A stretch of 64,000 nucleotides of DNA from Thermocoleostomius sinensis A174 (lineage in GTDB: Bacteria; Cyanobacteriota; Cyanobacteriia; Elainellales; Elainellaceae), in contig NZ_CP113797.1 in assembly GCF_026802175.1 (NCBI RefSeq), forward strand, positions 2,519,026 through 2,583,025, written 5' to 3'. Positions 1 through 64,000 of this stretch are shown piece by piece. A program made the position numbers and the translations under genes. A model generated the notes under the pieces. That model was not told the origin of the DNA and did not search any database. It saw nothing but the letters and a program-made list of their open reading frames with translations. Position 1 is the first letter of the stretch, and each line of letters begins with the position of its first letter.

Positions 1-1097
1 AGTTGTCGATACGCTTGCAGCAACCGAGACAACTGAAGTTCCGGAGCATCACTGGGTAGTCCATCAATGCTCATGCGAACCACAATTCGCTCTGGAAAAT
101 CATCCCCAATCTCACGCAGATCGCTTTTGAGCCGTCGTACCATCACTGCATCCAGCAGTTTACGATTTCGTACAGGTACACCTCGACAAAACCGTTGTGG
201 ATCAAGGATTTCGAGCAGTGCTGCAAAACTATTTGAGTGACCGTTGTGGGGAGTCGCAGACAGAAACAGCTTATGCTCAAACCGAGGAGCTAAATCACGC
301 ACCGTGCGGGTTAATTGAGAGTCGATCGCGTACTTGGCTCCACTGGCAGGTGCCGCATTATGCGCTTCATCCAAAATCAACATTGCCCCTGCCGAGAATT
401 CTCCCAACCAGTCTCGTAACGGTGCTGCATAAGTTTCGTCACGCAGCAGCGCATGGGAAATGATAAAGCGGGTATGGGTTGTCCAGGGATTAATGCTATA
501 ACCGCGCTCTCGCCGCCGACTGGCAACAAATTCGCGATCGACAATCAAAAACGTCAGCCCAAAGCGGCTTTCCATTTCTTCCTGCCACTGTCGCACCACA
601 GAAGGAGGACAAGAGATGACCACCCGCCGCACCTTTTGGCGCATCAGCATCTCGCGCAGAATTAGCCCTGCCTCGATCGTCTTGCCCAAACCCACATCAT
701 CGGCAATGAATAGCCCAACTCTAGGCATCAGCAATGCCTTCCGCAACGGTTCAAGCTGATAGGCTTTTACCTCAATTCCTGCCCGGTAGGGAGCCTGAAA
801 CAGTTTTGGGTCTGTAGAGGTAACGCAACTCCAGCGTAGGGTATGCAAGTAAGCCGAAAATAGTTTGGGATTATCAAAGCCTCTTGCAGCAACGGATTCC
901 CACGAGGCTGTTCCAATGTAGCGAGCATCAACTTCCCGTTCCCAAAGTATCTCTAACGTCTCGCCTAGTGCATCATCATCTAAACAAGCAAGACGCACTC
1001 GTGTATCTTCTTGAGGTGTGTGCGTCTCTAAAACGTCTTCGACCAAATATTGCCGAGAGCGAACTCGGACAATACTTCCAACCTCAACAGCCGTCAT
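1..1097 (-). CDS. drmD: DISARM SNF2-like helicase DrmD, N-terminal part (cut by window edge)
   Basis: The minus-strand frame opens at ATG 1097 and runs off the left edge without a stop, so about 365 residues are visible. The N-terminus (MTAVEVGSIVRVRSRQYLVE) leads into a SNF2/superfamily 2 helicase core. Visible motifs are KAYQLEPLRKALL, Walker A DDVGLGKTIEAGL, the CPPSVVRQW block, Walker B LILDEAHNAAP (DEAH) and motif III LSATPHNGH. The DEAHNAAP and LSATPHNGH wording and the short N-terminal domain match, from memory, the DrmD helicase of class 1 DISARM, a restriction-like anti-phage system in which drmD usually precedes drmMI, drmA, drmB and drmC. Those partners would lie left of the window and are not seen. 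It could be another HepA/RapA-like SNF2 helicase. No frameshift occurs in the visible part. Confidence 0.72.
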   Translation of the reverse strand, partial: MTAVEVGSIVRVRSRQYLVEDVLETHTPQEDTRVRLACLDDDALGETLEILWEREVDARYIGTASWESVAARGFDNPKLFSAYLHTLRWSCVTSTDPKLFQAPYRAGIEVKAYQLEPLRKALLMPRVGLFIADDVGLGKTIEAGLILREMLMRQKVRRVVISCPPSVVRQWQEEMESRFGLTFLIVDREFVASRRRERGYSINPWTTHTRFIISHALLRDETYAAPLRDWLGEFSAGAMLILDEAHNAAPASGAKYAIDSQLTRTVRDLAPRFEHKLFLSATPHNGHSNSFAALLEILDPQRFCRGVPVRNRKLLDAVMVRRLKSDLREIGDDFPERIVVRMSIDGLPSDAPELQLSRLLQAYRQ

Positions 1098-1434
1098 TTG
1101 TATTCACCCCAAAAAACGCGCAGCAAAATTTCCCGCGTTTATGGCACGTCATCAGCGACGAATCACCATATCGACGGATCAACAGCAATAGACGTAGAAA
1201 TACGTAGGTTAACCTGACACTTTGGTCACTCTCAAAAAAGACAAACGTCAGGTGTAACTCTTCTCAGAATGCCCTGCATCTACAAATCTCTAACTTCTCT
1301 GAGGTCTCCAGGATTAAAACAATGTACTTAATCAAAAATTCACTTTGAATACGCAAGTGCAAAGCAATGTCATTTTTTCTATTAGTAAAATCAAACTGAC
1401 AGAAACTGAGCAACTGAAACAGATTGGAGAATTT
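1098..1434. other. Divergent intergenic region with inverted repeat
   Basis: This separates the drmD-like gene (leftward) from a broken small gene (rightward). It must hold the drmD promoter. The arms ACCTGAC (1212-1218) and GTCAGGT (1247-1253) form a perfect 7-bp inverted repeat with a 28-base gap, a possible operator. I see no other gene. Confidence 0.4.
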
Positions 1435-1745
1435 ATGAACCCATCTGATAAAATTTCGCTGCAACACCACGAGCAAGTTCGTTTTGTTAAGAAACGAGAG
1501 ATCTCAAGGTTGTCAGGACTCTCTGGAGTCACCCTCAACAAATATCGCCTCTCCGGTACCTTAAGCGAAGATATTCACTGGGTTCGAGTTAATGTATTCA
1601 CTGGGTTCGAGTTAATGCAAAACTTGTTCTTTTTATTCTTGATTGGCTTCATCATATTAATGATCCGATTGCTCATCAACGAGGTATCGAATCTTATCTA
1701 GAAACCCTACTTTCTAACCAAAAGAAACAGCAGCGATCGCGATAG
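1435..1745 (+). pseudogene. Small putative DNA-binding protein broken by a 23-bp tandem duplication
   Basis: ATG 1435 follows a GGAGA ribosome binding site. The frame reads KKREISRLSGLSGVTLNKYR..EDIHWVRVN and then shifts. A 23-bp segment (1572-1594) is exactly repeated at 1595-1617. Removing one copy restores the frame to ..HWVRVNAKLVLFILDWLHHI.. and on through HQRGIESYLETLLSNQ to TAG at 1743-1745, giving a protein of about 95 residues. The SRLSGLSGVTLNKYR segment looks like a helix-turn-helix. I recall this as a small cyanobacterial family of unknown role, often near mobile DNA, but cannot name it. The lesion could be a recent inactivation or a reversible switch. Confidence 0.6.
1572..1617 (+). 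repeat. Exact 23-bp tandem duplication
   Basis: The two copies, 1572-1594 and 1595-1617, are identical and directly adjacent. Because 23 is not a multiple of 3, the duplication shifts the reading frame of the gene that contains it. Deleting either copy restores a continuous frame. Confidence 0.95.
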
Positions 1746-2157
1746 TTTGCTGATTGAAGCGGCTACAGATTGAGGATAAATATCACTCAAGGTTAGAACA
1801 TCGTCTGTGTAAAAACTGAAGTACCTTAACTGTCGATGGGAAGCTGCTGTAATCTACCGATTGCAATCCCTCCTTTAGTTCACGAGCAAATGCCTCGTCA
1901 TCCCCTTCCCCGTGCTCCACATTACCCGCAACACTGGATGCATTTATGCGCTGTGCGACGAGGTGTCCAAAGTTATCCTTGAGTGTCAATCAAAAATGCA
2001 ATGACGACTCGAAAGTTGGGCAAGCCTTGCGGATACATTTCCGATCGCCACTGTTACCCACAACCTAGTCATTTTCATCGACAGTATCGAGCTACCCGTC
2101 CTGTATTTTCCTTTACTCCTGGAAGCTTCAGTTCTTTTTATTTTACTTTGCCTCACT
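1746..2157. other. Gene-poor stretch with a weak minus-strand frame
   Basis: A 68-codon minus-strand frame (1783-1989) starts with TTG, has no ribosome binding site and resembles nothing I know. The stretch lies between two broken genes and may be decayed coding DNA. I see no RNA gene or repeat. Confidence 0.3.
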
Positions 2158-2553
2158 CTAATTCCATCCCAGGACTCCGCTGGACTGATCGCCCCTGAGT
2201 CTTCTGCGCTCCCTGAGAACCTTCTCCAATCGCTGCACCGCCTTCATCACCGTCGATCGCACATACTGGCTCATCGGGGGCAACGGTACTTTGTTAACAT
2301 GCACCTGATGCTATAAATAGGGACTTTGATGCAGGATACCCACCACTTCTTTCGGTGAGTACCCTACTTTCAGTGCTGCCAGTGCGACGGTATCATCCAG
2401 CTTAATGGCCGCCCAATTATTCTGAGCAAAGCGTTGATAGAGCATGGTGTAGTCGAGATAGCTTCACCGATGACTCGTCTTGCCTACTCCAGATATTGCT
2501 GTCGCGCCTGCTTGCCTGCTTCGTTTTCCGGTTCTTTCGGTTTTGCTGCCATA
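2158..2553 (-). pseudogene. Decayed plasmid-type hypothetical gene
   Basis: Read leftward from ATG 2553 (MAAKPKEPENE..), the frame has an in-frame TGA after about 29 codons. Reading continues in the same frame as SYLDYTMLYQRFAQNNW, KLDDTVALAALKVGYSPKEV, a TAG after HQSPYL, then HQVHVNKVPLPPMSQYV, ending at TAG 2158. A short shifted frame between the first two blocks (KQARQQYLE, then stop, ARRVIGEA) suggests paired frameshifts. The residual protein pattern is clear, so this is a gene that has decayed. I associate the sequence with cyanobacterial plasmid or mobile-element proteins but cannot assign a function. Confidence 0.5.
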
Positions 2554-2603
2554 GGAAGTGCGTTTAACAGGAATAATTAAGAGGAATCAGTTAGAGAACG
2601 AAG

Positions 2604-2703
2604 TTAAGCGGCGATCGTGGCATCATTCAACAACGTTCCCAGCAGAGCATCCTCATCAAAATCCACCCCTTCGGATTCCTCAAACGCATCGTGAGAAGGG
2701 CGT
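2604..2703 (-). pseudogene. C-terminal remnant of an acidic protein
   Basis: The minus-strand frame reads PSHDAFEESEGVDFDEDALL and ends GTLLNDATIAA at stop 2604-2606. It lies 50 bp upstream of the decayed gene at 2553 and in the same direction, so the two were probably neighbours in one operon. Its 5' part is missing: the sequence to the right belongs to a fatty-acyl-AMP ligase fragment. The function is unknown. Confidence 0.4.
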
Positions 2704-2734
2704 TGCGTACTGTTTTTTTGTGGGGGGGGGAGGG

Positions 2735-3255
2735 AGTGGAAGATTACTAGCCACCATTGGTATTCCTCCTGTGGCAACCATCTGCTGAAACGCTTCTGCT
2801 ACTGCTTGTTGGATCTCTTGCTTCAAATCCACTGTTGAGGTCAAGGCTTGAACCCTGGCTTGAATTGTTGTGGTTGTTAGGGCGATCGCCGGTTTTGCAT
2901 CATTGACGACAGCCAGGATTCGAGGCGTATTGCGATGATTCCGGGGGGGATAAGCCGGTACAGCCACCACTCCAGCATAGAGACAGCCAAAAAAGGCGGC
3001 TAAGTAATCTAAGCTAGGCGGGTAGAGGAGCAGTGCCCGTTCCCCTGTTAAGCCTTGCGCCTGGAGTTGAGCTGCGATCGCTCGACTTCGGCAATCCAAC
3101 TCACGATAAGTCCAGCGTGCTGCCTCAGTTTCTCCATCTTGCAGGAATACGAACGCGACTTGTTCTGGTTGGTGCAGCGATCGATAACTTAAAAGATCCA
3201 CCAATGTGAAACATTCCTTGGCAAGCACCAAGAAATCATCATTACAACGAATCAT
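2735..3255 (-). pseudogene. Fatty-acyl-AMP ligase (FAAL), 5' fragment
   Basis: About 170 residues from ATG 3255 match the N-terminal part of adenylate-forming enzymes that load fatty acids onto NRPS/PKS lines. Visible segments are TLVDLLSYRSLHQPEQVAFV, WTYRELDCRSRAIAAQL and GERALLLYPPSLDYLAAFFG, followed by GVVAVPAYPPRNHRNTPRIL. The AYPP and (N)DAKPA motifs are typical of FAALs. A full enzyme has about 580 residues. Here the homology ends near 2740 in a C-rich tract and the frame runs into unrelated sequence, stopping at 2680. The AMP-binding core and C-terminal domain are gone, so it cannot be active. It sits beside siderophore-uptake genes and is probably what is left of a lipopeptide or siderophore synthesis cluster. 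Confidence 0.75.
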
Positions 3256-4089
3256 TATTGGAATTCTCTCTTACTACTCTCTAATGACTCAAAATGATAA
3301 AAAATGACTCAAAAAAGTATTAACACGAACAATAAGATGTTCCGTAACAGGGATTCCTCGAACAAACAAGAAGCGAAAACCAAAAGCTCATGCTCTGCAC
3401 TGCGTAAGATAACCAATTAGAAGGGATGGACAAAAGTCCTCCCCTGACTCACTCACCAAATATTCATCTATAGAAACCTAAAAACGAAGCAGTTATAAAA
3501 CGACTGCTTATCCTAACTCCATCAGACGCTTATGAAGATTTTTCACATCTCAACACGACCGTCGAGCTTGGGGCAAACCAAAATGCAACAAATTCACTCT
3601 AAAAACGGATCTCACTTTGATGTTGGGAAATATCCACCCATCCTAAGCGAGAAAGCTTAACCTGGAACATACGCCGATGAGCCAAATTTGCTCCCAACTG
3701 CAAGCGGGTGAATAGAGTTATCAACTAGCCACGTTTTGGATGGTAGCCCTAAAGTAAATTTTTGCAAGTAGTTTGCTAGCTTATGGGTATTCCTCTACCT
3801 AGATAGAACGGTTAAAACCCTGAATTAGCAATAGAAGCGCATGATAAAACGCTTGGAGAACCCATGAACATTTACTTTCTCTTAATAGGAAAACTTTCAT
3901 TAAATTTGAATACTTGCTTGTTAGAATCCCTACCCTTGAACCAATTCTTGATTGACACGGTTGCTTCAGTGATGGCTAGGCAACTCCAAGCTGAACGACA
4001 CAAACGATAAGCGATCTATTCTTGACAAGGATTCTTAATAAGCTTAGGCTTGACGACAAACGCCATTGATTGGCTTGGGGTATGGGGGT
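3256..4089. other. Long intergenic region upstream of the FAAL fragment and the AraC-type gene
   Basis: This 0.8-kb divergent region has no gene I can support. Next to the FAAL start it holds a direct repeat (3283-3314, listed separately). The rest is AT-rich without clear structure. Confidence 0.4.
3283..3314. promoter_or_regulatory. Direct repeat upstream of the FAAL fragment, possible AraC-type operator
   Basis: The 12-mer AATGACTCAAAA occurs at 3283-3294 and again at 3303-3314, a 20-bp period (two helical turns), 28 bp upstream of the FAAL start codon. AraC-family dimers often bind such direct repeats. That the adjacent AraC-type regulator binds here is inference. Confidence 0.4.
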
Positions 4090-5109
4090 ATGACAGTATT
4101 GCCTACGTCCTATGAGTTGGAGCAAGGATGGCAGGAAAGTAGACATCGTAGTAAAGCTGTCTGGCATGGGGATGAGATTGAACAAATCGAATCCTGCCCT
4201 TCTTGGTTGGGAAACGGACAGCGACGATCGTTCTGTTTAAGCAACTCATTGTGGATTGAAATTAGGGATGAAAGTTATCAATCTGATTGGTCGTTGCAAC
4301 GCCATCATGACGACCAGTTTCCGCTAACGGCTAAGTTCTATTTGGCAGGTTGTTCACGTGTACAGACACGCGGCATTGGCGATGAATATGTCGAGCAAGC
4401 GGGGCAAAATTATCTGTATTGCTTACCCGATACGGAAGAAGTTGAAACCTACTGTGGTTATGAACAATTACATTTTGTGATGATTTGGTTGTCGCCCAGC
4501 CGCTTGAGGTCACTTGGCACTCAATACCGTGCGTCTTTTGCACCTGAATTGCAGCAGTTTTTAGAAGATGAAACGCGACCCTTTTTTCACCATTCGTTGG
4601 GGCAAAATACTCCTGAAATGCAGCAGGTGTTGCAGCAATTGTTGCACTGCCCATATCAAGGCGTTACCCGATCGCTCTATCTGGAAAGTCAAGCCTTAGA
4701 GCTACTCTCGCTGCAATTTGCCCAGTGGCTAGAACAAGACCAAGCTGATGCTCCCATGCTCGTACTGCGATCGGATGATGTGGAACGCATTCACCATGCC
4801 AGAGCCATTTTGACCGAGAACTTAACCCATCCACCGTCGATCGTAGAACTGGCGCGGCGGGTGGGGGTGAATGACTATAAGCTCAAGCAAGGGTTTCGGC
4901 AGGTCTTTCAGACAACGCCCTTTGGCTATCTACGAGAGCAACGCTTAGAGTTGGCGCGGCAATTGTTAAGGGAAACCGATCGATCGGTGGAGGAAGTGGC
5001 AAGTGCAGTGGGGTATCAAAGCCGGAGTAGCTTTACTGCTGCATTTCGTCGCCAGTTTGGTACTAGCCCCAAGGGATGGCAACGGCAGATGAACCGCAGA
5101 ATTATTTAA
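4090..5109 (+). CDS. AraC-family transcriptional regulator (PchR-like)
   Basis: This 339-residue protein probably starts at ATG 4090, preceded by a G-rich GGGG site; an in-frame TTG lies at 4066. The C-terminal 100 residues hold the double helix-turn-helix of AraC/XylS regulators: first HTH SIVELARRVGVNDYKLKQGF, second HTH in SVEEVASAVGYQSRSSFTAA followed by FRRQFGTSPKGW. The N-terminal 230 residues resemble the PchR group, which senses ferric siderophores and activates uptake genes. The TonB receptor and FecB-like genes follow in the same direction, and a pair of 21-bp direct repeats lies immediately downstream of its stop codon. The predicted role is activation of siderophore uptake under iron starvation; the effector is unknown. 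Confidence 0.85.
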   Translation: MTVLPTSYELEQGWQESRHRSKAVWHGDEIEQIESCPSWLGNGQRRSFCLSNSLWIEIRDESYQSDWSLQRHHDDQFPLTAKFYLAGCSRVQTRGIGDEYVEQAGQNYLYCLPDTEEVETYCGYEQLHFVMIWLSPSRLRSLGTQYRASFAPELQQFLEDETRPFFHHSLGQNTPEMQQVLQQLLHCPYQGVTRSLYLESQALELLSLQFAQWLEQDQADAPMLVLRSDDVERIHHARAILTENLTHPPSIVELARRVGVNDYKLKQGFRQVFQTTPFGYLREQRLELARQLLRETDRSVEEVASAVGYQSRSSFTAAFRRQFGTSPKGWQRQMNRRII

Positions 5110-5119
5110 ATCCTTCAAA

Positions 5120-5161
5120 AAAATCCATCTCGAAGACAAAAAAATCCGCATCGAAGACAAA
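5120..5161. promoter_or_regulatory. Two 21-bp direct repeats, candidate AraC/PchR operator
   Basis: Two adjacent copies, 5120-5140 and 5141-5161, match at 18 of 21 positions and share AAAATCC and TCGAAGACAAA blocks. A 21-bp period is two helical turns, as expected for a dimeric AraC-type activator binding one DNA face. The site lies between the regulator gene and the TonB receptor gene. Confidence 0.55.
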
Positions 5162-5195
5162 AATGCTATCGATAGCTACCCTCTTTGTCGTAGTG

Positions 5196-5211
5196 TTTAT
5201 TGAGAATATTT
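5196..5211. promoter_or_regulatory. Candidate Fur box upstream of the TonB receptor
   Basis: The sequence TTTATTGAGAATATTT closely resembles cyanobacterial Fur (FurA) sites, whose core is a TTGAGAAT-type half-site. It lies about 90 bp before the receptor start and 35 bp after the direct repeats, consistent with iron repression combined with AraC-type activation. Confidence 0.45.
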
Positions 5212-5297
5212 ACCATCTGAGTGTCGTGAGTGACTGATATGCCACAGGGAAAGATGGTGACAACCGTTGCAGCTGATAAGTGTTATGTGAGGAACGT

Positions 5298-8012
5298 ATG
5301 AACAATAGGCGATCGCTCAGTTGGTTGATCAGTGGGGTGTTGCCGTTGCTGATGTTGGCTCTTCCTGCTGGGGCAGAAACTGCGGTGCGGGCAGATCAGG
5401 AGGAAGAAGCGGGGATGTCCTTGGTTCCTCGTCCTTTGTCTTTGGGAGCAGAAAATGCAGTATCGACGGAGCAAGCGCAAGAGGTTGGAACGTCCTGGGT
5501 CTTCAGTCCTGGGTCTTTGGAAGAACCCCAAGTCCAAGCGACGAATGCTCACTCCTCAATGACCCATGCTCCAGAACAACTGCCCAACGCCCCCATTCCT
5601 CAACTCAGTGACCTCGACCACCCTGCAACAACGGTAGACGAGTGGATGCAGCAAATCGCTCAGGCGATCGTGCAGGTTACAGGAGTGCAGGTCAACCCCA
5701 CTGATACCGGAGTCGAAGTAATTCTGGAAACCGCAGAGGGGCAACTGGCGGCTCCGGTCACTTCAGTGGTGGGCAATGCGCTGATTGCTGATATTCCCAA
5801 TGCGGTGTTGGCACTGCCAGAGGGTGAGGAGTTTCAGGCGGCAAGTCCAGCCGAGGGGATTGCGCTGGTTTCGGTGACACCCAGGGCAGATGGAATTCGA
5901 GTCGCGATTACGGGCAGTGATGCGCCGCCTGTCGCAGAGTTAAGAACGGAAACACAAGGCTTGGTGTTGAGTGTGACTCCGGGAACAGAGATTATTGGAA
6001 CAGAGGATGATGCGATTCAGGTGATCGTGACCGGAGAACAGGATGAGGGATACAATCCGTCGAGGGCAACTACTGCAACCCGGACGGACATTCCCCTACG
6101 CGATATTCCACAATCGATCCAAGTTGTGCCTCGGCAGGTGATTGAAGATCAGCAGGCGCAAGATATTGATGAAATTGTGCGAAATGTCAGTGGAGTGAAC
6201 CTGTCAAATTCGGCGGGAGGGATTGCCGAAATCTTTAATATCCGGGGATTTGAAGGCACCGTCCTGAGAGATAGTTTTAGAAGAGGTGTGCCTTTTGAAC
6301 TGTTAGACACCACCAATATTGAGCGGGTTGAAGTGCTCAAAGGTCCCTCATCGGTTTTATTTGGACAACTTGAACCGGGTGGAATCATCAACGTCATCAC
6401 ACTGGAACCTCTGGCAGATCCCTTTTATTCGGTTCAATTTCAGGTTGGTAACTACGAATTTTATCGTCCCTCACTCGATTTCTCTGGTCCTTTAAATGAC
6501 GATCGCAGTCTACGCTATCGTTTGAGTGCTTCTTATCTCAGTTCAGGTAGCTTTAGAGACTTTACCGATAGTGAACGGTACTTCGTTGCGCCGGTATTGG
6601 CTTGGGATATTAGTGACAACACCCGAATCTTGCTCAATGCAGAGTTCTTAAATGATACTCGACCCCGCGATCGAGGGTTGGTTGCCATTGGCACGGGAGT
6701 AGCCGATATTCCGATTAACCGACGATTGGGAGAACCCTTTGATGAGGACAATGTTGAGCAGTGGCGAGCCGGACTGCGGTTTGAGCATGACTTCAACGAG
6801 GATTGGTCGATTCGGAGTGCTTTTCAATTCACTTCCCGAAATACAGACTCATTAAACACTGAAACCTATAGTCTGGATGAAGCAACAGGAGAGGGAAGCG
6901 ATCGGTTTTTTAGACAGCAACTCGGTAGACTTGAAGAGTCCTACGCCTTGCAGACCGATTTGACAGGCAGTTTTACAACGTGGGGAATTTCACACGACGT
7001 TCTATTTGGAGTAGAGCTTTCTCGGATTACCTCCCGCATTCCCGATTTCTTTCAGCAGACTGCACCCATCAACATCTTCGATCCAGACTACGTAGAAGGT
7101 CCTAGACCTAGACTAACGGTTGCTGAATCAGATTTTGCCGATGATTTTCTTGATACTACAAACAACATCGGCATCTATCTACAAGATTTAATCAGCTTCA
7201 CAGACAACCTCAAGTTGCTGATTGGAGGACGCTTTGATTTCATTGATTATGAATCGATCAACCTCCTAGCCGCAGAAACAACGAGCTTATATGATGATGC
7301 GTTCAGCCCCAGAGTTGGAATTGTTTATCAACCCATCGAAACGGTTTCCCTTTACGCGAGCTATACCCGTTCCTTTACCCCCAATCTTTTTTCCAGAACC
7401 GTTGATGACTCCCGACTTGATCCAGAACGGGGAACTCAATATGAAATTGGTGTCAGAAGCGAATTCTTGGATGGCAGGTTATCAGCAACGCTCGCTGCAT
7501 ACCAAATTACAAAATCTAATGTAGCCGTTGATGATCCAGACAATCCAAACTTTTCAATTCAAACCGGAGAACAAAGAAGTCGTGGTGTTGAATTGGACAT
7601 CGCTGGAGAAATCCTCGATGGTTGGAATGTAATTGCTTCCTATGCCTACACGGATGCGATCATTAGCAGAGATACGAGTCCGCTAGAAGGAAATCAACTG
7701 AGGGGTGTTCCTGAACATAGTGCGAGTTTATGGACAACCTATGAAATTCAGGAGGGAGATTTACAGGGACTAGGATTTGGGATTGGAGCCTTCTTTTCTG
7801 ATAGTCGTCAAGGCGATTTTGGTAATACTTTTCGATTGCCTGGCTTTGTCAGAACTGATGCTGCATTGTATTACCGTAGACCCAGTTTTCAGGTGGCTCT
7901 CAATATCAAAAATTTGTTTGATGTTCGATATTTTGAGGCAAGCAATTCTCGCGTTGCGATCGATCCGGGTTTGCCCTTGACAGTGATCGGAACCTTATCC
8001 ATTAATTTTTGA
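5298..8012 (+). CDS. TonB-dependent siderophore receptor with N-terminal AMIN domain
   Basis: This is an outer-membrane gated channel of 904 residues importing a ferric siderophore. The start is ATG 5298, with GAGG nine bases upstream. In order it has a signal peptide (about residues 1-27, ending LALPAGA), a low-complexity linker, an AMIN domain (about 110-240, common in cyanobacterial receptors), a plug domain (about 260-370: PLRDIPQSIQVVPRQVI, VRNVSGVNL, NIRGFEG, ERVEVLKGPSSVLFG), then a 22-strand beta barrel ending NIKNLFDVRYFEAS..GTLSINF with the expected C-terminal Phe. The length and the IRG and KGPSSVLFGQ motifs are typical of the FhuA/FpvA/FecA family. It is followed 11 bp later by a FecB-like lipoprotein, so the two are probably one operon. 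The ligand cannot be told from sequence. Confidence 0.93.
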   Translation: MNNRRSLSWLISGVLPLLMLALPAGAETAVRADQEEEAGMSLVPRPLSLGAENAVSTEQAQEVGTSWVFSPGSLEEPQVQATNAHSSMTHAPEQLPNAPIPQLSDLDHPATTVDEWMQQIAQAIVQVTGVQVNPTDTGVEVILETAEGQLAAPVTSVVGNALIADIPNAVLALPEGEEFQAASPAEGIALVSVTPRADGIRVAITGSDAPPVAELRTETQGLVLSVTPGTEIIGTEDDAIQVIVTGEQDEGYNPSRATTATRTDIPLRDIPQSIQVVPRQVIEDQQAQDIDEIVRNVSGVNLSNSAGGIAEIFNIRGFEGTVLRDSFRRGVPFELLDTTNIERVEVLKGPSSVLFGQLEPGGIINVITLEPLADPFYSVQFQVGNYEFYRPSLDFSGPLNDDRSLRYRLSASYLSSGSFRDFTDSERYFVAPVLAWDISDNTRILLNAEFLNDTRPRDRGLVAIGTGVADIPINRRLGEPFDEDNVEQWRAGLRFEHDFNEDWSIRSAFQFTSRNTDSLNTETYSLDEATGEGSDRFFRQQLGRLEESYALQTDLTGSFTTWGISHDVLFGVELSRITSRIPDFFQQTAPINIFDPDYVEGPRPRLTVAESDFADDFLDTTNNIGIYLQDLISFTDNLKLLIGGRFDFIDYESINLLAAETTSLYDDAFSPRVGIVYQPIETVSLYASYTRSFTPNLFSRTVDDSRLDPERGTQYEIGVRSEFLDGRLSATLAAYQITKSNVAVDDPDNPNFSIQTGEQRSRGVELDIAGEILDGWNVIASYAYTDAIISRDTSPLEGNQLRGVPEHSASLWTTYEIQEGDLQGLGFGIGAFFSDSRQGDFGNTFRLPGFVRTDAALYYRRPSFQVALNIKNLFDVRYFEASNSRVAIDPGLPLTVIGTLSINF

Positions 8013-8022
8013 GCTAGGGAGT

Positions 8023-8997
8023 ATGACGGTTAAAAAAAATCGGTTGGGACAATGGTTGTTGATCACAGGACTCATCAGTCTGCTGACGATCGCTTGTGGC
8101 GAAAATCTCTCTTCAGATTCATCAACCAGAGAGATGCCTGCATCAAGTTCAACTCAGTTAGTGAGCCATGCCCTTGGCGAAACCAGAATTCCTACTGAGC
8201 CGCAGCGAATTGTCGTTCTCCATGACACTATCATTCTTGATCCTGTTATTGCTCTGGGTATTAAACCGATCGCTGCAACCACCTATGCATCTGAGGAAGG
8301 AATTGTATTTCGAGGATTAACATCTGAACAATCTGAAGGAATTGAAATCCTTGGAAGTATGGAGCAACCAAACCTAGAAAAAATGGCTGCACTTCATCCC
8401 GACTTAATTTTTGCTACCCATCATTTGCATCATCAAATTTACAGCCCACTCTCGTCCATTGCACCGACCGTAGTGATTGATCATAATCAGTTTGATTCTT
8501 TCAAAGATAGGTTTCGCTACATTGCGGAAGTTCTTGGAAAAAGCGATCAAGCTAATCAAGTTTTAACTCAGTATCAAACGAGAGTTGAGCAGCTCAGGCA
8601 AGCAATAGGGGATCAACTCAATGAAGTTCAAGTGTCCGTAATTCACGTCTATGGTGAACCCCTCTCAACGCCGGATGCAACTCATCATATTAGTCAAATT
8701 TTTTCGGATATTGGTTTGCAGCGACCCCCGAGCCAAGAAGGGCTGCTTCAAGAGAAGAACTTTAGTTTAGAGGTATTACCAGAACACGATGCGGATATTC
8801 TGTTTATTGTTAAATATCCCAGTTCTAAAGTTGAAACGATTCTTAGTAACCCCATTTGGCAGCAACTTAATGCGGTGCAAACTGGTCAGGTTTATGAAGT
8901 GTCACCTGAAAGATGGGGAGGTGCTGGAGGACCAATTGTTGCTAACCTAATTCTTGATGACCTATTTCAATATTTGGTAGACAATTCTGATGGCTAA
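8023..8997 (+). CDS. Iron-siderophore ABC transporter substrate-binding lipoprotein (FecB-like)
   Basis: A 324-residue periplasmic binding protein of the FecB/FhuD (type III, TroA-like) fold. The N-terminal signal ends in a lipobox, LTIAC, with lipidated Cys25. Family features include the RIVVLHDTIILDPVIALGI opening and the later NLEKMAALHPDLIFATHHLH segment. It would take the ferric siderophore from the TonB receptor and pass it to an inner-membrane ABC permease, which is not in the window. The start lies 10 bp after the receptor stop, indicating one operon. It is intact, in contrast to the broken genes on both sides of the uptake unit. Confidence 0.9.
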   Translation: MTVKKNRLGQWLLITGLISLLTIACGENLSSDSSTREMPASSSTQLVSHALGETRIPTEPQRIVVLHDTIILDPVIALGIKPIAATTYASEEGIVFRGLTSEQSEGIEILGSMEQPNLEKMAALHPDLIFATHHLHHQIYSPLSSIAPTVVIDHNQFDSFKDRFRYIAEVLGKSDQANQVLTQYQTRVEQLRQAIGDQLNEVQVSVIHVYGEPLSTPDATHHISQIFSDIGLQRPPSQEGLLQEKNFSLEVLPEHDADILFIVKYPSSKVETILSNPIWQQLNAVQTGQVYEVSPERWGGAGGPIVANLILDDLFQYLVDNSDG

Positions 8998-9035
8998 AAG
9001 CAGTGAATCAATACGCACAGACTTTTCTCGAATTG

Positions 9036-9052
9036 TTATGAGAATGAGAAAT
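9036..9052. promoter_or_regulatory. Candidate Fur box upstream of the sucrase/ferredoxin-like fragment
   Basis: TTATGAGAATGAGAAAT, 50 bp before the start of the next gene, contains two GAGAA-type hexamers like Fur half-sites. It resembles the site before the TonB receptor and suggests iron control of the now truncated gene. Confidence 0.35.
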
Positions 9053-9102
9053 ATGGCGCAAACAGCTTTCACTGGTCTGACTATCCAAAACGAGAGGTAT
9101 TT

Positions 9103-9368
9103 ATGACAGCTAATACGCTGGAACGCGATTGTCGTTTTTGCTCCGTGATTTCCAAAACCAATGGCGAAGACCCGATCGGGTCTGCTGGAACTTATGAGCC
9201 TTGGCTTATCGCTGAGATTCCTCAACCTTGGGACGATACCATCTGGACAGACCATCCGATCGTCGCGCCTGCCAGTCAATTAGTAGAAACCCTTGAGGAA
9301 GATCAGGGGATGCAAATCAGATCATTGATGATCGCCCCCGATCGAGAATACTCCCAACCTGGAAAAAC
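9103..9368 (+). pseudogene. Sucrase/ferredoxin-like protein, 5' fragment
   Basis: From ATG 9103 about 88 residues match the start of the Suc_Fer-like (sucrase/ferredoxin-like) family: CRFCSVISKTNGEDPIGSAG, WLIAEIPQPWDDTIWTDHP and QIRSLMIAPDREYSQPG. Members have about 300 residues and a thioredoxin-like [2Fe-2S] domain that is missing here. The homology stops near 9365; the frame then reads through antisense ABC-exporter DNA to a stop at 9429. In cyanobacteria this family often neighbours siderophore genes, where a role in iron reduction has been suggested. It cannot be functional as it stands. Confidence 0.65.
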
Positions 9369-9764
9369 ATTGAGCCGATCAGCATCCCCGTCAATTCGTT
9401 CGATCAATACGCCTGGTGGCTGCTGGTGATGAAAGGACGTGTCCAGCCGCAGGCAGTGGAGGGCAAGGTGCGATCGCAACTGATTGGTTGCTCGTAGCCC
9501 AATGTCCGCAGCCAGATAGCTTTCCGCAATAGAGAGGAGTTGAATCGCAACGGCAATGCCGAGAAAAAGTACCCAAAATTGAAGTAAGGTTGTGATTGAT
9601 CCACCTGCGATCGCTGTATCAATGAACCTTGCCAATAGCCGAGGATTGAGCAACTGTAGCCCTGTCCCTCCTAGCAAGATCACCAGTAGCACAAGAACCC
9701 GCAACCACTGAGGTTTCAAGTACTGCATCAGAACAGTCTGATATTGATGCCAACGGATTTGCAT
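9303..9764 (-). pseudogene. ABC exporter (fused membrane/ATPase type), 5' fragment
   Basis: The frame from ATG 9764 has about 133 residues of an ABC exporter transmembrane domain: WLRVLVLLVILLGGTGLQLL, NPRLLARFIDTAI, a second membrane helix (FWVLFLGIAVAIQLLSI) and GVLIERIDGDADRL. Homology ends near 9365, then come about 20 unrelated residues and a stop at 9303. The rest of the membrane domain and the whole ATPase domain are missing. It converges on the sucrase/ferredoxin-like fragment, so a single deletion removed both 3' ends. It was probably an exporter of a peptide or siderophore product. Confidence 0.8.
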
Positions 9765-9996
9765 AATTTTGCATGACTAATAGGCGAACGGAGCGGCGGG
9801 TAATGCTGGCAGCATCAGCAGGTTGACAAACTGTCTCACAATATCGGTTAATAATTAACGGTTAGGCTAAATAGCACTCTTCTCAACAAGCCTACTAGAA
9901 AATTAGAGTCCAATTTCTTGATATTTACCTTTCCATGCTGGTGCAATCGTAACAATCACCCGACTGAGAATAATGTGAGCGAATGACGGTAAGTGA

Positions 9997-11194
9997 ATGC
10001 CATTGAGCGTGAGCTTTCAGTTGTCACTGAGTCTGAAAAATATGCAACATTTAATATTCATAGGACGATCGCTCGATCGATCAAATCGATCAAAGAAAGT
10101 TCGCTTGCGCCTGATTTCGATTTTCCTAAGCTTGCTTATTGTGCTGATGAGTGGAATCTTCAAACCCAGCATCAGCACAACGACAACTGAAATCCTCTGG
10201 GATACCTATAGAGTTCCCCATATTTTTGCCAACAATAATAAACAACTTTTTCATGCATTTGGATGAGCACAAGCGAAAAGTCATGGGAACCTCATCTTAA
10301 GGTTATACGGACAGTCACGAGGACGTGCTGCCGAATACTGAGGTGAAGATTATCTGGAATCCGAACCAGATATTTCGGATGGACACACACCATTAATACC
10401 CACGACGGCTGGGATGCTTATGAACTCACCTTAACGGCAGGCGGCTATCAGTTTGATGAATCAGTGCGAGCATTAGCAGACTGAACAAATGCTCAAAGTG
10501 CGGCAGGCGGATGGCACTCTGCGCTCAGAGACTTTACCAGTAAGACGATCGGTTCATGGCCCAGTCGTCGCAGAGCACAATGGCAAAGCTCTGGCATTTC
10601 GCAGAGTAGCAAGGTGAAGAATTCGCCCAGCGTGCTGCTGAGGTTTTAGCAACATGGGATTGTCAAACTAATGCTGATAGTCGGGGAGCCATACTGTTTG
10701 CTGCCTGGGCTGAAGCAATGGACTTCTCCAACCTATTTGCCATTCCCTGGGATGAAACGGCACCCTTCACCACTCCCGATGGTTTAGCTAATCCCGCTCA
10801 GGCAATCGCGGTACTAGAAACAGTGGCAGCCGAGGTTGAAGCTCAGTATGACTCATTCAATGTTTCCTGGGGCGACGTTTTTCGGCTGCGGATGGGTGAG
10901 GTTGATTTCCCTGCGAATGGTGGACCTGGTTATCTAGGAATTTTCCAGGTGCTGAGTTTTGCTCCCGATGCAGACGATCGCTTTCGAGCCGTTCATGGAG
11001 ACAGCCACATTGCGGCGATCGAATTTGCTGATCCGGTACGAGCAATGGTTTTGACCAGTTACGGCAATGCGACTCAACCCCATTCCCCTCATAGTGGCGA
11101 TCAGCTAGAACTGTCTGCCCGCAAAGAACTACGCCCCGTATGGCGATCGCGTCCAGAAATCAAGGCTCACCTTGCAGCACGGGAAACCGTTTGA
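9997..11194 (+). pseudogene. Penicillin-amidase/AHL-acylase family gene, decayed
   Basis: A signal-peptide-like stretch (RLISIFLSLLIVLMSGI) precedes EILWDTYRVPHIFANNNKQL, the opening of the penicillin amidase (Ntn hydrolase) family. Reading goes on as FHAFG-stop-AQAKSHGNLILRLYGQSRG, then AAEY-stop-GEDYLESE. Both stops are TGA exactly where the family has Trp. After about 10390 frames shift repeatedly: GWDAYELTLTAGGYQFDESV; then VRQADGTLRSETLPVRRSVH, GPVVAEHNGKALAFR; then an open 158-codon frame (10718-11194) with the family C-terminus (NGGPGYLGIFQVLSFAP, VHGDSHIAAIEF, SYGNATQPHSPHSGDQ). About half the expected 800 residues and the catalytic Ser region are missing. Relatives cleave acyl-homoserine lactones or acylated siderophores. 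Confidence 0.8.
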
Positions 11195-11272
11195 GGACTG
11201 AAGGGTTAGGAATCTGCAATAAAAGGGCATCCCAGTCTTGGAAGAAATCTGCTGTAAGGGCGCATAGCCATG

Positions 11273-11290
11273 CGTACCCCATCGGGTACG
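11273..11290. terminator. Hairpin downstream of the acylase pseudogene
   Basis: The arms CGTACCC (11273-11279) and GGGTACG (11284-11290) are perfectly complementary with a 4-base loop, followed by a short T-rich run (TTAGTTTT). It is plausibly a terminator of the broken acylase gene. Confidence 0.4.
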
Positions 11291-11422
11291 TTAGTTTTCC
11301 GCATATCCCTTACCCTTCAATTTCTGCACCGTGAGATGTTTCCTGGCAACTTGACTGACACATCATCAAAGCTCTAGAACAGAGCTTCCCTGGCTGGACC
11401 TTGATTTATCTGGGTTTAAGAA

Positions 11423-11509
11423 CGGAGAGAGAGGGATTCGAACCCTCGTTACCCTTACGAGTAAACAGCATTTCCAGTGCTGCGCCTTCAACCACTCGGC
11501 CATCTCTCC
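11423..11509 (-). tRNA. tRNA-Ser (anticodon GGA)
   Basis: On the minus strand an 87-nt cloverleaf begins GGAGAGATGG and ends with the matching acceptor strand and G discriminator. The anticodon arm GCAGCACTGGAAATGCTG gives anticodon GGA (Ser, UCC/UCU codons). A long variable arm (CTCGTAAGGGTAACGAG) typical of class II tRNA-Ser and the T loop GGTTCGAATCC are present. CCA is not encoded. It separates the broken accessory region on the left from ordinary core genes on the right. Confidence 0.95.
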
Positions 11510-11707
11510 CTAAGCTTTGAGCCAATGTCTACCACTAGTCACAGAATTATTACTCTAGCAGAATTTGCATCACTTCGGAAGTCCTTGTAAAGTGTTTTTG
11601 TGCAAGGCTCCACCTCCTACTATCATAGGCGTTAAGGAGTTCAATCTGTAACAATTGTCATTTTGCTATTCGTGGCTTTTCTAACCATTTAACCCGTGAC
11701 CAGATCC

Positions 11708-12076
11708 ATGCCCCAGGTTTACACTGTTCAAATTCACGATCGCCAGCACAATACCCACTACACTGTTCGAGTGCCAGATGATCGCTACATCTTAATGTCG
11801 GCCGAAAGCCAAGGGGTTGATCTGCCATTTGCGTGTCGCAATGGAGCCTGTACTACTTGCGCAGTGCGCGTGATTGCGGGTGAGTTACGTCAACCAGAAG
11901 CAGTGGGCTTATCTCCTAAGTTGCGAGAACAGGGCTATGCATTGTTATGTGTTAGCTATGCTTGTTCTGATCTAGTTGTGGAGACTCAGGATGAAGATGA
12001 AGTTTATGAACTGCAATTTGGTCAATATTTTGGCAAAGGCAAGGTCAGGCGCGGTTTGCCACTGGACGAGGAGTAA
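11708..12076 (+). CDS. [2Fe-2S] plant-type ferredoxin
   Basis: A 122-residue soluble electron carrier. I prefer ATG 11708 (MPQVYTVQIHDR); an in-frame GTG lies 12 bp earlier, and neither has a strong ribosome binding site. The iron-sulfur ligands are in the plant-type pattern CRNGACTTC, four residues between the first and second Cys and two between the second and third, with the fourth Cys in YALLCVSYACSD. The family motif usually reads CRAGAC or CNAGVC. The C-terminus is extended by about 20 residues compared with PetF (97 residues), ending in KGKVRRGLPLDEE, so it is probably a specialised ferredoxin rather than the main photosynthetic one. Confidence 0.9.
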   Translation: MPQVYTVQIHDRQHNTHYTVRVPDDRYILMSAESQGVDLPFACRNGACTTCAVRVIAGELRQPEAVGLSPKLREQGYALLCVSYACSDLVVETQDEDEVYELQFGQYFGKGKVRRGLPLDEE

Positions 12077-12167
12077 CGAATAGAGGATGAAAACAAGGAT
12101 TGAAGAGATGAAGACTAACGGATAAAACCGGGAATTTTAGTGTTTAGTTTTTCCTGTTTTTACCGTT

Positions 12168-12713
12168 ATGAAACTTAATTTTTTCAGATTGTTTGCGCTT
12201 TGTGGGTTAGTGGGTTGCTGTTTGTGCATTGTGGGTTGTCAACGGACTATTATGCCAACCGGAGACTGGGTACAGGTGACGCGGGTTGTTAGCGGTCAAA
12301 CGATCGAAGTGTTGGATTCTACTGGAGGTGATCCGTTACAGAAAACTGTGCGGCTTTTGGGAATTGATGCTCCCGATTGGTTACAGCAACAGCCATGGAG
12401 TCGGGTGGCCCGGCAGCGGTTAGAGACTTTAATTAAGCCAGACAACCGCGTGTTGCTGGAATTTGATGTTGAGACCGATCGCGTCACTTCCAATGGACAA
12501 TCTTTGCGTCTGGCCTATCTTTGGCATCATCGTACCCTGCTGAATGAGGTACTGGTGGAGGAAGGGTTGGTATTGGCGCGATCGCGAGCGCCCAACCTCA
12601 AATATGAGCAGCGGCTGAGATATGCCCAAGAAAAAGCTCGGCTTCTAGGGCTAGGGATTTGGAATCCTAAACACCCCATGCGACAGGACCCCAGAGAGCT
12701 TGAAAAACTCTGA
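12168..12713 (+). CDS. Thermonuclease-like (SNase fold) lipoprotein
   Basis: 181 residues. The N-terminus is a lipoprotein signal with lipobox IVGC (Cys24), so the protein is exported and membrane-anchored. The rest is a staphylococcal-nuclease-like domain: VTRVVSGQTIEV, VRLLGIDAPDW (first catalytic Arg), SNGQSLRLAYLW (second Arg), LLNEVLVEEGLVLAR and AQEKARLLGLGIWN. The catalytic Glu that usually follows DAP is Asp here. A role in extracellular nucleic-acid degradation is likely but unproven. It ends 7 bp from the converging NmrA-type gene. Confidence 0.85.
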   Translation: MKLNFFRLFALCGLVGCCLCIVGCQRTIMPTGDWVQVTRVVSGQTIEVLDSTGGDPLQKTVRLLGIDAPDWLQQQPWSRVARQRLETLIKPDNRVLLEFDVETDRVTSNGQSLRLAYLWHHRTLLNEVLVEEGLVLARSRAPNLKYEQRLRYAQEKARLLGLGIWNPKHPMRQDPRELEKL

Positions 12714-12720
12714 AGATTAA

Positions 12721-13554
12721 TTATTGCAACGATTGCAACGGTGCAAACACGTCTGCCCAATCGATTGTGTCTGGTCTAGTGCCTTGATTGATAATTTCAA
12801 AGGTTTTGTTTGCGGTGATGGGATGGTTCAAACATTCGACACAAGCCGTTGCAACATCAATTCGACTGGTTTGTCCGTTCAGCCTGTCACCAGTTCCAAG
12901 CACTACACCTGTTTTGCCGCCCGTTGTGGCTTTCAGCAGGGTGTTGAGGTCATAGGATGTGAATGGCCCGTCAATCAACCGTCCTGGCCGCACGATCGTG
13001 TAGGGCAACCCCGACTGCACAATCGCCGTTTCGCCCTGTTGTTTGGCATCTAGCACTCCAAAGGCATTGAGTAGATTATAGGGTGGTTGATCTTTGCGCT
13101 CTACACCACAGGACGAGACAAAGACGAACCGTTTTAGGTCACGGGGGGCAGCAGCAACTAGATGGCGAACCCCTTCCGCATCTACTTGTTCTGGGCTGTT
13201 TCTGGCAACTCGACGACGGTAATCGGCATCGACATATATGCGACCCCATTCAAGAGCTTGTTGTAAAGGATTGTCAGCCTCGATCGCAAAATCCCATTTA
13301 GCCGAGGGAAAGGCTGTGGTTCCGGTGCAGCAGATTAGGTGGGTAATGCCTGGCATGGCGCTGGGCAGTGTCTCAGGTTTGCGAATGTCGCCGATCGCCA
13401 CTTCTACTTGACTGTTGAACATCTGTTGCGCTTTCTGTGGATTTCGCGTTAGCACCCGCACCGCTCGCCCTGTTTCTAATAGCTTAGCAACTGTTAGTTG
13501 ACCTACTCCTCCGGTTGCACCTGTCACCAAGACTCGATCGGACATCCCTATCAC
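12721..13554 (-). CDS. NAD(P)-binding atypical short-chain dehydrogenase (NmrA/SDR family)
   Basis: 277 residues with the Rossmann signature VTGATGGVGQL at residues 9-19, the following VRVLTRNP cofactor-binding strand, and the GDIRKPETL and FVFVSSCGV segments of atypical SDR (SDR_a5/NmrA-like) proteins. Cyanobacteria and plastids have several such proteins. Some act in chlorophyll synthesis or photosystem assembly, but this one cannot be placed. MSDRVLVT (four codons in) is an alternative start. Confidence 0.8.
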   Translation of the reverse strand: MIGMSDRVLVTGATGGVGQLTVAKLLETGRAVRVLTRNPQKAQQMFNSQVEVAIGDIRKPETLPSAMPGITHLICCTGTTAFPSAKWDFAIEADNPLQQALEWGRIYVDADYRRRVARNSPEQVDAEGVRHLVAAAPRDLKRFVFVSSCGVERKDQPPYNLLNAFGVLDAKQQGETAIVQSGLPYTIVRPGRLIDGPFTSYDLNTLLKATTGGKTGVVLGTGDRLNGQTSRIDVATACVECLNHPITANKTFEIINQGTRPDTIDWADVFAPLQSLQ

Positions 13555-13835
13555 CTCTTCGTTTGAATGGTTAAATCCACAGCTATAGTAGCGGAAGGCA
13601 ACCTGGGAACATATCTAACCTATCAAGCTTCATAACGGGCTTACCTTTTCCGCTGAGACGTAATTTGGTGTTGCTGATCGGATGGATCGCGTCAGGGTCT
13701 TTCGTGAAACGCTCTAACAGTTGGGGTCAAAGTTGGCAAATCACGCCCGAATTCAATCACACCCTTAATTTTTCGTTACAATCAATAAAAGATGCTTCAG
13801 TAACCCTTGCAATCTGCTCTTCATCCTGTTGCGTT

Positions 13836-14327
13836 ATGTCTTCATTTCCCGCTCAGCCAACGTTGCCTCCGGAGATGACTCCATCTGAAACGAACCCATC
13901 TTGGAAGATTAAGCTGCTCTATGACGGAGACTGCCCGCTGTGTTTGCGCGAGGTCAACTTTCTGCGGAAGCGGGATGCAGGGCGGGGATTGGTCGCTTTA
14001 GTGGATATTGCCGATGACAATTACAACCCAGATGAGAACGGTGGTGTAGACTTTGAAACGGCGATGGGTCGCATTCATGCAGTGTTGCCAGATGGTACGG
14101 TCATTCGGGATGTGGAAGTATTTCGGCAAGTCTACGAGGCGCTGGGTATGGGCTGGATTTATGCTGTCACCAAGTTACCGCTTGTGGGCGCGTTGGCTGA
14201 TTGGCTGTATGGTCTTTGGGCAGGCTGGCGCTTGCGGTTAACTGGACGACCGGATTTAGCGACGATCGTGGCTGAGCGCAATCAGCGGCGTTGTCAATCG
14301 GAGGGGCGCTGTCGTAGCCATTCTTAG
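13836..14327 (+). CDS. DCC-family thiol-disulfide oxidoreductase-like protein (DUF393)
   Basis: The 163-residue frame from ATG 13836 has the family signature LLYDGDCPLCLREVNFL, with paired cysteines C33 and C36 after DGD. Later come GRIHAVLPDGTVIRDVEVF and a hydrophobic segment around WIYAVTKLPLVGALADWLYG, as in other DUF393 proteins. The longer frame back to 13665 has no family similarity, so I use the internal ATG. A thioredoxin-like redox role is assumed from the CxxC motif; substrates are unknown. The C-terminus holds two more Cys (RRCQSEGRC). Confidence 0.85.
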   Translation: MSSFPAQPTLPPEMTPSETNPSWKIKLLYDGDCPLCLREVNFLRKRDAGRGLVALVDIADDNYNPDENGGVDFETAMGRIHAVLPDGTVIRDVEVFRQVYEALGMGWIYAVTKLPLVGALADWLYGLWAGWRLRLTGRPDLATIVAERNQRRCQSEGRCRSHS

Positions 14328-14816
14328 CGAGAAGAATTTAGCTCATATTTGGCTTTAGCTCATATTTGGCAGGATGCCTCGCTCTAGGACTGCTGTATCA
14401 GTACATTTTTCGGCGTTGCTGAATTTAGATATAGCTGAATTTAGATATAACTGATTATTTCGGTCCTCACCCTCAATCCGGTTCCCCTTCGCGCTTTTGG
14501 GGAGGGGTTGGGGATGAGGGTGGTTGGGCGCAAAAGTGTCCAGACTATAGGATCTGTGACATTTTCGTCGTCGCATCACCGCCAATGGTTGCGTTCACAC
14601 CCTGGGGGATTGGCTCAACCGTCAACTTGACTTATCTACGCTGCAACTGGATGCATTGGTTGCATGATTCCAAGTTGCACATCGCGTTAATGAGTAATCG
14701 TGATCCTACTTATTGCGGAGCAATGCTTATTCTAGTGGGGCGAAGGGGCGTTTTGGTTGAGTTTTGGCATACAACAGAGATGAAGCCAATGACTTGTCGC
14801 AGAGGGATGCAGGTTA
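14328..14816. other. Intergenic region with direct repeats and a palindromic cyanobacterial repeat
   Basis: It contains a tandem pair of GCTCATATTTGGC (14340-14377), two copies of GCTGAATTTAGATATA within 14414-14454, and the palindromic element at 14464-14522 (listed). An 80-codon frame at 14585-14827 overlaps the next gene and resembles nothing known; I do not accept it. The antiporter promoter must lie here. Confidence 0.4.
14464..14522. repeat. Palindromic intergenic repeat element
   Basis: CCTCACCCTCAATCC.. at the left faces ..GGATGAGGGTGG at the right, with a central CCCCTTCGCGCTTTTGGGGAGGGG that can fold into a hairpin. Similar CCCTCATCCCC/GGGGATGAGGG palindromes are scattered through cyanobacterial intergenic DNA. 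No coding role is seen. Confidence 0.5.
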
Positions 14817-16817
14817 ATGGAAGCTGAATTGGTGCTGGTGCTCGAAATGGTTGTGGTATTAACGGCTGCAACGGTTTTGGGATACTTGATGAATCGGTTA
14901 AGGCAACCAGTGCTGCTGGGTTATTTGTTGGGAGGGATGCTGGTGGGCCCAGTGTTGGGCTGGATTCATGCTGAAAGCGATGTGAGGTCGTTGGCGGAAG
15001 TAGGGGTGGCGCTGTTGCTATTTGCGTTGGGGGTGGAGTTTTCGATTAAGGATTTACTGAAGGTACGCACGATCGCGCTGGGCGGTGGGTTGCTGCAAAT
15101 CGTTTTGACGGTTTTGATTGGGGGTGGCTTGGTTTATTTAGTTGTTCCGGAAAAGACGCTGTCACAAGCCGTGTTTTTGGGGGCTGTGCTTTCACTGTCT
15201 TCGACGGCGGTGGTGCTGAAGAGTTTGACGGAACGTAATGAGGTGCACACGGCGCACGGTCAGATTATGCTGGCAATTTTGATTGTGCAGGATTTGGCCT
15301 TGGGGTTGATGCTGGCGGTGTTGCCGGCCCTGACACAGCCGCCTGAGGTAATTGGTACTGCGTTGTTTCGGGCAGTGCTGACAACGGTGCTGTTTGGGGT
15401 GGTGGCTATTCCGGTGGGGATTTGGGTGATTCCTTTAATCATGCGGCATCTGGCACGAACAGGATCGCCGGAGCTTTTTTTGCTGGGAGTGTTGGTGCTG
15501 TGTTTGGGAATCGCATTGGTGACGGCCAGGATTGGCTTGGGGATTGAAATGGGCGCGTTTGTGGCAGGGTTGATGGTGTCGAGTGTGGAGTCAGCGGATC
15601 ATGCGCTCGATCGGGTATTGCCGATGCGGGATGTGTTTGCGACAGTGTTTTTTGCGTCGATCGGGCTGTTGATTGATCCAGTGTTTTTGTGGGCAAATGG
15701 CTGGCTCTTGCTGCTGTTGGTGGCGATCGTCATGGTGGGAAAGGCGTTGATTGTGACGATGATTGTGCGGTTGTTTGGCTATTCGCTGAAGACGGCGCTG
15801 ACGGTGGGAAATGGCATTAATCAAATTGGAGAGTTCTCGTTTGTGCTGGCAGGGGTAGCGCGAGGGCTGGGCGTGTTTTCGCAAGAATGGTATGGACTAA
15901 CGGTAGGCACTACGGCAATTACGCTGCTGGCTACTCCGTTTTGGTTCAAGCTAACACCGCATTTCTTTGCGCTAGCAGAACAGTTGCCTGGAATTGGGGG
16001 GATGATGCGGGCTAGCCAAGTGCCACGTTACATGGAGGTGGAGGAGGGCATCGCCAATCACATTGTGGTGGCCGGCTATGGGCGTGTAGGTCGAACGCTG
16101 GTACGAATTTTGCAATCGCAGGGGCACAAGGTGCTAGTGATTGATAACGATGAAGCAACGCTGCCTAGTTTGCGCCAAAAACAAATTTCGTATCTGTATG
16201 GGGATGCATCAAGTGAGTTGGTGCTGGAAAAGGCGCATTTACCTGGTGCTAAAGCGATGGCGATCGCATTGCCCGATCCATTAGCGACGCGGTTAACGCT
16301 GAAACGAGCGATGAGTTTGGCTCCGTCGCTGGATGTGACGGTACGGGCCCATATGAATCAGGAGATTGATACGCTGTATCAACTGGGGGCAAAGGAGGTG
16401 GTGCAACCAGAGTTTGAGGCGTCGCTAGAGATGGGGGCACATATGCTGCTGCAATTGGGTACACCGGCTCATCGAGCGCAACAAATTGTGAATGATTATC
16501 GGGCAGGTCGCTATCGGGAAATTATTCCAGAACAGTCTGAGGATGCGGTGGCGGCTGATTTACAGGCAGCGATAGGTGGGTTAGGTGGACAGTGGTATAC
16601 GCTGCCCGACGATTCGCTGTTGGTTGGCAGAACATTGGCACAAGCGAATGTTCGAGGTCTGACGGGGGCAACGGTCATGGTGATTAAGCGCCTCAATCGA
16701 CTGTATCGCTATCCGGATGCTGAAACAATGCTGGAGGGGGGCGATCGATTATTGGTGGTGGGAAATATGAAGGAACAGGCGGCGTTTGAGCAGTTGTTGA
16801 AAGGGAAGGAGGAGTAA
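14817..16817 (+). CDS. KefB-type cation:proton antiporter (CPA2) with TrkA domains
   Basis: 666 residues. The N-terminal 390 residues are a 12-13-helix Na+/H+ exchanger domain (PF00999 type): LGYLLGGMLVGPVLGWIHAE, LLFALGVEFSIKDL, AVLSLSSTAVVLKSL, ARIGLGIEMGAFVAGLMVSS and VGNGINQIGEFSFVLAG. Next come a TrkA-N nucleotide-binding domain (VVAGYGRVGRTLVRIL, GDASS, near residues 415-530) and a TrkA-C domain at the end (LVGRTLAQANVRGLTGATVM). It would exchange K+ or Na+ for H+ under nucleotide control at the plasma or thylakoid membrane. The reading is continuous and ends at TAA 16817. Confidence 0.93.
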   Translation: MEAELVLVLEMVVVLTAATVLGYLMNRLRQPVLLGYLLGGMLVGPVLGWIHAESDVRSLAEVGVALLLFALGVEFSIKDLLKVRTIALGGGLLQIVLTVLIGGGLVYLVVPEKTLSQAVFLGAVLSLSSTAVVLKSLTERNEVHTAHGQIMLAILIVQDLALGLMLAVLPALTQPPEVIGTALFRAVLTTVLFGVVAIPVGIWVIPLIMRHLARTGSPELFLLGVLVLCLGIALVTARIGLGIEMGAFVAGLMVSSVESADHALDRVLPMRDVFATVFFASIGLLIDPVFLWANGWLLLLLVAIVMVGKALIVTMIVRLFGYSLKTALTVGNGINQIGEFSFVLAGVARGLGVFSQEWYGLTVGTTAITLLATPFWFKLTPHFFALAEQLPGIGGMMRASQVPRYMEVEEGIANHIVVAGYGRVGRTLVRILQSQGHKVLVIDNDEATLPSLRQKQISYLYGDASSELVLEKAHLPGAKAMAIALPDPLATRLTLKRAMSLAPSLDVTVRAHMNQEIDTLYQLGAKEVVQPEFEASLEMGAHMLLQLGTPAHRAQQIVNDYRAGRYREIIPEQSEDAVAADLQAAIGGLGGQWYTLPDDSLLVGRTLAQANVRGLTGATVMVIKRLNRLYRYPDAETMLEGGDRLLVVGNMKEQAAFEQLLKGKEE

Positions 16818-16833
16818 AGGAAGCGTCGATCAA

Positions 16834-16869
16834 GAAAGTTGTGGAGTTGCGAGAAAGTTGTGGAGTTGG
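16834..16869 (+). repeat. Short tandem repeat after the antiporter gene
   Basis: AGAAAGTTGTGGAGTTG occurs twice with a 20-bp period just after the antiporter stop codon. It has no recognised function. Confidence 0.6.
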
Positions 16870-16920
16870 GGTTGGCTGATGGGCAGCGGCTACCCCCATT
16901 TTTTATGGAAATTCCTAGTG

Positions 16921-17703
16921 TGTCTTCAGAGAAACAATATCCAAAGCAATCTTTTAGAAACAAAATGAGTCTTATTCGTCTTTCATCTGGTCTTATTTAA
17001 GTCTTAAATGTTTTTATGAGTCTATTAATAAAATTATGAGTCTTACCTTTGTCTCATAAAAGTCTCAATTTGCTTATTTATAGACTTAAATTAATTTAAT
17101 GAGTCTCATTTGATTAAGGGAAACTAGCTGAGAGTTGTGCACTCGATGTCTGAATTTTCCAAATTTGAGGCTTCAAGCCAATTCCTCTGAAGTTTGGCAG
17201 GCTAGAAGCAAAAAGTTGGATCGTGAGGGCAGCTTGGAGAGGTGGATTATCCTGAAAAGGTAGGGAATGTGCTAGAGGATTTGATTGCAGGCAACCTAGG
17301 AGAAGGGCGATCGATTGCTCCTTACTAAGTCCTTTTACTTAAATATTGACTTAAGTTGAAGCGAAAAATTTAGTCCAAATCTAGTCCTAATTTGACTAAG
17401 CTCTGCTTGAAATTCGCCCAGAGCAAAGATTTCAAAAATCTGGTTATTTGCGTGTACCGCAACGGGTCAATTGTCATTGAAAAACGCAGGGGCGCTCCAA
17501 AGCACTCGTTGGCTAGCCAAATTAAGCTTTCACAGTATTGGCTAGATGGCATCAAGGGAGGTTTAGTTAGACCATGTTGCACACATCGGCAATCATCGAT
17601 TCGCCGTTAAGCTATTAAGCCAGCATGAACCAGGTCCGAGTCAATTGAGACTCAAACTCTCCTATATAGACTCAAAAAATACAAATAAGTCTAGACTAAG
17701 ACA
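16921..17703. mobile_element. Possible internally deleted transposon with oppositely oriented GTCT motif clusters
   Basis: The 930-bp gap between the antiporter and crtW holds no convincing gene. At the left, GTCT occurs at 16922, 16969, 16978, 16990, 17001, 17020, 17040, 17051, 17062 and 17103, plus one reversed copy at 17082. From 16969 on, spacings are close to 10-11 or 20-21 bp. At the right, reversed copies (AGAC) lie at 17648, 17668, 17693 and 17699. The outermost motifs are TGTCTT (16921-16926) and AAGACA (17698-17703), inverted TG..CA ends. Multiple transposase-binding sites facing inward are typical of Tn7-like elements. I see no target-site duplication and no transposase. The interior has only short frames (GEVDYPEKVGNVLEDLIAG to stop 17328; 17392-17610). 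Confidence 0.35.
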
Positions 17704-17747
17704 ACCCATTCGCACTCCCAAGATCACTTCATTGCCTGCTTCATTGC

Positions 17748-18644
17748 CTAACAATGCTGCCCATCATTTCCTTGGTGGTTTTTCTGTGTGTTGAAGCATT
17801 TTGCCCGATGAACAGATGGCAACAACCACCAAGGAACATGAGGATACTCATGGTGCTCCTGATGGTAGCCAAAGTGATAGCAAGTAAGAAACGACCAAAG
17901 GATAGGCCACGCAGTAGTTTGAGCGTGATGAGAGTTAGAATAACCACCCGCTGGTCGCCGATGTGGTAGGAAAGTACCAAAGAAAAATAATTGAATGGAA
18001 CTGAGAACAGAAGGAATAGCCCAAAATAACATCACACTGCTATAGGAAGTATGCAGAAGATAACAAGCGATCTGAAACAGAACCACCAGCCCCAGTAATC
18101 GACGCCAACTCCAATACTGAATCATGAAATGAACATACCAACGCAACGGGTTGTCATGCTCTCCATCATGAAAGTCTGGATCACGAGGGCTGGCTGGATG
18201 ACGATGATGCAGCCAATGCTTTCTGAGAAGACTTTGATAGGAGAATAGCCCATAACAGAGCACAGCCACCCTACCGATCGCATGATTAATCATAGGCTGT
18301 TCAGGATAGACCGAACCATGCATAGCATCATGGGCCGTGATGAAAAGCCCCGTCCACAAAAATGTTTGCCAGAACACCGCCAACACCTTAAACCACAGAG
18401 ACATCTCAGCGATCGGCAACGACAGAAGCAACCCTAAACTTACCGCCCATACACCAAGGATCAGCATAGCCACTACCAACCCAAACCCCTGTACCGGTTG
18501 ACCAACTGCTCTTCCAAAACGGGCAGCAAAGTCTATCGGCAGACTTTCCACAGGCGAGAGAATCTGTGTCTCAACCAAACTTGTTTCAACCAAAATGTGC
18601 TCCTTTGGCAACCAAACTCCAGCCATACATGCAAACCTTCTCAA
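17748..18644 (-). CDS. crtW: Beta-carotene ketolase CrtW (diiron desaturase-like)
   Basis: A 298-residue integral-membrane fatty-acid-desaturase-superfamily protein. The CrtW-type histidine clusters are all present: HDAMHG (105-110), KHWLHHRHPASPRDPDFH (142-159) and GYHQEHHEYPHVPWWLLP (259-276). The DPDFH and EHHEYPxVPWW strings are characteristic of CrtW, which puts a 4-keto group on beta-carotene rings, giving echinenone and canthaxanthin. Four hydrophobic stretches fit the family. ATG 18644 and the ATG six codons in are both possible starts; the first 40 residues are poorly conserved. The C-terminal tail reaches the edge of the possible mobile element at 17703. It is a single-gene unit. 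Confidence 0.9.
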   Translation of the reverse strand: MRRFACMAGVWLPKEHILVETSLVETQILSPVESLPIDFAARFGRAVGQPVQGFGLVVAMLILGVWAVSLGLLLSLPIAEMSLWFKVLAVFWQTFLWTGLFITAHDAMHGSVYPEQPMINHAIGRVAVLCYGLFSYQSLLRKHWLHHRHPASPRDPDFHDGEHDNPLRWYVHFMIQYWSWRRLLGLVVLFQIACYLLHTSYSSVMLFWAIPSVLSSIQLFFFGTFLPHRRPAGGYSNSHHAQTTAWPILWSFLTCYHFGYHQEHHEYPHVPWWLLPSVHRAKCFNTQKNHQGNDGQHC

Positions 18645-19397
18645 GCCGCTTTGTCCCGTCCACTATTCAGCCATTTACAGACAAAAGCCAACAAAGCACC
18701 AGATTTCATCCAGTGACCGATCGCCTGATAGCGAGGCTTATCTTTATGATTTTTATCGTTTTATGAATTTATGTTAACAAACAAATGAAAAAGCCTTCGT
18801 CTATCTCTGGAATCAAAAAACCGCTCGCTGAATCGAGTTCAAGGAATTTAGTTTAAGGACGGCCCAAAAACCGCCCCTACAAATCAGCCAGAAATAGAAT
18901 CAACCAGAAATGGGCTTGATCTAAAAAAACTACCGCTGGACGCAGTAAAATCACCATTTCAGGGAAATCTCACACTTTCACTTACTAGATTGCACATGTA
19001 CTGAACAATCGAATGGCGGCTGTAACTTGCCTTCGAAAAGCCAGGGTCAAACGCTGAGAGATTAGTGGTAAGATGCAATCGCTAAGATGATGTTTTGTCA
19101 AATATAAACGGAAGCAACTTTAAAAAATGTATGAAAGCAATTGTGTACATAAAATATGGCTCATCGGATATTTTGAAATTGAAGGAAGTTGAAAAATCCA
19201 CTCCCAAACAAAAGTAATGAAATTTCGATTAAGATATGCGTTAAGATACAGGTCACTATGGTGACATTAACAACTGGAGATTGCAACGTTATTGATATCA
19301 TCAAACGAATAATTTACTAACTTATCAGCAACGACAAAAGTAATTGAATAATGGCTTTGTTAAGGATGTTATAAAGATAAAATTATTGGGTACAATG
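18645..19397. other. AT-rich intergenic region
   Basis: About 750 bp between the crtW start and the end of the ABC ATPase gene. The crtW promoter should lie near 18650-18780. A small inverted motif GGACGGCCCAAAAACCGCCCC (18858-18879, given here in part) resembles common cyanobacterial dispersed repeats. No gene is seen. Confidence 0.4.
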
Positions 19398-20300
19398 TTA
19401 TCTAAACCGATCGCCCTGCGTTACCTCCACATAGATATGTTCTAGACGCACAGGTTGCCGCGCAATGGAATCTAGCGGAATACCGTCAAAGTAGGCAATG
19501 ATATCTTTAAACTCCAGCACCTCTGGAAGCCAAAACGCTAAATCACTACCGTAGTAGCGATGCGGAAGACCAAGAGACCGGGCCCGATCGATCGCCTGTT
19601 GAGGCGCTGGCGTTTGCATCGTCAGAATTTCGGCCGCTGCAATTTGCTGTCGCAGGTCTGCCAACGTTCCTTCAGCCGCAATCTGTCCTTGTTTCAAAAT
19701 GCCAATCCGTTTACACAGCCGCTCTGCCTCGTCGAGTAAATGCGTAGTTAACAGCACCGTCATGCCCTGGTGTTGGAGTTGACGAATCAAGTCCCAAATT
19801 TCGTAACGGGCTTCAATATCTAATCCAGTAGTAGGTTCATCCAACACCACAAGTTTGGGTTGATGAATCAGGGCAATGGCCATACTCAATCGTCGCTGCA
19901 TTCCCCCGCTGAGCGTTTCTGCTGGGCTGTGGGCCCGATCGGACAATCCCACATCGCTCAAACACCGCTGCACCCGTTCCTGCCGATCGATCTTCGAGAG
20001 TCCGTAAATACGAGCAAAAAAATCCAGATTTTCAGCACAGGTGAGGCTGCGGTAGATGAGATTTTCTTGCGGAGCCACCCCAATCCAGCGTTTCGTTGCT
20101 TCCGAAACCGGCCAACCGTTAATTTCGATCGTGCCACCATCAGCTTTCAGGAGATTGCACAAAATGTTGATCGTTGTGGTTTTTCCCGCTCCGTTCGGCC
20201 CCAATAGCCCATAGATTTCACCGGGCGGAATCTGCAAACTCAGCCCTTGCAGCACCGATCGCGACCCATAGGATTTTTGCAGTCCATTAATCTTCAGCAC
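19398..20300 (-). CDS. ABC-2 type transporter, ATP-binding protein
   Basis: I choose GTG 20300 (300 residues, VLKINGLQKSYG..), because the longer frame to 20390 overlaps the permease gene and adds unrelated residues. The domain has Walker A LLGPNGAGKTTTI, Q-loop APQENL, signature LSGGMQRRLS, Walker B LVVLDEPTTGLD and switch His LLTTHLLDEAE. It is of the CcmA/NatA/DrrA group, with a C-terminal extension of about 80 residues. The permease gene ends 19 bp upstream, so the two make one exporter. The substrate is unknown. Confidence 0.9.
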   Translation of the reverse strand: MLKINGLQKSYGSRSVLQGLSLQIPPGEIYGLLGPNGAGKTTTINILCNLLKADGGTIEINGWPVSEATKRWIGVAPQENLIYRSLTCAENLDFFARIYGLSKIDRQERVQRCLSDVGLSDRAHSPAETLSGGMQRRLSMAIALIHQPKLVVLDEPTTGLDIEARYEIWDLIRQLQHQGMTVLLTTHLLDEAERLCKRIGILKQGQIAAEGTLADLRQQIAAAEILTMQTPAPQQAIDRARSLGLPHRYYGSDLAFWLPEVLEFKDIIAYFDGIPLDSIARQPVRLEHIYVEVTQGDRFR

Positions 20301-20319
20301 TCTGCGCCAGTCTCCTAAT

Positions 20320-21108
20320 TTACAATCTCCTTTCCACTTGCAGCATCCGATAGTAAGACCACCAGCCACCAGCCACCATGAACCCCGCAAACCCCACTAA
20401 AAACCAAAAATGCTCGGCAACATCTGCCAAGGCTTCCCCATTTGCTGCCACTCCCAATAAAGCCTCATTCATGTGATAAATGGGGTTGAATTGTGCCAGT
20501 TGCAGCAAATTATCAGGAAACAGTGACGCTGGCAAAAACGCCCCTCCCAGAATCAGCAACGGTACGCCAAACGCCGCCACCAGTGCATTCACATCTTCAG
20601 TGCGCCGCGCAAATTGCGTTCCTAAAATGAAGCCAACCCCCACATAGGCCAGAATGCTGAGCAAAATAATCAGTCCACTCAGCCACCAACCAGAGAACTC
20701 GGCTCCTTGCCCAACAGCGATCGTGCCCACCAGCAGCGTTTGCCCCAACCCAATTGCACTGTGCGCCAAAAAAATCCCCAAAAAGTACGACACCCCACTT
20801 AACGGTGAAATAAATAACCGCTTGAGAGTATGCTGTTCCCGTTCAGAAACGACAGTGGACACGCTACCACCCAAACAACTGAAGAATAACGCAGCACCCA
20901 CTAATGTTGCCGGAGTTGCTTGCTCAAACGCAGTTGCCGTGTCTAAATTAGCTCGCTCGGCCAGAATCAGCCCATTCAGCAGCAATATCAGCACCGGAAA
21001 AATGCCCCAAAAGATCAGGCTGCGGCGACGGCGTCCCAACTCGATTAGAATGCGCCGGGCAACCGCCAACGTTTCACGCCAATATTTCATCAAGGTCAGC
21101 TTCTCCAT
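20320..21108 (-). CDS. ABC-2 type transporter, permease
   Basis: 262 residues with about six membrane helices: FWGIFPVLILLLNGLIL, ATLVGAALFFSCLGGSVSTV, SYFLGIFLAHSAIGLGQTLL, WWLSGLIILLSILAYVGVGF, ALVAAFGVPLLILGGAFLPA and the C-terminal FWFLVGFAGFMVAGG. The EREQHTLKRLFISPLS segment is the usual ABC-2 cytoplasmic motif, and FNPIYHMNEAL is typical near the end. It is the first gene of a two-gene operon with the ATPase. It may export a drug, lipid or polysaccharide; sequence does not tell which. Confidence 0.88.
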   Translation of the reverse strand: MEKLTLMKYWRETLAVARRILIELGRRRRSLIFWGIFPVLILLLNGLILAERANLDTATAFEQATPATLVGAALFFSCLGGSVSTVVSEREQHTLKRLFISPLSGVSYFLGIFLAHSAIGLGQTLLVGTIAVGQGAEFSGWWLSGLIILLSILAYVGVGFILGTQFARRTEDVNALVAAFGVPLLILGGAFLPASLFPDNLLQLAQFNPIYHMNEALLGVAANGEALADVAEHFWFLVGFAGFMVAGGWWSYYRMLQVERRL

Positions 21109-21394
21109 GCAGCAACCATGTCACAACTTGACTCAACCGTCATTCAATCCATCATACGTGGCAGGGCATAGCAGAGCTAGCCTAGAAAGCTGCATTGAGA
21201 TTAGGAAACATCCTGAAAGGTTTTGGGTCTAACCTCTTGTCTGAACACCCTGACCTGTTCAATCAGGGAGTGTAGAAGATGACAAGGACGGTATAATCGC
21301 AGCCGATCGCCCCATTCCTAAAAAATTACAAAATATTTTCGGTCTCGTAGGATTTTCGGCATACCGTCAGGATGGAACCGCAACCGACGAATAC

Positions 21395-23338
21395 ATGACT
21401 TTGTTACTGAGTTCTCTTCCGCATATTTCCCGCCGCGCAGCCCTGAAGTTAATGGGAATTGGCGCAGGCGTTGGATTTTTAAGCTACTCTCGGCTGGCCA
21501 AGCCCCAGCCCGCCGTTTTTAATCAAGATGTCTTATCCTTACCCAGAGCGTTGAGCCAATCGCGCCAAGTAGCCGTTGTGGGAGGGGGGTTGGCTGGGTT
21601 GGCCACCGCCTACGAGCTAAGCCAGCGTGGGTTTCAAGTGACGCTGCTAGAACGATCGCCGCAGCTAGGCGGCAAAATTGCCAGTTGGCCAATTCAGGTT
21701 GGAGATGAGTCGTTTCGCATGGAGCACGGCTTTCACGGCTTCTTCCCGCAGTACTACAACCTATGGGGATTGGTGGATGAACTAGATATTCAGGCTAATT
21801 TTTTATCGCTAGATTTTTACTCAGTCGTGTATCGCGGCGATCGCTATCGTCCAGAAGTATTTCGACCTAGTCATTCTGCTTTCCCCTGGAATATCGTTGA
21901 TTTAGCCGTTTCGTCGGGCAACCGGTTGAAATGGGGATTGAACCTCATCAATCAAGGACACTGGCAAGTCTTTCGCGAAATTACAGGCTTCCATCCCCGT
22001 AGAAGCTATGATCGGCTCGATCAAATCTCGGTCGCAGACTGGGTGCAGCACGATTTTCCCAAAGGGCTATACGATTTGTACTTCTTGCCCTTTGCCAAAT
22101 CCAGCCTGAATGCACCCGACGTACTGAGTGCGGCCGAACTGATGCAGTTTTTCCACTTCTACTTTTTTGGCAACCCAGAAGGACTAGCATTCCGCGGTAC
22201 GCGCCAAGATATGGGTACCAGCTTAGTTGCGCCGATCGCCCAATCCATCCTCAACAACGGCGGGCGAATTCTCACAGATACGACCATTCGCGATCTGCGC
22301 TGGCAGGACGGACAAATTGCATCCCTAACCTACGATCGAGGCACTCAACCAGCCGTTCCCTTTTGGACAACCGTCAGTCCCGTCCTTAATCAAGAGAACC
22401 ACCCAGTGCGCTATTACGGAGCCGGAGACGAAGTCTATGCCGTGCGCGAAGATCGCCAAGAAGCCCTGTCGCTGACCTGTACGCATCAAGGCTGTACAGT
22501 GCAACCTCAAGCAGACGGCTCGTTTCATTGTCCGTGTCATGGAGCCGTGTTTGATGCCGATGGACGAGTGCAGCGCGGTCCAGCCAAACGAGATTTAGCA
22601 CGGTTCCGTATAGCTCAACACCAAGCCGATCGCCTGCAACTAGTCGCGGCGGTACCTGAGACTACAGTTCGCGAAACTCTCCAAGCCGATTACTATGTCT
22701 TTGCCACTGATGTTCCCGGCTTACAGCAAATCTTTAGCCGCGCCACCGGAGACGTACAGCCCGACGTGCAGCAGCAGGTCGCCAATCTTACCGTTGCCGA
22801 TCCGTTTGCTGTTGCTCGCTTCTGGTTCGATCGCGACTTTCCTTGGCAAAACAGCAATTTTACCTCCTTGTCTGGCTACCGTCTCACCGACAGCATCACC
22901 CTCTATCACCGCATTCAGGATGATTACATCGCTTGGGCCGAACGAACCGGCGGCAGCGTGGTAGAACTCCATGCCTATTGCTACAAGGAAAAAGAGTTCC
23001 CCACCCAAGCATCCTTGCTACAAACCTTTGAACAGGAATTATACGAAGTTGTCCCCGAACTGCGAGGAGCCACTGTCCTACATCGAGAACTGGTAAATCA
23101 GAAAAACTTTTCGGGTTATCCACCAGGTAGCTATGCCGATCGCCCAGAGACAAATACTCCAGTTGCCAACCTGTTGTTCGCCGGAGACTGGGTGAAAATG
23201 CCCTTTCCCTGTGGGTTGATGGAACGCGCCATCAGCAGCGGATTGTTGGCTGCAAATGTCATTTTAGAGCGAGAAGGATTGCAGCGCCGTACGCTTTATA
23301 CAGTGAAGCCGCAAGGAGTACTGTCGATTTTTACTTAA
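21395..23338 (+). CDS. CruE/CrtU-like carotene desaturase/methyltransferase with Rieske domain
   Basis: 647 residues. A Tat-like signal (SRRAALKLMGIGAGVGF) precedes an FAD-binding amine-oxidase/phytoene-desaturase fold with VAVVGGGLAGLATAYELSQR (residues 59-78). A Rieske [2Fe-2S] domain is inserted around residues 330-410, with ligands Cys362, His364, Cys379 and His382 (CTHQGC, CPCH). The C-terminal FAD motif is LLFAGDWVKMPFPCGLMERA. This ending and the inserted Rieske domain resemble CrtU/CruE enzymes, which turn beta rings into aromatic rings for isorenieratene or synechoxanthin. crtW lies 2.7 kb away. The exact substrate is inferred; another carotenoid oxidoreductase is possible. Confidence 0.65.
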   Translation: MTLLLSSLPHISRRAALKLMGIGAGVGFLSYSRLAKPQPAVFNQDVLSLPRALSQSRQVAVVGGGLAGLATAYELSQRGFQVTLLERSPQLGGKIASWPIQVGDESFRMEHGFHGFFPQYYNLWGLVDELDIQANFLSLDFYSVVYRGDRYRPEVFRPSHSAFPWNIVDLAVSSGNRLKWGLNLINQGHWQVFREITGFHPRRSYDRLDQISVADWVQHDFPKGLYDLYFLPFAKSSLNAPDVLSAAELMQFFHFYFFGNPEGLAFRGTRQDMGTSLVAPIAQSILNNGGRILTDTTIRDLRWQDGQIASLTYDRGTQPAVPFWTTVSPVLNQENHPVRYYGAGDEVYAVREDRQEALSLTCTHQGCTVQPQADGSFHCPCHGAVFDADGRVQRGPAKRDLARFRIAQHQADRLQLVAAVPETTVRETLQADYYVFATDVPGLQQIFSRATGDVQPDVQQQVANLTVADPFAVARFWFDRDFPWQNSNFTSLSGYRLTDSITLYHRIQDDYIAWAERTGGSVVELHAYCYKEKEFPTQASLLQTFEQELYEVVPELRGATVLHRELVNQKNFSGYPPGSYADRPETNTPVANLLFAGDWVKMPFPCGLMERAISSGLLAANVILEREGLQRRTLYTVKPQGVLSIFT

Positions 23339-23416
23339 GGGAGGAATGGGTAAAAGGTGATGGGTATTGGCTAATCGGCAGAAAGAGAACCAATGACCGA
23401 TGACCCATTACCTCCT
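23339..23416. terminator. Inverted repeat between convergent genes
   Basis: GGAGGAATGGGT near 23341 pairs with ACCCATTACCTCC near 23403-23415 (one bulge), and ATTGG pairs with CCAAT inside. It lies between the convergent CruE-like gene and argC and could stop transcription from both sides. Confidence 0.4.
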
Positions 23417-24473
23417 ATGGATAAAATCCCAACTGTGGTAATCCCAACGTTTCGTCCCAGCCCATCATAATATTGAGGCACTGAATCGCTTGGCTGGCTT
23501 GCCCTTTCATCAAATTGTCGATCGCCGACATAACAATCACCCGATCGGTGCGCGGATCAACTTCAATACCGATATAACAAAGGTTGGTTCCGGTAGCCCA
23601 TTTGGTTTGAGGATAAATGCCGCTCGGTAGAATCTTCACCCAAGGAGACGATCGATAAAAGGCTTGATAGATAGTGAGTAAATCATCCCGCACCAAGCCC
23701 GGATCGCGCAGTGTGGCATAAACCGTAGACAAAATGCCGCGCACCATTGGGATCAGGTGGGGCGTGAACTGCACCAAGACTTCGTGACCAGCTAAATCGC
23801 TGCAAATTTGTTCAATTTCAGGTGTGTGGCGATGGCGAGCCACGTTGTAGGCCCCAACCGATTGATCCGCTTCGGCCAGTAGCATATTAACCGCCGCCTT
23901 GCGTCCGCCGCCAGAAGTTCCAGTTTTGGAGTCAATCACCGCTGATTCCGGAATAATTAAGCCTTGTTTCAGCAGGGGCGACAGGGCTAATAAGCTAGCG
24001 GTGCAATGACACCCCGGACAGCCGACTAACTGAGCCGTCGCAATCCGATCGCGGTACAGTTCCGGCAACCCATACACGGCCGTTTCCGCGATCGCCTGAT
24101 CAGTGCGCCGCTTGCCATACCAAGCTTCGTAGGTTTCTAGGTTGCTGAATCGGTAGTCAGCTGAGAGATCGAGTACTTTGCAGCCTTTCTCTAGCAGACT
24201 CGGAGCCATATCGCAAGCCAGCCCATTCGGAAGCGACAAAAACACTGCCTGACAGCGATCGCCAATGACATTGAGATCGATCGCTTCAATCATTAAATCC
24301 GTGCGATTGGCCAAATGCGGATAAAGATCGGAAAATGGCTTTCCGGCACTGCTATCACCGCCCATATAGGCAAGATCAAGCTTGGGGTGGTCTTGCAAGA
24401 GGCGAACAAGCTGCACGCCTCCATAGCCTGACGCCCCTACAATTCCAACTGGCACGCGGTCTGAATCACCCAT
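23415..24473 (-). CDS. argC: N-acetyl-gamma-glutamyl-phosphate reductase
   Basis: 352 residues, cytoplasmic, third step of arginine synthesis: NADPH-dependent reduction of N-acetylglutamyl phosphate to the semialdehyde. The NADP-binding opening is [18 protein letters not shown] (residues 9-26). LSADYRF, the catalytic-Cys segment [14 protein letters not shown] (Cys155) and HRHTPEIEQ are present. Most family members read GCYPT around the active-site Cys; here it is GCHCT, an unusual pair of substitutions. The length and end ([20 protein letters not shown]) are normal. It is apparently a single gene, facing away from ribBA. Confidence 0.95.
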
Positions 24474-24713
24474 GATGCCTTATCACTCCAAGCTCGTAGA
24501 AATACAATAAGGGAACTTAGTTTGTTGCGTCCATAAAGTTGCATTGACTAAAGTGGTCTTTATCAAAGCTGCATTGTAATACTAAGATTTTGGTGGCAAA
24601 GGTAGCCTGTGTTGCCACTCCAAAACGAGTTGACCAGTTACCAATGTAACCAACCTAAACGAGATAGAATCAAGGCAAGGAGCTTTAAAAAAGTTCACAT
24701 TTCGTTAGGGAAA

Positions 24714-26456
24714 ATGTCCGTGGAACCGCTTCAACACGAGGATGGGCCCTCAGCCCAAAACTTGACCTTTAAGTTCGATTCGATCGCAGCGGCTTTAGAT
24801 GATTTAAAAGCTGGCAAGGCGATTGTCGTCGTCGATGATGAAAATCGCGAAAATGAAGGCGATGTCATCTGCGCAGCCCAATTCGCCACCCCCGATATGA
24901 TCAATTTCATGGCAGTAGAAGCGCGGGGATTAATTTGCTTGGCGATGACGGGCGATCGCTTAGATCAACTAGATTTGCCGCTGATGGTCAGTACGCGCAG
25001 CTATGAAGACAGCAATGAACAAACGGCCTTCACCGTCAGTATTGATGGAGCCTATCATCTCGGTGTAACGACAGGAATCTCGGCCGAAGATCGAGCTAGG
25101 ACCATTCAGTTAACCCTTAATCCCAACACCAAACCCAGCGATCTGCGGCGTCCTGGCCACATCTTTCCGCTGCGGGCCAAAGACGGCGGCGTTTTGAAAC
25201 GGGCCGGACACACCGAAGCTGGCGTTGACTTGGCGCGGTTAGCCGGATTATACCCAGCAGCGGTCATCTGCGAGATTCAAAATCCGGATGGCTCGATGGC
25301 GAGATTGCCAGAATTGATTACCTATGCCAAACATCATCAGCTTAAAATCATTAGCATTGCTGACTTAATTAGCTATCGGCTTCAGCATGAGCGGTTTATT
25401 CGCCGCGAGGCAGTGGCAGCCTTACCAACCCAGTTTGGTCACTTTCAGGTTTATGCCTACCGCAACCTATTGGATAATTCTGAACATTTGGCGATCGTCA
25501 AGGGCGATCCGGCTACTTTTAAGCACAAAACTGTGATGGTGCGGGTGCACTCCGAATGCTTGACTGGGGATGCTCTAGGCTCACTGCGATGTGATTGTCG
25601 AATGCAGCTTCAAGCCGCCTTGAAAATGATTGAAAATGCGGGAGAAGGGGTGGTGGTGTATCTGCGACAAGAAGGGCGGGGTATCGGGCTAGTGAACAAG
25701 CTTAAGGCCTATTCGCTGCAAGATATGGGGCTAGATACGGTAGAAGCAAACGAACGCTTGGGCTTTCCGGCCGATCAACGCAACTATGGCATGGGGGCCC
25801 AGATTCTGAAAGATGTAGGCGTAGAAAAATTCTGCCTCATTACCAATAATCCGCGTAAGATTGCCGGACTAAAGGGGTATGGGCTAGAAATGGTCGATCG
25901 CGTACCGTTGCTGATTGAGGCCACCTCTTATAACGTCAATTATCTGGCTGCCAAAGCCGAAAAACTGGGACACTTGCTGCTGCGTACCTATCTTGTCACC
26001 GTCGCCATTCAATGGAACGATCACCCGCCTTTGTCTGAACGGTATGAGCGGCTAGAAAAAATCCGACATCTGGCCAAACGCCATGACTTACTGCTGCAAG
26101 AAGAAGCTCGATTACTAGCGTTGGCACTATTTGGAGAATCATCACTGGTGTTTCACTTAGGATTCGACCAACCGGATGTGGCTCCGCTCAATTGGTACAA
26201 TCAATGCAATCATCCCTATCTACAGGCGATCGGTGAGATCTTGGATACCCTGTCTGATTGGTCGGCGGTGCAGCAACTAGAGTTTCTGGTTTCAAGTGGC
26301 AGCGATCCCTTCACGAATTTGCAAGTGCAACTCGATCGCCAAATTTTTCACCTCGATCAACCCGCCCAAGCCGATACGGTCAAACCGTCCCAACTGTGTG
26401 AATCTCTAGAAACACAGCGAATCTACGTGTTTTCTAGCCACACCATGAATGATTAG
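24714..26456 (+). CDS. ribBA: Bifunctional riboflavin synthesis protein RibBA
   Basis: 580 residues from ATG 24714, the start that matches the family; an upstream in-frame ATG at 24609 only adds unrelated residues. The N-terminal DHBP synthase (about 20-225) has [10 protein letters not shown] (41-50) and [10 protein letters not shown] (163-172). GTP cyclohydrolase II (about 235-430) has zinc ligands Cys282, Cys293 and Cys295 in [15 protein letters not shown], plus RQEGRGIGL and TNNPRK. A C-terminal extension of about 150 residues, common in cyanobacteria, has no known role. Together the two activities make the two precursors of riboflavin. I see no FMN riboswitch upstream. Confidence 0.95.
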
Positions 26457-26656
26457 GATAATGATTAGGATGGCGATGCGGTTAAGATGCGGCTAAATAA
26501 CAAACTTACCGTCTGAAAGACAACCATCACCCCATCTCTAGGAATGAGAGCTTCACAAAAAACCATATTCGGTGAGGGGTCACAGACCCGTGCCGAACCA
26601 GAAAGCGCTGACGTATCCTCGGATAGCCAATATGTGAAAGTTGTAAAACGAAGGGT

Positions 26657-27160
26657 ATGAGCAAGAAACTTCAACCTGTGCAAATTGATGAAGATACCAT
26701 CATTTACATTGAAGCAAATGACGACGTCGAAGTTTCATCGGTCATGGTGGAAGGCGAAGAACAAACTCGCGGTGGACAAAAAGGCTGGATGGATAAACCA
26801 GCGGCACAGGTCGCTCAAAACTTTCAAGCGATCGAAAGCACAATTAGAGCGTACACAAAATATACGCTGAACGCTTTCCGCGATGCAGCCTTGGCCAATG
26901 TTGAAAAAGTAACGCTGGAATTTGGCGTCAACCTCAGTGGGGAAGGCGGCGTTCCTTATATTGCCACGGGAACAGTAGACTGCAACCTATCGATCACAGT
27001 GGAATGTGCCTTCCCGGAACGAGCCAAGCCAGCCCAGCCCACAGCGCATGCTGCCGTCCAATCTGCCGTCGCGCAACGCCCACCCACACCGCAGGGGCAA
27101 CCGATGCCGCGCCAGCCCCATCCTCAAGAGCTACCCAATGGATTCCGATCGCCACAATAG
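26657..27160 (+). CDS. Trypco1 (CU044_2847-type) domain protein
   Basis: 167 residues, soluble. Residues 1-122 fit the trypsin-co-occurring domain 1: a VQIDEDTIIYIEANDD strand start, a helix with AQNFQAIESTIRAYTKYTLN and the conserved VEKVTLEFGVNLSGEGGVPY, then TGTVDCNLSITVEC. A Pro/Gln-rich tail (residues 125-167) is probably disordered. The domain occurs beside trypsin-like proteases and NTPases in proposed bacterial conflict systems. Here no protease is adjacent; an amidase and a kinase-WD40 gene follow in the same direction. The function is unknown. It has been described as a common cyanobacterial stand-alone form only in my recollection. Confidence 0.75.
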   Translation: MSKKLQPVQIDEDTIIYIEANDDVEVSSVMVEGEEQTRGGQKGWMDKPAAQVAQNFQAIESTIRAYTKYTLNAFRDAALANVEKVTLEFGVNLSGEGGVPYIATGTVDCNLSITVECAFPERAKPAQPTAHAAVQSAVAQRPPTPQGQPMPRQPHPQELPNGFRSPQ

Positions 27161-27389
27161 CTAACTAGTTCATACCCATGCTCTATCCAGTTGCACCGCA
27201 TGCCAACCCCTCCCAACCTCCTCTTGCCAAGGGGGAGGAGCCGCTGGCAGTGGAGTGAATCCGATGCCGCATGACAAGGAATGGGGATCACAATCAACCT
27301 GTTCCGATCAGAAACCGCCGTTAAGATCCGATCGCCATTTGTCGTTAGGATAAAGGGCATTGATTGCAGCGATCGTCCGGGAGAGTAGC

Positions 27390-28808
27390 ATGAACCCAAC
27401 AGATTTGGCCTTTACATCTGCCCTAGAACAGGCTGAATTAATTCGGCGCAAAGAAATCTCTCCGCTAGAACTAACGCAGCTTTACTTATCGCGCATTGAA
27501 CAACTCAATCCCCAATTGGGTTGTTATTTCACAGTCGCGGTTGACCCAGCCCTAGCAGACGCCCGTGCCAAAACCGAGCAGTTAGCGGGCACAGCGGCAG
27601 AATTACCGCCATTTTGGGGCGTGCCACTCTCCATCAAAGATCTCAACTCCGTTGCCGGACTGCCTTCTACCTTAGGTAGCCCAGTTTTGCGTAACAATAT
27701 TGCCGCTTACGATGATGCCGTGGTCACGCGAATCAAGCAGGCTGGATTTGTAATTTTGGGTAAAACGGCGGTTCCCGAACTGGCCACTCTGCCCTACACC
27801 GAACCTCAAGGATTTCCTCCGGCTCGTAATCCCTGGCATCTAGATTATACGCCCGGTGGGTCTAGTGGTGGGGCGGCGGCAGCCGTGGCGGCGGGGCTAT
27901 CTTCGGTGGCCCATGCCTCAGACGGGGGTGGCTCCATTCGAGGGCCCGCTTTCTGCTGTGGTGTGGTGGGACTGAAACCAGCGCGGGGGCGGGTTTCCTA
28001 TGCGCCGATCGGAGATGCGTTGGGGGGAGCCAGTGTCAATGGTAGCCTGGGCCGAACGGTGGCAGATGCAGCCGCCTTACTGGATGTGATGTCAGGCTAT
28101 GTCACCGGTGATCCCTACTGGTTGCCCGATCCAGAGATTCCATTTGCCACAGTGGCCCTACACGCCCAACAACAGAGCCTTCGATCGCACCGCATTGCCT
28201 TTGCCACCGGAATGCCGCCCGTGGGCGAAGCTAATTCCATCTGCCAGCAAGCCGTACTTGCCACTGCCCAGCAACTAGAGAATTTGGGCCATCACCTAGA
28301 GCCAGAGGGTCCAGACTGTACCGGATTGGTGGAACCGTTCACGCTGATCTGGCGTACCAGTGTAAAAGCTCTAGGGTTACCACCAGAAGCCCTACAACCG
28401 TTCAATCGCTGGCTCTATGACCAAGCAGACAGCAGTGGAGATTATCAAAAAGCTCTGTGGGCAATGCAAGTGCTATCGCGGCGACTGGTAGCCTTCCTCG
28501 ATCGCTATGATGCAGTGTTGTTGCCGGTCTATTTGCATCCTGCCATTCGTGTCGGTGAGTGGGCTGATCTGAGTCCAGCAGCAACGTTAGAGAAAGTCAT
28601 TCAGTGGATTGCGCCGTGTCCCCTAGCCAACGCAACCGGGTTACCTGCTGTTGCTATTCCTACTGGGTTTACTCCTGACGGATTGCCGATGGGGGTTCAG
28701 CTAGTGGGACGGCCAGCCGATGAAGCGACGATCATTGCTCTAGCGGCTCAACTAGAAGCGGTGCAACCCTGGAGCCAGCATCGACCTTCAATGGCGATCG
28801 GGGGTTAG
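27390..28808 (+). CDS. Amidase (amidase-signature family)
   Basis: 472 residues from ATG 27390, with GGGAGAG as ribosome binding site; an in-frame TTG lies 30 bp earlier. The Ser-cisSer-Lys triad is visible: Lys in [11 protein letters not shown], cis-Ser and nucleophile in [16 protein letters not shown] and [13 protein letters not shown]-terminal motifs include [20 protein letters not shown]. The family includes GatA and many amide hydrolases. The overall form (no GatA-specific tail, gatB not nearby) suggests a general amidase rather than the tRNA amidotransferase subunit. The substrate is unknown. Confidence 0.88.
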
Positions 28809-28870
28809 GGATTGGGGGTTGGGGAATCAGTCGCTAGGATTGGGAAAGAGTCTCCAATCGCACGTACCTC

Positions 28871-30775
28871 ATGAGTTATTGCCTCAATCCAACCTGTTCT
28901 CAGCCTGAAAATCCTGACAACGCCAATTTCTGTCAAGCTTGTGGAGCAATGTTGCGGTTGGGCAATCGCTATCGTGCGGTTAAGCTTCTGGGACAAGGAG
29001 GGTTTGGGCGCACATTTTTGGCGATCGACGAAGTGCAGGACTCTACTCAAGATTTAAGTCCATCACCTTCGCGGTGTGTAATTAAACAACTGTTACCGCG
29101 TGGGTCGGTTGCCAAGGCTGAGAGGATCGATCGGTTTCGCCAAGAGGCTGAACGGCTAGCAGCTTTAGGAGAGCATGCCCAAATTCCGAAATTACTGGCA
29201 CATTTTGAAGAAACAGAAGCGCAATACTTAGTACAGGAATACATCGATGGCGACAACTTGGATGCGGTTTTACAGCAGGAAGGGCCGTTTAATGAAATGG
29301 CCATTCGTGACTTGCTAGCCGATCTGCTGCCTGTAATCCGCTTTGTGCATAGCTATCAGGTGATTCATCGCGACATTAAACCAGAAAATATCATTCGTCC
29401 GCGTCAGGGTCATCATTTTGTCTTGGTTGACTTTGGAGCTTCAAAATATGCTACCGAAGCCGTGTTGGCCCGCACTGGAACGGTCATCGGCAGCGCTGGA
29501 TATGCGGCTCCAGAACAGGCAATGGGGCGAGCCGATTTTGCCAGCGATCTCTACAGCTTGGGTATCACCTGCATTCACTTACTGACAGGGCTGCACCCCT
29601 TCGATTTGTACTCAGTTAGTGAAGATCGGTGGGTGTGGCAACAATATTTACCAAAACCCATTAGTGGACGCTTGCGGCGGGTTTTGGACAAACTGCTGGA
29701 AAAAGCAACCAGCCAACGCTATCGCAATGCTACCGAAGTACTGCAAGATTTAGGACTGGAATCCAACCTGCCTGCTGCTATTGAATCGATCGATCGATCG
29801 TCGCCCTCTGCCCGTATCCGTTCCCGTTCCCGTTCGGCGATGACAGAAACCTGGCAATGTGTACAAACGCTGGCAGACCATGAAGGGGAAGTGACAGCCC
29901 TTGCCATCAGTCCGGGTGGGCGAATTTTGGCAAGTGGCAGCAGCGATAACGCAATTCGGTTTTGGAGCTTGGAAACAGGCGAACGGCTGCATCTGTTTGC
30001 TGGACGATCGCTGTGGTCGGGGGATGGTCATGGCGAAGGCATTAGCACCCTTGCCTTTAGTCCCGATGGCGAAACCCTGGCCAGCGGCAGTGATGACGGC
30101 ACGATCAAATGGTGGGATTTAACCACACGCAAGCTAATTTACACCCTTCCTAGCCACGGTTGGGGCATTTCTGCCATTTCATTTCATCCAAAAGGTTATG
30201 TATTAGCCTGTGGCAGCCGCGACGGGTTGATTCAAATTTGGGATTTATACCACGAACGTCTGATTACTAATTTGACCGTTCATTCTGATCAGATCAGTGC
30301 TCTGATTTTTGTGCCAAAACGACGAATCCTAATCAGCAGTAGCTATGATAAAAAAATTTGCCTGTGGGATGTACAAACACAGGAACTTATTAAAACATTA
30401 ACTGGACATGTCGATCGCATCAGTTCGATCGCACTTAGCCAAAACAACCGTACCTTAGTGAGCAGCAGTTGGGACAAAACCGTAAAACTTTGGGATCTGG
30501 AATTTGGTGAACAGCGCAAAGTGATTGCCGCGCACAAACGCCCTGTTACTTGTTTGGCCCTTCATCCCACGCAACCCTTGTTTGCCAGCGGTAGTGAGGA
30601 CAGCACAATCAAGCTGTGGAATTTGGAATCAGGCGATCGGCTTAGCACACTAAAAAGTTTTTGGGGAATTAATGCCCTTGCCTTCAGCCCCAATGGTCAG
30701 GTTTTGGTCAGTGGCGGAGCCGATGAGTTAATCAAACTTTGGCGTAAGCGAGCATCGGGAAACGTCGTTAATTAG
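28871..30775 (+). CDS. Ser/Thr protein kinase with zinc ribbon and WD40 repeats
   Basis: 634 residues. The N-terminal zinc-ribbon has four Cys (C4, C9, C21, C24; CLNPTC..FCQACG). The kinase domain (about 34-295) has the glycine loop LGQGGFGRTF, Lys72 in CVIKQLL, HRDIKPENI (Asp168) and DFGASK (Asp187), so it should be active. A linker leads to WD40 repeats (about 330-634), each ending in W-D-like turns such as IKWWDL, IQIWDL, ICLWDV, VKLWDL and IKLWNL. This is the common cyanobacterial Pkn/WD40 architecture, thought to be signalling on a beta-propeller scaffold. Targets are unknown. Confidence 0.92.
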   Translation: MSYCLNPTCSQPENPDNANFCQACGAMLRLGNRYRAVKLLGQGGFGRTFLAIDEVQDSTQDLSPSPSRCVIKQLLPRGSVAKAERIDRFRQEAERLAALGEHAQIPKLLAHFEETEAQYLVQEYIDGDNLDAVLQQEGPFNEMAIRDLLADLLPVIRFVHSYQVIHRDIKPENIIRPRQGHHFVLVDFGASKYATEAVLARTGTVIGSAGYAAPEQAMGRADFASDLYSLGITCIHLLTGLHPFDLYSVSEDRWVWQQYLPKPISGRLRRVLDKLLEKATSQRYRNATEVLQDLGLESNLPAAIESIDRSSPSARIRSRSRSAMTETWQCVQTLADHEGEVTALAISPGGRILASGSSDNAIRFWSLETGERLHLFAGRSLWSGDGHGEGISTLAFSPDGETLASGSDDGTIKWWDLTTRKLIYTLPSHGWGISAISFHPKGYVLACGSRDGLIQIWDLYHERLITNLTVHSDQISALIFVPKRRILISSSYDKKICLWDVQTQELIKTLTGHVDRISSIALSQNNRTLVSSSWDKTVKLWDLEFGEQRKVIAAHKRPVTCLALHPTQPLFASGSEDSTIKLWNLESGDRLSTLKSFWGINALAFSPNGQVLVSGGADELIKLWRKRASGNVVN

Positions 30776-31053
30776 TTCCAGTAGATCACAAAATATCCGA
30801 GAACGGCGTAGCATCAAGACACACCCATTACCATCAAATCTCGACCGAAAATTCGACAGTGTCCTGTGATTTGCACATTAACAGCCCGAAACTTATTGTT
30901 TGGTGAGGTTCCAGACCTACGCAAGTAGAGAGCACTAGAACCGAGACGCAAGGGTGAGTGTCCCCGAACCTTACCATCTGTTGCAAAGCCAACACAGGAT
31001 TGCTTGCAACCACTACGATTGTCTCCTATACCCTTTCTGGGAGCTAGTGCATA

Positions 31054-33924
31054 ATGAACGATGTTCCACCTGAGCAGATCCTGTGGTACACGGTTGACAC
31101 CGATCGGGCAGTTGAGGTACTCAAAAGCGATCGACAAACGGGATTAATGCCCGAACAAATTGCCAGACGGCAAGCCCAGTATGGCCCGAATGAACTCCAA
31201 GACATGGGAGGGCGAAGTTCTTGGGCGATTTTGATTGATCAGTTTAAAAACATCATGCTGATCATGCTGATAGCTGTGGCCATTATCTCTGGCGTGCTAG
31301 ATCTGCTAGATTTCCGAGCCAAGACGATACCCGGCGACATTCCCTTTAAAGATACGGTGGCAATTTTGGCGATCGTCATTCTCAATGGCATTTTGGGCTA
31401 TGTGCAAGAAAGCCGTGCCGAAAAAGCTCTGGCGGCCCTCAAAAGCTTGTCATCCCCCAGAGTACGAGTCATTCGCGATGGCAAAACTAGCGAAATTGCG
31501 GCTGAAGCGTTGGTTCCGGGTGATCTGATGTTGCTAGAAACGGGAGGACAGGTAGCAGCCGACGGGCGCTTGCTAGAGGCATTTAATTTACAGGTACGAG
31601 AAGCGGCACTAACCGGGGAATCTCAGGCAGTAACAAAGCAGCCGCAGATATGCTTGCCAGAAGATACTGCCATTGGCGATCGAGTAAACCTGGTATTTCA
31701 AGGAACAGAAGTGGTGCAGGGGCGCGGTACGGTGTTAGTGACCAATACGGGAATGCAGACCGAACTGGGCAAAATTGCCACGATGCTGCAAACGGTAGAA
31801 ACCGAACCAACTCCGCTTCAGCAGCGCATGGACCAACTGAGCCAAGCTCTTGTCACTGGATCGCTGATTTTGGTGGCGATCGTGGTGGCAGGTGGGTTAA
31901 TCCTGTCAGGCTGGCAAAATTTCAGAGACTTGTTGGAGGTGTCTCTGAGCATGGCGGTGGCTGTTGTACCCGAAGGACTTCCAGCCGTGATCACCGTGAC
32001 GTTAGCGTTGGGAACTCAGCGAATGGTGCGCCGTCATGCCCTAATTCGCAAATTGCCCGCCGTAGAAACCCTGGGGTCTGTTACCCATATTTGCTCCGAC
32101 AAAACTGGAACCCTGACCCAAAACAAAATGGTGGTGCAAGCGGTGCATCCGATCACAGGCTCCTTTCGAGTCAGTGGGGATGGCTACGCGCCAGAGGGAG
32201 AATTTTACTCGGTTGAAACCTCCTCCAAGTCAACCGATCGCCCCATTACAGTTCAGGATCATCCCGATCTACATTTGCTATTACTAGCCTGCGCCTTGTG
32301 CAACGATGCTGCCTTACAAAAAGAAAAAGGTGATTGGATGATTTTGGGAGATCCCACTGAAGGGGCACTGTTGACCGTGGCGGGCAAAGCCGGACTGCAA
32401 CGCGATCAGTGTGCGTTCCAATTACCACGTGTAGCCGAAATTCCGTTTACCTCCGAACGCAAACGCATGAGTGTGGTGGTAGAAAGAATGAAAGCGGAAA
32501 GCAGCAGGACAACTATAATTCCTCAGTTAATCATTCCTCATTCTTCATCTCCTTCATCCCTCATCCTTTTCTGCAAAGGTTCTCCCGAACTTATCCTAGA
32601 GCACTGTCAGTACATGCAAAGGGGCGATCGAATAGAGCCATTGCAATCAGCACAACGCGATCGGATCTTATCCCATAACAATCAGTTGGCAAGTTGCGGG
32701 TTGCGCGTGTTGGGCATGGCCTATAAGCCGCTAGAGACATTGCCCTCTGAGATGGGTGAAGACGAAGCAGAACAAGATTTAGTGTGGTTGGGTCTGGTGG
32801 ATATGCTGGATGCGCCGCGATCGGAGGTGCAAGAGGCAGTCGCTCGCTGTCGTACGGCGGGTATTCATCCCATCATGATTACGGGCGATCATCAACTGAC
32901 AGCCTGTGCCATTGCCGAAGCATTGGGGATTGCAAAAACCGGCGACGAAATTTTAACTGGACGAGATTTGGAAAAAGCAAGTCCTACGGAATTGGAAGCC
33001 CATGTTGATCGGGTATGTGTCTATGCACGGGTGGCTCCTGAACATAAGTTACGCATTGTGCAAGCCTTACAGCGCCGTCGCAATATCGTGGCAATGACTG
33101 GGGATGGCGTCAACGATGCACCTGCTTTGAAACAAGCCGACATTGGCATCGCCATGGGTATCACAGGCACAGATGTCAGCAAAGAAGCCAGTGACATGGT
33201 GTTGTTGGATGATAATTTTGCCACGATCGTGGCGGCCGTGGAAGAAGGCCGGGTCGTGTATACTAACATTCGCCGCTTCATCAAGTACATCCTGGGATCA
33301 AACATTGGGGAAGTACTGACGATCGCTGCTTCACCCTTGCTAGTAGCATCAGGAGGGGTTCCCCTAACACCTTTGCAAATTCTGTGGATGAATTTAGTCA
33401 CCGATGGTTTGCCGGCATTAGCGCTCGCCGTGGAACCCGCAGAACCCAATGTGATGAAGCGTCCGCCGCATGATCCAAGCGAAAGCATTTTTGCCCGAGG
33501 ACTAGGAGCCTACATTCTTCGGATTGGCGTGGTATTGTCGATCATTACCATTGCGCTAATGGTGTGGGGATACAACTATACCTTAACAACCTATGGAGTT
33601 GAAGATCAACGCTGGAAAACCATGGTGTTTACAACACTGTGTTTGTCGCAAATGGGGCATGCCATGGCAATTCGATCGAATAGCCGCATGACGATAGAAC
33701 TCAATCCACTTTCCAACCCATTTCTATTAGTTGCAGTTGGGTTAACCACCATGCTGCAACTTCTGCTCGTTTATGTAGAACCGCTGCGTAACTTCTTTGG
33801 CACCCACTACTTAACTCCTATGGAACTAGCTGTGTGTCTAGGGTTTAGCGTGTTGCTGTTTACCTGGATCGAACTAGAAAAACTAGTGATGCGATTTTTG
33901 TTCAAGCGCAAGATTGAGGATTAG
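31054..33924 (+). CDS. Calcium-type P-ATPase (PacL-like)
   Basis: 956 residues, a P2A-type cation pump in the plasma membrane. It has the N-terminal cation ATPase domain, actuator loop ([10 protein letters not shown]), membrane motif [13 protein letters not shown] (Ca2+ site PEGLPA), phosphorylation site [13 protein letters not shown] (Asp349), KGSPEL nucleotide-binding motif, [18 protein letters not shown] hinge and four C-terminal helices ([19 protein letters not shown]). It is predicted to export Ca2+ with ATP hydrolysis. In the nucleotide-binding domain about 26 residues ([20 protein letters not shown] and after) look like translated repeat DNA (see findings). A 280-bp leader precedes it with no recognisable riboswitch. 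Confidence 0.93.
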
Positions 33925-34044
33925 TTTTCTGATGAATTCAGATCGAGTTCTAATTAGCAGGAGAGCAGTTAGCTCAGAAGACAATGCAGAAGGGTGAAGC
34001 GTATACCCTGATTCGTAATCTTATCTGGCAGCTTATTTAGCGGC

Positions 34045-34590
34045 TTACTTGGCGGCAAAATTTTCTTTGCCAATGACTCCAGGTAAACTAGAACGGCGAA
34101 ATTGCGATACACGCTTTGACGGTTCACTAGAGCGAGTTTTATAAAAAATCGCTTCAAATTCCTCTTGTAGATCTTTAAAGATCCATAAATCCTTTTCGCG
34201 AGAGTAATAGCTTTGTTTCTTGATAGTTTTAACTAAGGTTTCATAGGCATCACAAATTTGCGGTGATTTCTTAGAAATGTCAGTTTTATACGGATGGAAG
34301 TAAAGCTGTCCGCTATGCGTTTCAGGACGAGGACGCGAAAATTGAATGAATTCTTGGGCAAAGATGCGCACACGAGGTGGTTGAGCATACCCAAGCGCCA
34401 ATTGGGAAGGAATTCCGGTAGGGAATACAGTCAGTCCCAACGTTTGAGCCATTTCAAGAATGCGAGCCTCTGCAACCTGCGTATGAAAGAAGCGAAGTTG
34501 GCGTCCCATAGTTCTATTTAGATAATGGACAGTATTTTTTGCTGGAATTAATTCCGAGCGATAGGCAATGCAATAAACCATTGCTGTCAT
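34045..34590 (-). CDS. Hypothetical protein
   Basis: 181 residues starting MTAMVYCIAYRSE; the ATG three codons later is equally possible. I do not recognise it. It is soluble, basic, with no signal peptide or membrane helix. Visible blocks are LRFFHTQVAEARILEMAQTL, PPRVRIFAQEFIQFSRPR and a C-terminal basic tail (KTRSSEPSKRVSQFRRSS). Codon use resembles its neighbours, and the frame is well separated from both, so it is probably a real gene. Confidence 0.6.
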   Translation of the reverse strand: MTAMVYCIAYRSELIPAKNTVHYLNRTMGRQLRFFHTQVAEARILEMAQTLGLTVFPTGIPSQLALGYAQPPRVRIFAQEFIQFSRPRPETHSGQLYFHPYKTDISKKSPQICDAYETLVKTIKKQSYYSREKDLWIFKDLQEEFEAIFYKTRSSEPSKRVSQFRRSSLPGVIGKENFAAK

Positions 34591-34746
34591 TATTCAGCCT
34601 AGCGTGCCTTCAGTGATTTGCTGCACATTGCTCGCTAGTTTAGTCTTAGTTTTACAAAGATGGGATAAGACCGATCGTTCCCTTCACATTTAGAAGTGAG
34701 GAGTCAGGATAAAGGGTAAAAGCGGCTCCATTGAGCTAGCGGAATC

Positions 34747-36030
34747 CTATGATCCCAGCAAAAACTCATTGACAATGCTCCAATCGTTAGCATGTGCCGT
34801 TTTCTGGCGAGTAGTAATGTAATCTGCTAGATAGGTTGCATCTCGGGCAATCCCTGAAAACCGCCCCGATCCCCACGTGTAGAGCCACGGTAGCCCCAAA
34901 AAGTACAGTCCGCGTACCGAGGTGACACCGCGATCGTGCCCTGGATAGCCTTTGCCATCAAATACTGGAACGTCAACCCAGCTAAAATCGGCGTGATAGC
35001 CCGTACACCAAACGACAGCGCCAATATTGGCCTCGTCCAAAGCGAGGCTCAAAGCGGGGGATTCTGGCTGCCAGACAGGCTGATAGGGCGGCTCGGTGGG
35101 GGCATCAATCTGATGCGTTTCGATAAACCGATCAATTGTGTTCTTAATGCTTTCAGCCACGGCATCGGCTTGATCGAGATTCTGTTGCAAATCGTCCCAA
35201 AACTCCAATCTTCCTCGATGAATGGTTTTCAGCCGCCCATGCAGTTGCATTCCCTGCAAGGCAAATTCCCGCAAATCAATTTCGCGGCCGCCGTCTCGTC
35301 CTGTGACATAATGATTAGCTTTTGTCCGCACTTTCTCCTTTTGAGGATGTTCATCGATCGACAGATCGTAGTATCCCATCTGATCAAGCCAATCAACCAC
35401 ATCCTTGCCTCGATAGCGTCTGGGCGATCGCGGGGCCCCACCTACACAAAGGTGAACTTGCTTGCCTGCCAGATGCAAATCCTCAGCAATCTGACAACCT
35501 GACTGTCCCGTGCCAACGACCAATACTGCCCGATCGGGTAAGGACTGCGGGTTTTTATACTGCGAAGAGTGTAGCTGAACAACCTCCTCAGGCAGCCGTT
35601 CTGCAATCGATGGAATCTTAGGACGATGATAGCCACCTGTTGCAATCACCACTTGCTCGGCTGTGTACTGCCCGATCGACGTAGCAACGTGAAAAAGCTC
35701 TTGCGTTTTGTCCTTACTGACCCCTAGTACCTCCACGCCTTCTTTAATTGGTGGAGCAAAAGAGGCGGCATAGGACTCAATATACCGAACAATTTCATCC
35801 CGCTTCATAAACCCATTGGGATCGTCGCCAGAATAGGGATAGTTTGGAAGCTGGCATTGCCAATTCGGAGTGACTAGACAAAACGAGTCCCATCGATACG
35901 TGCGCCATGAATGGGCAATTTGGTGCTTTTCAAAGATGAGATGGTCAATGCCTCGTTCTTTTAGGCAATAGCTCATGGACAAACCTGCTTGCCCACCTCC
36001 TACGATGATGACGGAATAGTGATTGCTCAT
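34747..36030 (-). CDS. MSMEG_0569-type flavin-dependent oxidoreductase
   Basis: 427 residues from ATG 36030 (MSNHYSVIIVGGGQAGLSMS). FAD motif VGGGQAG at the N-terminus and NADP motif VVGTGQSGCQIAEDLHLAG near the middle are those of flavin-containing monooxygenases. Strings such as FCLVTPNWQCQLPNYPYSGD, GGAPRSPRRYRGKDVVDWLD and FLGLPWLYTWGSGRFSG match, from memory, the MSMEG_0569 family. In many bacteria this family sits in the conserved nitrilase (Nit1C) cluster. None of the other cluster genes is visible next to it. The substrate is unknown. Confidence 0.82.
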   Translation of the reverse strand: MSNHYSVIIVGGGQAGLSMSYCLKERGIDHLIFEKHQIAHSWRTYRWDSFCLVTPNWQCQLPNYPYSGDDPNGFMKRDEIVRYIESYAASFAPPIKEGVEVLGVSKDKTQELFHVATSIGQYTAEQVVIATGGYHRPKIPSIAERLPEEVVQLHSSQYKNPQSLPDRAVLVVGTGQSGCQIAEDLHLAGKQVHLCVGGAPRSPRRYRGKDVVDWLDQMGYYDLSIDEHPQKEKVRTKANHYVTGRDGGREIDLREFALQGMQLHGRLKTIHRGRLEFWDDLQQNLDQADAVAESIKNTIDRFIETHQIDAPTEPPYQPVWQPESPALSLALDEANIGAVVWCTGYHADFSWVDVPVFDGKGYPGHDRGVTSVRGLYFLGLPWLYTWGSGRFSGIARDATYLADYITTRQKTAHANDWSIVNEFLLGS

Positions 36031-36307
36031 GAACATGCTAGGTAGCTGGTAGATGACAGAACTAGTCTGCTTGACCGTGTTGACAGATTAAAGGGTATTC
36101 AGAACAGGTTTTTGTATTTTTTGTCACAAACAACCAAGGACTACCTGTAAGACCAGGTGTCTTCGTGTCCGATCGCGGCTTGCTATTCAGTATTGGTAAC
36201 TGGTCAATCGATCTAGCAATTCAAACAGTCTGTGATTGTCTATTAAACCGTCTGATCCGTCCCATGACAAGGGCGATCGAATACTTGAAACAAACTTACA
36301 GAGTTCA

Positions 36308-37237
36308 TTATGGAACGCAAGTTTGCCATTCTCTGTGATCTCGATTACCCCAGTAAGTTGCGTATTTGATTGTACTTTTACCATCAGACTTCGCAGAGTA
36401 CATCAAATTATCAGCCATTGTTACTAACTCATCAATTGAATTGGGAGCAGCCTGACATGTCAATACACCCATGCTGAATGTGATAGACCAATGGTTTCGC
36501 TGAATTTCTGTTAAAAGATAACCCTGTAGATCAGTCGTTAGTGATTTTGCAGCTTTATCATTCGTTTCAGGAAACAACAACACAAATTCGTCGCCCCCCA
36601 TTCTTGCGATCGTATCTGTTTTTCGGATTCGTTTTTTGATAGTACTGACAACAGTTTGAAGAACTTGATCACCTACAAAATGTCCAAACTGATCATTCAC
36701 TTCCTTGAAATTATCCAAATCGAAGTAAACAATCGTGAACGGACGCTGATATCGCTGAATCCGGTACATCTCTAATTGTGCTATTTCTTTAAAGTATCGC
36801 GAATTGACCGCAGAGGTTAGATAATCTGTGCGAGCTAGTTCTCTTTCACGCTGCATTAACATTTTTATTTTTGTCAATAGAATCACAACCGTAAAGAACA
36901 AACTAGACCGAATCAATGTATTCCAGATAGGAGAAGAATGATGGGCATAAGAACGGCCTGACATTAATTCAGCAATCAACCAAATAACCGCACCAATCAA
37001 AGAAGCTAAAAAACCTAATCTTTGATTAGATGCCCAAGCGATTAAGGCAATAGGTAACACATAAAAAACCGAGAATGAATACTCATACCCAGTTAAAAAA
37101 TCAATAACCCCCACCAATCCAAGCAGTGTAAAACCACTCAAGAGCAAAACCCGCTGATCCTGTTTCTCTAGACTAACTAACAGCCCATGCACTGTTTGAG
37201 TCGGCTGACAATGCGATCTGATGTAGTGCCTAATCAT
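36308..37237 (-). CDS. Membrane-anchored diguanylate cyclase (GGDEF)
   Basis: 309 residues. About five hydrophobic segments lie in residues 30-130 (LLSGFTLLGLVGVIDFLTGY, FSVFYVLPIALIAW, LASLIGAVIWLIAELM, LIRSSLFFTVVILLT), forming a membrane sensor domain. The GGDEF domain (about 140-300) has RTDYLTSAVNSRYF, FDLDNFKEVND, the active site MGGDEFVLL and the inhibitory-site motif RKTD five residues before GGDEF. It should therefore make cyclic di-GMP with product inhibition. The last 15 residues (YWGNRDHREWQTCVP) look like run-on sequence. Confidence 0.9.
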   Translation of the reverse strand: MIRHYIRSHCQPTQTVHGLLVSLEKQDQRVLLLSGFTLLGLVGVIDFLTGYEYSFSVFYVLPIALIAWASNQRLGFLASLIGAVIWLIAELMSGRSYAHHSSPIWNTLIRSSLFFTVVILLTKIKMLMQRERELARTDYLTSAVNSRYFKEIAQLEMYRIQRYQRPFTIVYFDLDNFKEVNDQFGHFVGDQVLQTVVSTIKKRIRKTDTIARMGGDEFVLLFPETNDKAAKSLTTDLQGYLLTEIQRNHWSITFSMGVLTCQAAPNSIDELVTMADNLMYSAKSDGKSTIKYATYWGNRDHREWQTCVP

Positions 37238-37699
37238 GGAAATTTAATCTAGCTATATCCGAAGGTGAGGGAACTGAGAACGCTGTTGAGGAAACCAACA
37301 TCCGCACTGCAACAGATGAGAGGAAGGGTAGATGAACTAATGTATTAGTTGATACAGGGCGTTCTTTACTTAGATTGCCCACCTCGGTTGAAAGATCGCG
37401 AATGTGGCGATCGGCGTCATTGTCTCTGTCGTTGTATTCTCTGCTTGGGGTCTGCTAATTAAATAAACCTAAAGATTACAACGATATTACAACGATCGCG
37501 GATGCTTATCCCTCCCCCCTGCATTGTTCATGGTTTTCCTGAAGTGATACGGTGCAACATCAGTGAACCTACCTCGTTTTTCTGATCTTTACCTATCATC
37601 TCACTGATGTTGGGGATCAGTTTGAACGTGAGTAGCTTTATGAGGTAGGTCTCGTGCTCGTGCTCTTCAACCACCCTTTGAATATGCCTTTACCGACTC
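37238..37699. other. Intergenic region between the GGDEF gene and an ABC remnant
   Basis: It contains the promoter side of the diguanylate cyclase gene. A hydrophobic 20-codon stretch, GTG 37404 to TAA 37466 (VAIGVIVSVVVFSAWGLLIK), looks like a membrane-helix remnant, but no upstream start or ribosome binding site supports a gene. Confidence 0.3.
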
Positions 37700-38180
37700 A
37701 GTTTCCCCTCTATGCCGTAGGAACCACCAACCCCTGCCCTTACAGGGATATTCCCCCGTGCAATTAATCTTTCAAAATCCAGAACTAGCCGTTAATCCGC
37801 GCTGGCGAGTGCGGCAAATTCTCCAGGAAGGACAGCCCCCCAACTCGACCTTACTAGAGGAGTTGGGCGTGTCTCCAACGTGGCTCGATCGCTATCCTCA
37901 TGAGTTAATCGGCGGCGAATTGCAACGGATTGCCGTGGCGCGGGTACTGAATCCTACCACTCAGTATCTAATTGCTGACGAGATGACCGCTATGTTAGAT
38001 GCCAACACTCAAGCGCTAATTTGGCATGCTGTTCTCGACTATATACGCACCCATCACATCGGCCTATTGGCAATTAGTCATGAATTTGCATTACTGAAAC
38101 GGGTGTGCGATCGCATCCACAAAATTGGACCTCCTCCTGTTCCCAATCCCCATCCCCACTCCCTAACCTCCAACCTTTAA
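37700..38180 (+). pseudogene. Oligopeptide/nickel-type ABC ATPase, 5'-truncated
   Basis: The frame reads QPLPLQGYSPVQLIFQNPEL, the Q-loop region of OppF/DppF-like ATPases, then the signature HELIGGELQRIAVAR (usually LSGGQ), Walker B LIADEMTAMLD and the switch His LLAISHEFALL. Upstream of about 37700 the frame becomes unrelated, and the Walker A domain (about 60 residues) is missing. The longest frame with an ATG starts at 37758. Without Walker A it cannot bind ATP normally. Its C-terminus runs 4 bp into the end of the convergent dehydrogenase gene. Confidence 0.75.
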
Positions 38181-39136
38181 TACCCAACCTGCCGATCTAC
38201 TACATTCTTCAACGGTTGACCTTGTCGATATCGCGTCAGGTTATCCAAAAATAACTCCACCAACCGCCGATCGTTTTGTGGTGAAAACCCGGAGCAGTGA
38301 GGCGAAATCACAACATTTGGCAACGACCAAAAGGAACTTTCTGCGGGTAATGGTTCAGTACTAAACGTATCCAATCCGGCTCCAGCAATCCATCCTTCTT
38401 TCAGTGCGGTCAAAAGGGCCGGTTCATTTACCACAGCTCCACGGGCAATATTGATGAAATAAGCCGTTGAGCGCATCGATCGAAACGCTGCTTCATCGAT
38501 CATGCCAATGGTATCTGTCGTTAAAGGAGTAGCTACAACCACATAGTCGGCTTCGGGTAAGACCGATCGCCATTCATCACGACCAACTACTCGTTCAAAT
38601 GCAGGAAGAGGATCTGGGCGGCTACGAGACCCCCAAACACGCATTCCAAAAGCACTCGCCCGATCGGCAATGGCTTGACCAATGCTACCTGCCCCGATAA
38701 TAAGTAACGTGGCATCTACAAGTTCTTGAAACGTGAATCCAATCTCCTGATGCCAATGACGTTGGGCTTGGCGCGTGCGCAGGGCCGGAAATTGCTTAGC
38801 TCGATTAAGAATCAGCATCATCACAAATTCGGCGATCGGAATGGCATAGACGCCAGCACTATTGGTAAGGATAATCTGGCGCTCTAAAAACTTGGTTGAT
38901 TTCAAAATGTGATCTACACCAGCACTAGGAGTATGTTGCCAGCGCAAATTGGGAGCCGCTTCTAGCACGCGATGCAGAACAGATTGCTTTAAATAAAAGC
39001 CATTAAAATAAATTTCCGCATCGGATGCGTCCCCACCTTTGAGGTTGCCGTCTGCATCAGCCCAAACAGCTTCTACATCGGCAGGCAAGCGCGGTTTGAG
39101 AAGATCAATAACGTCGATCGGTAGAATCAGTTTCAT
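38177..39136 (-). CDS. D-2-hydroxyacid dehydrogenase
   Basis: 319 residues, NAD(P)-dependent, cytoplasmic. The Rossmann motif is LLIIGAGSIGQAIADRA (144-160). The catalytic Arg is in INIARGAVVNEPAL (Arg232), Glu261 follows DTFST, and the catalytic His280 is in VVISPHCSGFSP. The family reduces 2-keto acids or oxidises D-2-hydroxy acids (glyoxylate/hydroxypyruvate reductase group). The physiological substrate cannot be given. The length is normal, and a poorly conserved N-terminus is usual. Confidence 0.9.
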   Translation of the reverse strand: MKLILPIDVIDLLKPRLPADVEAVWADADGNLKGGDASDAEIYFNGFYLKQSVLHRVLEAAPNLRWQHTPSAGVDHILKSTKFLERQIILTNSAGVYAIPIAEFVMMLILNRAKQFPALRTRQAQRHWHQEIGFTFQELVDATLLIIGAGSIGQAIADRASAFGMRVWGSRSRPDPLPAFERVVGRDEWRSVLPEADYVVVATPLTTDTIGMIDEAAFRSMRSTAYFINIARGAVVNEPALLTALKEGWIAGAGLDTFSTEPLPAESSFWSLPNVVISPHCSGFSPQNDRRLVELFLDNLTRYRQGQPLKNVVDRQVGY

Positions 39137-39456
39137 TGGATGGAAATAGGGGGTGGTAAGGAAACAGGGAATAGGGAATGGTAAGACTTAGGTCTCTATT
39201 ACGATTATCGATCACTTGGAATTAGATTGTTTTGCAGACGGTGATCAGCATTTGTCGCAACCACTGGTTGGCTGGATCTCGATTCGGTTAATTTATCTCA
39301 GAACCTCAAAATAAATCATGCTTTTGCTTCGATCGCAAAAATTCACAAATGCTTCAATAGATCGTTCAAAGTCTCTTAGTCAAAATTTTTCTGACTAATC
39401 CTGTCAACCAACGCTTTGCTGCCCAAAATCTGATGCCGCATTTATCAAGACAGGGG
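39137..39456. other. Intergenic region
   Basis: A 320-bp gap between the helicase stop and the dehydrogenase start. TTAGTCA and TGACTAA near 39377-39399 form a 7-bp inverted repeat around an A/T loop, a weak terminator candidate for the helicase gene. Nothing else is seen. Confidence 0.35.
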
Positions 39457-41772
39457 TCAAGGTTTGGGTTGATATGATTGTTTCCAATGTTCCAGTCCTG
39501 GGAAATCGCATTGCTGGTTCTGTTCATCGAGTTGTAAGGGTGCAATCTTCTGCCAGATGGCAATATGGGCCGGCTCCAATTTCATTAAAGTCAGTAATTG
39601 ATGATGATGCGCAGCCGCAAAAAAGGATTGTAAGGTATTTGCGATCGTTTGTTTGCGCTGCCAATCTACGTTCCACCATCGATCGAAATAGCGTTCCAAC
39701 CCCAAGGTCAGCATCGTTTGCAGAATGTCTACCGCTTCGCGAGCCTGCCAATTCGTCGGATCATGACTGAGACAGGTTTGTAGGCGGTTAATTTTTTCTA
39801 GAATATCAGTGGCGTTGGCTTCCTGAAGAAACTGAGATACAGGCTGTTCCTGGAGGAAATGCAGATGCAGTTCACGCTGCGATCGAGTCAAGGCCACATA
39901 AAGTAACCGTCGTTCTTCTTCCAGTTCTTCGTGGGTCAGTTTTTCACCAAACGGAATAATGCCCTGGTTGCAGTGCGGCACAATCACGATCGGCCATTCC
40001 AGCCCCTTCGATTGGTGAATCGTGGTCAACCGAATGCACTGACTAGGATTATGGGTATGGTGCTCGGACTGTTGCTCAAGCTGTACCAAATGTTGCAAGA
40101 ACTCTGACAACGTACCTTTGCCCCCGGCATAATTAATCAAGGCGTCGATGCCAGCCGCTTTACCCTGTCCAGTTTCCTTAAAACCACTATGATGGCGCAA
40201 ATAGTCGCAGTAGCCGAGGCTTGTATCCAGCGCTTTCAGTACCGTTTGAGCCAAGGCTGCTTGCGAAGCGGACACCAGCCATTGACTCAGCGTGGTAAGT
40301 TTATGAATCGTGCGACTCTGGGCTACCTCTGCTTGAATTAGCAGTAAAACCTGACTGAGTGGCAGGTGGCGATACAGCACCCAATTACGAATTTGTTCCT
40401 TGAGTTCTTTGCTGAGATATCGCAAAGGAGGAGTCAGTTTGACACGGTTCCACGCCTCCTCCCAAGCCATTACATCTAGCTTTGTAGCGGTTTGTTCCAA
40501 AGCTTGTTGGGCTTCAAATTGCGCTAGATGTGCAAATGCTAAGAAATTCAGTGTTTCTGGACGACGATAAAACGGAACCAGTTCACTGCCCCAATAGGGA
40601 ATTGTAGACTGAATCAAATGCTGTTCAATGTACGGAGTTTGGGCATAGACCCGCACCAACACAGCAATATCGCTGGGTTGTACTCCTGCTGCCAGAAACC
40701 CATTAACCTGTTTAGCAATGTTTTGACCCAGTTGTTCTGGTCCGATCGCTTGGTGAATTTGCGTGCGACCATCAAAGCCCTGAGTCAGGCTAAGAGCTTT
40801 ATTGTAGCGATTGCGGTTGTGGCAAATTACAGCATTGGCAAGGGCAATCTGCGAAGCTTGACAGCGAAAGTTATCCGTAATGGTGTATGTCACAGGACGA
40901 TAGCGATCGAACTCTTTAAGAATAAATCGAACTTCAGCCCCGCGCCATTCGTAAATTGTTTGATCATCATCACCCACCACCATATAGTTACCATGAGGGC
41001 GAATCAATAAATCCAAGATTGCGAACTGAGCACGATTGACATCCTGAAATTCATCGACAATCACACAGTCAAAGCGTTGTTGAAAAAAATGTAATAAATC
41101 TGGATACCGTACTAACAATTCCCAACCCGTCATCAACATATCATCAAAACTCAGCCAGCCGTGCTGATGACGAATTTCTTCAAACAGGCGATAGAGGTCA
41201 AGATACCAAGCAAGGGACGGCTCAACAGGTGGTTCAGCCGCTTGAGCAATGTAGCGATGAGGTGCATCGATCGGGAACCTGATCGGGGTCAAATCAGCAT
41301 AATGCAACTTGCCTTTGCAACCGCTTACATAGGACAAAAAATCTTCTTGATCGAGATCATCCAGTTCCTGTTTGAAGTAAACATTTTGCGCTCGGGCCTC
41401 GCGCAGGACTTGGCGATATAGTTGTTGATCAACTTGGGTTGGAGCGATCGGTTGTTGCACAATTGGTAGGTATCCGCGTGCTTGAGCTTGACGAATCACT
41501 TGGTAGCTCAGGCTGTGCAAAGTTTGGGGTTTAACAGAGCGGCATTCATCCCATTGATGTAACGCTGATTGCAAATCGTTGACCGTGCCTCGACTAAACG
41601 AAGCGGCGAGAATTCGCTCTGGAGCAAAAACGCCATTTTGAACTAAGCGATGAATGCGATGCACCATAGCTGTAGTTTTACCCGATCCAGCCACAGCAAA
41701 TACACGAGCCGCTCCTTCATCATGATGAACGATCGCTTGTTGTTCGTCTGTTAGACACACTCGTCGATTCAT
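39457..41772 (-). CDS. UvrD/PcrA-like superfamily 1 DNA helicase
   Basis: 771 residues. Motifs in order are Q motif LTDEQQAIV, Walker A VAGSGKTTAMVHRI (residues 27-40), motif Ia AASFSRGTVNDL, Walker B VIVDEFQDVNRAQ, motif III VVGDDDQTIYEWRGA, motif IV DNFRCQASQI, motif V LTTIHQSKGLEWPIVI and motif VI EEERRLLYVALTRSQREL. It is thus a complete 3'-5' helicase of the UvrD/Rep family. The C-terminal 150 residues are not similar to the UvrD tail and read like a cyanobacterial variant. It is likely to act in repair or replication restart. It is transcribed alone, away from the 79-residue gene. Confidence 0.9.
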   Translation of the reverse strand: MNRRVCLTDEQQAIVHHDEGAARVFAVAGSGKTTAMVHRIHRLVQNGVFAPERILAASFSRGTVNDLQSALHQWDECRSVKPQTLHSLSYQVIRQAQARGYLPIVQQPIAPTQVDQQLYRQVLREARAQNVYFKQELDDLDQEDFLSYVSGCKGKLHYADLTPIRFPIDAPHRYIAQAAEPPVEPSLAWYLDLYRLFEEIRHQHGWLSFDDMLMTGWELLVRYPDLLHFFQQRFDCVIVDEFQDVNRAQFAILDLLIRPHGNYMVVGDDDQTIYEWRGAEVRFILKEFDRYRPVTYTITDNFRCQASQIALANAVICHNRNRYNKALSLTQGFDGRTQIHQAIGPEQLGQNIAKQVNGFLAAGVQPSDIAVLVRVYAQTPYIEQHLIQSTIPYWGSELVPFYRRPETLNFLAFAHLAQFEAQQALEQTATKLDVMAWEEAWNRVKLTPPLRYLSKELKEQIRNWVLYRHLPLSQVLLLIQAEVAQSRTIHKLTTLSQWLVSASQAALAQTVLKALDTSLGYCDYLRHHSGFKETGQGKAAGIDALINYAGGKGTLSEFLQHLVQLEQQSEHHTHNPSQCIRLTTIHQSKGLEWPIVIVPHCNQGIIPFGEKLTHEELEEERRLLYVALTRSQRELHLHFLQEQPVSQFLQEANATDILEKINRLQTCLSHDPTNWQAREAVDILQTMLTLGLERYFDRWWNVDWQRKQTIANTLQSFFAAAHHHQLLTLMKLEPAHIAIWQKIAPLQLDEQNQQCDFPGLEHWKQSYQPKP

Positions 41773-41969
41773 TCCTGGAATTTTGCCAATGATTACAGGT
41801 CATCAAATGTAACACTATCAAGAATCGCTATGAACATGGTTGATTCAACTGGTTCTGTTTCTCTTGACCGATTGTGTTTTTGCAAAAGTAAATCTCTTGA
41901 TAGAGATCAAAGCGTCTCACGATCGCTACAACAAATAAGAGTACCCTATGCGGCAAGGACGTTTAACGA

Positions 41970-42209
41970 ATGACAGCAAATTCCCTATCAATTCCTCGCT
42001 TCTGCCGAGAACAACGAGTTTATTTCATCGGTGGAATTGGCACGATCAAACATCATCACCGCGAAGCTGGGTGCTGGACTTATCTAGTAGAAATGGAGAT
42101 GGGACCAGAACCAGATTTTGGTCGCATTGGTCATGAAACAACCATTCAACTGTTTGAAACGGATCTTATTCCACTATGTGAAAGCTGCAATTACGAATTA
42201 GCAGTATAA
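41970..42209 (+). CDS. Conserved small cyanobacterial protein of unknown function
   Basis: 79 residues starting MTANSLSIPRFCREQRVYFI. The pattern FCREQRVYFIGGIGTIKHHH, then GCWTYLVEMEMGPEPDFGRI and GHETTIQLFETDL resembles a small SH3-like or KOW-like cyanobacterial family I have seen but cannot name. Two C-terminal Cys (LCESCN) could bind metal. It is divergent from the helicase gene with a 197-bp gap that must hold both promoters. Confidence 0.6.
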   Translation: MTANSLSIPRFCREQRVYFIGGIGTIKHHHREAGCWTYLVEMEMGPEPDFGRIGHETTIQLFETDLIPLCESCNYELAV

Positions 42210-42485
42210 TACCGCCACAGTCGCAATTGGGATAGTAGCCATCGGGTTTATCGCTTGATGGTATCTGTCGCATCAGTAAATGATGACCAACCTTGATGTG
42301 AATAGTGGCGATCTGGATAGATGATTCAATGTACGAGTTGATGCAAGAATAAATATCTATCGCAGACACAAAGCTATTCGTCAATGGCTTCACAGTTAGC
42401 TAAATATAGAACCAAAGAAAATTCACAAATTTTTCATTAGACGACAATACTTTATCTAAAACATTGCTTCGCAATCTTCATTTGC

Positions 42486-43817
42486 CTACGAATCAGCTTC
42501 TCTCAAACGACGTTGCCACTCCTCATCAATTGCATCCGCTTGCTGCAATTCCTGTTCTGTTAAATCTCGCTCAGTTGTATACGCTAAATTCGCTTCATCA
42601 ATTACGGTAGTTGCTACAAACTGTCGCGCAAAGGCAATTTTTTGTTTCACCTCATCACCCGCCTGACTCAAAACGACGGCTCGCTCCTGCCGCTGCTGAT
42701 TACGAGCTTCGATCGCCCGATTCCGCCACTGAATCCAAAAATAGCGAACTAGAGGAATCGCTAAAAACGCAATGCCATAGGCGAGCAGAATCCAGTAGAT
42801 TCCTGAAACAAACGCGACTAAACCACCCAATTCAGCCGCGATCGCCCCATCGCCCAATAGCCGAGCCAGCACCAACGCACCAATTAAATTACCCCCCCCC
42901 AGCCCGATCGCGCCAATCACTTGACCACTACTGGCTTGGCTAAAGCGCCACGGTAACTCGCGCAAATAGGCAGCAACAGGTTGTGGTTTTCGCTGAGCAG
43001 CCGTAACTTGCAATTCTGGAAAATGATAGATGATCTGTCCGGTTGGGCTAACTTCAGGGCGTCCATTAAAGTGAGATAAGACTGGCAGCATAGCGTCGTC
43101 TTGATCCTGAAAGGTGCCCTGCTTAACTGTATCCAAGTAAGGCATAATTTGTTCTGCCACCGCGACGCCACCATTGTTACGAATGACTGTCGCGATTGTC
43201 TGCCAGCGGCGCTCTTCCAAATTGGCATTGGGGTTGCCGTCACCAAACAAGAAAGAGTAGATGCCTTCTAGAAAATTTAGGTTTGTTTCGGCTGATTGCC
43301 CTGGCGCACGACGGGTGGTGTATGATCTGCGTCGCCGCGAATTTGGAGTAAAGAACCAGTACCAATCGGGGCCAAACCAAAGCCACGGCATATAGCCGCC
43401 TCCGCCTCCCGAATGCCCTCTACTACCTGATCCCCCTCCGCTATCGCTGTCGCTAGCACTAAGAGCAATCATGATTGCAATAATGGCGATCGAAATCAGG
43501 ATAATGGAAGCAATCAGCAAAATGCCAAAGGAAATCCGAATGAGATAAAACAAAATGCCCCAAACTTTGCTCCAGGCTTCTTTGAACCGCAATTGCCAGT
43601 ACTTATTACGAAGAATCGTGCGAAAATTTTTGGGAAAGCGGTAAGCAATTTCCCCCGATTCAGCAACCTGAAGATGCCCGCCTGCCTCAGAGGCCAAGGC
43701 TAGCAAATCTCGTTCAGCAATCTTAATATCTAAACCCGCTTGTGAGGCAACATCCCCAATCGTGACGCGGTAATCAAGCGCTTCAACGGCTTTCAAAATA
43801 GCAGAGTTAGGAGCCAT
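42486..43817 (-). CDS. Conserved membrane protein of cyanobacteria, unknown function
   Basis: 443 residues. The N-terminal 80 residues look winged-helix-like (SAILKAVEALDYRVTIGDVA, IAYRFPKNFRTIL). A membrane helix (ILFYLIRISFGILLIASIIL) comes next, then a Ser/Gly-rich and aromatic linker (SDSDSGGGSGSRGHSGGGGG, PWLWFGPDWYWFFTP). A second winged-helix-like block follows (VAEQIMPYL, GQIIYHFPELQV), then two or three helices (LIGALVLARLLG, LGGLVAFVSGIYWILLAYGI) and a charged tail. Related proteins occur in cyanobacteria and, I believe, plant plastids. The role is unknown. Confidence 0.7.
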   Translation of the reverse strand: MAPNSAILKAVEALDYRVTIGDVASQAGLDIKIAERDLLALASEAGGHLQVAESGEIAYRFPKNFRTILRNKYWQLRFKEAWSKVWGILFYLIRISFGILLIASIILISIAIIAIMIALSASDSDSGGGSGSRGHSGGGGGYMPWLWFGPDWYWFFTPNSRRRRSYTTRRAPGQSAETNLNFLEGIYSFLFGDGNPNANLEERRWQTIATVIRNNGGVAVAEQIMPYLDTVKQGTFQDQDDAMLPVLSHFNGRPEVSPTGQIIYHFPELQVTAAQRKPQPVAAYLRELPWRFSQASSGQVIGAIGLGGGNLIGALVLARLLGDGAIAAELGGLVAFVSGIYWILLAYGIAFLAIPLVRYFWIQWRNRAIEARNQQRQERAVVLSQAGDEVKQKIAFARQFVATTVIDEANLAYTTERDLTEQELQQADAIDEEWQRRLREADS

Positions 43818-44036
43818 CGGTTTCTCCAGCGTGACTGTGGCGATATAACAGCGATATAACAGCGTTCTTTCCCCAGTATAGAAATTTGCGCCGGGCGCTG
43901 GTCATGATCAGGATTCTAGAATCAACGTTAAAGTGAGGAAGAATCACGTTCTCGCCTGTAATTCTGAGATAATTTAGAGTTGAATTACAAATTTAATTAA
44001 CCCGATCGCGATTTTGATTAACCAGGAGACACCGCT

Positions 44037-44558
44037 ATGCCCCGGTCACAGCGCAACGATAATTTTATTGATAAAACTTTTACAGTGATGGCAGACATTA
44101 TTTTGAAGGTGCTGCCAGCCAACCAAACGGCGAAAGAAGCCTTTGCCTATTATCGAGATGGCATGTCGGCGCAGTCCGATGGAGAATACGCCGAAGCCTT
44201 GGCTAACTATGAAGAAGCGCTGAAGCTTGAGGAAGACTCCTACGATCGCAGCTTCATTTTGTATAATATGGGATTAATTCACGCTAGCAATGGTGAGCAC
44301 GAACGGGCACTGGAACACTATCACCAAGCGCTGGAGTTGAACCCCAAAATGCCGCAAGCGTTGAATAATGTGGCAGTAATCTATCACTATTTAGCTGAAC
44401 AAGCTCAAGAGGCTGGTAATAGCGAAGAGGCCGATCGGCTATTTGACAAAGCCGCAGACTATTGGCAACGGGCCATTCGTCTTGCTCCCAACAACTACAT
44501 CGAGGCTCAAAACTGGCTCAAAACAACTGGGCGTGCAAACCTGGATGTTTATTTCTAA
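44037..44558 (+). CDS. ycf3: Photosystem I assembly protein Ycf3
   Basis: 173 residues, the normal length. The start [20 protein letters not shown] is characteristic of Ycf3. Three tetratricopeptide repeats follow: [40 protein letters not shown] and [20 protein letters not shown]. Ycf3 is a thylakoid-associated chaperone that helps assemble PsaA/PsaB into photosystem I. ATG 44037 follows a CAGGAGACACC ribosome binding site. gatC follows after 90 bp in the same direction. This gene fixes the organism as oxygenic photosynthetic. Confidence 0.96.
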
Positions 44559-44648
44559 GATGGCTCTCACACTTGTCTCCTCGGTTTCACGTTGCTTCAC
44601 GTCCGCTTCTGCGTTATTGTATATCGTTCTAGTTTTTTCAACTTCACT

Positions 44649-44954
44649 ATGATCGATCGCGAACAAGTTCGAAAAGTGGCGCATTTGGCCCGATTGGAAC
44701 TCACTCCTGACGAAGAGGAGATGTTTACTACTCAACTCAGCAGCATTCTGGAATATTTTGAACAACTGAGCGAATTAGACACCACCGACGTGCCGCCGAC
44801 AGCCCGCGCTATTGATGTTAGCAATGTCACTCGGGCTGACGCACTGCACCCCTATGCCGATCGCGAGTCGATTTTAGCAAGCGCCCCAGAGCGCGAAACC
44901 ACAATGGCGGGCGATTTTTTCAAAGTGCCTCAAATTATGGGGAGTGACGAATAA
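44649..44954 (+). CDS. gatC: Asp/Glu-tRNA amidotransferase subunit C
   Basis: 101 residues from ATG 44649 ([20 protein letters not shown]), the standard GatC opening. [20 protein letters not shown] and the ending [15 protein letters not shown] are also typical. GatC stabilises the GatA-GatB pair that converts Glu-tRNA(Gln) to Gln-tRNA(Gln), needed because cyanobacteria lack glutaminyl-tRNA synthetase. gatA and gatB are not next to it. It ends 8 bp from the convergent fraE stop. Confidence 0.95.
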
Positions 44955-44962
44955 AAGCTATC

Positions 44963-45742
44963 CTAAAACTGCCGACGCGAGAAAATTCCAACCGTCAAGG
45001 TCAGCAACAAGAGGGTGTAGAGCAGCCCGTAGCCAGCATGACTCAAAAGTTCGGCAGGAGGTGGCAACATCTCCATGCCATAAACTGCCTGGTTTTTGAG
45101 ATTTAACCGTGATAAATCAGGCAAGAGCAGAAACAGAACTTCTGTGATTTGGTGCAATTCAGCGTTATCAGTCAAAGCACCGATCGATAATAAGTCGCGA
45201 CTGAGGTGCCCGACGCAATAGATAGCGATTGTTAGCATGGTTGCCAACAGTGAACTGGTCAACACACCAAACAACAGAGCAACTGCCGCAACTAATGCTA
45301 GTTCCAGGATTTGAAACAGGGCAGATAAGAGGACACTGGCGATCGAAACTGGAATTTGCTTTGCTGTCAAAATGCCTATATAAATGGCTGTCATCGCCAG
45401 TACTAACACAGCCAATACGGCGGTGAGGCCCCAATGTTTGCCTACAATGAATTCACTGCGGCTAACAGGTTTTGCAATCATCGCATAGACGGTTCGCTTT
45501 TCAATTTCTCGGTTAACTAACCCAGTGCCGACAAAGGCAGCAACCGCCAAGCCCAGCACCCCGATCGCCGCCAGACCCACATCTAAAATCATTTGCTCTT
45601 CTGCACTGGCCGCCACTTCCGGCAGCAACGCGACTGCCACTACCATCACTGTCGCAAAGAAAACCAGTAGATATAACGCGCGATCGCGAATCACCTCGCG
45701 AAATACATTGGCAGCAATGACACGGGTGCGATTGAGGTTCAT
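44963..45742 (-). CDS. fraE: ABC-2 type permease, FraE-like septal junction protein
   Basis: 259 residues from ATG 45742 (MNLNRTRVIAANVFREVIRD); the longer frame to 45784 adds unrelated residues. Six membrane helices are visible (ALYLLVFFATVMVVAVALL, AAIGVLGLAVAAFVGTGLV, LTAVLAVLVLAMTAIYIGIL, SVLLSALFQILELALVAAVA, LATMLTIAIYCVGHL, LLYTLLLLTLTVGIFS). VNREIEKRTVYAMIAKPVSR is an ABC-2 motif. It follows the fraC- and fraD-like genes in the order known from Anabaena, where FraE is required for filament integrity. A 124-bp gap with a pyrimidine-rich tract separates it from fraD. No partner ATPase gene is adjacent. Confidence 0.82.
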   Translation of the reverse strand: MNLNRTRVIAANVFREVIRDRALYLLVFFATVMVVAVALLPEVAASAEEQMILDVGLAAIGVLGLAVAAFVGTGLVNREIEKRTVYAMIAKPVSRSEFIVGKHWGLTAVLAVLVLAMTAIYIGILTAKQIPVSIASVLLSALFQILELALVAAVALLFGVLTSSLLATMLTIAIYCVGHLSRDLLSIGALTDNAELHQITEVLFLLLPDLSRLNLKNQAVYGMEMLPPPAELLSHAGYGLLYTLLLLTLTVGIFSRRQF

Positions 45743-45866
45743 GGTGGTTGAGGGATAGGGAGTCGAGAGTGTAGAGTTGATCATTCCTCCGTTCCTTTTA
45801 TCTTTCCCCTTCTCTCCTTCCTGCTTTCATCCTTTGTTTTTCTGCTTTCTCTACTTACTTTCTTTA

Positions 45867-46991
45867 CTACTCAATAATGTCATCGGGGTTGCGTTGAGGG
45901 TCACGCCGCCTGAAGGGAGAGGTGACGGGGTTACAGTTCATCACGTAAGCAGAGCCGGAGCCAACGGGGGCGTTAGGAGCAACGGCGAGGGGCGATCGCT
46001 GGATATAGCAAACTTTATTCAAAATATAGCCTTCAGGACGAGAGCTAGGGCCACTCCACACAGCTTGCAATTCCAGCACATCATCGGGGGGCACCTCTCC
46101 GGGTATGGCGTCTCTGAAGGAGGCATTCAGTCGCCAAAACAAACTTTCTTGTGCTCGGGGAGCATCTTCATAGACGGTCTCGATCGCTTCAGCTTCAAAC
46201 CGTGCAATATCGGCTGGAATATCGCGTAACCGTCGCTGTACATCAATCCACGATCGACCGTTGAGATCCTGTCGAATCAGTTCTTCGGTAGTGTCTAGTA
46301 AGTCGATGCCACGAGAGTCGGGCGAATCATCAAAATCGAGATCGGGACCAACGCGGACAACGAAGGCACTGTTGCTGAAGTCATCGCCTCGCACTGTTGG
46401 ATAGCGCGCCAGCAGGTTTTGCAGCAAGAAATGAAACTGAAACCAACAGCTAAACAGAAACCCCAAGAGCGTTAAAATCACCAGATCTTGCCGAACTTCA
46501 GCGTCTTTGGGAACTCGCAGTAGTGGTTCTAGCCCAGGATTGAGGATGCGCGGCAACCAGGCCACACCCACCGAAATAATCGGCCAACTGACTAAAGCCG
46601 TTGGAATATCGCGGATGAATAAACGATTGCTAAGCAGCGCCAGACAGATCAAGGCACCGGTAATCCAAGGACCAATGTTGATTTTTAGCTTTAAACCTGG
46701 AACTTGTGGTTTTTTCTTGTCATCTTTGTCGTCTAGGAAGAACCAATCTACACCAATGATTAGAAAAAACCAAGCATATAGTGTCACGAATTGGCGCAGC
46801 ATGGGCGATCGAATCAAGAACTGCACCAGCCAGCCCAGCAAACTAAGGGATAAAGCGACCTGCCATGAGAACCAGCGAATCGATTGAATACTCTTAATTT
46901 GCTCGTTGCCACGTTTAGAAAGGCTAGATAGCCAGGTAGCCAGCAGGTCGATGAAAAAAAGTTTTTTGAGAAAATTGAAGAAACCTTTCAC
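45867..46991 (-). CDS. fraD: FraD-like septal junction membrane protein
   Basis: 374 residues from GTG 46991, whose GTGA overlaps the fraC stop codon TGA, a sign of translational coupling; the ATG at 47060 would overlap fraC by 73 bp. Five membrane helices lie in residues 30-200 (FSWQVALSLSLLGWLVQFLI, FVTLYAWFFLIIGVDWFFL, IGPWITGALICLALL, LVSWPIISVGVAWLP, LVILTLLGFLFSCWFQF). A periplasmic domain of about 170 residues follows (NSAFVVRVGPDLDFDDSPDS..YILNKVCYIQRS). The topology and place after fraC match FraD (DUF5357), a component of cell-cell channels in filamentous cyanobacteria. Confidence 0.82.
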   Translation of the reverse strand: MKGFFNFLKKLFFIDLLATWLSSLSKRGNEQIKSIQSIRWFSWQVALSLSLLGWLVQFLIRSPMLRQFVTLYAWFFLIIGVDWFFLDDKDDKKKPQVPGLKLKINIGPWITGALICLALLSNRLFIRDIPTALVSWPIISVGVAWLPRILNPGLEPLLRVPKDAEVRQDLVILTLLGFLFSCWFQFHFLLQNLLARYPTVRGDDFSNSAFVVRVGPDLDFDDSPDSRGIDLLDTTEELIRQDLNGRSWIDVQRRLRDIPADIARFEAEAIETVYEDAPRAQESLFWRLNASFRDAIPGEVPPDDVLELQAVWSGPSSRPEGYILNKVCYIQRSPLAVAPNAPVGSGSAYVMNCNPVTSPFRRRDPQRNPDDIIE

Positions 46992-47620
46992 AGCAAGTTC
47001 AGAGTAGATTGGAATGCAAAGCGCAGAATCAAGAGAGCCGAAATAGCACTGAAGCTCCAAGCATTAGCCGACAAGACAGCCCTTGCCTGTGCGCGTCTGG
47101 ACAATCGTTCGGAAGGAACTTTTTCTGGTGGTTCGACATAGCGCATATCTTGAATTACCCTTCGAGGTGAAGGATTGGTTTTGATAGGAGTTTCGGCAAG
47201 TTCTTCCGCAGTTTTTTTGTCTTCTTTTTTAGACCCTGCTTCTAGCAGCCATCTCAGCCCAATGAGACCGCTTTGTTTAATAGCAAAGCTGGCAAAAAAC
47301 ATGATCAGACTTAACAGAATTAGGGTTGTGGCTGTTTCGCTCGTCCACCGATCAAAGAAAATAAACTGCACCAGGTTCGTTTCAAACCGAGTCGTCCAGG
47401 CAGACGGCAAGGCTGTTGCAATTCCATAGAAAACGAAGAAGAATAGCCAACCCACAACAGTACAGAGGAGGTTAATGGAAGTAGCATACTGAATGCTCTG
47501 CTTCGGTGTAGGCGGAGGATCGAGCAAGCGATAGAGTACCGTGGCTTCGATCGCAATGGCAATCAACAAAAACACGCTTTGGTAGAGAACAGTCCGCAGG
47601 GGCAAGACATTGGAAACCAT
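46988..47620 (-). CDS. fraC: FraC-like filament integrity protein
   Basis: 210 residues. The start MVSNVLPLRTVLYQSVFLLI resembles FraC (MSNVLPLR..). Membrane helices lie near 12-33, 45-68, 93-115 and 185-205. A charged loop of about 60 residues (EAGSKKEDKKTAEELAETP..) precedes the last helix. FraC is needed with FraD for intact filaments and intercellular transfer in Anabaena. AGGA lies 8-11 bases before the start. It is first in the fraC-fraD-fraE operon. Confidence 0.8.
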   Translation of the reverse strand: MVSNVLPLRTVLYQSVFLLIAIAIEATVLYRLLDPPPTPKQSIQYATSINLLCTVVGWLFFFVFYGIATALPSAWTTRFETNLVQFIFFDRWTSETATTLILLSLIMFFASFAIKQSGLIGLRWLLEAGSKKEDKKTAEELAETPIKTNPSPRRVIQDMRYVEPPEKVPSERLSRRAQARAVLSANAWSFSAISALLILRFAFQSTLNLL

Positions 47621-47935
47621 TCGGATTTTTCCTATCTAATCAAACTCACTCAAGACGCTGGCTGCAATCAATGGTTCTGTCAAACAACATTCAACGATCG
47701 CCGCTAAACGATCGCTGCTAAACCCTAAGGCTAGAGGAATAATGGAGATAATCTGTATGAATCATGCTATCGATAGGGGTAAGACACGATATAAAGGGTA
47801 ACGTATAGAATCTAAACCGTAAAAGTCGTTTTATACTTTAGCTCTCAGCTAGGTAAACCTGACAATCGAGACGGATAGCCTTCCTTTGGTAACTGGTTGT
47901 TTACTCATAACTCGTTCACTCACAATCTTAGATCG
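47621..47935. other. Divergent promoter region between fraC and the CobO-like gene
   Basis: 315 bp, AT-rich, with a CGATCG-rich start (AACGATCGCCGCTAAACGATCG near 47692-47715, quoted loosely). No riboswitch was recognised; in particular I do not see a cobalamin box. Confidence 0.35.
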
Positions 47936-49069
47936 ATGACAAGAACTGGTGTTGGGATTCGGACTGCTCAAGCCCGCGCAGAGCGATTGATTGGTCAAAT
48001 TCATGTCTATGATGGAGCCGGAAAAGGAAAGTCACAAGCGGCGTTGGGGGTGGTGTTGCGATCGATCGGTTTGGGCATTCATACTGGCTGCCAAACGCGG
48101 GTGTTATTGTTACGTTTTTTGAAGGGTCCAGGTCGCACTTATGATGAAGACGCAGCGATCGAAGCATTGCGGCGGGGTTTTCCGCACTTAATCGATCAGG
48201 TTCGCACCGGGCGTGCCGAGTTTTTTGGACCTGATGAAATCACTCGCTTTGACCGCATTGAAGCCCAGCGGGGTTGGGATGTGGCTAAGGGAGCAATCGC
48301 CTCTGGGTTGTACTCGGTGGTGGTGCTAGATGAATTGAATCCAGTGTTAGATTTAGGTTTACTACCTGTCGATGAAGTAGTGCAAACGCTGAAACACAAG
48401 CCCGATGAACTAGAAATTATTGCCACTGGACGGGGCGCACCACAGTCGCTCCTAGAAATTGCAGATTTGCATTCTGAGATGAAGCCACAGCACCACCCCC
48501 ACGCCGTGGCTCATGGATTAGAGGGAATTGAAATCTATACCGGAGATGGCAAAGGTAAATCAACCAGCGCCTTAGGTAAAACCCTGCAAGCGATCGGTAA
48601 GGGCATTAGCCAGGATAAATCCCATCGGGTGTTAATTCTACAGTGGCTTAAGGGTGGTTCGGGTTACACCGAAGATGCAGCCATTGCAGCATTACGACAA
48701 AGCTACCCCAATTTGGTTGATCACCAGCGCTGTGGTCGAGATGCGATTGTCTGGCGGGGGCAACAGCAAGAATTAGATTATGTGGAGGCAGAACGAGGAT
48801 GGGAGATTGCCCGGGCGGCGATCGCCTCTGGCATGTACAAAACTATCATGCTCGATGAACTCAACCCTACGGTCGATCTAGAGCTTTTGCCACAGGAACC
48901 AATCATTCAAGCCCTCTTGCGCAAACCCCGGGATACAGAGATTCTGATTACGGGACGCTGCAAGCATCCGCCTGCTTATTTTGATTTAGCCAGCACCCAC
49001 TCTGAAGTCTATTGCCATAAACACTATGCCGAGAAAGGCATTCATCTCAAGCGAGGAGTCGATTTCTAG
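47936..49069 (+). CDS. Duplicated CobO/BtuR-type P-loop protein
   Basis: 377 residues from ATG 47936. Two tandem homologous halves each resemble cob(I)yrinic acid a,c-diamide adenosyltransferase. The first has IHVYDGAGKGKSQAALG, VLDELNPVLDLGLL and IIATGRGAP. The second has IEIYTGDGKGKSTSALG, MLDELNPTVDLELL and ILITGRCKHPP, followed by the HSEVYCHKHYAEKGI end. Single-domain enzymes have about 200 residues. The duplicated form is found in cyanobacteria. Both P-loops look intact. The expected role is cobalamin adenosylation, but the second half may have changed function. Confidence 0.82.
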   Translation: MTRTGVGIRTAQARAERLIGQIHVYDGAGKGKSQAALGVVLRSIGLGIHTGCQTRVLLLRFLKGPGRTYDEDAAIEALRRGFPHLIDQVRTGRAEFFGPDEITRFDRIEAQRGWDVAKGAIASGLYSVVVLDELNPVLDLGLLPVDEVVQTLKHKPDELEIIATGRGAPQSLLEIADLHSEMKPQHHPHAVAHGLEGIEIYTGDGKGKSTSALGKTLQAIGKGISQDKSHRVLILQWLKGGSGYTEDAAIAALRQSYPNLVDHQRCGRDAIVWRGQQQELDYVEAERGWEIARAAIASGMYKTIMLDELNPTVDLELLPQEPIIQALLRKPRDTEILITGRCKHPPAYFDLASTHSEVYCHKHYAEKGIHLKRGVDF

Positions 49070-49131
49070 GTGAGCTAGGTTGATAGGTTCAAGGTGCAGT
49101 GATGGGCGCTGCTCTGATAGCTTTTGCCGCG

Positions 49132-50073
49132 TTAATTCGATCGCCGTAGGTCTGCTTGGGCCGCATAGACCCCTTGCACGTTGTACCAGTTGAGAAAAAT
49201 CCGGGCAATTTCTAGGGCGAGTTGTGGTTTGCCGCGATCGATCAACCATTGCAGCAATGGAGCCATCGTGCGTTCGTTCAGCCGGCCGCCGGCCGAAAGC
49301 ACACCCCACAGCAACCGATGCAGCCAGGTCATTTGGATCATCATCCGCACTTCCCAAGTAGGATGTTTTTGATAGAACAATACGCCCATGCGCCCCCGCT
49401 GAATTTCTTTGTCAATCAATCGAGGAATTTGCGCCAAGTTAAAGGGAGGATGCCAGTGATAGCCCACTGCCTCTGGGCATCTAATCAGCTTCAGCCCTAG
49501 TTGTTTGAGGCGAACCCCCAATTCCAGATCTTCCCAGCCGTAAAGTTGAAAGCGTGTATCGAACAATCCGGCTTGTTCTAGCCAATGCCGAGCGATCGCC
49601 ACATTGCCCGTGGCAAAATAGGCAGCCGAAAAGTCGGTCAGCTTGAACGGTTCTGAGGTGGGGTCGGCAAAGTTGCAGGTGTTGATGACACTGCCATAGG
49701 TGAAGATACGATCGTGCCCTAGTTGTGCTTGTCCTTGTTGGAGAGCGTGGGCGTGGGCTTGCAAAAAACTGGGTGTGACCACGAGATCGCTATCGATGAA
49801 CACGATCGTATCCCCCCGGGCTTGCGCTACACCCAGATTACGAGCCGCTGCCGGACCTTGATGATCTTGCTGAAATAGGCGTACATGGGGGAATTCAGCG
49901 TGATGTGAGTTTAGCCAATCGACCGTTTCGTCAGTTGAGCCATCGTCTACTACCACTACTTCGTAGCCTGTAATGCCCTCATTGGCACGAAACTGCTGAG
50001 CTTCTAACGCCTGCAAGCATTTCTCTAGAATGGGTTGGCGATTATAAGTAGGAATGACAATGCTGAAAAACAC
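49132..50073 (-). CDS. Family 2 glycosyltransferase
   Basis: 313 residues, GT-A fold. FSIVIPTYNR at the N-terminus, nucleotide-sugar motif VVVVDDGSTDETV (40-52), metal-binding IDSD (93-96) and the acceptor-side motif YGWEDLELGVRLKQLG are visible. No membrane helix is clear. It would transfer a sugar in cell-wall or exopolysaccharide synthesis; the donor and acceptor are unknown. It is separated by about 60 bp from the preceding gene on the same strand. Confidence 0.9.
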   Translation of the reverse strand: MFFSIVIPTYNRQPILEKCLQALEAQQFRANEGITGYEVVVVDDGSTDETVDWLNSHHAEFPHVRLFQQDHQGPAAARNLGVAQARGDTIVFIDSDLVVTPSFLQAHAHALQQGQAQLGHDRIFTYGSVINTCNFADPTSEPFKLTDFSAAYFATGNVAIARHWLEQAGLFDTRFQLYGWEDLELGVRLKQLGLKLIRCPEAVGYHWHPPFNLAQIPRLIDKEIQRGRMGVLFYQKHPTWEVRMMIQMTWLHRLLWGVLSAGGRLNERTMAPLLQWLIDRGKPQLALEIARIFLNWYNVQGVYAAQADLRRSN

Positions 50074-50132
50074 AGAGGGTTTGATGCGACATGAACACTA
50101 TAGGGGTTTCAACAGTGTAACCTGCTCGTTGC

Positions 50133-50651
50133 CTATTCTTCGGGTGACGTTTCGGACCCATTAACGATCGTAGGGTTAGCAGCCAGTTCTGCCTTGGTTT
50201 GAGCATCCGCTTTCAGTTGCGCGGTGATGATATCTAGTGCCTGCTTTTCCTGCTTGAGGTTTTCTTCCAATTCCTGAATTTGATCCCGTCGAGCTTCTAC
50301 CTCAAGGGCACGCCGTCCCAGTTCTTGGCTTTGTAGGGTCAATGACTGTCGCCATTGTTCTGCTCGCTGCACCTCTTCTTGCAAAATAGCAGGAGTAATT
50401 CCCAGGGTTAAGTATTGATCAACAATTTCCAAAATCCACTGAGTGGCACTATGAATATCTTGTACCTGTTTCGTGGGCGATAGATCGACTAAGAGCAACA
50501 CACCCTCGTTGTAGTCATCCGATTCAATCCAAAGTTGGCTGTCTTCGTCTTCCAAAACAGCCCAGGTATACTCAGACTTTTGTTGGGCAAGTAACTGAAT
50601 CAGTACTTTGCCCTCAGGATTTTTGTGCCTAACCTGAGCGAGGTGCAACAT
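50133..50651 (-). CDS. Conserved cyanobacterial coiled-coil protein, unknown function
   Basis: 172 residues, soluble and acidic. The N-terminal half is a small beta-rich domain (MLHLAQVRHKNPEGKVLIQL, QLWIESDDYNEGVLLLVDLS). The C-terminal half (about 95-155) is a predicted coiled coil with heptad-like EQWRQSLTLQSQELGRRALE and IQELEENLKQEKQALDII. I cannot assign a function. It follows valS on the same strand after a strong hairpin. Confidence 0.6.
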   Translation of the reverse strand: MLHLAQVRHKNPEGKVLIQLLAQQKSEYTWAVLEDEDSQLWIESDDYNEGVLLLVDLSPTKQVQDIHSATQWILEIVDQYLTLGITPAILQEEVQRAEQWRQSLTLQSQELGRRALEVEARRDQIQELEENLKQEKQALDIITAQLKADAQTKAELAANPTIVNGSETSPEE

Positions 50652-50698
50652 TGCAAGAGATTAATAAATCTTTGAGAGAAAGTATAGCGGTTAAGCTC

Positions 50699-50731
50699 TC
50701 CTTGGTGTGAGGGTTGTCCCTCCGCACCAAG
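50699..50731. terminator. Hairpin between valS and the coiled-coil gene
   Basis: CTTGGTG..AGGG (50701-50713) pairs with CCCT..CACCAAG (50718-50731). It lies just after the valS stop. No T-run follows on the minus strand, so it may be a partial terminator or an mRNA-stabilising structure. Confidence 0.45.
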
Positions 50732-50740
50732 TAAGACAGC

Positions 50741-53700
50741 CTATAGTGTGGCTAACTTCGCTCTCAAAATTTCTGATTGTGTTTCGGCTTCCGCCAAGGC
50801 ATCCCTTGCACCCTGAACTACATCGGCTGGCGCTTTATCGACAAACTTGGAGTTGCTGAGTCGTTGAGAAAGCGCTTGAACCTCTGCTTCTACTTTAGCT
50901 AAATCTCTCTGTAGTTTAGATCGAAGTGCCTCCACATCGACAACTCCCGCTAGCGGAATTGCCACTTGTACCGTACCAACCACACCTACGATTTGTTGTT
51001 CACGCTGATTGGATGGATTGGGAGTATCAGAGGGAGCAAACCCGATCGCCTCTGTCGCTGTCCGAGTAGTAGGCGGCAACAAAGAGGTTGAAGATGAAGC
51101 GGCTAGCGCTTGACGTTGCCGGATTTGGTGCTGTAATTGCCCCAGGGTTTGGCTCAACTGTTGACGATCGGTGGCAAACAACAGGTGACGGCGGACAAAC
51201 CAGAGCGTATAGCCAACGCCAATCAGTTTAAATAGGGACGGGATCAACAGCAGGTGATTAACGGTACCAACGATCGCAAGCAGAATTTTGGCGATGACCA
51301 AGATCCCGAACAGCAGGGCCAGCGTTATCCCAGCTTTGGTGTAAGTGCTGGATTGCATAGAGGCCGTTGCAGACACTGGGTACGCCTCCAGGGACTCCAT
51401 TGTTGCAGGAGTCATGACCACCGATTCAGGGACAGGACCAGTGACAGTCATAGAGGCGGGCGGGGTTTCAGGCACGCTGATAGTCAAATGTTCAACTTTG
51501 GCCAGGTCTTGAATATACGATTGTCCAGCCGTAAGAATCTGACGCTCACGATCGTTCTCGGTTTGCAACGAGGCCTTGATTTTAGCTCCAGTTTTAATAT
51601 CCGCTTCGGCTCGCAAATTGCGAATGGTGCGAATAGTGCCAATCAACAACTCGAAGTCTTGCTCTAGAGAGGGATCGATCAGGCTCTCATCGGCTTCAGG
51701 ATAGGATTGTATAGCCAAGCACTCCGGACTTGCTTCATCTTTCTGAGTCAGCGTGTGCCATACTTCTTCGGTGATGTGCGGCATGAACGGGTGCAGTAAC
51801 CGCAGCGTTCCCTCTAACACAAAAGCCAGCGTTTGCTGTGCCACTCGCCGTGAAGGAGAACCAGACGATTGCAGGCGCGATTTTGCCAGTTCAATGTACC
51901 AGTCGCAAAAATCACCCCAGATAAACTCATACAGCCCCTTCGCCGCTTCGCCCAACCCGTAATGATCGATATTGTCACGAGTTTGTTTGACCACTTGATG
52001 ATAGCGCGACAAGATCCAGCGATCGGCCAGTTCCAACGCATCACGTTCGGGACTTCCTAGCTGTTCTGGAGTTTGCCCATCCAGGTTCATCATCACGAAG
52101 CGAGAGGCATTCCACAGCTTATTGGTGAAGTTGCGCGACGCTTCCACCGAGGCAGACTCCTCGGTTTTACGGTTGTACTCTAGGCGAATATCTTGCCCCG
52201 CCCCCACCACTTCTTTCACCAGCGTATAGCGCAGCGCATCTGTGCCATATTTGTTGATGAGCAGCAGCGGATCAATGCCGTTATTGGCCGATTTCGACAT
52301 TTTCTTATTGTTTTCATCCCGCACCAGACCGTGAATATATACCGATTTGAACGGCATCTGTCCAGTGAAGTGGCCCGCCATCATTGTCATGCGCGCCACC
52401 CAGAAAAAGATAATGTCAAACCCCGTCACTAGCATGGTCGTGGGGTAGTAAAACTCCAGATCGCGGGTTTGTTCGGGCCAGCCCATCGTCGAGAACGGCC
52501 ACAGCCCCGACGAGTACCAAGTGTCCAATACATCCGGGTCTTGCTGAAGCTGCACGGTTTCCCCAAATTGCGATCGAGCTTTTGCCCAGGCTTCGGTTTC
52601 ATTGGCAGCCACAATAAATGGGGTATTATCAGTGACCTCACCATTTGTTTCACTGATGGCATACCAAGCTGGAATTTGATGCCCCCACCAAAGCTGGCGA
52701 GAAATGCACCAATCGCGCAGATTCACCAGCCAATCGCGGTACACCTTCGTCCAGCGTTCCGGCACAAACAACGGCTCCGCTCTGTTGTCGAGAAAATCCA
52801 GGGCCCGATCGGCCAGCGGACGAATTTTAACAAACCACTGGGTAGACAGCAGCGGCTCTACCGGAACTTTGCCCCGATCGCTGTAGGGAACCGAATGTTT
52901 GTAGGGTTCAATTTTGGCGACAAGTCCTTCCTCTTCCAGACGCTTGACCACATTGCGCCGTGCCTCAAACCGATCTTGCCCCTGGAATGGCCCTGCCTGT
53001 TCGTTCATTGTGCCGTCTTTGTTCATGATGGTGATGAACGGCAGATCGTGGCGCTTGCCCATCTCAAAATCATTGGGGTCGTGAGCCGGGGTCACCTTAA
53101 CGCAACCCGTACCAAAGCTTGCATCTACATATTCGTCAGCAATGATAGGAATAGTGCGATCGACGATTGGCAGAGTCACCGTTTTGCCGATCAAATGTTG
53201 ATAGCGATCGTCCTTGGGGTTCACCGCCACAGCCGTATCACCCAGCATCGTCTCCGGGCGCGTTGTTGCCACCTCCACAAACCCAGAACCATCAGTCAGC
53301 GGATAACGAAAATGCCACAAGCTCCCATCTACTTCTTTGGTTTCCACCTCCAAGTCTGACACTGCCGACTGACTAGCCGGACACCAGTTGACCAGGTAGT
53401 TGCCCCGATAGATTAAGCCTTCGTTGTAAAGCTGAATGAAGGAATGGATTACCGCCTTAGACAAGCCTTCATCCATCGTGAACCGTTCACGAGTCCAGTC
53501 CACCGATAACCCCAGCCGCCGCAACTGTCCAACAATCGTTCCGCCTGATTCTTCCTTCCACTGCCAAGCGCGAGATAAGTAGGCCTCGCGCCCCACATCC
53601 TGACGCTTCTTCCCCTGAGACTGAAGTTCTCGATCTAAGATAGTACTAACGGCAATGCTAGCGTGATCGGTACCTGGTAACCACAGCGTGTTGAGTCCTT

Positions 53701-53926
53701 TCATCCGGTGGTAGCGGACAAAGGCATCTATCAGCGAATGCTCGAAAGCGTGCCCCATGTGCAAGCTACCCGTGACGTTGGGCGGTGGAATCACGACGCA
53801 ATAGGGTTCGCCACCGCGATCGGGATCGGCCTTGAATACCTGATGGGCTTCCCAGTAGCGTTGCCATTTAGCTTCGGTCAGTGAAGGGTCGTATTGACTT
53901 GCGAGGGTGGGGATGGTTGCCGTCAT
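50741..53926 (-). CDS. valS: Valyl-tRNA synthetase with CAAD-type membrane insertion
   Basis: 1061 residues, against about 900 in most bacteria. Class I signatures are [20 protein letters not shown] (HMGH) and [10 protein letters not shown] (about residue 540). The editing (CP1) domain has [15 protein letters not shown], and the anticodon-binding domain has [20 protein letters not shown]. Around residues 824-960, within the C-terminal part, is an extra segment with two hydrophobic helices ([20 protein letters not shown] and [20 protein letters not shown]). This is the form of the CAAD domain found in some cyanobacterial aminoacyl-tRNA synthetases, which anchors them to thylakoids. A C-terminal coiled coil ([19 protein letters not shown]) completes the protein. 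Confidence 0.93.
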
Positions 53927-54024
53927 CTCAAGAACTTACAACAAACGAAACGATTGATTGGCTTCTTAAGGCTACCTAACATTTTGCCACGATGCACTAA
54001 TCCCTCGCGAATTCATCTAAAGGT

Positions 54025-54246
54025 CTAAGATTCCCAAGAATCTTGATACGTTGATTGCAGCAGATTTTCTAGTTGCTCCTCTGAACAATATTCCACCAAC
54101 GCTTCATAGACCTCCAGCAACTTAGCAGCCGTTTCGCCTAGCGTTGGACTCATGCCCCATACGTCTTGCACCCAATCCTGCGGGCGATCGTCATGAAAAA
54201 TAAGGCGCTCTAGCAGTAGCTTGATTTCGTCTTTGGAAAGCGACAC
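54025..54246 (-). CDS. Conserved small cyanobacterial protein
   Basis: 73 residues from GTG 54246 (SLSKDEIKLLLERLIFHDDR); an ATG 33 bp upstream (54279) adds SLLLPSCAFA, which looks unrelated. The rest, VWGMSPTLGETAAKLLEVYE and EYCSEEQLENLL, is all helical and acidic, with no membrane segment. I recall similar unnamed cyanobacterial proteins. It lies between valS and prmA on the same strand. Confidence 0.6.
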   Translation of the reverse strand: MSLSKDEIKLLLERLIFHDDRPQDWVQDVWGMSPTLGETAAKLLEVYEALVEYCSEEQLENLLQSTYQDSWES

Positions 54247-54376
54247 AGCAAACGCACAACTTGGCAACAGCAAGCTCATTATCTCATTAAATTTGCGGGG
54301 TTGGGGGGTAGAGTAATCGGGAGTCGGAAGTCGGAAGTCGAGGGTAGTACATAATCTATTTCCTACTCCCTACTCC

Positions 54377-55384
54377 CTATTCCCCACCACCCATGAGTCG
54401 AAATGCTAGCCCTACCCATTCGTCTTGCTGATCCCGATCGATCGGCTGAAATCCTACATCAGCCAGAGCCTCTACAACTTCTGGTTCATATTCAGTGGTG
54501 TATCCGGCAGTCAGCAACAGTCGGTGGGAACTGGTTGGTTGTAAGGCGTGTTGAAAGTCAGAGGCTAATTTAATGTGAATCCACGGCAGAATGTTGGCGA
54601 TGATCAGATCGAATGCTCCGGCAGGCTCAACCGTAGACACCAGACCCGTCTCTCCGCCCATCCAATGCCCCAACTCACTGCCCTGCCCTAAACTGCCTTC
54701 CATGACAGCTACGGTTTGGTCAACGTGATTCAGCGAAACGGCGGCTTGGGTTGCCTGCACAGCCAAGCGATCGTTGTCGAGAGCTAATACTCGCGCCCCC
54801 AGTTTAGCCATTGCCACACTTAAAATGCCTGTACCAGAGCCAAGATCTAGCCCGTACATGTCCGGAATAACGTACCGCTCTAATAACCGCAAACTCACTC
54901 TTGTGGTGGGGTGAAGTCCGCTACCAAACGATCGGCTGTTTTTTAGAATCAGGGGGATGTCACTGGAATCTGGTTGATAGGTACTGCTTGGAGCCAAGAT
55001 CACAAAGCGTTGCCCAATGCGATCGATGAAATGATGGAGCAACCGATCGGGACTATGGTGATGATCAGTGTCTGCCCAGCGTAAATCGGTTGCCAGTCCG
55101 GTGCGGTATAGCGGCAGCAGCAAATTTTCAATGCGATCGATATCGGCTTGGCTAGCGTGCTCAGATAGATTTAAATAGATTGTGAAAGCCCAGGTTGGTT
55201 GGCTATCTGAGACATCTTTTGAGACTTCTAGCGTCTCCTGCAAAACAGCAATTGGGCGATCGGGTTGATTCTCACTCTGGTAGGGCGTGACGGTAATCTC
55301 TCCGTCATACTCGATCGTGGACAGTAAGGTGCTGATCCAATCTACAGCTTCTGACGTTGCATCTAGACTCAATATCCATGTCAT
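54377..55384 (-). CDS. prmA: Ribosomal protein L11 methyltransferase
   Basis: 335 residues, SAM-dependent, cytoplasmic; trimethylates lysines and the N-terminus of ribosomal protein L11. The substrate-recognition N-terminal domain covers about residues 1-110. Then come RSFGSGLHPTTRVSLRLLE, SAM motif LDLGSGTGILSVAMAKLGA, ALDNDRLAVQATQAAVSLN and the catalytic-face motif DLIIANILPWIHIKLA, all characteristic of PrmA. The sequence is intact, with a normal to slightly long length. Confidence 0.93.
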   Translation of the reverse strand: MTWILSLDATSEAVDWISTLLSTIEYDGEITVTPYQSENQPDRPIAVLQETLEVSKDVSDSQPTWAFTIYLNLSEHASQADIDRIENLLLPLYRTGLATDLRWADTDHHHSPDRLLHHFIDRIGQRFVILAPSSTYQPDSSDIPLILKNSRSFGSGLHPTTRVSLRLLERYVIPDMYGLDLGSGTGILSVAMAKLGARVLALDNDRLAVQATQAAVSLNHVDQTVAVMEGSLGQGSELGHWMGGETGLVSTVEPAGAFDLIIANILPWIHIKLASDFQHALQPTSSHRLLLTAGYTTEYEPEVVEALADVGFQPIDRDQQDEWVGLAFRLMGGGE

Positions 55385-55475
55385 GCCATTTCCTCTCAGT
55401 GTGATTCACCCTAGAGGTTAAGCCTAACCGATGGCAGCATCAATTTGGGCGGGGCACGATTGGTAGTTGATTTAC

Positions 55476-57089
55476 CTAACTAATTGGATTAACTGAAGAT
55501 ATTGAATTTGCTGGATGACTTTGATTTGCCGGATGATTTGCCGGAGTTTGATCGCTCGGTGCGATCGGCGTTTGTGCAGTTATCTGAATCTCGTTGAGAA
55601 ACTTGCCTGAATATTGAAAGACTGGCAGCAGAGTTGGCTTAGTGCCAGCGTGTGCCGTTTGCGGAGATTGTAGCAGCCGAGCCAAGGCATACTCTAGGGT
55701 CGGGCCAGCGTCTACGACGATCCAGCCTTCCTGGGTCAGTTTGCGAAACTCAAAGTGCAAGTGAGGCCCAGTGGATAGCCCCGTACTGCCTACTCGTCCA
55801 ATCACCTCTCCTTGCTTGACAGTCGTGCCAGGTTGCACAAAAAGTTCAGAGAGATGCGCATACAAGGTCTTTTCGGTGGCATTATTGTGATTCAATACCA
55901 CCGTTAAACCATATCCGCCCAGAAAATCAGCAATTTCCACCTCTCCATCAAAAGCGGCTAACACTGGTGTGCCTTGAGGGGCGCCAATATCAGTTCCAGA
56001 GTGAAATCGAACTGTGCCCAGTACAGGATGAACCCGCCAACCGAAGGCCGAGGTGATAGCGGCTGGAATTGAAAGGGGAAACAACAAACTCACATTGCCG
56101 TTCCCTAACATTGCAGAAGGACGAGTGGATAAGTTGTAATAATTGCGAGCATTGCCGTTGGGTTGAATAGGCTGCATGCTATAGCTAAATCCGCTGTTAT
56201 CAACGACGACTGTGTCCGGTGCGTTGAGCATTTGGTTAGTCACGGTGTCAGCCGTTTCACAAGCTGTATTAGGGGTAGGAGTAGTGGACTGTGTCGCTGT
56301 ACATTGGGCAGCATTCTGTGGTGAAGTCACAGGCTGATTGTTGTTACCAAATGCGGCTTCTGCATCCTCGACCAGAGTGGGAGAAACTAGCTCTGCATTA
56401 GGCTTTTCGGCATCATCACCAGTAGCCGTTGTGGAGGTTGTCGGATCTTTCGCTTGATTATCTGCGGTTTGATTATCTGCGGCCGCTTGTTGAAACCGTT
56501 TGATTTCAGCATTGGTTAAGGGATCAATGGGACTACTAGGTCTAAACGTTTGACCAGCATTGGGCTGCTGAAATTTCCTGAGTAGTTCTGCTTCGTTCAC
56601 TATTTGTTCAAACAATGGAGATGTTGCTGACGTCTGCTCCGTATTGTGCTTGTTATTCTGCTCGGTGGTTTGGGGTGCAGCAGCCGTGGTTGTGGGCGTA
56701 GGAGACGGGGAAACATTGGGCGCGATCGGAGTAGAATTTGGCGTAGCTGTAGCAGAACTGGCGTCTGTTGGAGGCGTTAGCGCTTCAGGAATGATCACCT
56801 GTGGCATGGGAGCCAGCGCCACAGCGGTTTCAGCTTGAACAGGGGCAACATGACTGACCCAGGTAGGTTCAACGGGAATCGACTCGACGGGTGCGATCGG
56901 CTCAACTAATGTTGTTTCTGCAACGATATCTTCGGCAGCAGTTGCTTCGGCTAATGGGGAAACCGTCGATTCGATCGCACTGGCAGTTGCAAGAGTTTGA
57001 CTGGTCAAGTCTTTGGCAATTAAAGCCGCGAGCGTATAAAAAACAGCAGTGGAGACACGCATGATAACCGTTAGGGGCTGAGGAAGCAA
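55476..57089 (-). CDS. M23-family peptidoglycan endopeptidase
   Basis: 537 residues. A hydrophobic N-terminus (STAVFYTLAALIAKDLTSQT) may be a signal or anchor. About 280 residues of low-complexity Ala/Thr/Pro/Glu-rich sequence follow. The LytM domain is at about 345-465: HPVLGTVRFHSGTDIGAP (zinc ligands in HxxxD), YAHLSELFVQPGTTVKQGEV and GPHLHFEFRK (HLH). It resembles NlpD/EnvC-type endopeptidases or their regulators, which act on septal or lateral peptidoglycan in the periplasm. The zinc ligands are intact, so activity is expected. Confidence 0.9.
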   Translation of the reverse strand: MLPQPLTVIMRVSTAVFYTLAALIAKDLTSQTLATASAIESTVSPLAEATAAEDIVAETTLVEPIAPVESIPVEPTWVSHVAPVQAETAVALAPMPQVIIPEALTPPTDASSATATPNSTPIAPNVSPSPTPTTTAAAPQTTEQNNKHNTEQTSATSPLFEQIVNEAELLRKFQQPNAGQTFRPSSPIDPLTNAEIKRFQQAAADNQTADNQAKDPTTSTTATGDDAEKPNAELVSPTLVEDAEAAFGNNNQPVTSPQNAAQCTATQSTTPTPNTACETADTVTNQMLNAPDTVVVDNSGFSYSMQPIQPNGNARNYYNLSTRPSAMLGNGNVSLLFPLSIPAAITSAFGWRVHPVLGTVRFHSGTDIGAPQGTPVLAAFDGEVEIADFLGGYGLTVVLNHNNATEKTLYAHLSELFVQPGTTVKQGEVIGRVGSTGLSTGPHLHFEFRKLTQEGWIVVDAGPTLEYALARLLQSPQTAHAGTKPTLLPVFQYSGKFLNEIQITAQTPIAPSDQTPANHPANQSHPANSISSVNPIS

Positions 57090-57346
57090 GTTCGTTTACA
57101 GGTTACGTCTAAGGGTGGATGTAATCAGGATGACTTTTGAAGTCACACTGTCTGTTGAAAGAATGCCCCATAGCAGAGAAATTCCTATCAACTTCATTAT
57201 TAAAAAATGGGTTTAAGCCTGAATTGACAACGTATGACTGTAAGTGCGTTGTTTAGTATTAGCCAGATCAATCTTGGAGAAATATTTTGCAAAAGTTTAT
57301 GACAACGGTGATGTTAACTCGTCACACTTGAGAGCATGAATATACA

Positions 57347-58339
57347 TCATGCTGGTGTTGCCGCAGTGTTGATAGTGATTGAAACAGGTGGTGGATTGAT
57401 CGGTTGTGGTGAAATAATTGATTGAATGGCGGTCGATCGAATGGTATGTTGAATCCGATCGGCTACTTTCTTGCTACGCCAATAGCTGCTGTGAGCATTA
57501 CCACCATTAATTAGCGCCCAGAATGAATGCCGCACTTGCTTAGCAAAGAACTCTAGCAAGCCAGATCCATCAACGAGTTCATCTGTAATTTCAAGTATTG
57601 GGGTTTGCATCAAGCGAGACACGGTTTTTTCCAGTGGCCAGGCGATCGGATCACCAGGATGGGCAAAATTACACCAGGTTAGTTTTTGATCAGGTCCGTA
57701 AGTATTTTCTAATAATGTTTTGAGTCCTGTAGTGATATCGAGCGGACTTTCCGGTTTCACAGTGTGAATGAGATTGAAAATGGGAATCGGAGATCCCATC
57801 GTATGAATGCTAGCCAACCGCATTCCTTGATTGGGATGGTCGCCAATGCCAAAAAACAAATCACGAAACTCTTGAACGGCACTATGCCCCGGTAGCGCTT
57901 CTTCAACTGCCCAGCGCTTTGAAAACAACATATCGAACAGAATTACTGTGCCCCAACTATGGGTGACAAGATGTAAATAATCCCCTAGTTGATAGGATTG
58001 CAACTCTTCTAACGCTTGTTGGGCTAATTGTTCCACCGCTAGTGAGCCAACATGACGACTGATATACAGGGCCGCATCCCCTGAAAACCGTAACAGCTTA
58101 TCCTGACGAAAGTGCTTAAACCAAAAGTGTGACCATTGCGGCGAGGCTTCTACGTCTTGGCGCAGTTCTGCTAAAAAACCTTCAACAATATTAGACCAAT
58201 ACAGCGGAATGAACCTGACTTGAGGAATGGGTTCACTTGTTTGGTTCAAGGCTTGGTGAATGCGATCGATCAACGTTTGGGCGTAATCATGTTTGCGAAC
58301 ATTCACACCATGAATAAATAAAATATGGTGAGTGGGCAT
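57347..58339 (-). CDS. Alpha/beta-hydrolase (lipase-like) protein
   Basis: 330 residues from ATG 58339 (MPTHHILFIHGVNVRKHDYA). HILFIHGVNVR gives the oxyanion-hole region, and LHLVTHSWGTVILFDML holds the nucleophile elbow H-S-W-G-T. An aspartate (HPGDPIAW) and a His later could complete the triad. There is no signal peptide. The type resembles cytoplasmic esterases with a KAP/DUF-like shape; the substrate is unknown. The longer frame to 58405 adds unrelated residues. Confidence 0.75.
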   Translation of the reverse strand: MPTHHILFIHGVNVRKHDYAQTLIDRIHQALNQTSEPIPQVRFIPLYWSNIVEGFLAELRQDVEASPQWSHFWFKHFRQDKLLRFSGDAALYISRHVGSLAVEQLAQQALEELQSYQLGDYLHLVTHSWGTVILFDMLFSKRWAVEEALPGHSAVQEFRDLFFGIGDHPNQGMRLASIHTMGSPIPIFNLIHTVKPESPLDITTGLKTLLENTYGPDQKLTWCNFAHPGDPIAWPLEKTVSRLMQTPILEITDELVDGSGLLEFFAKQVRHSFWALINGGNAHSSYWRSKKVADRIQHTIRSTAIQSIISPQPINPPPVSITINTAATPA

Positions 58340-58665
58340 ACTTCTAGCACCTAACGTTCTACTGCTATTCAAGGGGCAGCGCCACAGTAATGACAGCACC
58401 CTCAAGGGTACTCTTCATAAGAGATAGGGGATTTCCAGGACATTTAAGCCAGCTTTGTCGTTTCTTAATCCGGCTTCAGCCTTTCTTTGTAAACAATTTT
58501 TTGCAAGCATAAATCGCTGCAAAAATTAAAGGATTTTCGATTTCTTCCCTAGTTTTTCTCGACTGATCAATACTGTAGAAATTAACAACTCAAGCGTTCA
58601 GCAGTAACGCATCACAACCTAATTGAGTTTACGCAATTTTCGCTATCCATGAAGGAGCTACAAGA
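58340..58665. other. Intergenic region upstream of the repeat protein
   Basis: About 325 bp, AT-rich, holding the promoters of two divergent genes. GAAGGAG lies 7-13 bases before the repeat-protein start. No further structure is recognised. Confidence 0.35.
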
Positions 58666-58920
58666 ATGAAACGTTTATTCTTTATCGTTTTATCTCTGAT
58701 CACAGTATCTGCTACGGCCACCTCTTCGGCCTTGGCTTTGGGTCAATCGTTTGAAGACGCAAGAGATCAAGTGATTAATCGTTTGGACAATCGATTTGAT
58801 AGTGCACGCGATCAAGTAGTGAACCGTCTAGACGATCGATTTGATAGTGCTCGTGATCAAGTGATTAATCGTTTGGACAATCGGTTTGAAGAGGCAGTCG
58901 ATCGCAACCGTAACCTCTAG
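58666..58920 (+). CDS. Small exported protein with 15-residue tandem repeats
   Basis: 84 residues. Signal peptide MKRLFFIVLSLITVSATATS and a cleavage site near SALALG. The mature part is built from 15-residue repeats: FEDARDQVINRLDNR, FDSARDQVVNRLDDR and FDSARDQVINRLDNR, then FEEAVDRNRNL. The repeats are amphipathic and would form one continuous helix or coiled coil in the periplasm or outside. DNA repeats have a 45-bp period with silent differences, so they are not recent. A GAAGGAG ribosome binding site supports expression. The function is unknown. Confidence 0.75.
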   Translation: MKRLFFIVLSLITVSATATSSALALGQSFEDARDQVINRLDNRFDSARDQVVNRLDDRFDSARDQVINRLDNRFEEAVDRNRNL

Positions 58921-58977
58921 CCTATCTAGTAGTTCGTCCAGTCATGCATATGATTAGGAAAGGTTGATTAGTTAAAC

Positions 58978-59021
58978 TGTGGAGTAACCTTTTACCATCA
59001 CGGACAAAGCGTTACTCCACA
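58978..59021. terminator. Bidirectional terminator hairpin
   Basis: TGTGGAGTAAC (58978-58988) and GTTACTCCACA (59011-59021) are perfect 11-bp complements around a 22-base loop, placed between the convergent repeat-protein and Crp-family genes. Confidence 0.65.
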
Positions 59022-59025
59022 ATTT

Positions 59026-59622
59026 CTACACATCGTTGGTTGAGCAGCAGCGACAACTTGAACCTCGGAGTAAAACCAGACCCTGACCAGAACAATCAAT
59101 GATTCCTTCCCGTTCAAATAGACCCATCAATCGAGTAATAGTTACTCTTGTAGTTCCAATCACATCCGCCAAATCTTGGTGAGTCAGGCGAATCTCGATC
59201 TGTCGTCCTCGATCGCTTTCGCGTCCAAATCGTCTAGCCAGCCATTCCAGCAACTGAAAAAGACGTTGCTGCACTTGCCCATTGCGGATTCGCAGCAGTT
59301 CTTCCATCTGTTGAATATGGGACAGCAATACATGGGTCAACGATTGACATTGCTCGGGGACAATTGCGATTGCTTTCACATCGGTCAAGCACTCAATTTG
59401 ATAGGGTTGAATTCTAGAAATTAATGGCCCGACTACATCTTGCGCCCCCCAAAATCCCAATGGAACAATGGAGCCATCTTCTGTCAATGTCAGCGTGCGA
59501 ACTGCGCCAGATTCAATCTGCCATAACATTTTTTCATGGGAAGGCAAACAGTCGCGTCGTTTGAACACTTGCAAAGACGCAGTACCGGATGGAGAACATT
59601 CCAGTGTTAAGTGGCTCATCAT
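59026..59622 (-). CDS. Crp/Fnr-family transcriptional regulator
   Basis: 198 residues. The N-terminal half is a cNMP-binding-like beta domain (WQIESGAVRTLTLTEDGSIV, LGFWGAQDVVGPL), then a long dimerisation helix and the C-terminal winged helix: LTHQDLADVIGTTRVTITRL and MGLFEREGIID. The usual nucleotide-binding RxS residues are not obvious, so the effector may differ or be absent. The C-terminal tail is Cys-rich (GSSCRCCSTNDV). Targets are unknown. It is convergent with the exported repeat-protein gene. Confidence 0.88.
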   Translation of the reverse strand: MMSHLTLECSPSGTASLQVFKRRDCLPSHEKMLWQIESGAVRTLTLTEDGSIVPLGFWGAQDVVGPLISRIQPYQIECLTDVKAIAIVPEQCQSLTHVLLSHIQQMEELLRIRNGQVQQRLFQLLEWLARRFGRESDRGRQIEIRLTHQDLADVIGTTRVTITRLMGLFEREGIIDCSGQGLVLLRGSSCRCCSTNDV

Positions 59623-60191
59623 GATAGATACAAGAAAGATTGGACTTGGAACTAGAACATTGAAATTAGCTGAAGAGACTAAGTTACAACAGATTGTTGT
59701 CGGCGTTGACCAAGTGAATCGCTACGGTCGTCCAAGTTGGGCATTTCATGTCGGCACTTCAAGCAGTACCAGTACACTCCACTGGGGCGGATATGTCGAA
59801 GCAAGTTTCCAGAGCAACAAGGACAATCTGGCATCATCGTCTATCACTACGTTGGAGTGGAATGGTTGATTTGACAAACCGATCGGTGTGCATAACGTTG
59901 CACAGCACGGTTACGGTTTGCACTCCATGAACAGCATATCGAAGTTAGCAGCTTATTGCAAATTTATTGCAACAACAAACAAATGGTTATCATTGTTCAT
60001 CGGCGCTATTGGCCAGTATTTCATGTGTGTCATCGGCTTCAAGCTCTAGGGCGGTAGGTTAGTGTTACCCTCATTAAAACGAGTTGATGCCCTTGATTAT
60101 TGCATCGAGTAAGAAACCAGATGAATAGTTTGGGCGATCGGGTAAAAATGGGGGTTGAGAAATAAGGCCGCTATCAGGTAAGGGGTAGCCA
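59623..60191. other. Intergenic region without a supported gene
   Basis: About 570 bp upstream of the Crp-family gene. An 82-codon plus-strand frame begins at 59621, overlapping the start codon of the divergent Crp gene, and has no recognisable similarity or ribosome binding site; I do not accept it. No RNA or repeat is seen. Confidence 0.4.
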
Positions 60192-61601
60192 TTAGCCACC
60201 TTGTTGTCCCGGTTGCAACACATCCCGAGCCGAAAGTCCGTCTCCTTGAGATCCAAAAAACCAAAGTACAGCAGCAGCTTCGGCACGTGTCACAGGTTTA
60301 TCTGGTTGAAATAGAGTAGTATAGCCAAAGGCGCGGCGGATGTTGGACAAATCGCTATTTTGAAAATCCGCTAGGATGGCTCGCAGTGCCCTCGGGTCAA
60401 TTTGTGCAGTGTCTTGAAAACCCCAAGTTTGTTGAACGGCTTCAATCGTAGCGTTTGGCAGGGCCTTGCGAAGATCGACAGGCACTTTCCACAGCATCAG
60501 TTCCTCCCGCGTTAGGGGTGCATCGGGTCGAAATGTCACTGCTGTTGCATCCCCCGACAGCGAACTTGGGATCAATCCAGCATTTGCCAACCCTTGAATT
60601 TCGCCAAAATCTGGATCGGACACAGGCACATCTTGAAAGGCGGGTTGATCGCTGCTTACTCCCAACCGAATGCGCCGAGCGGGTTGATTGGCGTAAATCA
60701 AATTGTTTGCCGTCACTAACCAACGGGCATATTCGCGTCGAGTGATGGTGGTATTGGGAGAAAACTCGGTGGTACTGCCCGTTGCCTGCACGCGCAGCGC
60801 TCCTAATTTTGCCAGATCAGCAATGTAGGGTTGCAGTTCAGTGGGAGCTTGATTCAGATCGGTGAACTCCGGAGCCGTGAGTGTGCTGGAAGGTGAGCCA
60901 CTGGCAGAGCGGTTATTCTCGCCCCGTTGAGTTTGTTCATTAGGTACGGACGTTCCCTCACCAGACTCAGCCGGTGAAACCTGTGCCGTTGTTTGGTTAT
61001 TGATGAATTGATAGTCGATCGTAAACTCAGTCGTATTTTCAGCAGTAGTTTCGGTTGAATTTACGTCTGGGTCGATCGCCACCGTTACCCGCAGTCCATC
61101 GCGTTCTGCCACGATCGGAGCGGAGATAGAGGTTGCACTAGACCCCGCAACGGTCGTAGACGCATTCGGAGAGGCCGTCGGAGCAGGCGTTGTCGTGTTG
61201 TTTGGTTCTTCAGAGGAGCGATCGAGTTGCCAACCATCTCGATTAAAAGCATCGCGGTAAAATTGTGCAATCTCCTCAGCCGGATCTGGTGTTGCCCACC
61301 GCGTGCGAGTCACCCCGGTCGCACCGCTGGACAAATCTGCCACCTCCGCCTGGGTAACTGACAACAATTCAGCATTGGTATAGCGCGGAATCTCGGCTGG
61401 AAAATCTGCTGGCAGCGCTGTCACGGCATCATTCTCTGCCGCAGCGGTCGAGCCAGGCGTCCCAAACACAGATCCATTTTCCAGGCTAGGATCACCAGCC
61501 AGCGATCGTTCCAAGTTACTGGCCCAGGGGCTGTTCGCACAAGCGGGCAACAGGAAGCCAATAGCCATCAAGACAAGAATCGACTTTTTAGCAAACACCA
61601 C
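60192..61601 (-). CDS. SLH-domain lipoprotein
   Basis: 469 residues. The lipobox LLPAC with Cys21 is preceded by a hydrophobic signal. A DUF-like region (about 60-215) includes FPAEIPRYTNAELLS, WATPDPAEEIAQFYRDAFNR and VTVAIDPD; a Ser/Thr/Pro/Asn-rich linker follows (about 215-275). S-layer-homology repeats make up the C-terminus (AKLGALRVQATGSTTEFSPN..TRREYARWLVTAN, FQDVPVSDPDFGEIQGLANA, FRPDAPLTREELMLWK, FQPDKPVTRAEAAAVLWF). SLH repeats bind peptidoglycan polymers, so it should tether the outer membrane to the wall. Confidence 0.88.
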   Translation of the reverse strand: MVFAKKSILVLMAIGFLLPACANSPWASNLERSLAGDPSLENGSVFGTPGSTAAAENDAVTALPADFPAEIPRYTNAELLSVTQAEVADLSSGATGVTRTRWATPDPAEEIAQFYRDAFNRDGWQLDRSSEEPNNTTTPAPTASPNASTTVAGSSATSISAPIVAERDGLRVTVAIDPDVNSTETTAENTTEFTIDYQFINNQTTAQVSPAESGEGTSVPNEQTQRGENNRSASGSPSSTLTAPEFTDLNQAPTELQPYIADLAKLGALRVQATGSTTEFSPNTTITRREYARWLVTANNLIYANQPARRIRLGVSSDQPAFQDVPVSDPDFGEIQGLANAGLIPSSLSGDATAVTFRPDAPLTREELMLWKVPVDLRKALPNATIEAVQQTWGFQDTAQIDPRALRAILADFQNSDLSNIRRAFGYTTLFQPDKPVTRAEAAAVLWFFGSQGDGLSARDVLQPGQQGG

Positions 61602-61748
61602 GGCCTCAGTCCAGTTGAAGAAAATATAAGCTACTTTCTACGCTAGCGCACCGCTGGAAGAAAGGATAAAGGATAAGGGAAGTCGTAGGTTATGGGTAGG
61701 GGGGTAACTGAGTCTCTCCTCGCTTCCTCACTCCTCAACGCCGAACTC

Positions 61749-62678
61749 TTACTGCGGAGTCGGTTGTTCGACTGGAGCCGTTGGAGCCGCATCTTGGCTA
61801 GAGGGGGGAGGGGGAGAAAGAGGGGATTGATTTAACCGAGCCAGAGTCTCTCGAATACGTGGCTGCGAGAGAAACGTTTCCGCTTCAGACAGCAATTGCT
61901 CACCCCAGAGGTTATCTTCGAGGAATTGCAAATCGCCATAGCGGGCGTCCGTTCGCAGTGCCGCCTCTCCTTGTGCCAACCCTTCTTCGGTCTGACCTTG
62001 ACTGTAGAGAACAACCGCGATCGCCATCTGTGGCTCTGCTTGTGTATTGTCGATTGCTAGCGCTTCCTGCCAGCGTTCGAGCGCGCCAGCCACATCTCCT
62101 TGTTCGTATAACACCAAGCCAATGTTGTTAACAGCCGGCCAAAATTGCGGATCGAGGTCCATAGCCTTTTGATATTCAGCAATGGCCTTGTCGTATTGTT
62201 CTAGCTTATAGAAGGCGTTCCCTAAATCAAACAAAGCACCCACGTTATCGGGCTTCAGCCGCAAGCCTGCCTGAATATACTGCACGGCCGAGTCATAGTT
62301 TCCCTTTTGAAAATAAGCCGTCCCCAGTGCAAACAACACCGCTGAATTGCTGCGATCGAGCGATCGAGCTTTTAACAAGGCTTCAATAGCAGGATCGGTT
62401 TCGCCTAGCTGTAGCTGCAAACTCCCCAACAAGGCCCACACGTCAGCATTATCAGGCAGTAACTGAGAGGCAAGCTGTGCTCTTGTGAGCGCCAATCCAT
62501 ATTGCTGGAACTGAGCTAACTGTGCCGCTTCTTGGGCTAGGCTCAATCCCTGTTGTTCCAACTGCTCAGCGTCTAACTGGGGGAGGTAGGGAACCAACGC
62601 TTGAGCATTGACCGGTTGAGTCAGGCTCCACAGGCTAGTCGCTATTAAAAGGAAAAGGAAAGAAGTTCGCTTGGGCAC
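61749..62678 (-). CDS. Exported tetratricopeptide-repeat protein
   Basis: 309 residues. Signal peptide MPKRTSFLFLLIATSLWSLT, with probable cleavage after NAQA. About six TPRs span residues 45-260, for example DNADVWALLGSLQLQLGETD, SNSAVLFALGTAYFQKGNYD, DNVGALFDLGNAFYKLEQYD and QFWPAVNNIGLVLYEQGDVA. A Pro/Ser-rich tail (PLSPPPPSSQDAAPTAPVEQ) follows. It is a periplasmic scaffold of unknown partner. It lies upstream of the SLH gene on the same strand, 147 bp apart. Confidence 0.88.
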   Translation of the reverse strand: MPKRTSFLFLLIATSLWSLTQPVNAQALVPYLPQLDAEQLEQQGLSLAQEAAQLAQFQQYGLALTRAQLASQLLPDNADVWALLGSLQLQLGETDPAIEALLKARSLDRSNSAVLFALGTAYFQKGNYDSAVQYIQAGLRLKPDNVGALFDLGNAFYKLEQYDKAIAEYQKAMDLDPQFWPAVNNIGLVLYEQGDVAGALERWQEALAIDNTQAEPQMAIAVVLYSQGQTEEGLAQGEAALRTDARYGDLQFLEDNLWGEQLLSEAETFLSQPRIRETLARLNQSPLSPPPPSSQDAAPTAPVEQPTPQ

Positions 62679-63027
62679 AGTCCTTTACCAACAACAAATA
62701 CGGGGTTTCCTCAGCTAGCTTAAATCATTTGCATTCTATCGTTGCAAAAATCTTTGGAATTCAGCGGAATTCCGATCGTTTGATTTCTATCTAAGTGACT
62801 GTGTCGCTTGTGTTGCAATTCTAGCTAGAAGGAAGCTTTCGTTATCTACCAATGTGTACCTGTCAACTTCAGTGTAAAACCTGGCTTCACTTCCTCAAGC
62901 GCTGGAATTTTGTTTACCCTTGATAAGATAGGCGATCGCGGTCTATCTGGTAGTCTTATGCCTGTAGCCTCAGCCTACGGGTTAGAACGATTCGTCTAAA
63001 TTCCATCAGTAAATTGGGGAGATCCTG
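62679..63027. other. Divergent promoter region
   Basis: 349 bp between the TPR gene and the rightmost gene. It is AT-rich; GGGGAGATCCTG just before 63028 is the ribosome binding site of the plus-strand gene. Nothing else is recognised. Confidence 0.4.
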
Positions 63028-64000
63028 ATGAAGCGCAACAAGCTGGAAGTCTTCTCGTGGTTCCAAAGCAGTCTTTTGCTGTCTGTGTTGTTGGGGATAG
63101 CCAGCATTGAAGCCCCCCCAACGTTCGCGATTGAGCCAAATCCGGGAACTGAGCAAACCGGGGCGCAAACGCTGATTGCGCAAACGGGATCACCCAGCGG
63201 TGCTTTGTCTCCAGCAGAACAAGAAGAATTGGCCCGGCTGCGGGAATTAAACCGAACCACCACCTTGTTTAACATCATGCTGGGCGTGCTGGGCTTGTTG
63301 CTGCTGACGGCGATTGTAGGACTCTATTTGCTGCGGCGATCGGTGATTCGAGAAGTGACGGCAATTGTACAGGCTCACTTGAAGGAACTTGGCAACCTAG
63401 AAGGTGAAATTGTTCATGCCAAAGCAGAAGTGAAAAAGCTGCTTCAGGAGTATGAAGATTACGCGGCTGAACTGGGAGATGATGCCGATCGGTTTCAGCA
63501 AGACATCGAGGCAAACCGCGAGAATTTGGCGCAACTGGTGACAGACATTGCCAAGCGCAAACAAGACACGGCGATAGAACTAGAAACGCAACTGACGGCA
63601 GCTAAGCAACGGCTAGATACGTTGGAATCAGAGTTTACTGCCAAACTTTCGGAACTGCGTCTGCTGACAGAAACGCGCCAAGCTGAAACGCTGCAAACCT
63701 TAGCGGATTCAGAAGCGGTGTTTTACGATCGCCTCACGGAACTACAAACCAGCACACAACAGCAGAAAGAGCAAACCTTCGATCGGCTCCAGCAACTTGA
63801 AGCAGAACTATCTCCCTATCTTGCTGAATTGCAGCAAGCTGCCCAAACCGAGCTTCAGCAGCATCAACAGACAATTGGGGAACAGTTTAGACGCCTCGAA
63901 GCAGAATTTGATACACAGTTGACCCAATTCCGCACCGAGGCCAATCGTAAGCGCGAGGAGGTATTTGAAGGGCTAGAGCGGCTACGGGTGGAACTGACGG
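63028..64000 (+). CDS. Membrane-anchored coiled-coil protein (cut by window edge)
   Basis: 324 codons are visible from ATG 63028 and the frame is still open at the right edge. It begins with a signal-like hydrophobic run (SSLLLSVLLGIASIEAPPTF) and has a membrane helix near residues 80-100 (NIMLGVLGLLLLTAIVGLYL, then LLRRS). From about residue 105 on it is almost all charged coiled coil: VREVTAIVQAHLKELGNLEG-like heptads, repeated QQKEQTFDRLQQLEAELSP. It resembles cyanobacterial coiled-coil proteins that end in TPRs, but the end is outside the window. The function is unknown. Confidence 0.75.
   Translation, partial: MKRNKLEVFSWFQSSLLLSVLLGIASIEAPPTFAIEPNPGTEQTGAQTLIAQTGSPSGALSPAEQEELARLRELNRTTTLFNIMLGVLGLLLLTAIVGLYLLRRSVIREVTAIVQAHLKELGNLEGEIVHAKAEVKKLLQEYEDYAAELGDDADRFQQDIEANRENLAQLVTDIAKRKQDTAIELETQLTAAKQRLDTLESEFTAKLSELRLLTETRQAETLQTLADSEAVFYDRLTELQTSTQQQKEQTFDRLQQLEAELSPYLAELQQAAQTELQQHQQTIGEQFRRLEAEFDTQLTQFRTEANRKREEVFEGLERLRVELT

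Follow-up and report, generated by a model that had tools for sequence, protein, structure and literature searches.

The 64,000-nucleotide stretch of Thermocoleostomius sinensis A174 analysed here (the window) carries three consecutive membrane-protein genes on its minus strand (47620-44963), which raises the question whether they are the fraC-fraD-fraE operon with which filamentous cyanobacteria make cell-to-cell channels and what such an operon says about its host. An earlier note on this DNA had read them as a fraC-fraD-fraE-like operon matching that of Anabaena, and as a sign of a filamentous organism with septal junctions. The system of reference is fraC-fraD-fraE (alr2392-alr2394) of Anabaena/Nostoc sp. 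PCC 7120. We are highly confident that the three genes form the fraC-fraD-fraE operon, and that their host is a filamentous cyanobacterium, probably without heterocysts, that stands near Elainella, Oculatella and Drouetiella; the role of the operon in septal junctions would resemble the one known from Anabaena, on which this part of the reading draws.

The operon and its three proteins

All three genes were found where the earlier note had placed them, in the order fraC, fraD, fraE and on one strand (Table 1). The profile search for FraC and DUF5357 that it had proposed returned matches above the curated cut-offs for both proteins, rather than the lack of matches that it had named as speaking against its reading. 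FraC reaches 152.1 bits against PF24301 (cut-off 27, E 2.1e-44) and 190.2 bits against the NCBIfam model NF045624 (cut-off 100), and FraD reaches 187.7 bits against PF17310/DUF5357 (cut-off 25, E 2.7e-55), the match running over positions 19-295 of the 322 in the profile and covering both the membrane and the periplasmic part. FraE scores 55.1 bits against the ABC-2 profile PF12679 (cut-off 27.2); a FraE-specific profile was not found. On the NCBIfam model for septal-junction FraD, NF037953, the protein obtains 155 bits, well below the cut-off of 400, and it therefore falls outside this NCBI subfamily; three more FraD proteins, all of them short forms, were scanned on the same model and obtain 38-55 bits.

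Table 1. Features of the fraC-fraD-fraE locus in the window
Feature	Position	Strand	Description	Basis
fraC	46988..47620	-	210 aa; four predicted membrane segments	PF24301, NF045624; hydropathy; alignment A4
GTGA overlap	46988..46991	-	GTG start of fraD over TGA stop of fraC	read from sequence
fraD (DUF5357)	45867..46991	-	374 aa, GTG start; five-helix membrane half and periplasmic half	PF17310; AlphaFold model
fraD membrane half	46404..46865	-	predicted helices at residues 43-59, 63-86, 107-121, 129-150, 164-196	model m5df7235c78ac and hydropathy
fraD periplasmic half	45867..46331	-	residues 221 to end; predicted helices, then four-stranded sheet	domain model meb79bffc530b
C328 codon of FraD	46008..46010	-	invariant cysteine	38 long FraD proteins
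C353 codon of FraD	45933..45935	-	invariant cysteine	38 long FraD proteins
fraE	44963..45742	-	259 aa, ABC-2 type permease	PF12679; identity to relatives

The predicted topologies agree with those given in the earlier note (four segments for FraC, five plus a separate domain for FraD, and an ABC-2 permease for FraE), with the count for FraD depending on the hydropathy threshold: five segments at the lower threshold and three at the stricter one. The scan gives five to six segments for FraE, and in FraC the third and fourth segments are separated by a long charged loop (residues 115-180). Amino acid identity to relatives amounts to 28-60% for FraC (alignment A4), 24-52% for FraD among the aligned proteins and 47-64% for FraE against 12 FraE proteins (68% for the best named relative), and in most of the FraE relatives the gene adjoins fraCD. 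The open reading frame of fraE as listed opens at 45784, 14 codons earlier than the start adopted here, which is the second ATG and the start used in relatives. A gap of 124 bases separates fraD from fraE, and no ATPase gene is present in the operon.

In gene order, protein families and the five-helix plus periplasmic build of FraD, the locus is like fraCDE of Anabaena/Nostoc sp. PCC 7120, and its FraD also has in common with that of Nostoc a W-x-G-P stretch and the cysteine that closes a peptide used to raise antibodies. It differs from the PCC 7120 operon in its low sequence identity, and from most Nostoc-type loci in a FraC that is about 30 residues longer and has a longer charged loop; this long FraC is common to the window, to Filamentous cyanobacterium CCP2 (L097) and to Elainella saxicola (L100).

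The overlap of fraC and fraD by four bases (GTGA), which the earlier note had counted among the resemblances to the Anabaena operon, is real, but as a sign of kinship with that operon it has to be given up. The family taken here as that of the heterocyst formers (f6), inside which the named Nostoc locus falls in the FraE tree, has a gap of 13-348 bases between the two genes in 35/35 loci and thus no overlap in any of them. Outside this family, overlapping genes occur in 10 of the 30 remaining survey loci and in 17 of the 63 named loci, a set of mixed lineages. For the gaps, each gene was taken to begin at the earliest start codon downstream of a stop, and these overlap counts are therefore upper bounds; by the same rule the window itself would show an overlap of 73 bases from a TTG, in place of which the GTG start was used. 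A later start of fraD would only widen the gaps in f6. The overlap therefore belongs to other lineages and is not a sign of the Anabaena arrangement.

The AlphaFold model of FraD, built with 38 sequences (pLDDT 81.9, pTM 0.59), predicts five membrane-length helices followed by a separate alpha/beta domain, and this periplasmic domain modelled alone (pLDDT 86.5, pTM 0.79) consists of helices and then four strands. Ten residues are invariant in 38 long FraD proteins (S50, P198, S208, G228, E282, W286, W312, G314, C328 and C353). In the full-length model the two cysteines fall on the two final strands, and they may be joined by a C328-C353 disulphide. The antibody peptide published for Nostoc FraD, IWTGPTANPRGYFLRKSC (PMC9722847), aligns with residues 311-328 of the window protein, VWSGPSSRPEGYILNKVC, with 9 of 18 positions identical, including the invariant W312, G314 and C328.

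The fold of the periplasmic half was also compared with known structures. Foldseek gave no match at E <=0.001 for the whole of FraD (best E 0.47) or for the periplasmic domain (best E 0.081), the weak matches being repeatedly to VirB8/TraE and other NTF2-like domains, while VIA-align listed the minor pilin PilX first for the periplasmic domain, with a Z of 6.8 (3.7 A over 101 residues), where a Z below 8 may mean only a common arrangement. Neither the NTF2-like nor the PilX fold reaches the level required by the respective tool, and because the two tools disagree we claim neither. VIA-align matches of the whole protein are filled by the membrane helices. A search by sequence for solved relatives yielded one chance-level match for FraD (E 0.35) and none for FraC, and our search of the open-access literature found no paper joining FraD with VirB8.

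The surroundings of the operon are ordinary: gatC and ycf3 lie to one side, and the neighbour on the opposite side is a cobalamin adenosyltransferase. This enzyme (47897-49069, plus strand) has two CobO-type domains in tandem and belongs to a known family (PRK07413). Further away, a valyl-tRNA synthetase (50741-53926, minus strand) includes a membrane domain of the CAAD type (PF14159, residues 860-935), a known cyanobacterial oddity, and a 443-aa membrane protein (42486-43817, minus strand) with a glycine/serine-rich stretch has no Pfam match at 1e-5.

Companion genes, relatives and the proposed role

The host genome, a single contig of 5,809,202 bases (5.81 Mb), was examined for sepJ, amiC and hetR, as the earlier note had suggested, and it has hetR, a SepJ homologue and AmiC-like candidates. 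HetR (299 aa) scores 585.2 bits against NF009718, above the equivalog cut-off of 489. The SepJ homologue (658 aa, G000:C1:992959-994932) is composed of an N-terminal coiled coil, a P/S/T-rich linker and a C-terminal permease with ten hydrophobic segments at 334-641, and it matches N-terminal and permease parts in 3/3 of the Nostoc/Calothrix genomes compared. A 507-aa EamA protein at about 5.175 Mb of the same contig was rejected as sepJ, its permease lying at the N-terminus; the 658-aa protein fits instead. The genome has five Amidase_3 matches, and both of the two that were examined also contain an AMIN domain, which makes them AmiC-like candidates. A profile match identifies nifH within what resembles a nifB-nifS-nifU-nifH-nifD-nifK row, the other nif names having been read from the sequences.

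As to the lifestyle of the host, the closest FraE proteins among named genomes other than the host itself are those of Filamentous cyanobacterium CCP2 (68% identity), Cyanobacteria bacterium RM1_2_2 and Elainella saxicola (66% each), followed by Leptolyngbyaceae CRU_2_3 (65%), Oculatella (64%) and Drouetiella (63%). The FraE tree, which comprises 54 rows and leaves out loci without fraE in the fetched stretch, puts the window in the neighbourhood of CCP2, Elainella, Oculatella and Drouetiella, and the valyl-tRNA synthetase of the window points to the same relatives in a comparison of 25 named genomes. Members of these three genera are filamentous and are not known to form heterocysts, and judged by its nearest named relatives the host is probably non-heterocystous as well. 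CCP2, Elainella saxicola, Drouetiella (L101) and Oculatella (L103) carry the same operon as the window, with FraE proteins 63-68% identical to its own and with a varying intergenic spacing. In a close relative from the window's own family (L096, G011), the operon is split, with fraD and fraE together at 5.50 Mb and fraC alone at 2.256 Mb.

The part played by the three proteins has been described in Anabaena. FraC is required for the placement of FraD, and cap and plug are missing in fraD mutants (PMC12096826; PMC9722847). FraD has been placed at the plug or the cap (PMC9722847; PMC12096826), perhaps as a connection between these two and the membrane and not as the plug itself (PMC12096826; PMC9722847). 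FraE has been tied to filament integrity, and one review had no localisation to give for it (PMC6463045). By analogy with Anabaena, FraC and FraD of the window would be targeted to the septum that separates sister cells, where FraC would help to position FraD. The latter would sit in the cytoplasmic membrane and hold the junction's plug and cap, with its periplasmic half facing the tube or the peptidoglycan nanopore, and FraE, an ABC-2 permease, would be required for filament integrity. Septal localisation, junction assembly and gating are thus carried over from the work on Anabaena, and nothing in the window contradicts such a role; the genes, their order, their predicted topology and the companion genes were observed in this genome itself.

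Two other readings of the same locus deserve consideration. The operon could be orthologous and yet serve mainly the integrity of the septum (cell-cell adhesion) in this lineage, with no gated, dye-permeable junctions. The divergence of the window FraD, which stays below the NCBIfam cut-off, would suit this view, as would the phenotype of Anabaena fra mutants, which not only lose exchange but also break into fragments (PMC12096826). However, both halves of FraD and its two invariant cysteines are retained, and SepJ-like and AmiC-like companions are present, and we regard this reading as improbable. Still less probable, and in our estimate very unlikely, is that the genes are a relic or a transferred operon in a non-filamentous organism. 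The relatives are known as filamentous only from record titles or general knowledge of the genera, which leaves some room for this reading, but the FraE tree groups the window with them, hetR (4.318 Mb) and the SepJ gene (0.993 Mb) lie far apart in the host genome, and FraD and SepJ are jointly missing from the five unicellular or oddly labelled genomes described below. The reading as a junction operon of a filamentous host, which the earlier note had put forward, is accordingly supported by the profiles and by the sepJ-like, amiC-like and hetR genes, the junctions themselves being inferred.

Distribution across Cyanobacteriota

The survey covered 386 genomes of the phylum, and 77 of them, from 47 of 143 genera, have FraD. 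FraC matches were obtained in 80 of the 386 at E 0.001, and the 78 genomes over the cut-off are all 77 FraD genomes plus one further (G207). In this last genome, FraC occurs without a FraD match; its assembly of 190 contigs may contain a gap. A genome of the heterocyst-former family (G087, family f6, 4.6 Mb, 99% complete) shows no match to FraC or FraD.

Around 80 named fraE loci, fraD lies within the fetched stretch in 66 and fraC together with fraD in 63. The remaining 14 are without fraC and fraD, and in two of these (L133 and L144) the locus is truncated by the end of the contig. A genome-wide search covered ten of the 14, which belong to a set of 18 named genomes. FraD was located elsewhere in the genome in four (Pegethrix, two Moorena and one Oscillatoriales) and was absent genome-wide in six (Gloeocapsa, Chroococcidiopsidaceae, Chlorogloea, a 'Tatlockia' MAG, Aliterella and the cyanobacterial MAG L141). 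The first five of these six lack a SepJ homologue, which the remaining 13 of the 18 named genomes, L141 included, possess; 12 of these 13 also have FraD. FraD and SepJ are therefore missing jointly from the same five genomes, whose names are of a unicellular type or odd. Given that FraE-like genes stand alone in genomes without FraD, FraE is no mark of junctions, whereas FraC and FraD are, and an ABC-2 permease of the FraE type probably serves for more than septal junctions. Solitary FraE homologues of this kind are L151, L154, L158, L166 and L170, which are 54-58% identical to that of the window and lie in genomes without any FraD.

The earlier note had held that the operon, in a non-heterocystous strain, would bear on how general these channels are. 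It does add another lineage, probably one without heterocysts, to those with this known junction system, but this contributes little to the generality argument, because the published record already describes FraD as kept in filamentous cyanobacteria and FraC, FraD and SepJ as missing in unicellular ones. According to these papers, FraD is conserved in filamentous cyanobacteria (PMC9722847), and no orthologues of FraC, FraD or SepJ were found in unicellular cyanobacteria (PMC12903740). The operon is an ordinary, divergent example of a known system, and its presence is what the literature leads one to expect. More useful than the operon itself is the comparison, in which FraC accompanies FraD in 77/77 genomes and FraE occurs alone in genomes devoid of FraD.

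FraD proteins without a periplasmic half

A result that was not expected, and that lies beside the original question, is the presence of short FraD proteins, the part of this work that might interest specialists. In 9 of the 77 FraD genomes (G008, G286, G045, G033, G262, G255, G157, G135 and G213; loci L080-L088), from six genera and four families, FraD comprises only 182-209 aa (e.g., L085:2969-3550 and L083:2991-3587). These operons share with the window the order fraC-fraD-fraE and the membrane half of FraD, but their FraD stops after this half. The operon is intact, with fraC and fraE flanking the short fraD in 9/9 genomes, and each of the nine likewise keeps a SepJ homologue. The periplasmic half was searched for with a profile, stop codons being read through; there was no match at E 0.1 in 9/9 of these genomes, and the domain was found in 5/5 controls. 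Among the 66 named FraD loci there is no short form, and our search of the open-access literature found no description of one.

On the FraE tree, the domain state of FraD needs four changes, and since the well-supported branches force only one of them, we do not claim several independent losses of the domain. FraD could be built of two modules, of which the periplasmic one is not essential for the fraCDE system, a proposal that we put forward tentatively and rate at somewhat below even chances. If the strains with short FraD still make septal junctions, the module recognised by the antibody would be needless for holding plug and cap, and these strains would serve as a naturally occurring deletion series in the best-placed protein of the septal junction. 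The role of the periplasmic half is thereby open to direct testing by comparison of existing strains. Separately, one locus (L098) has its FraD in two frames.
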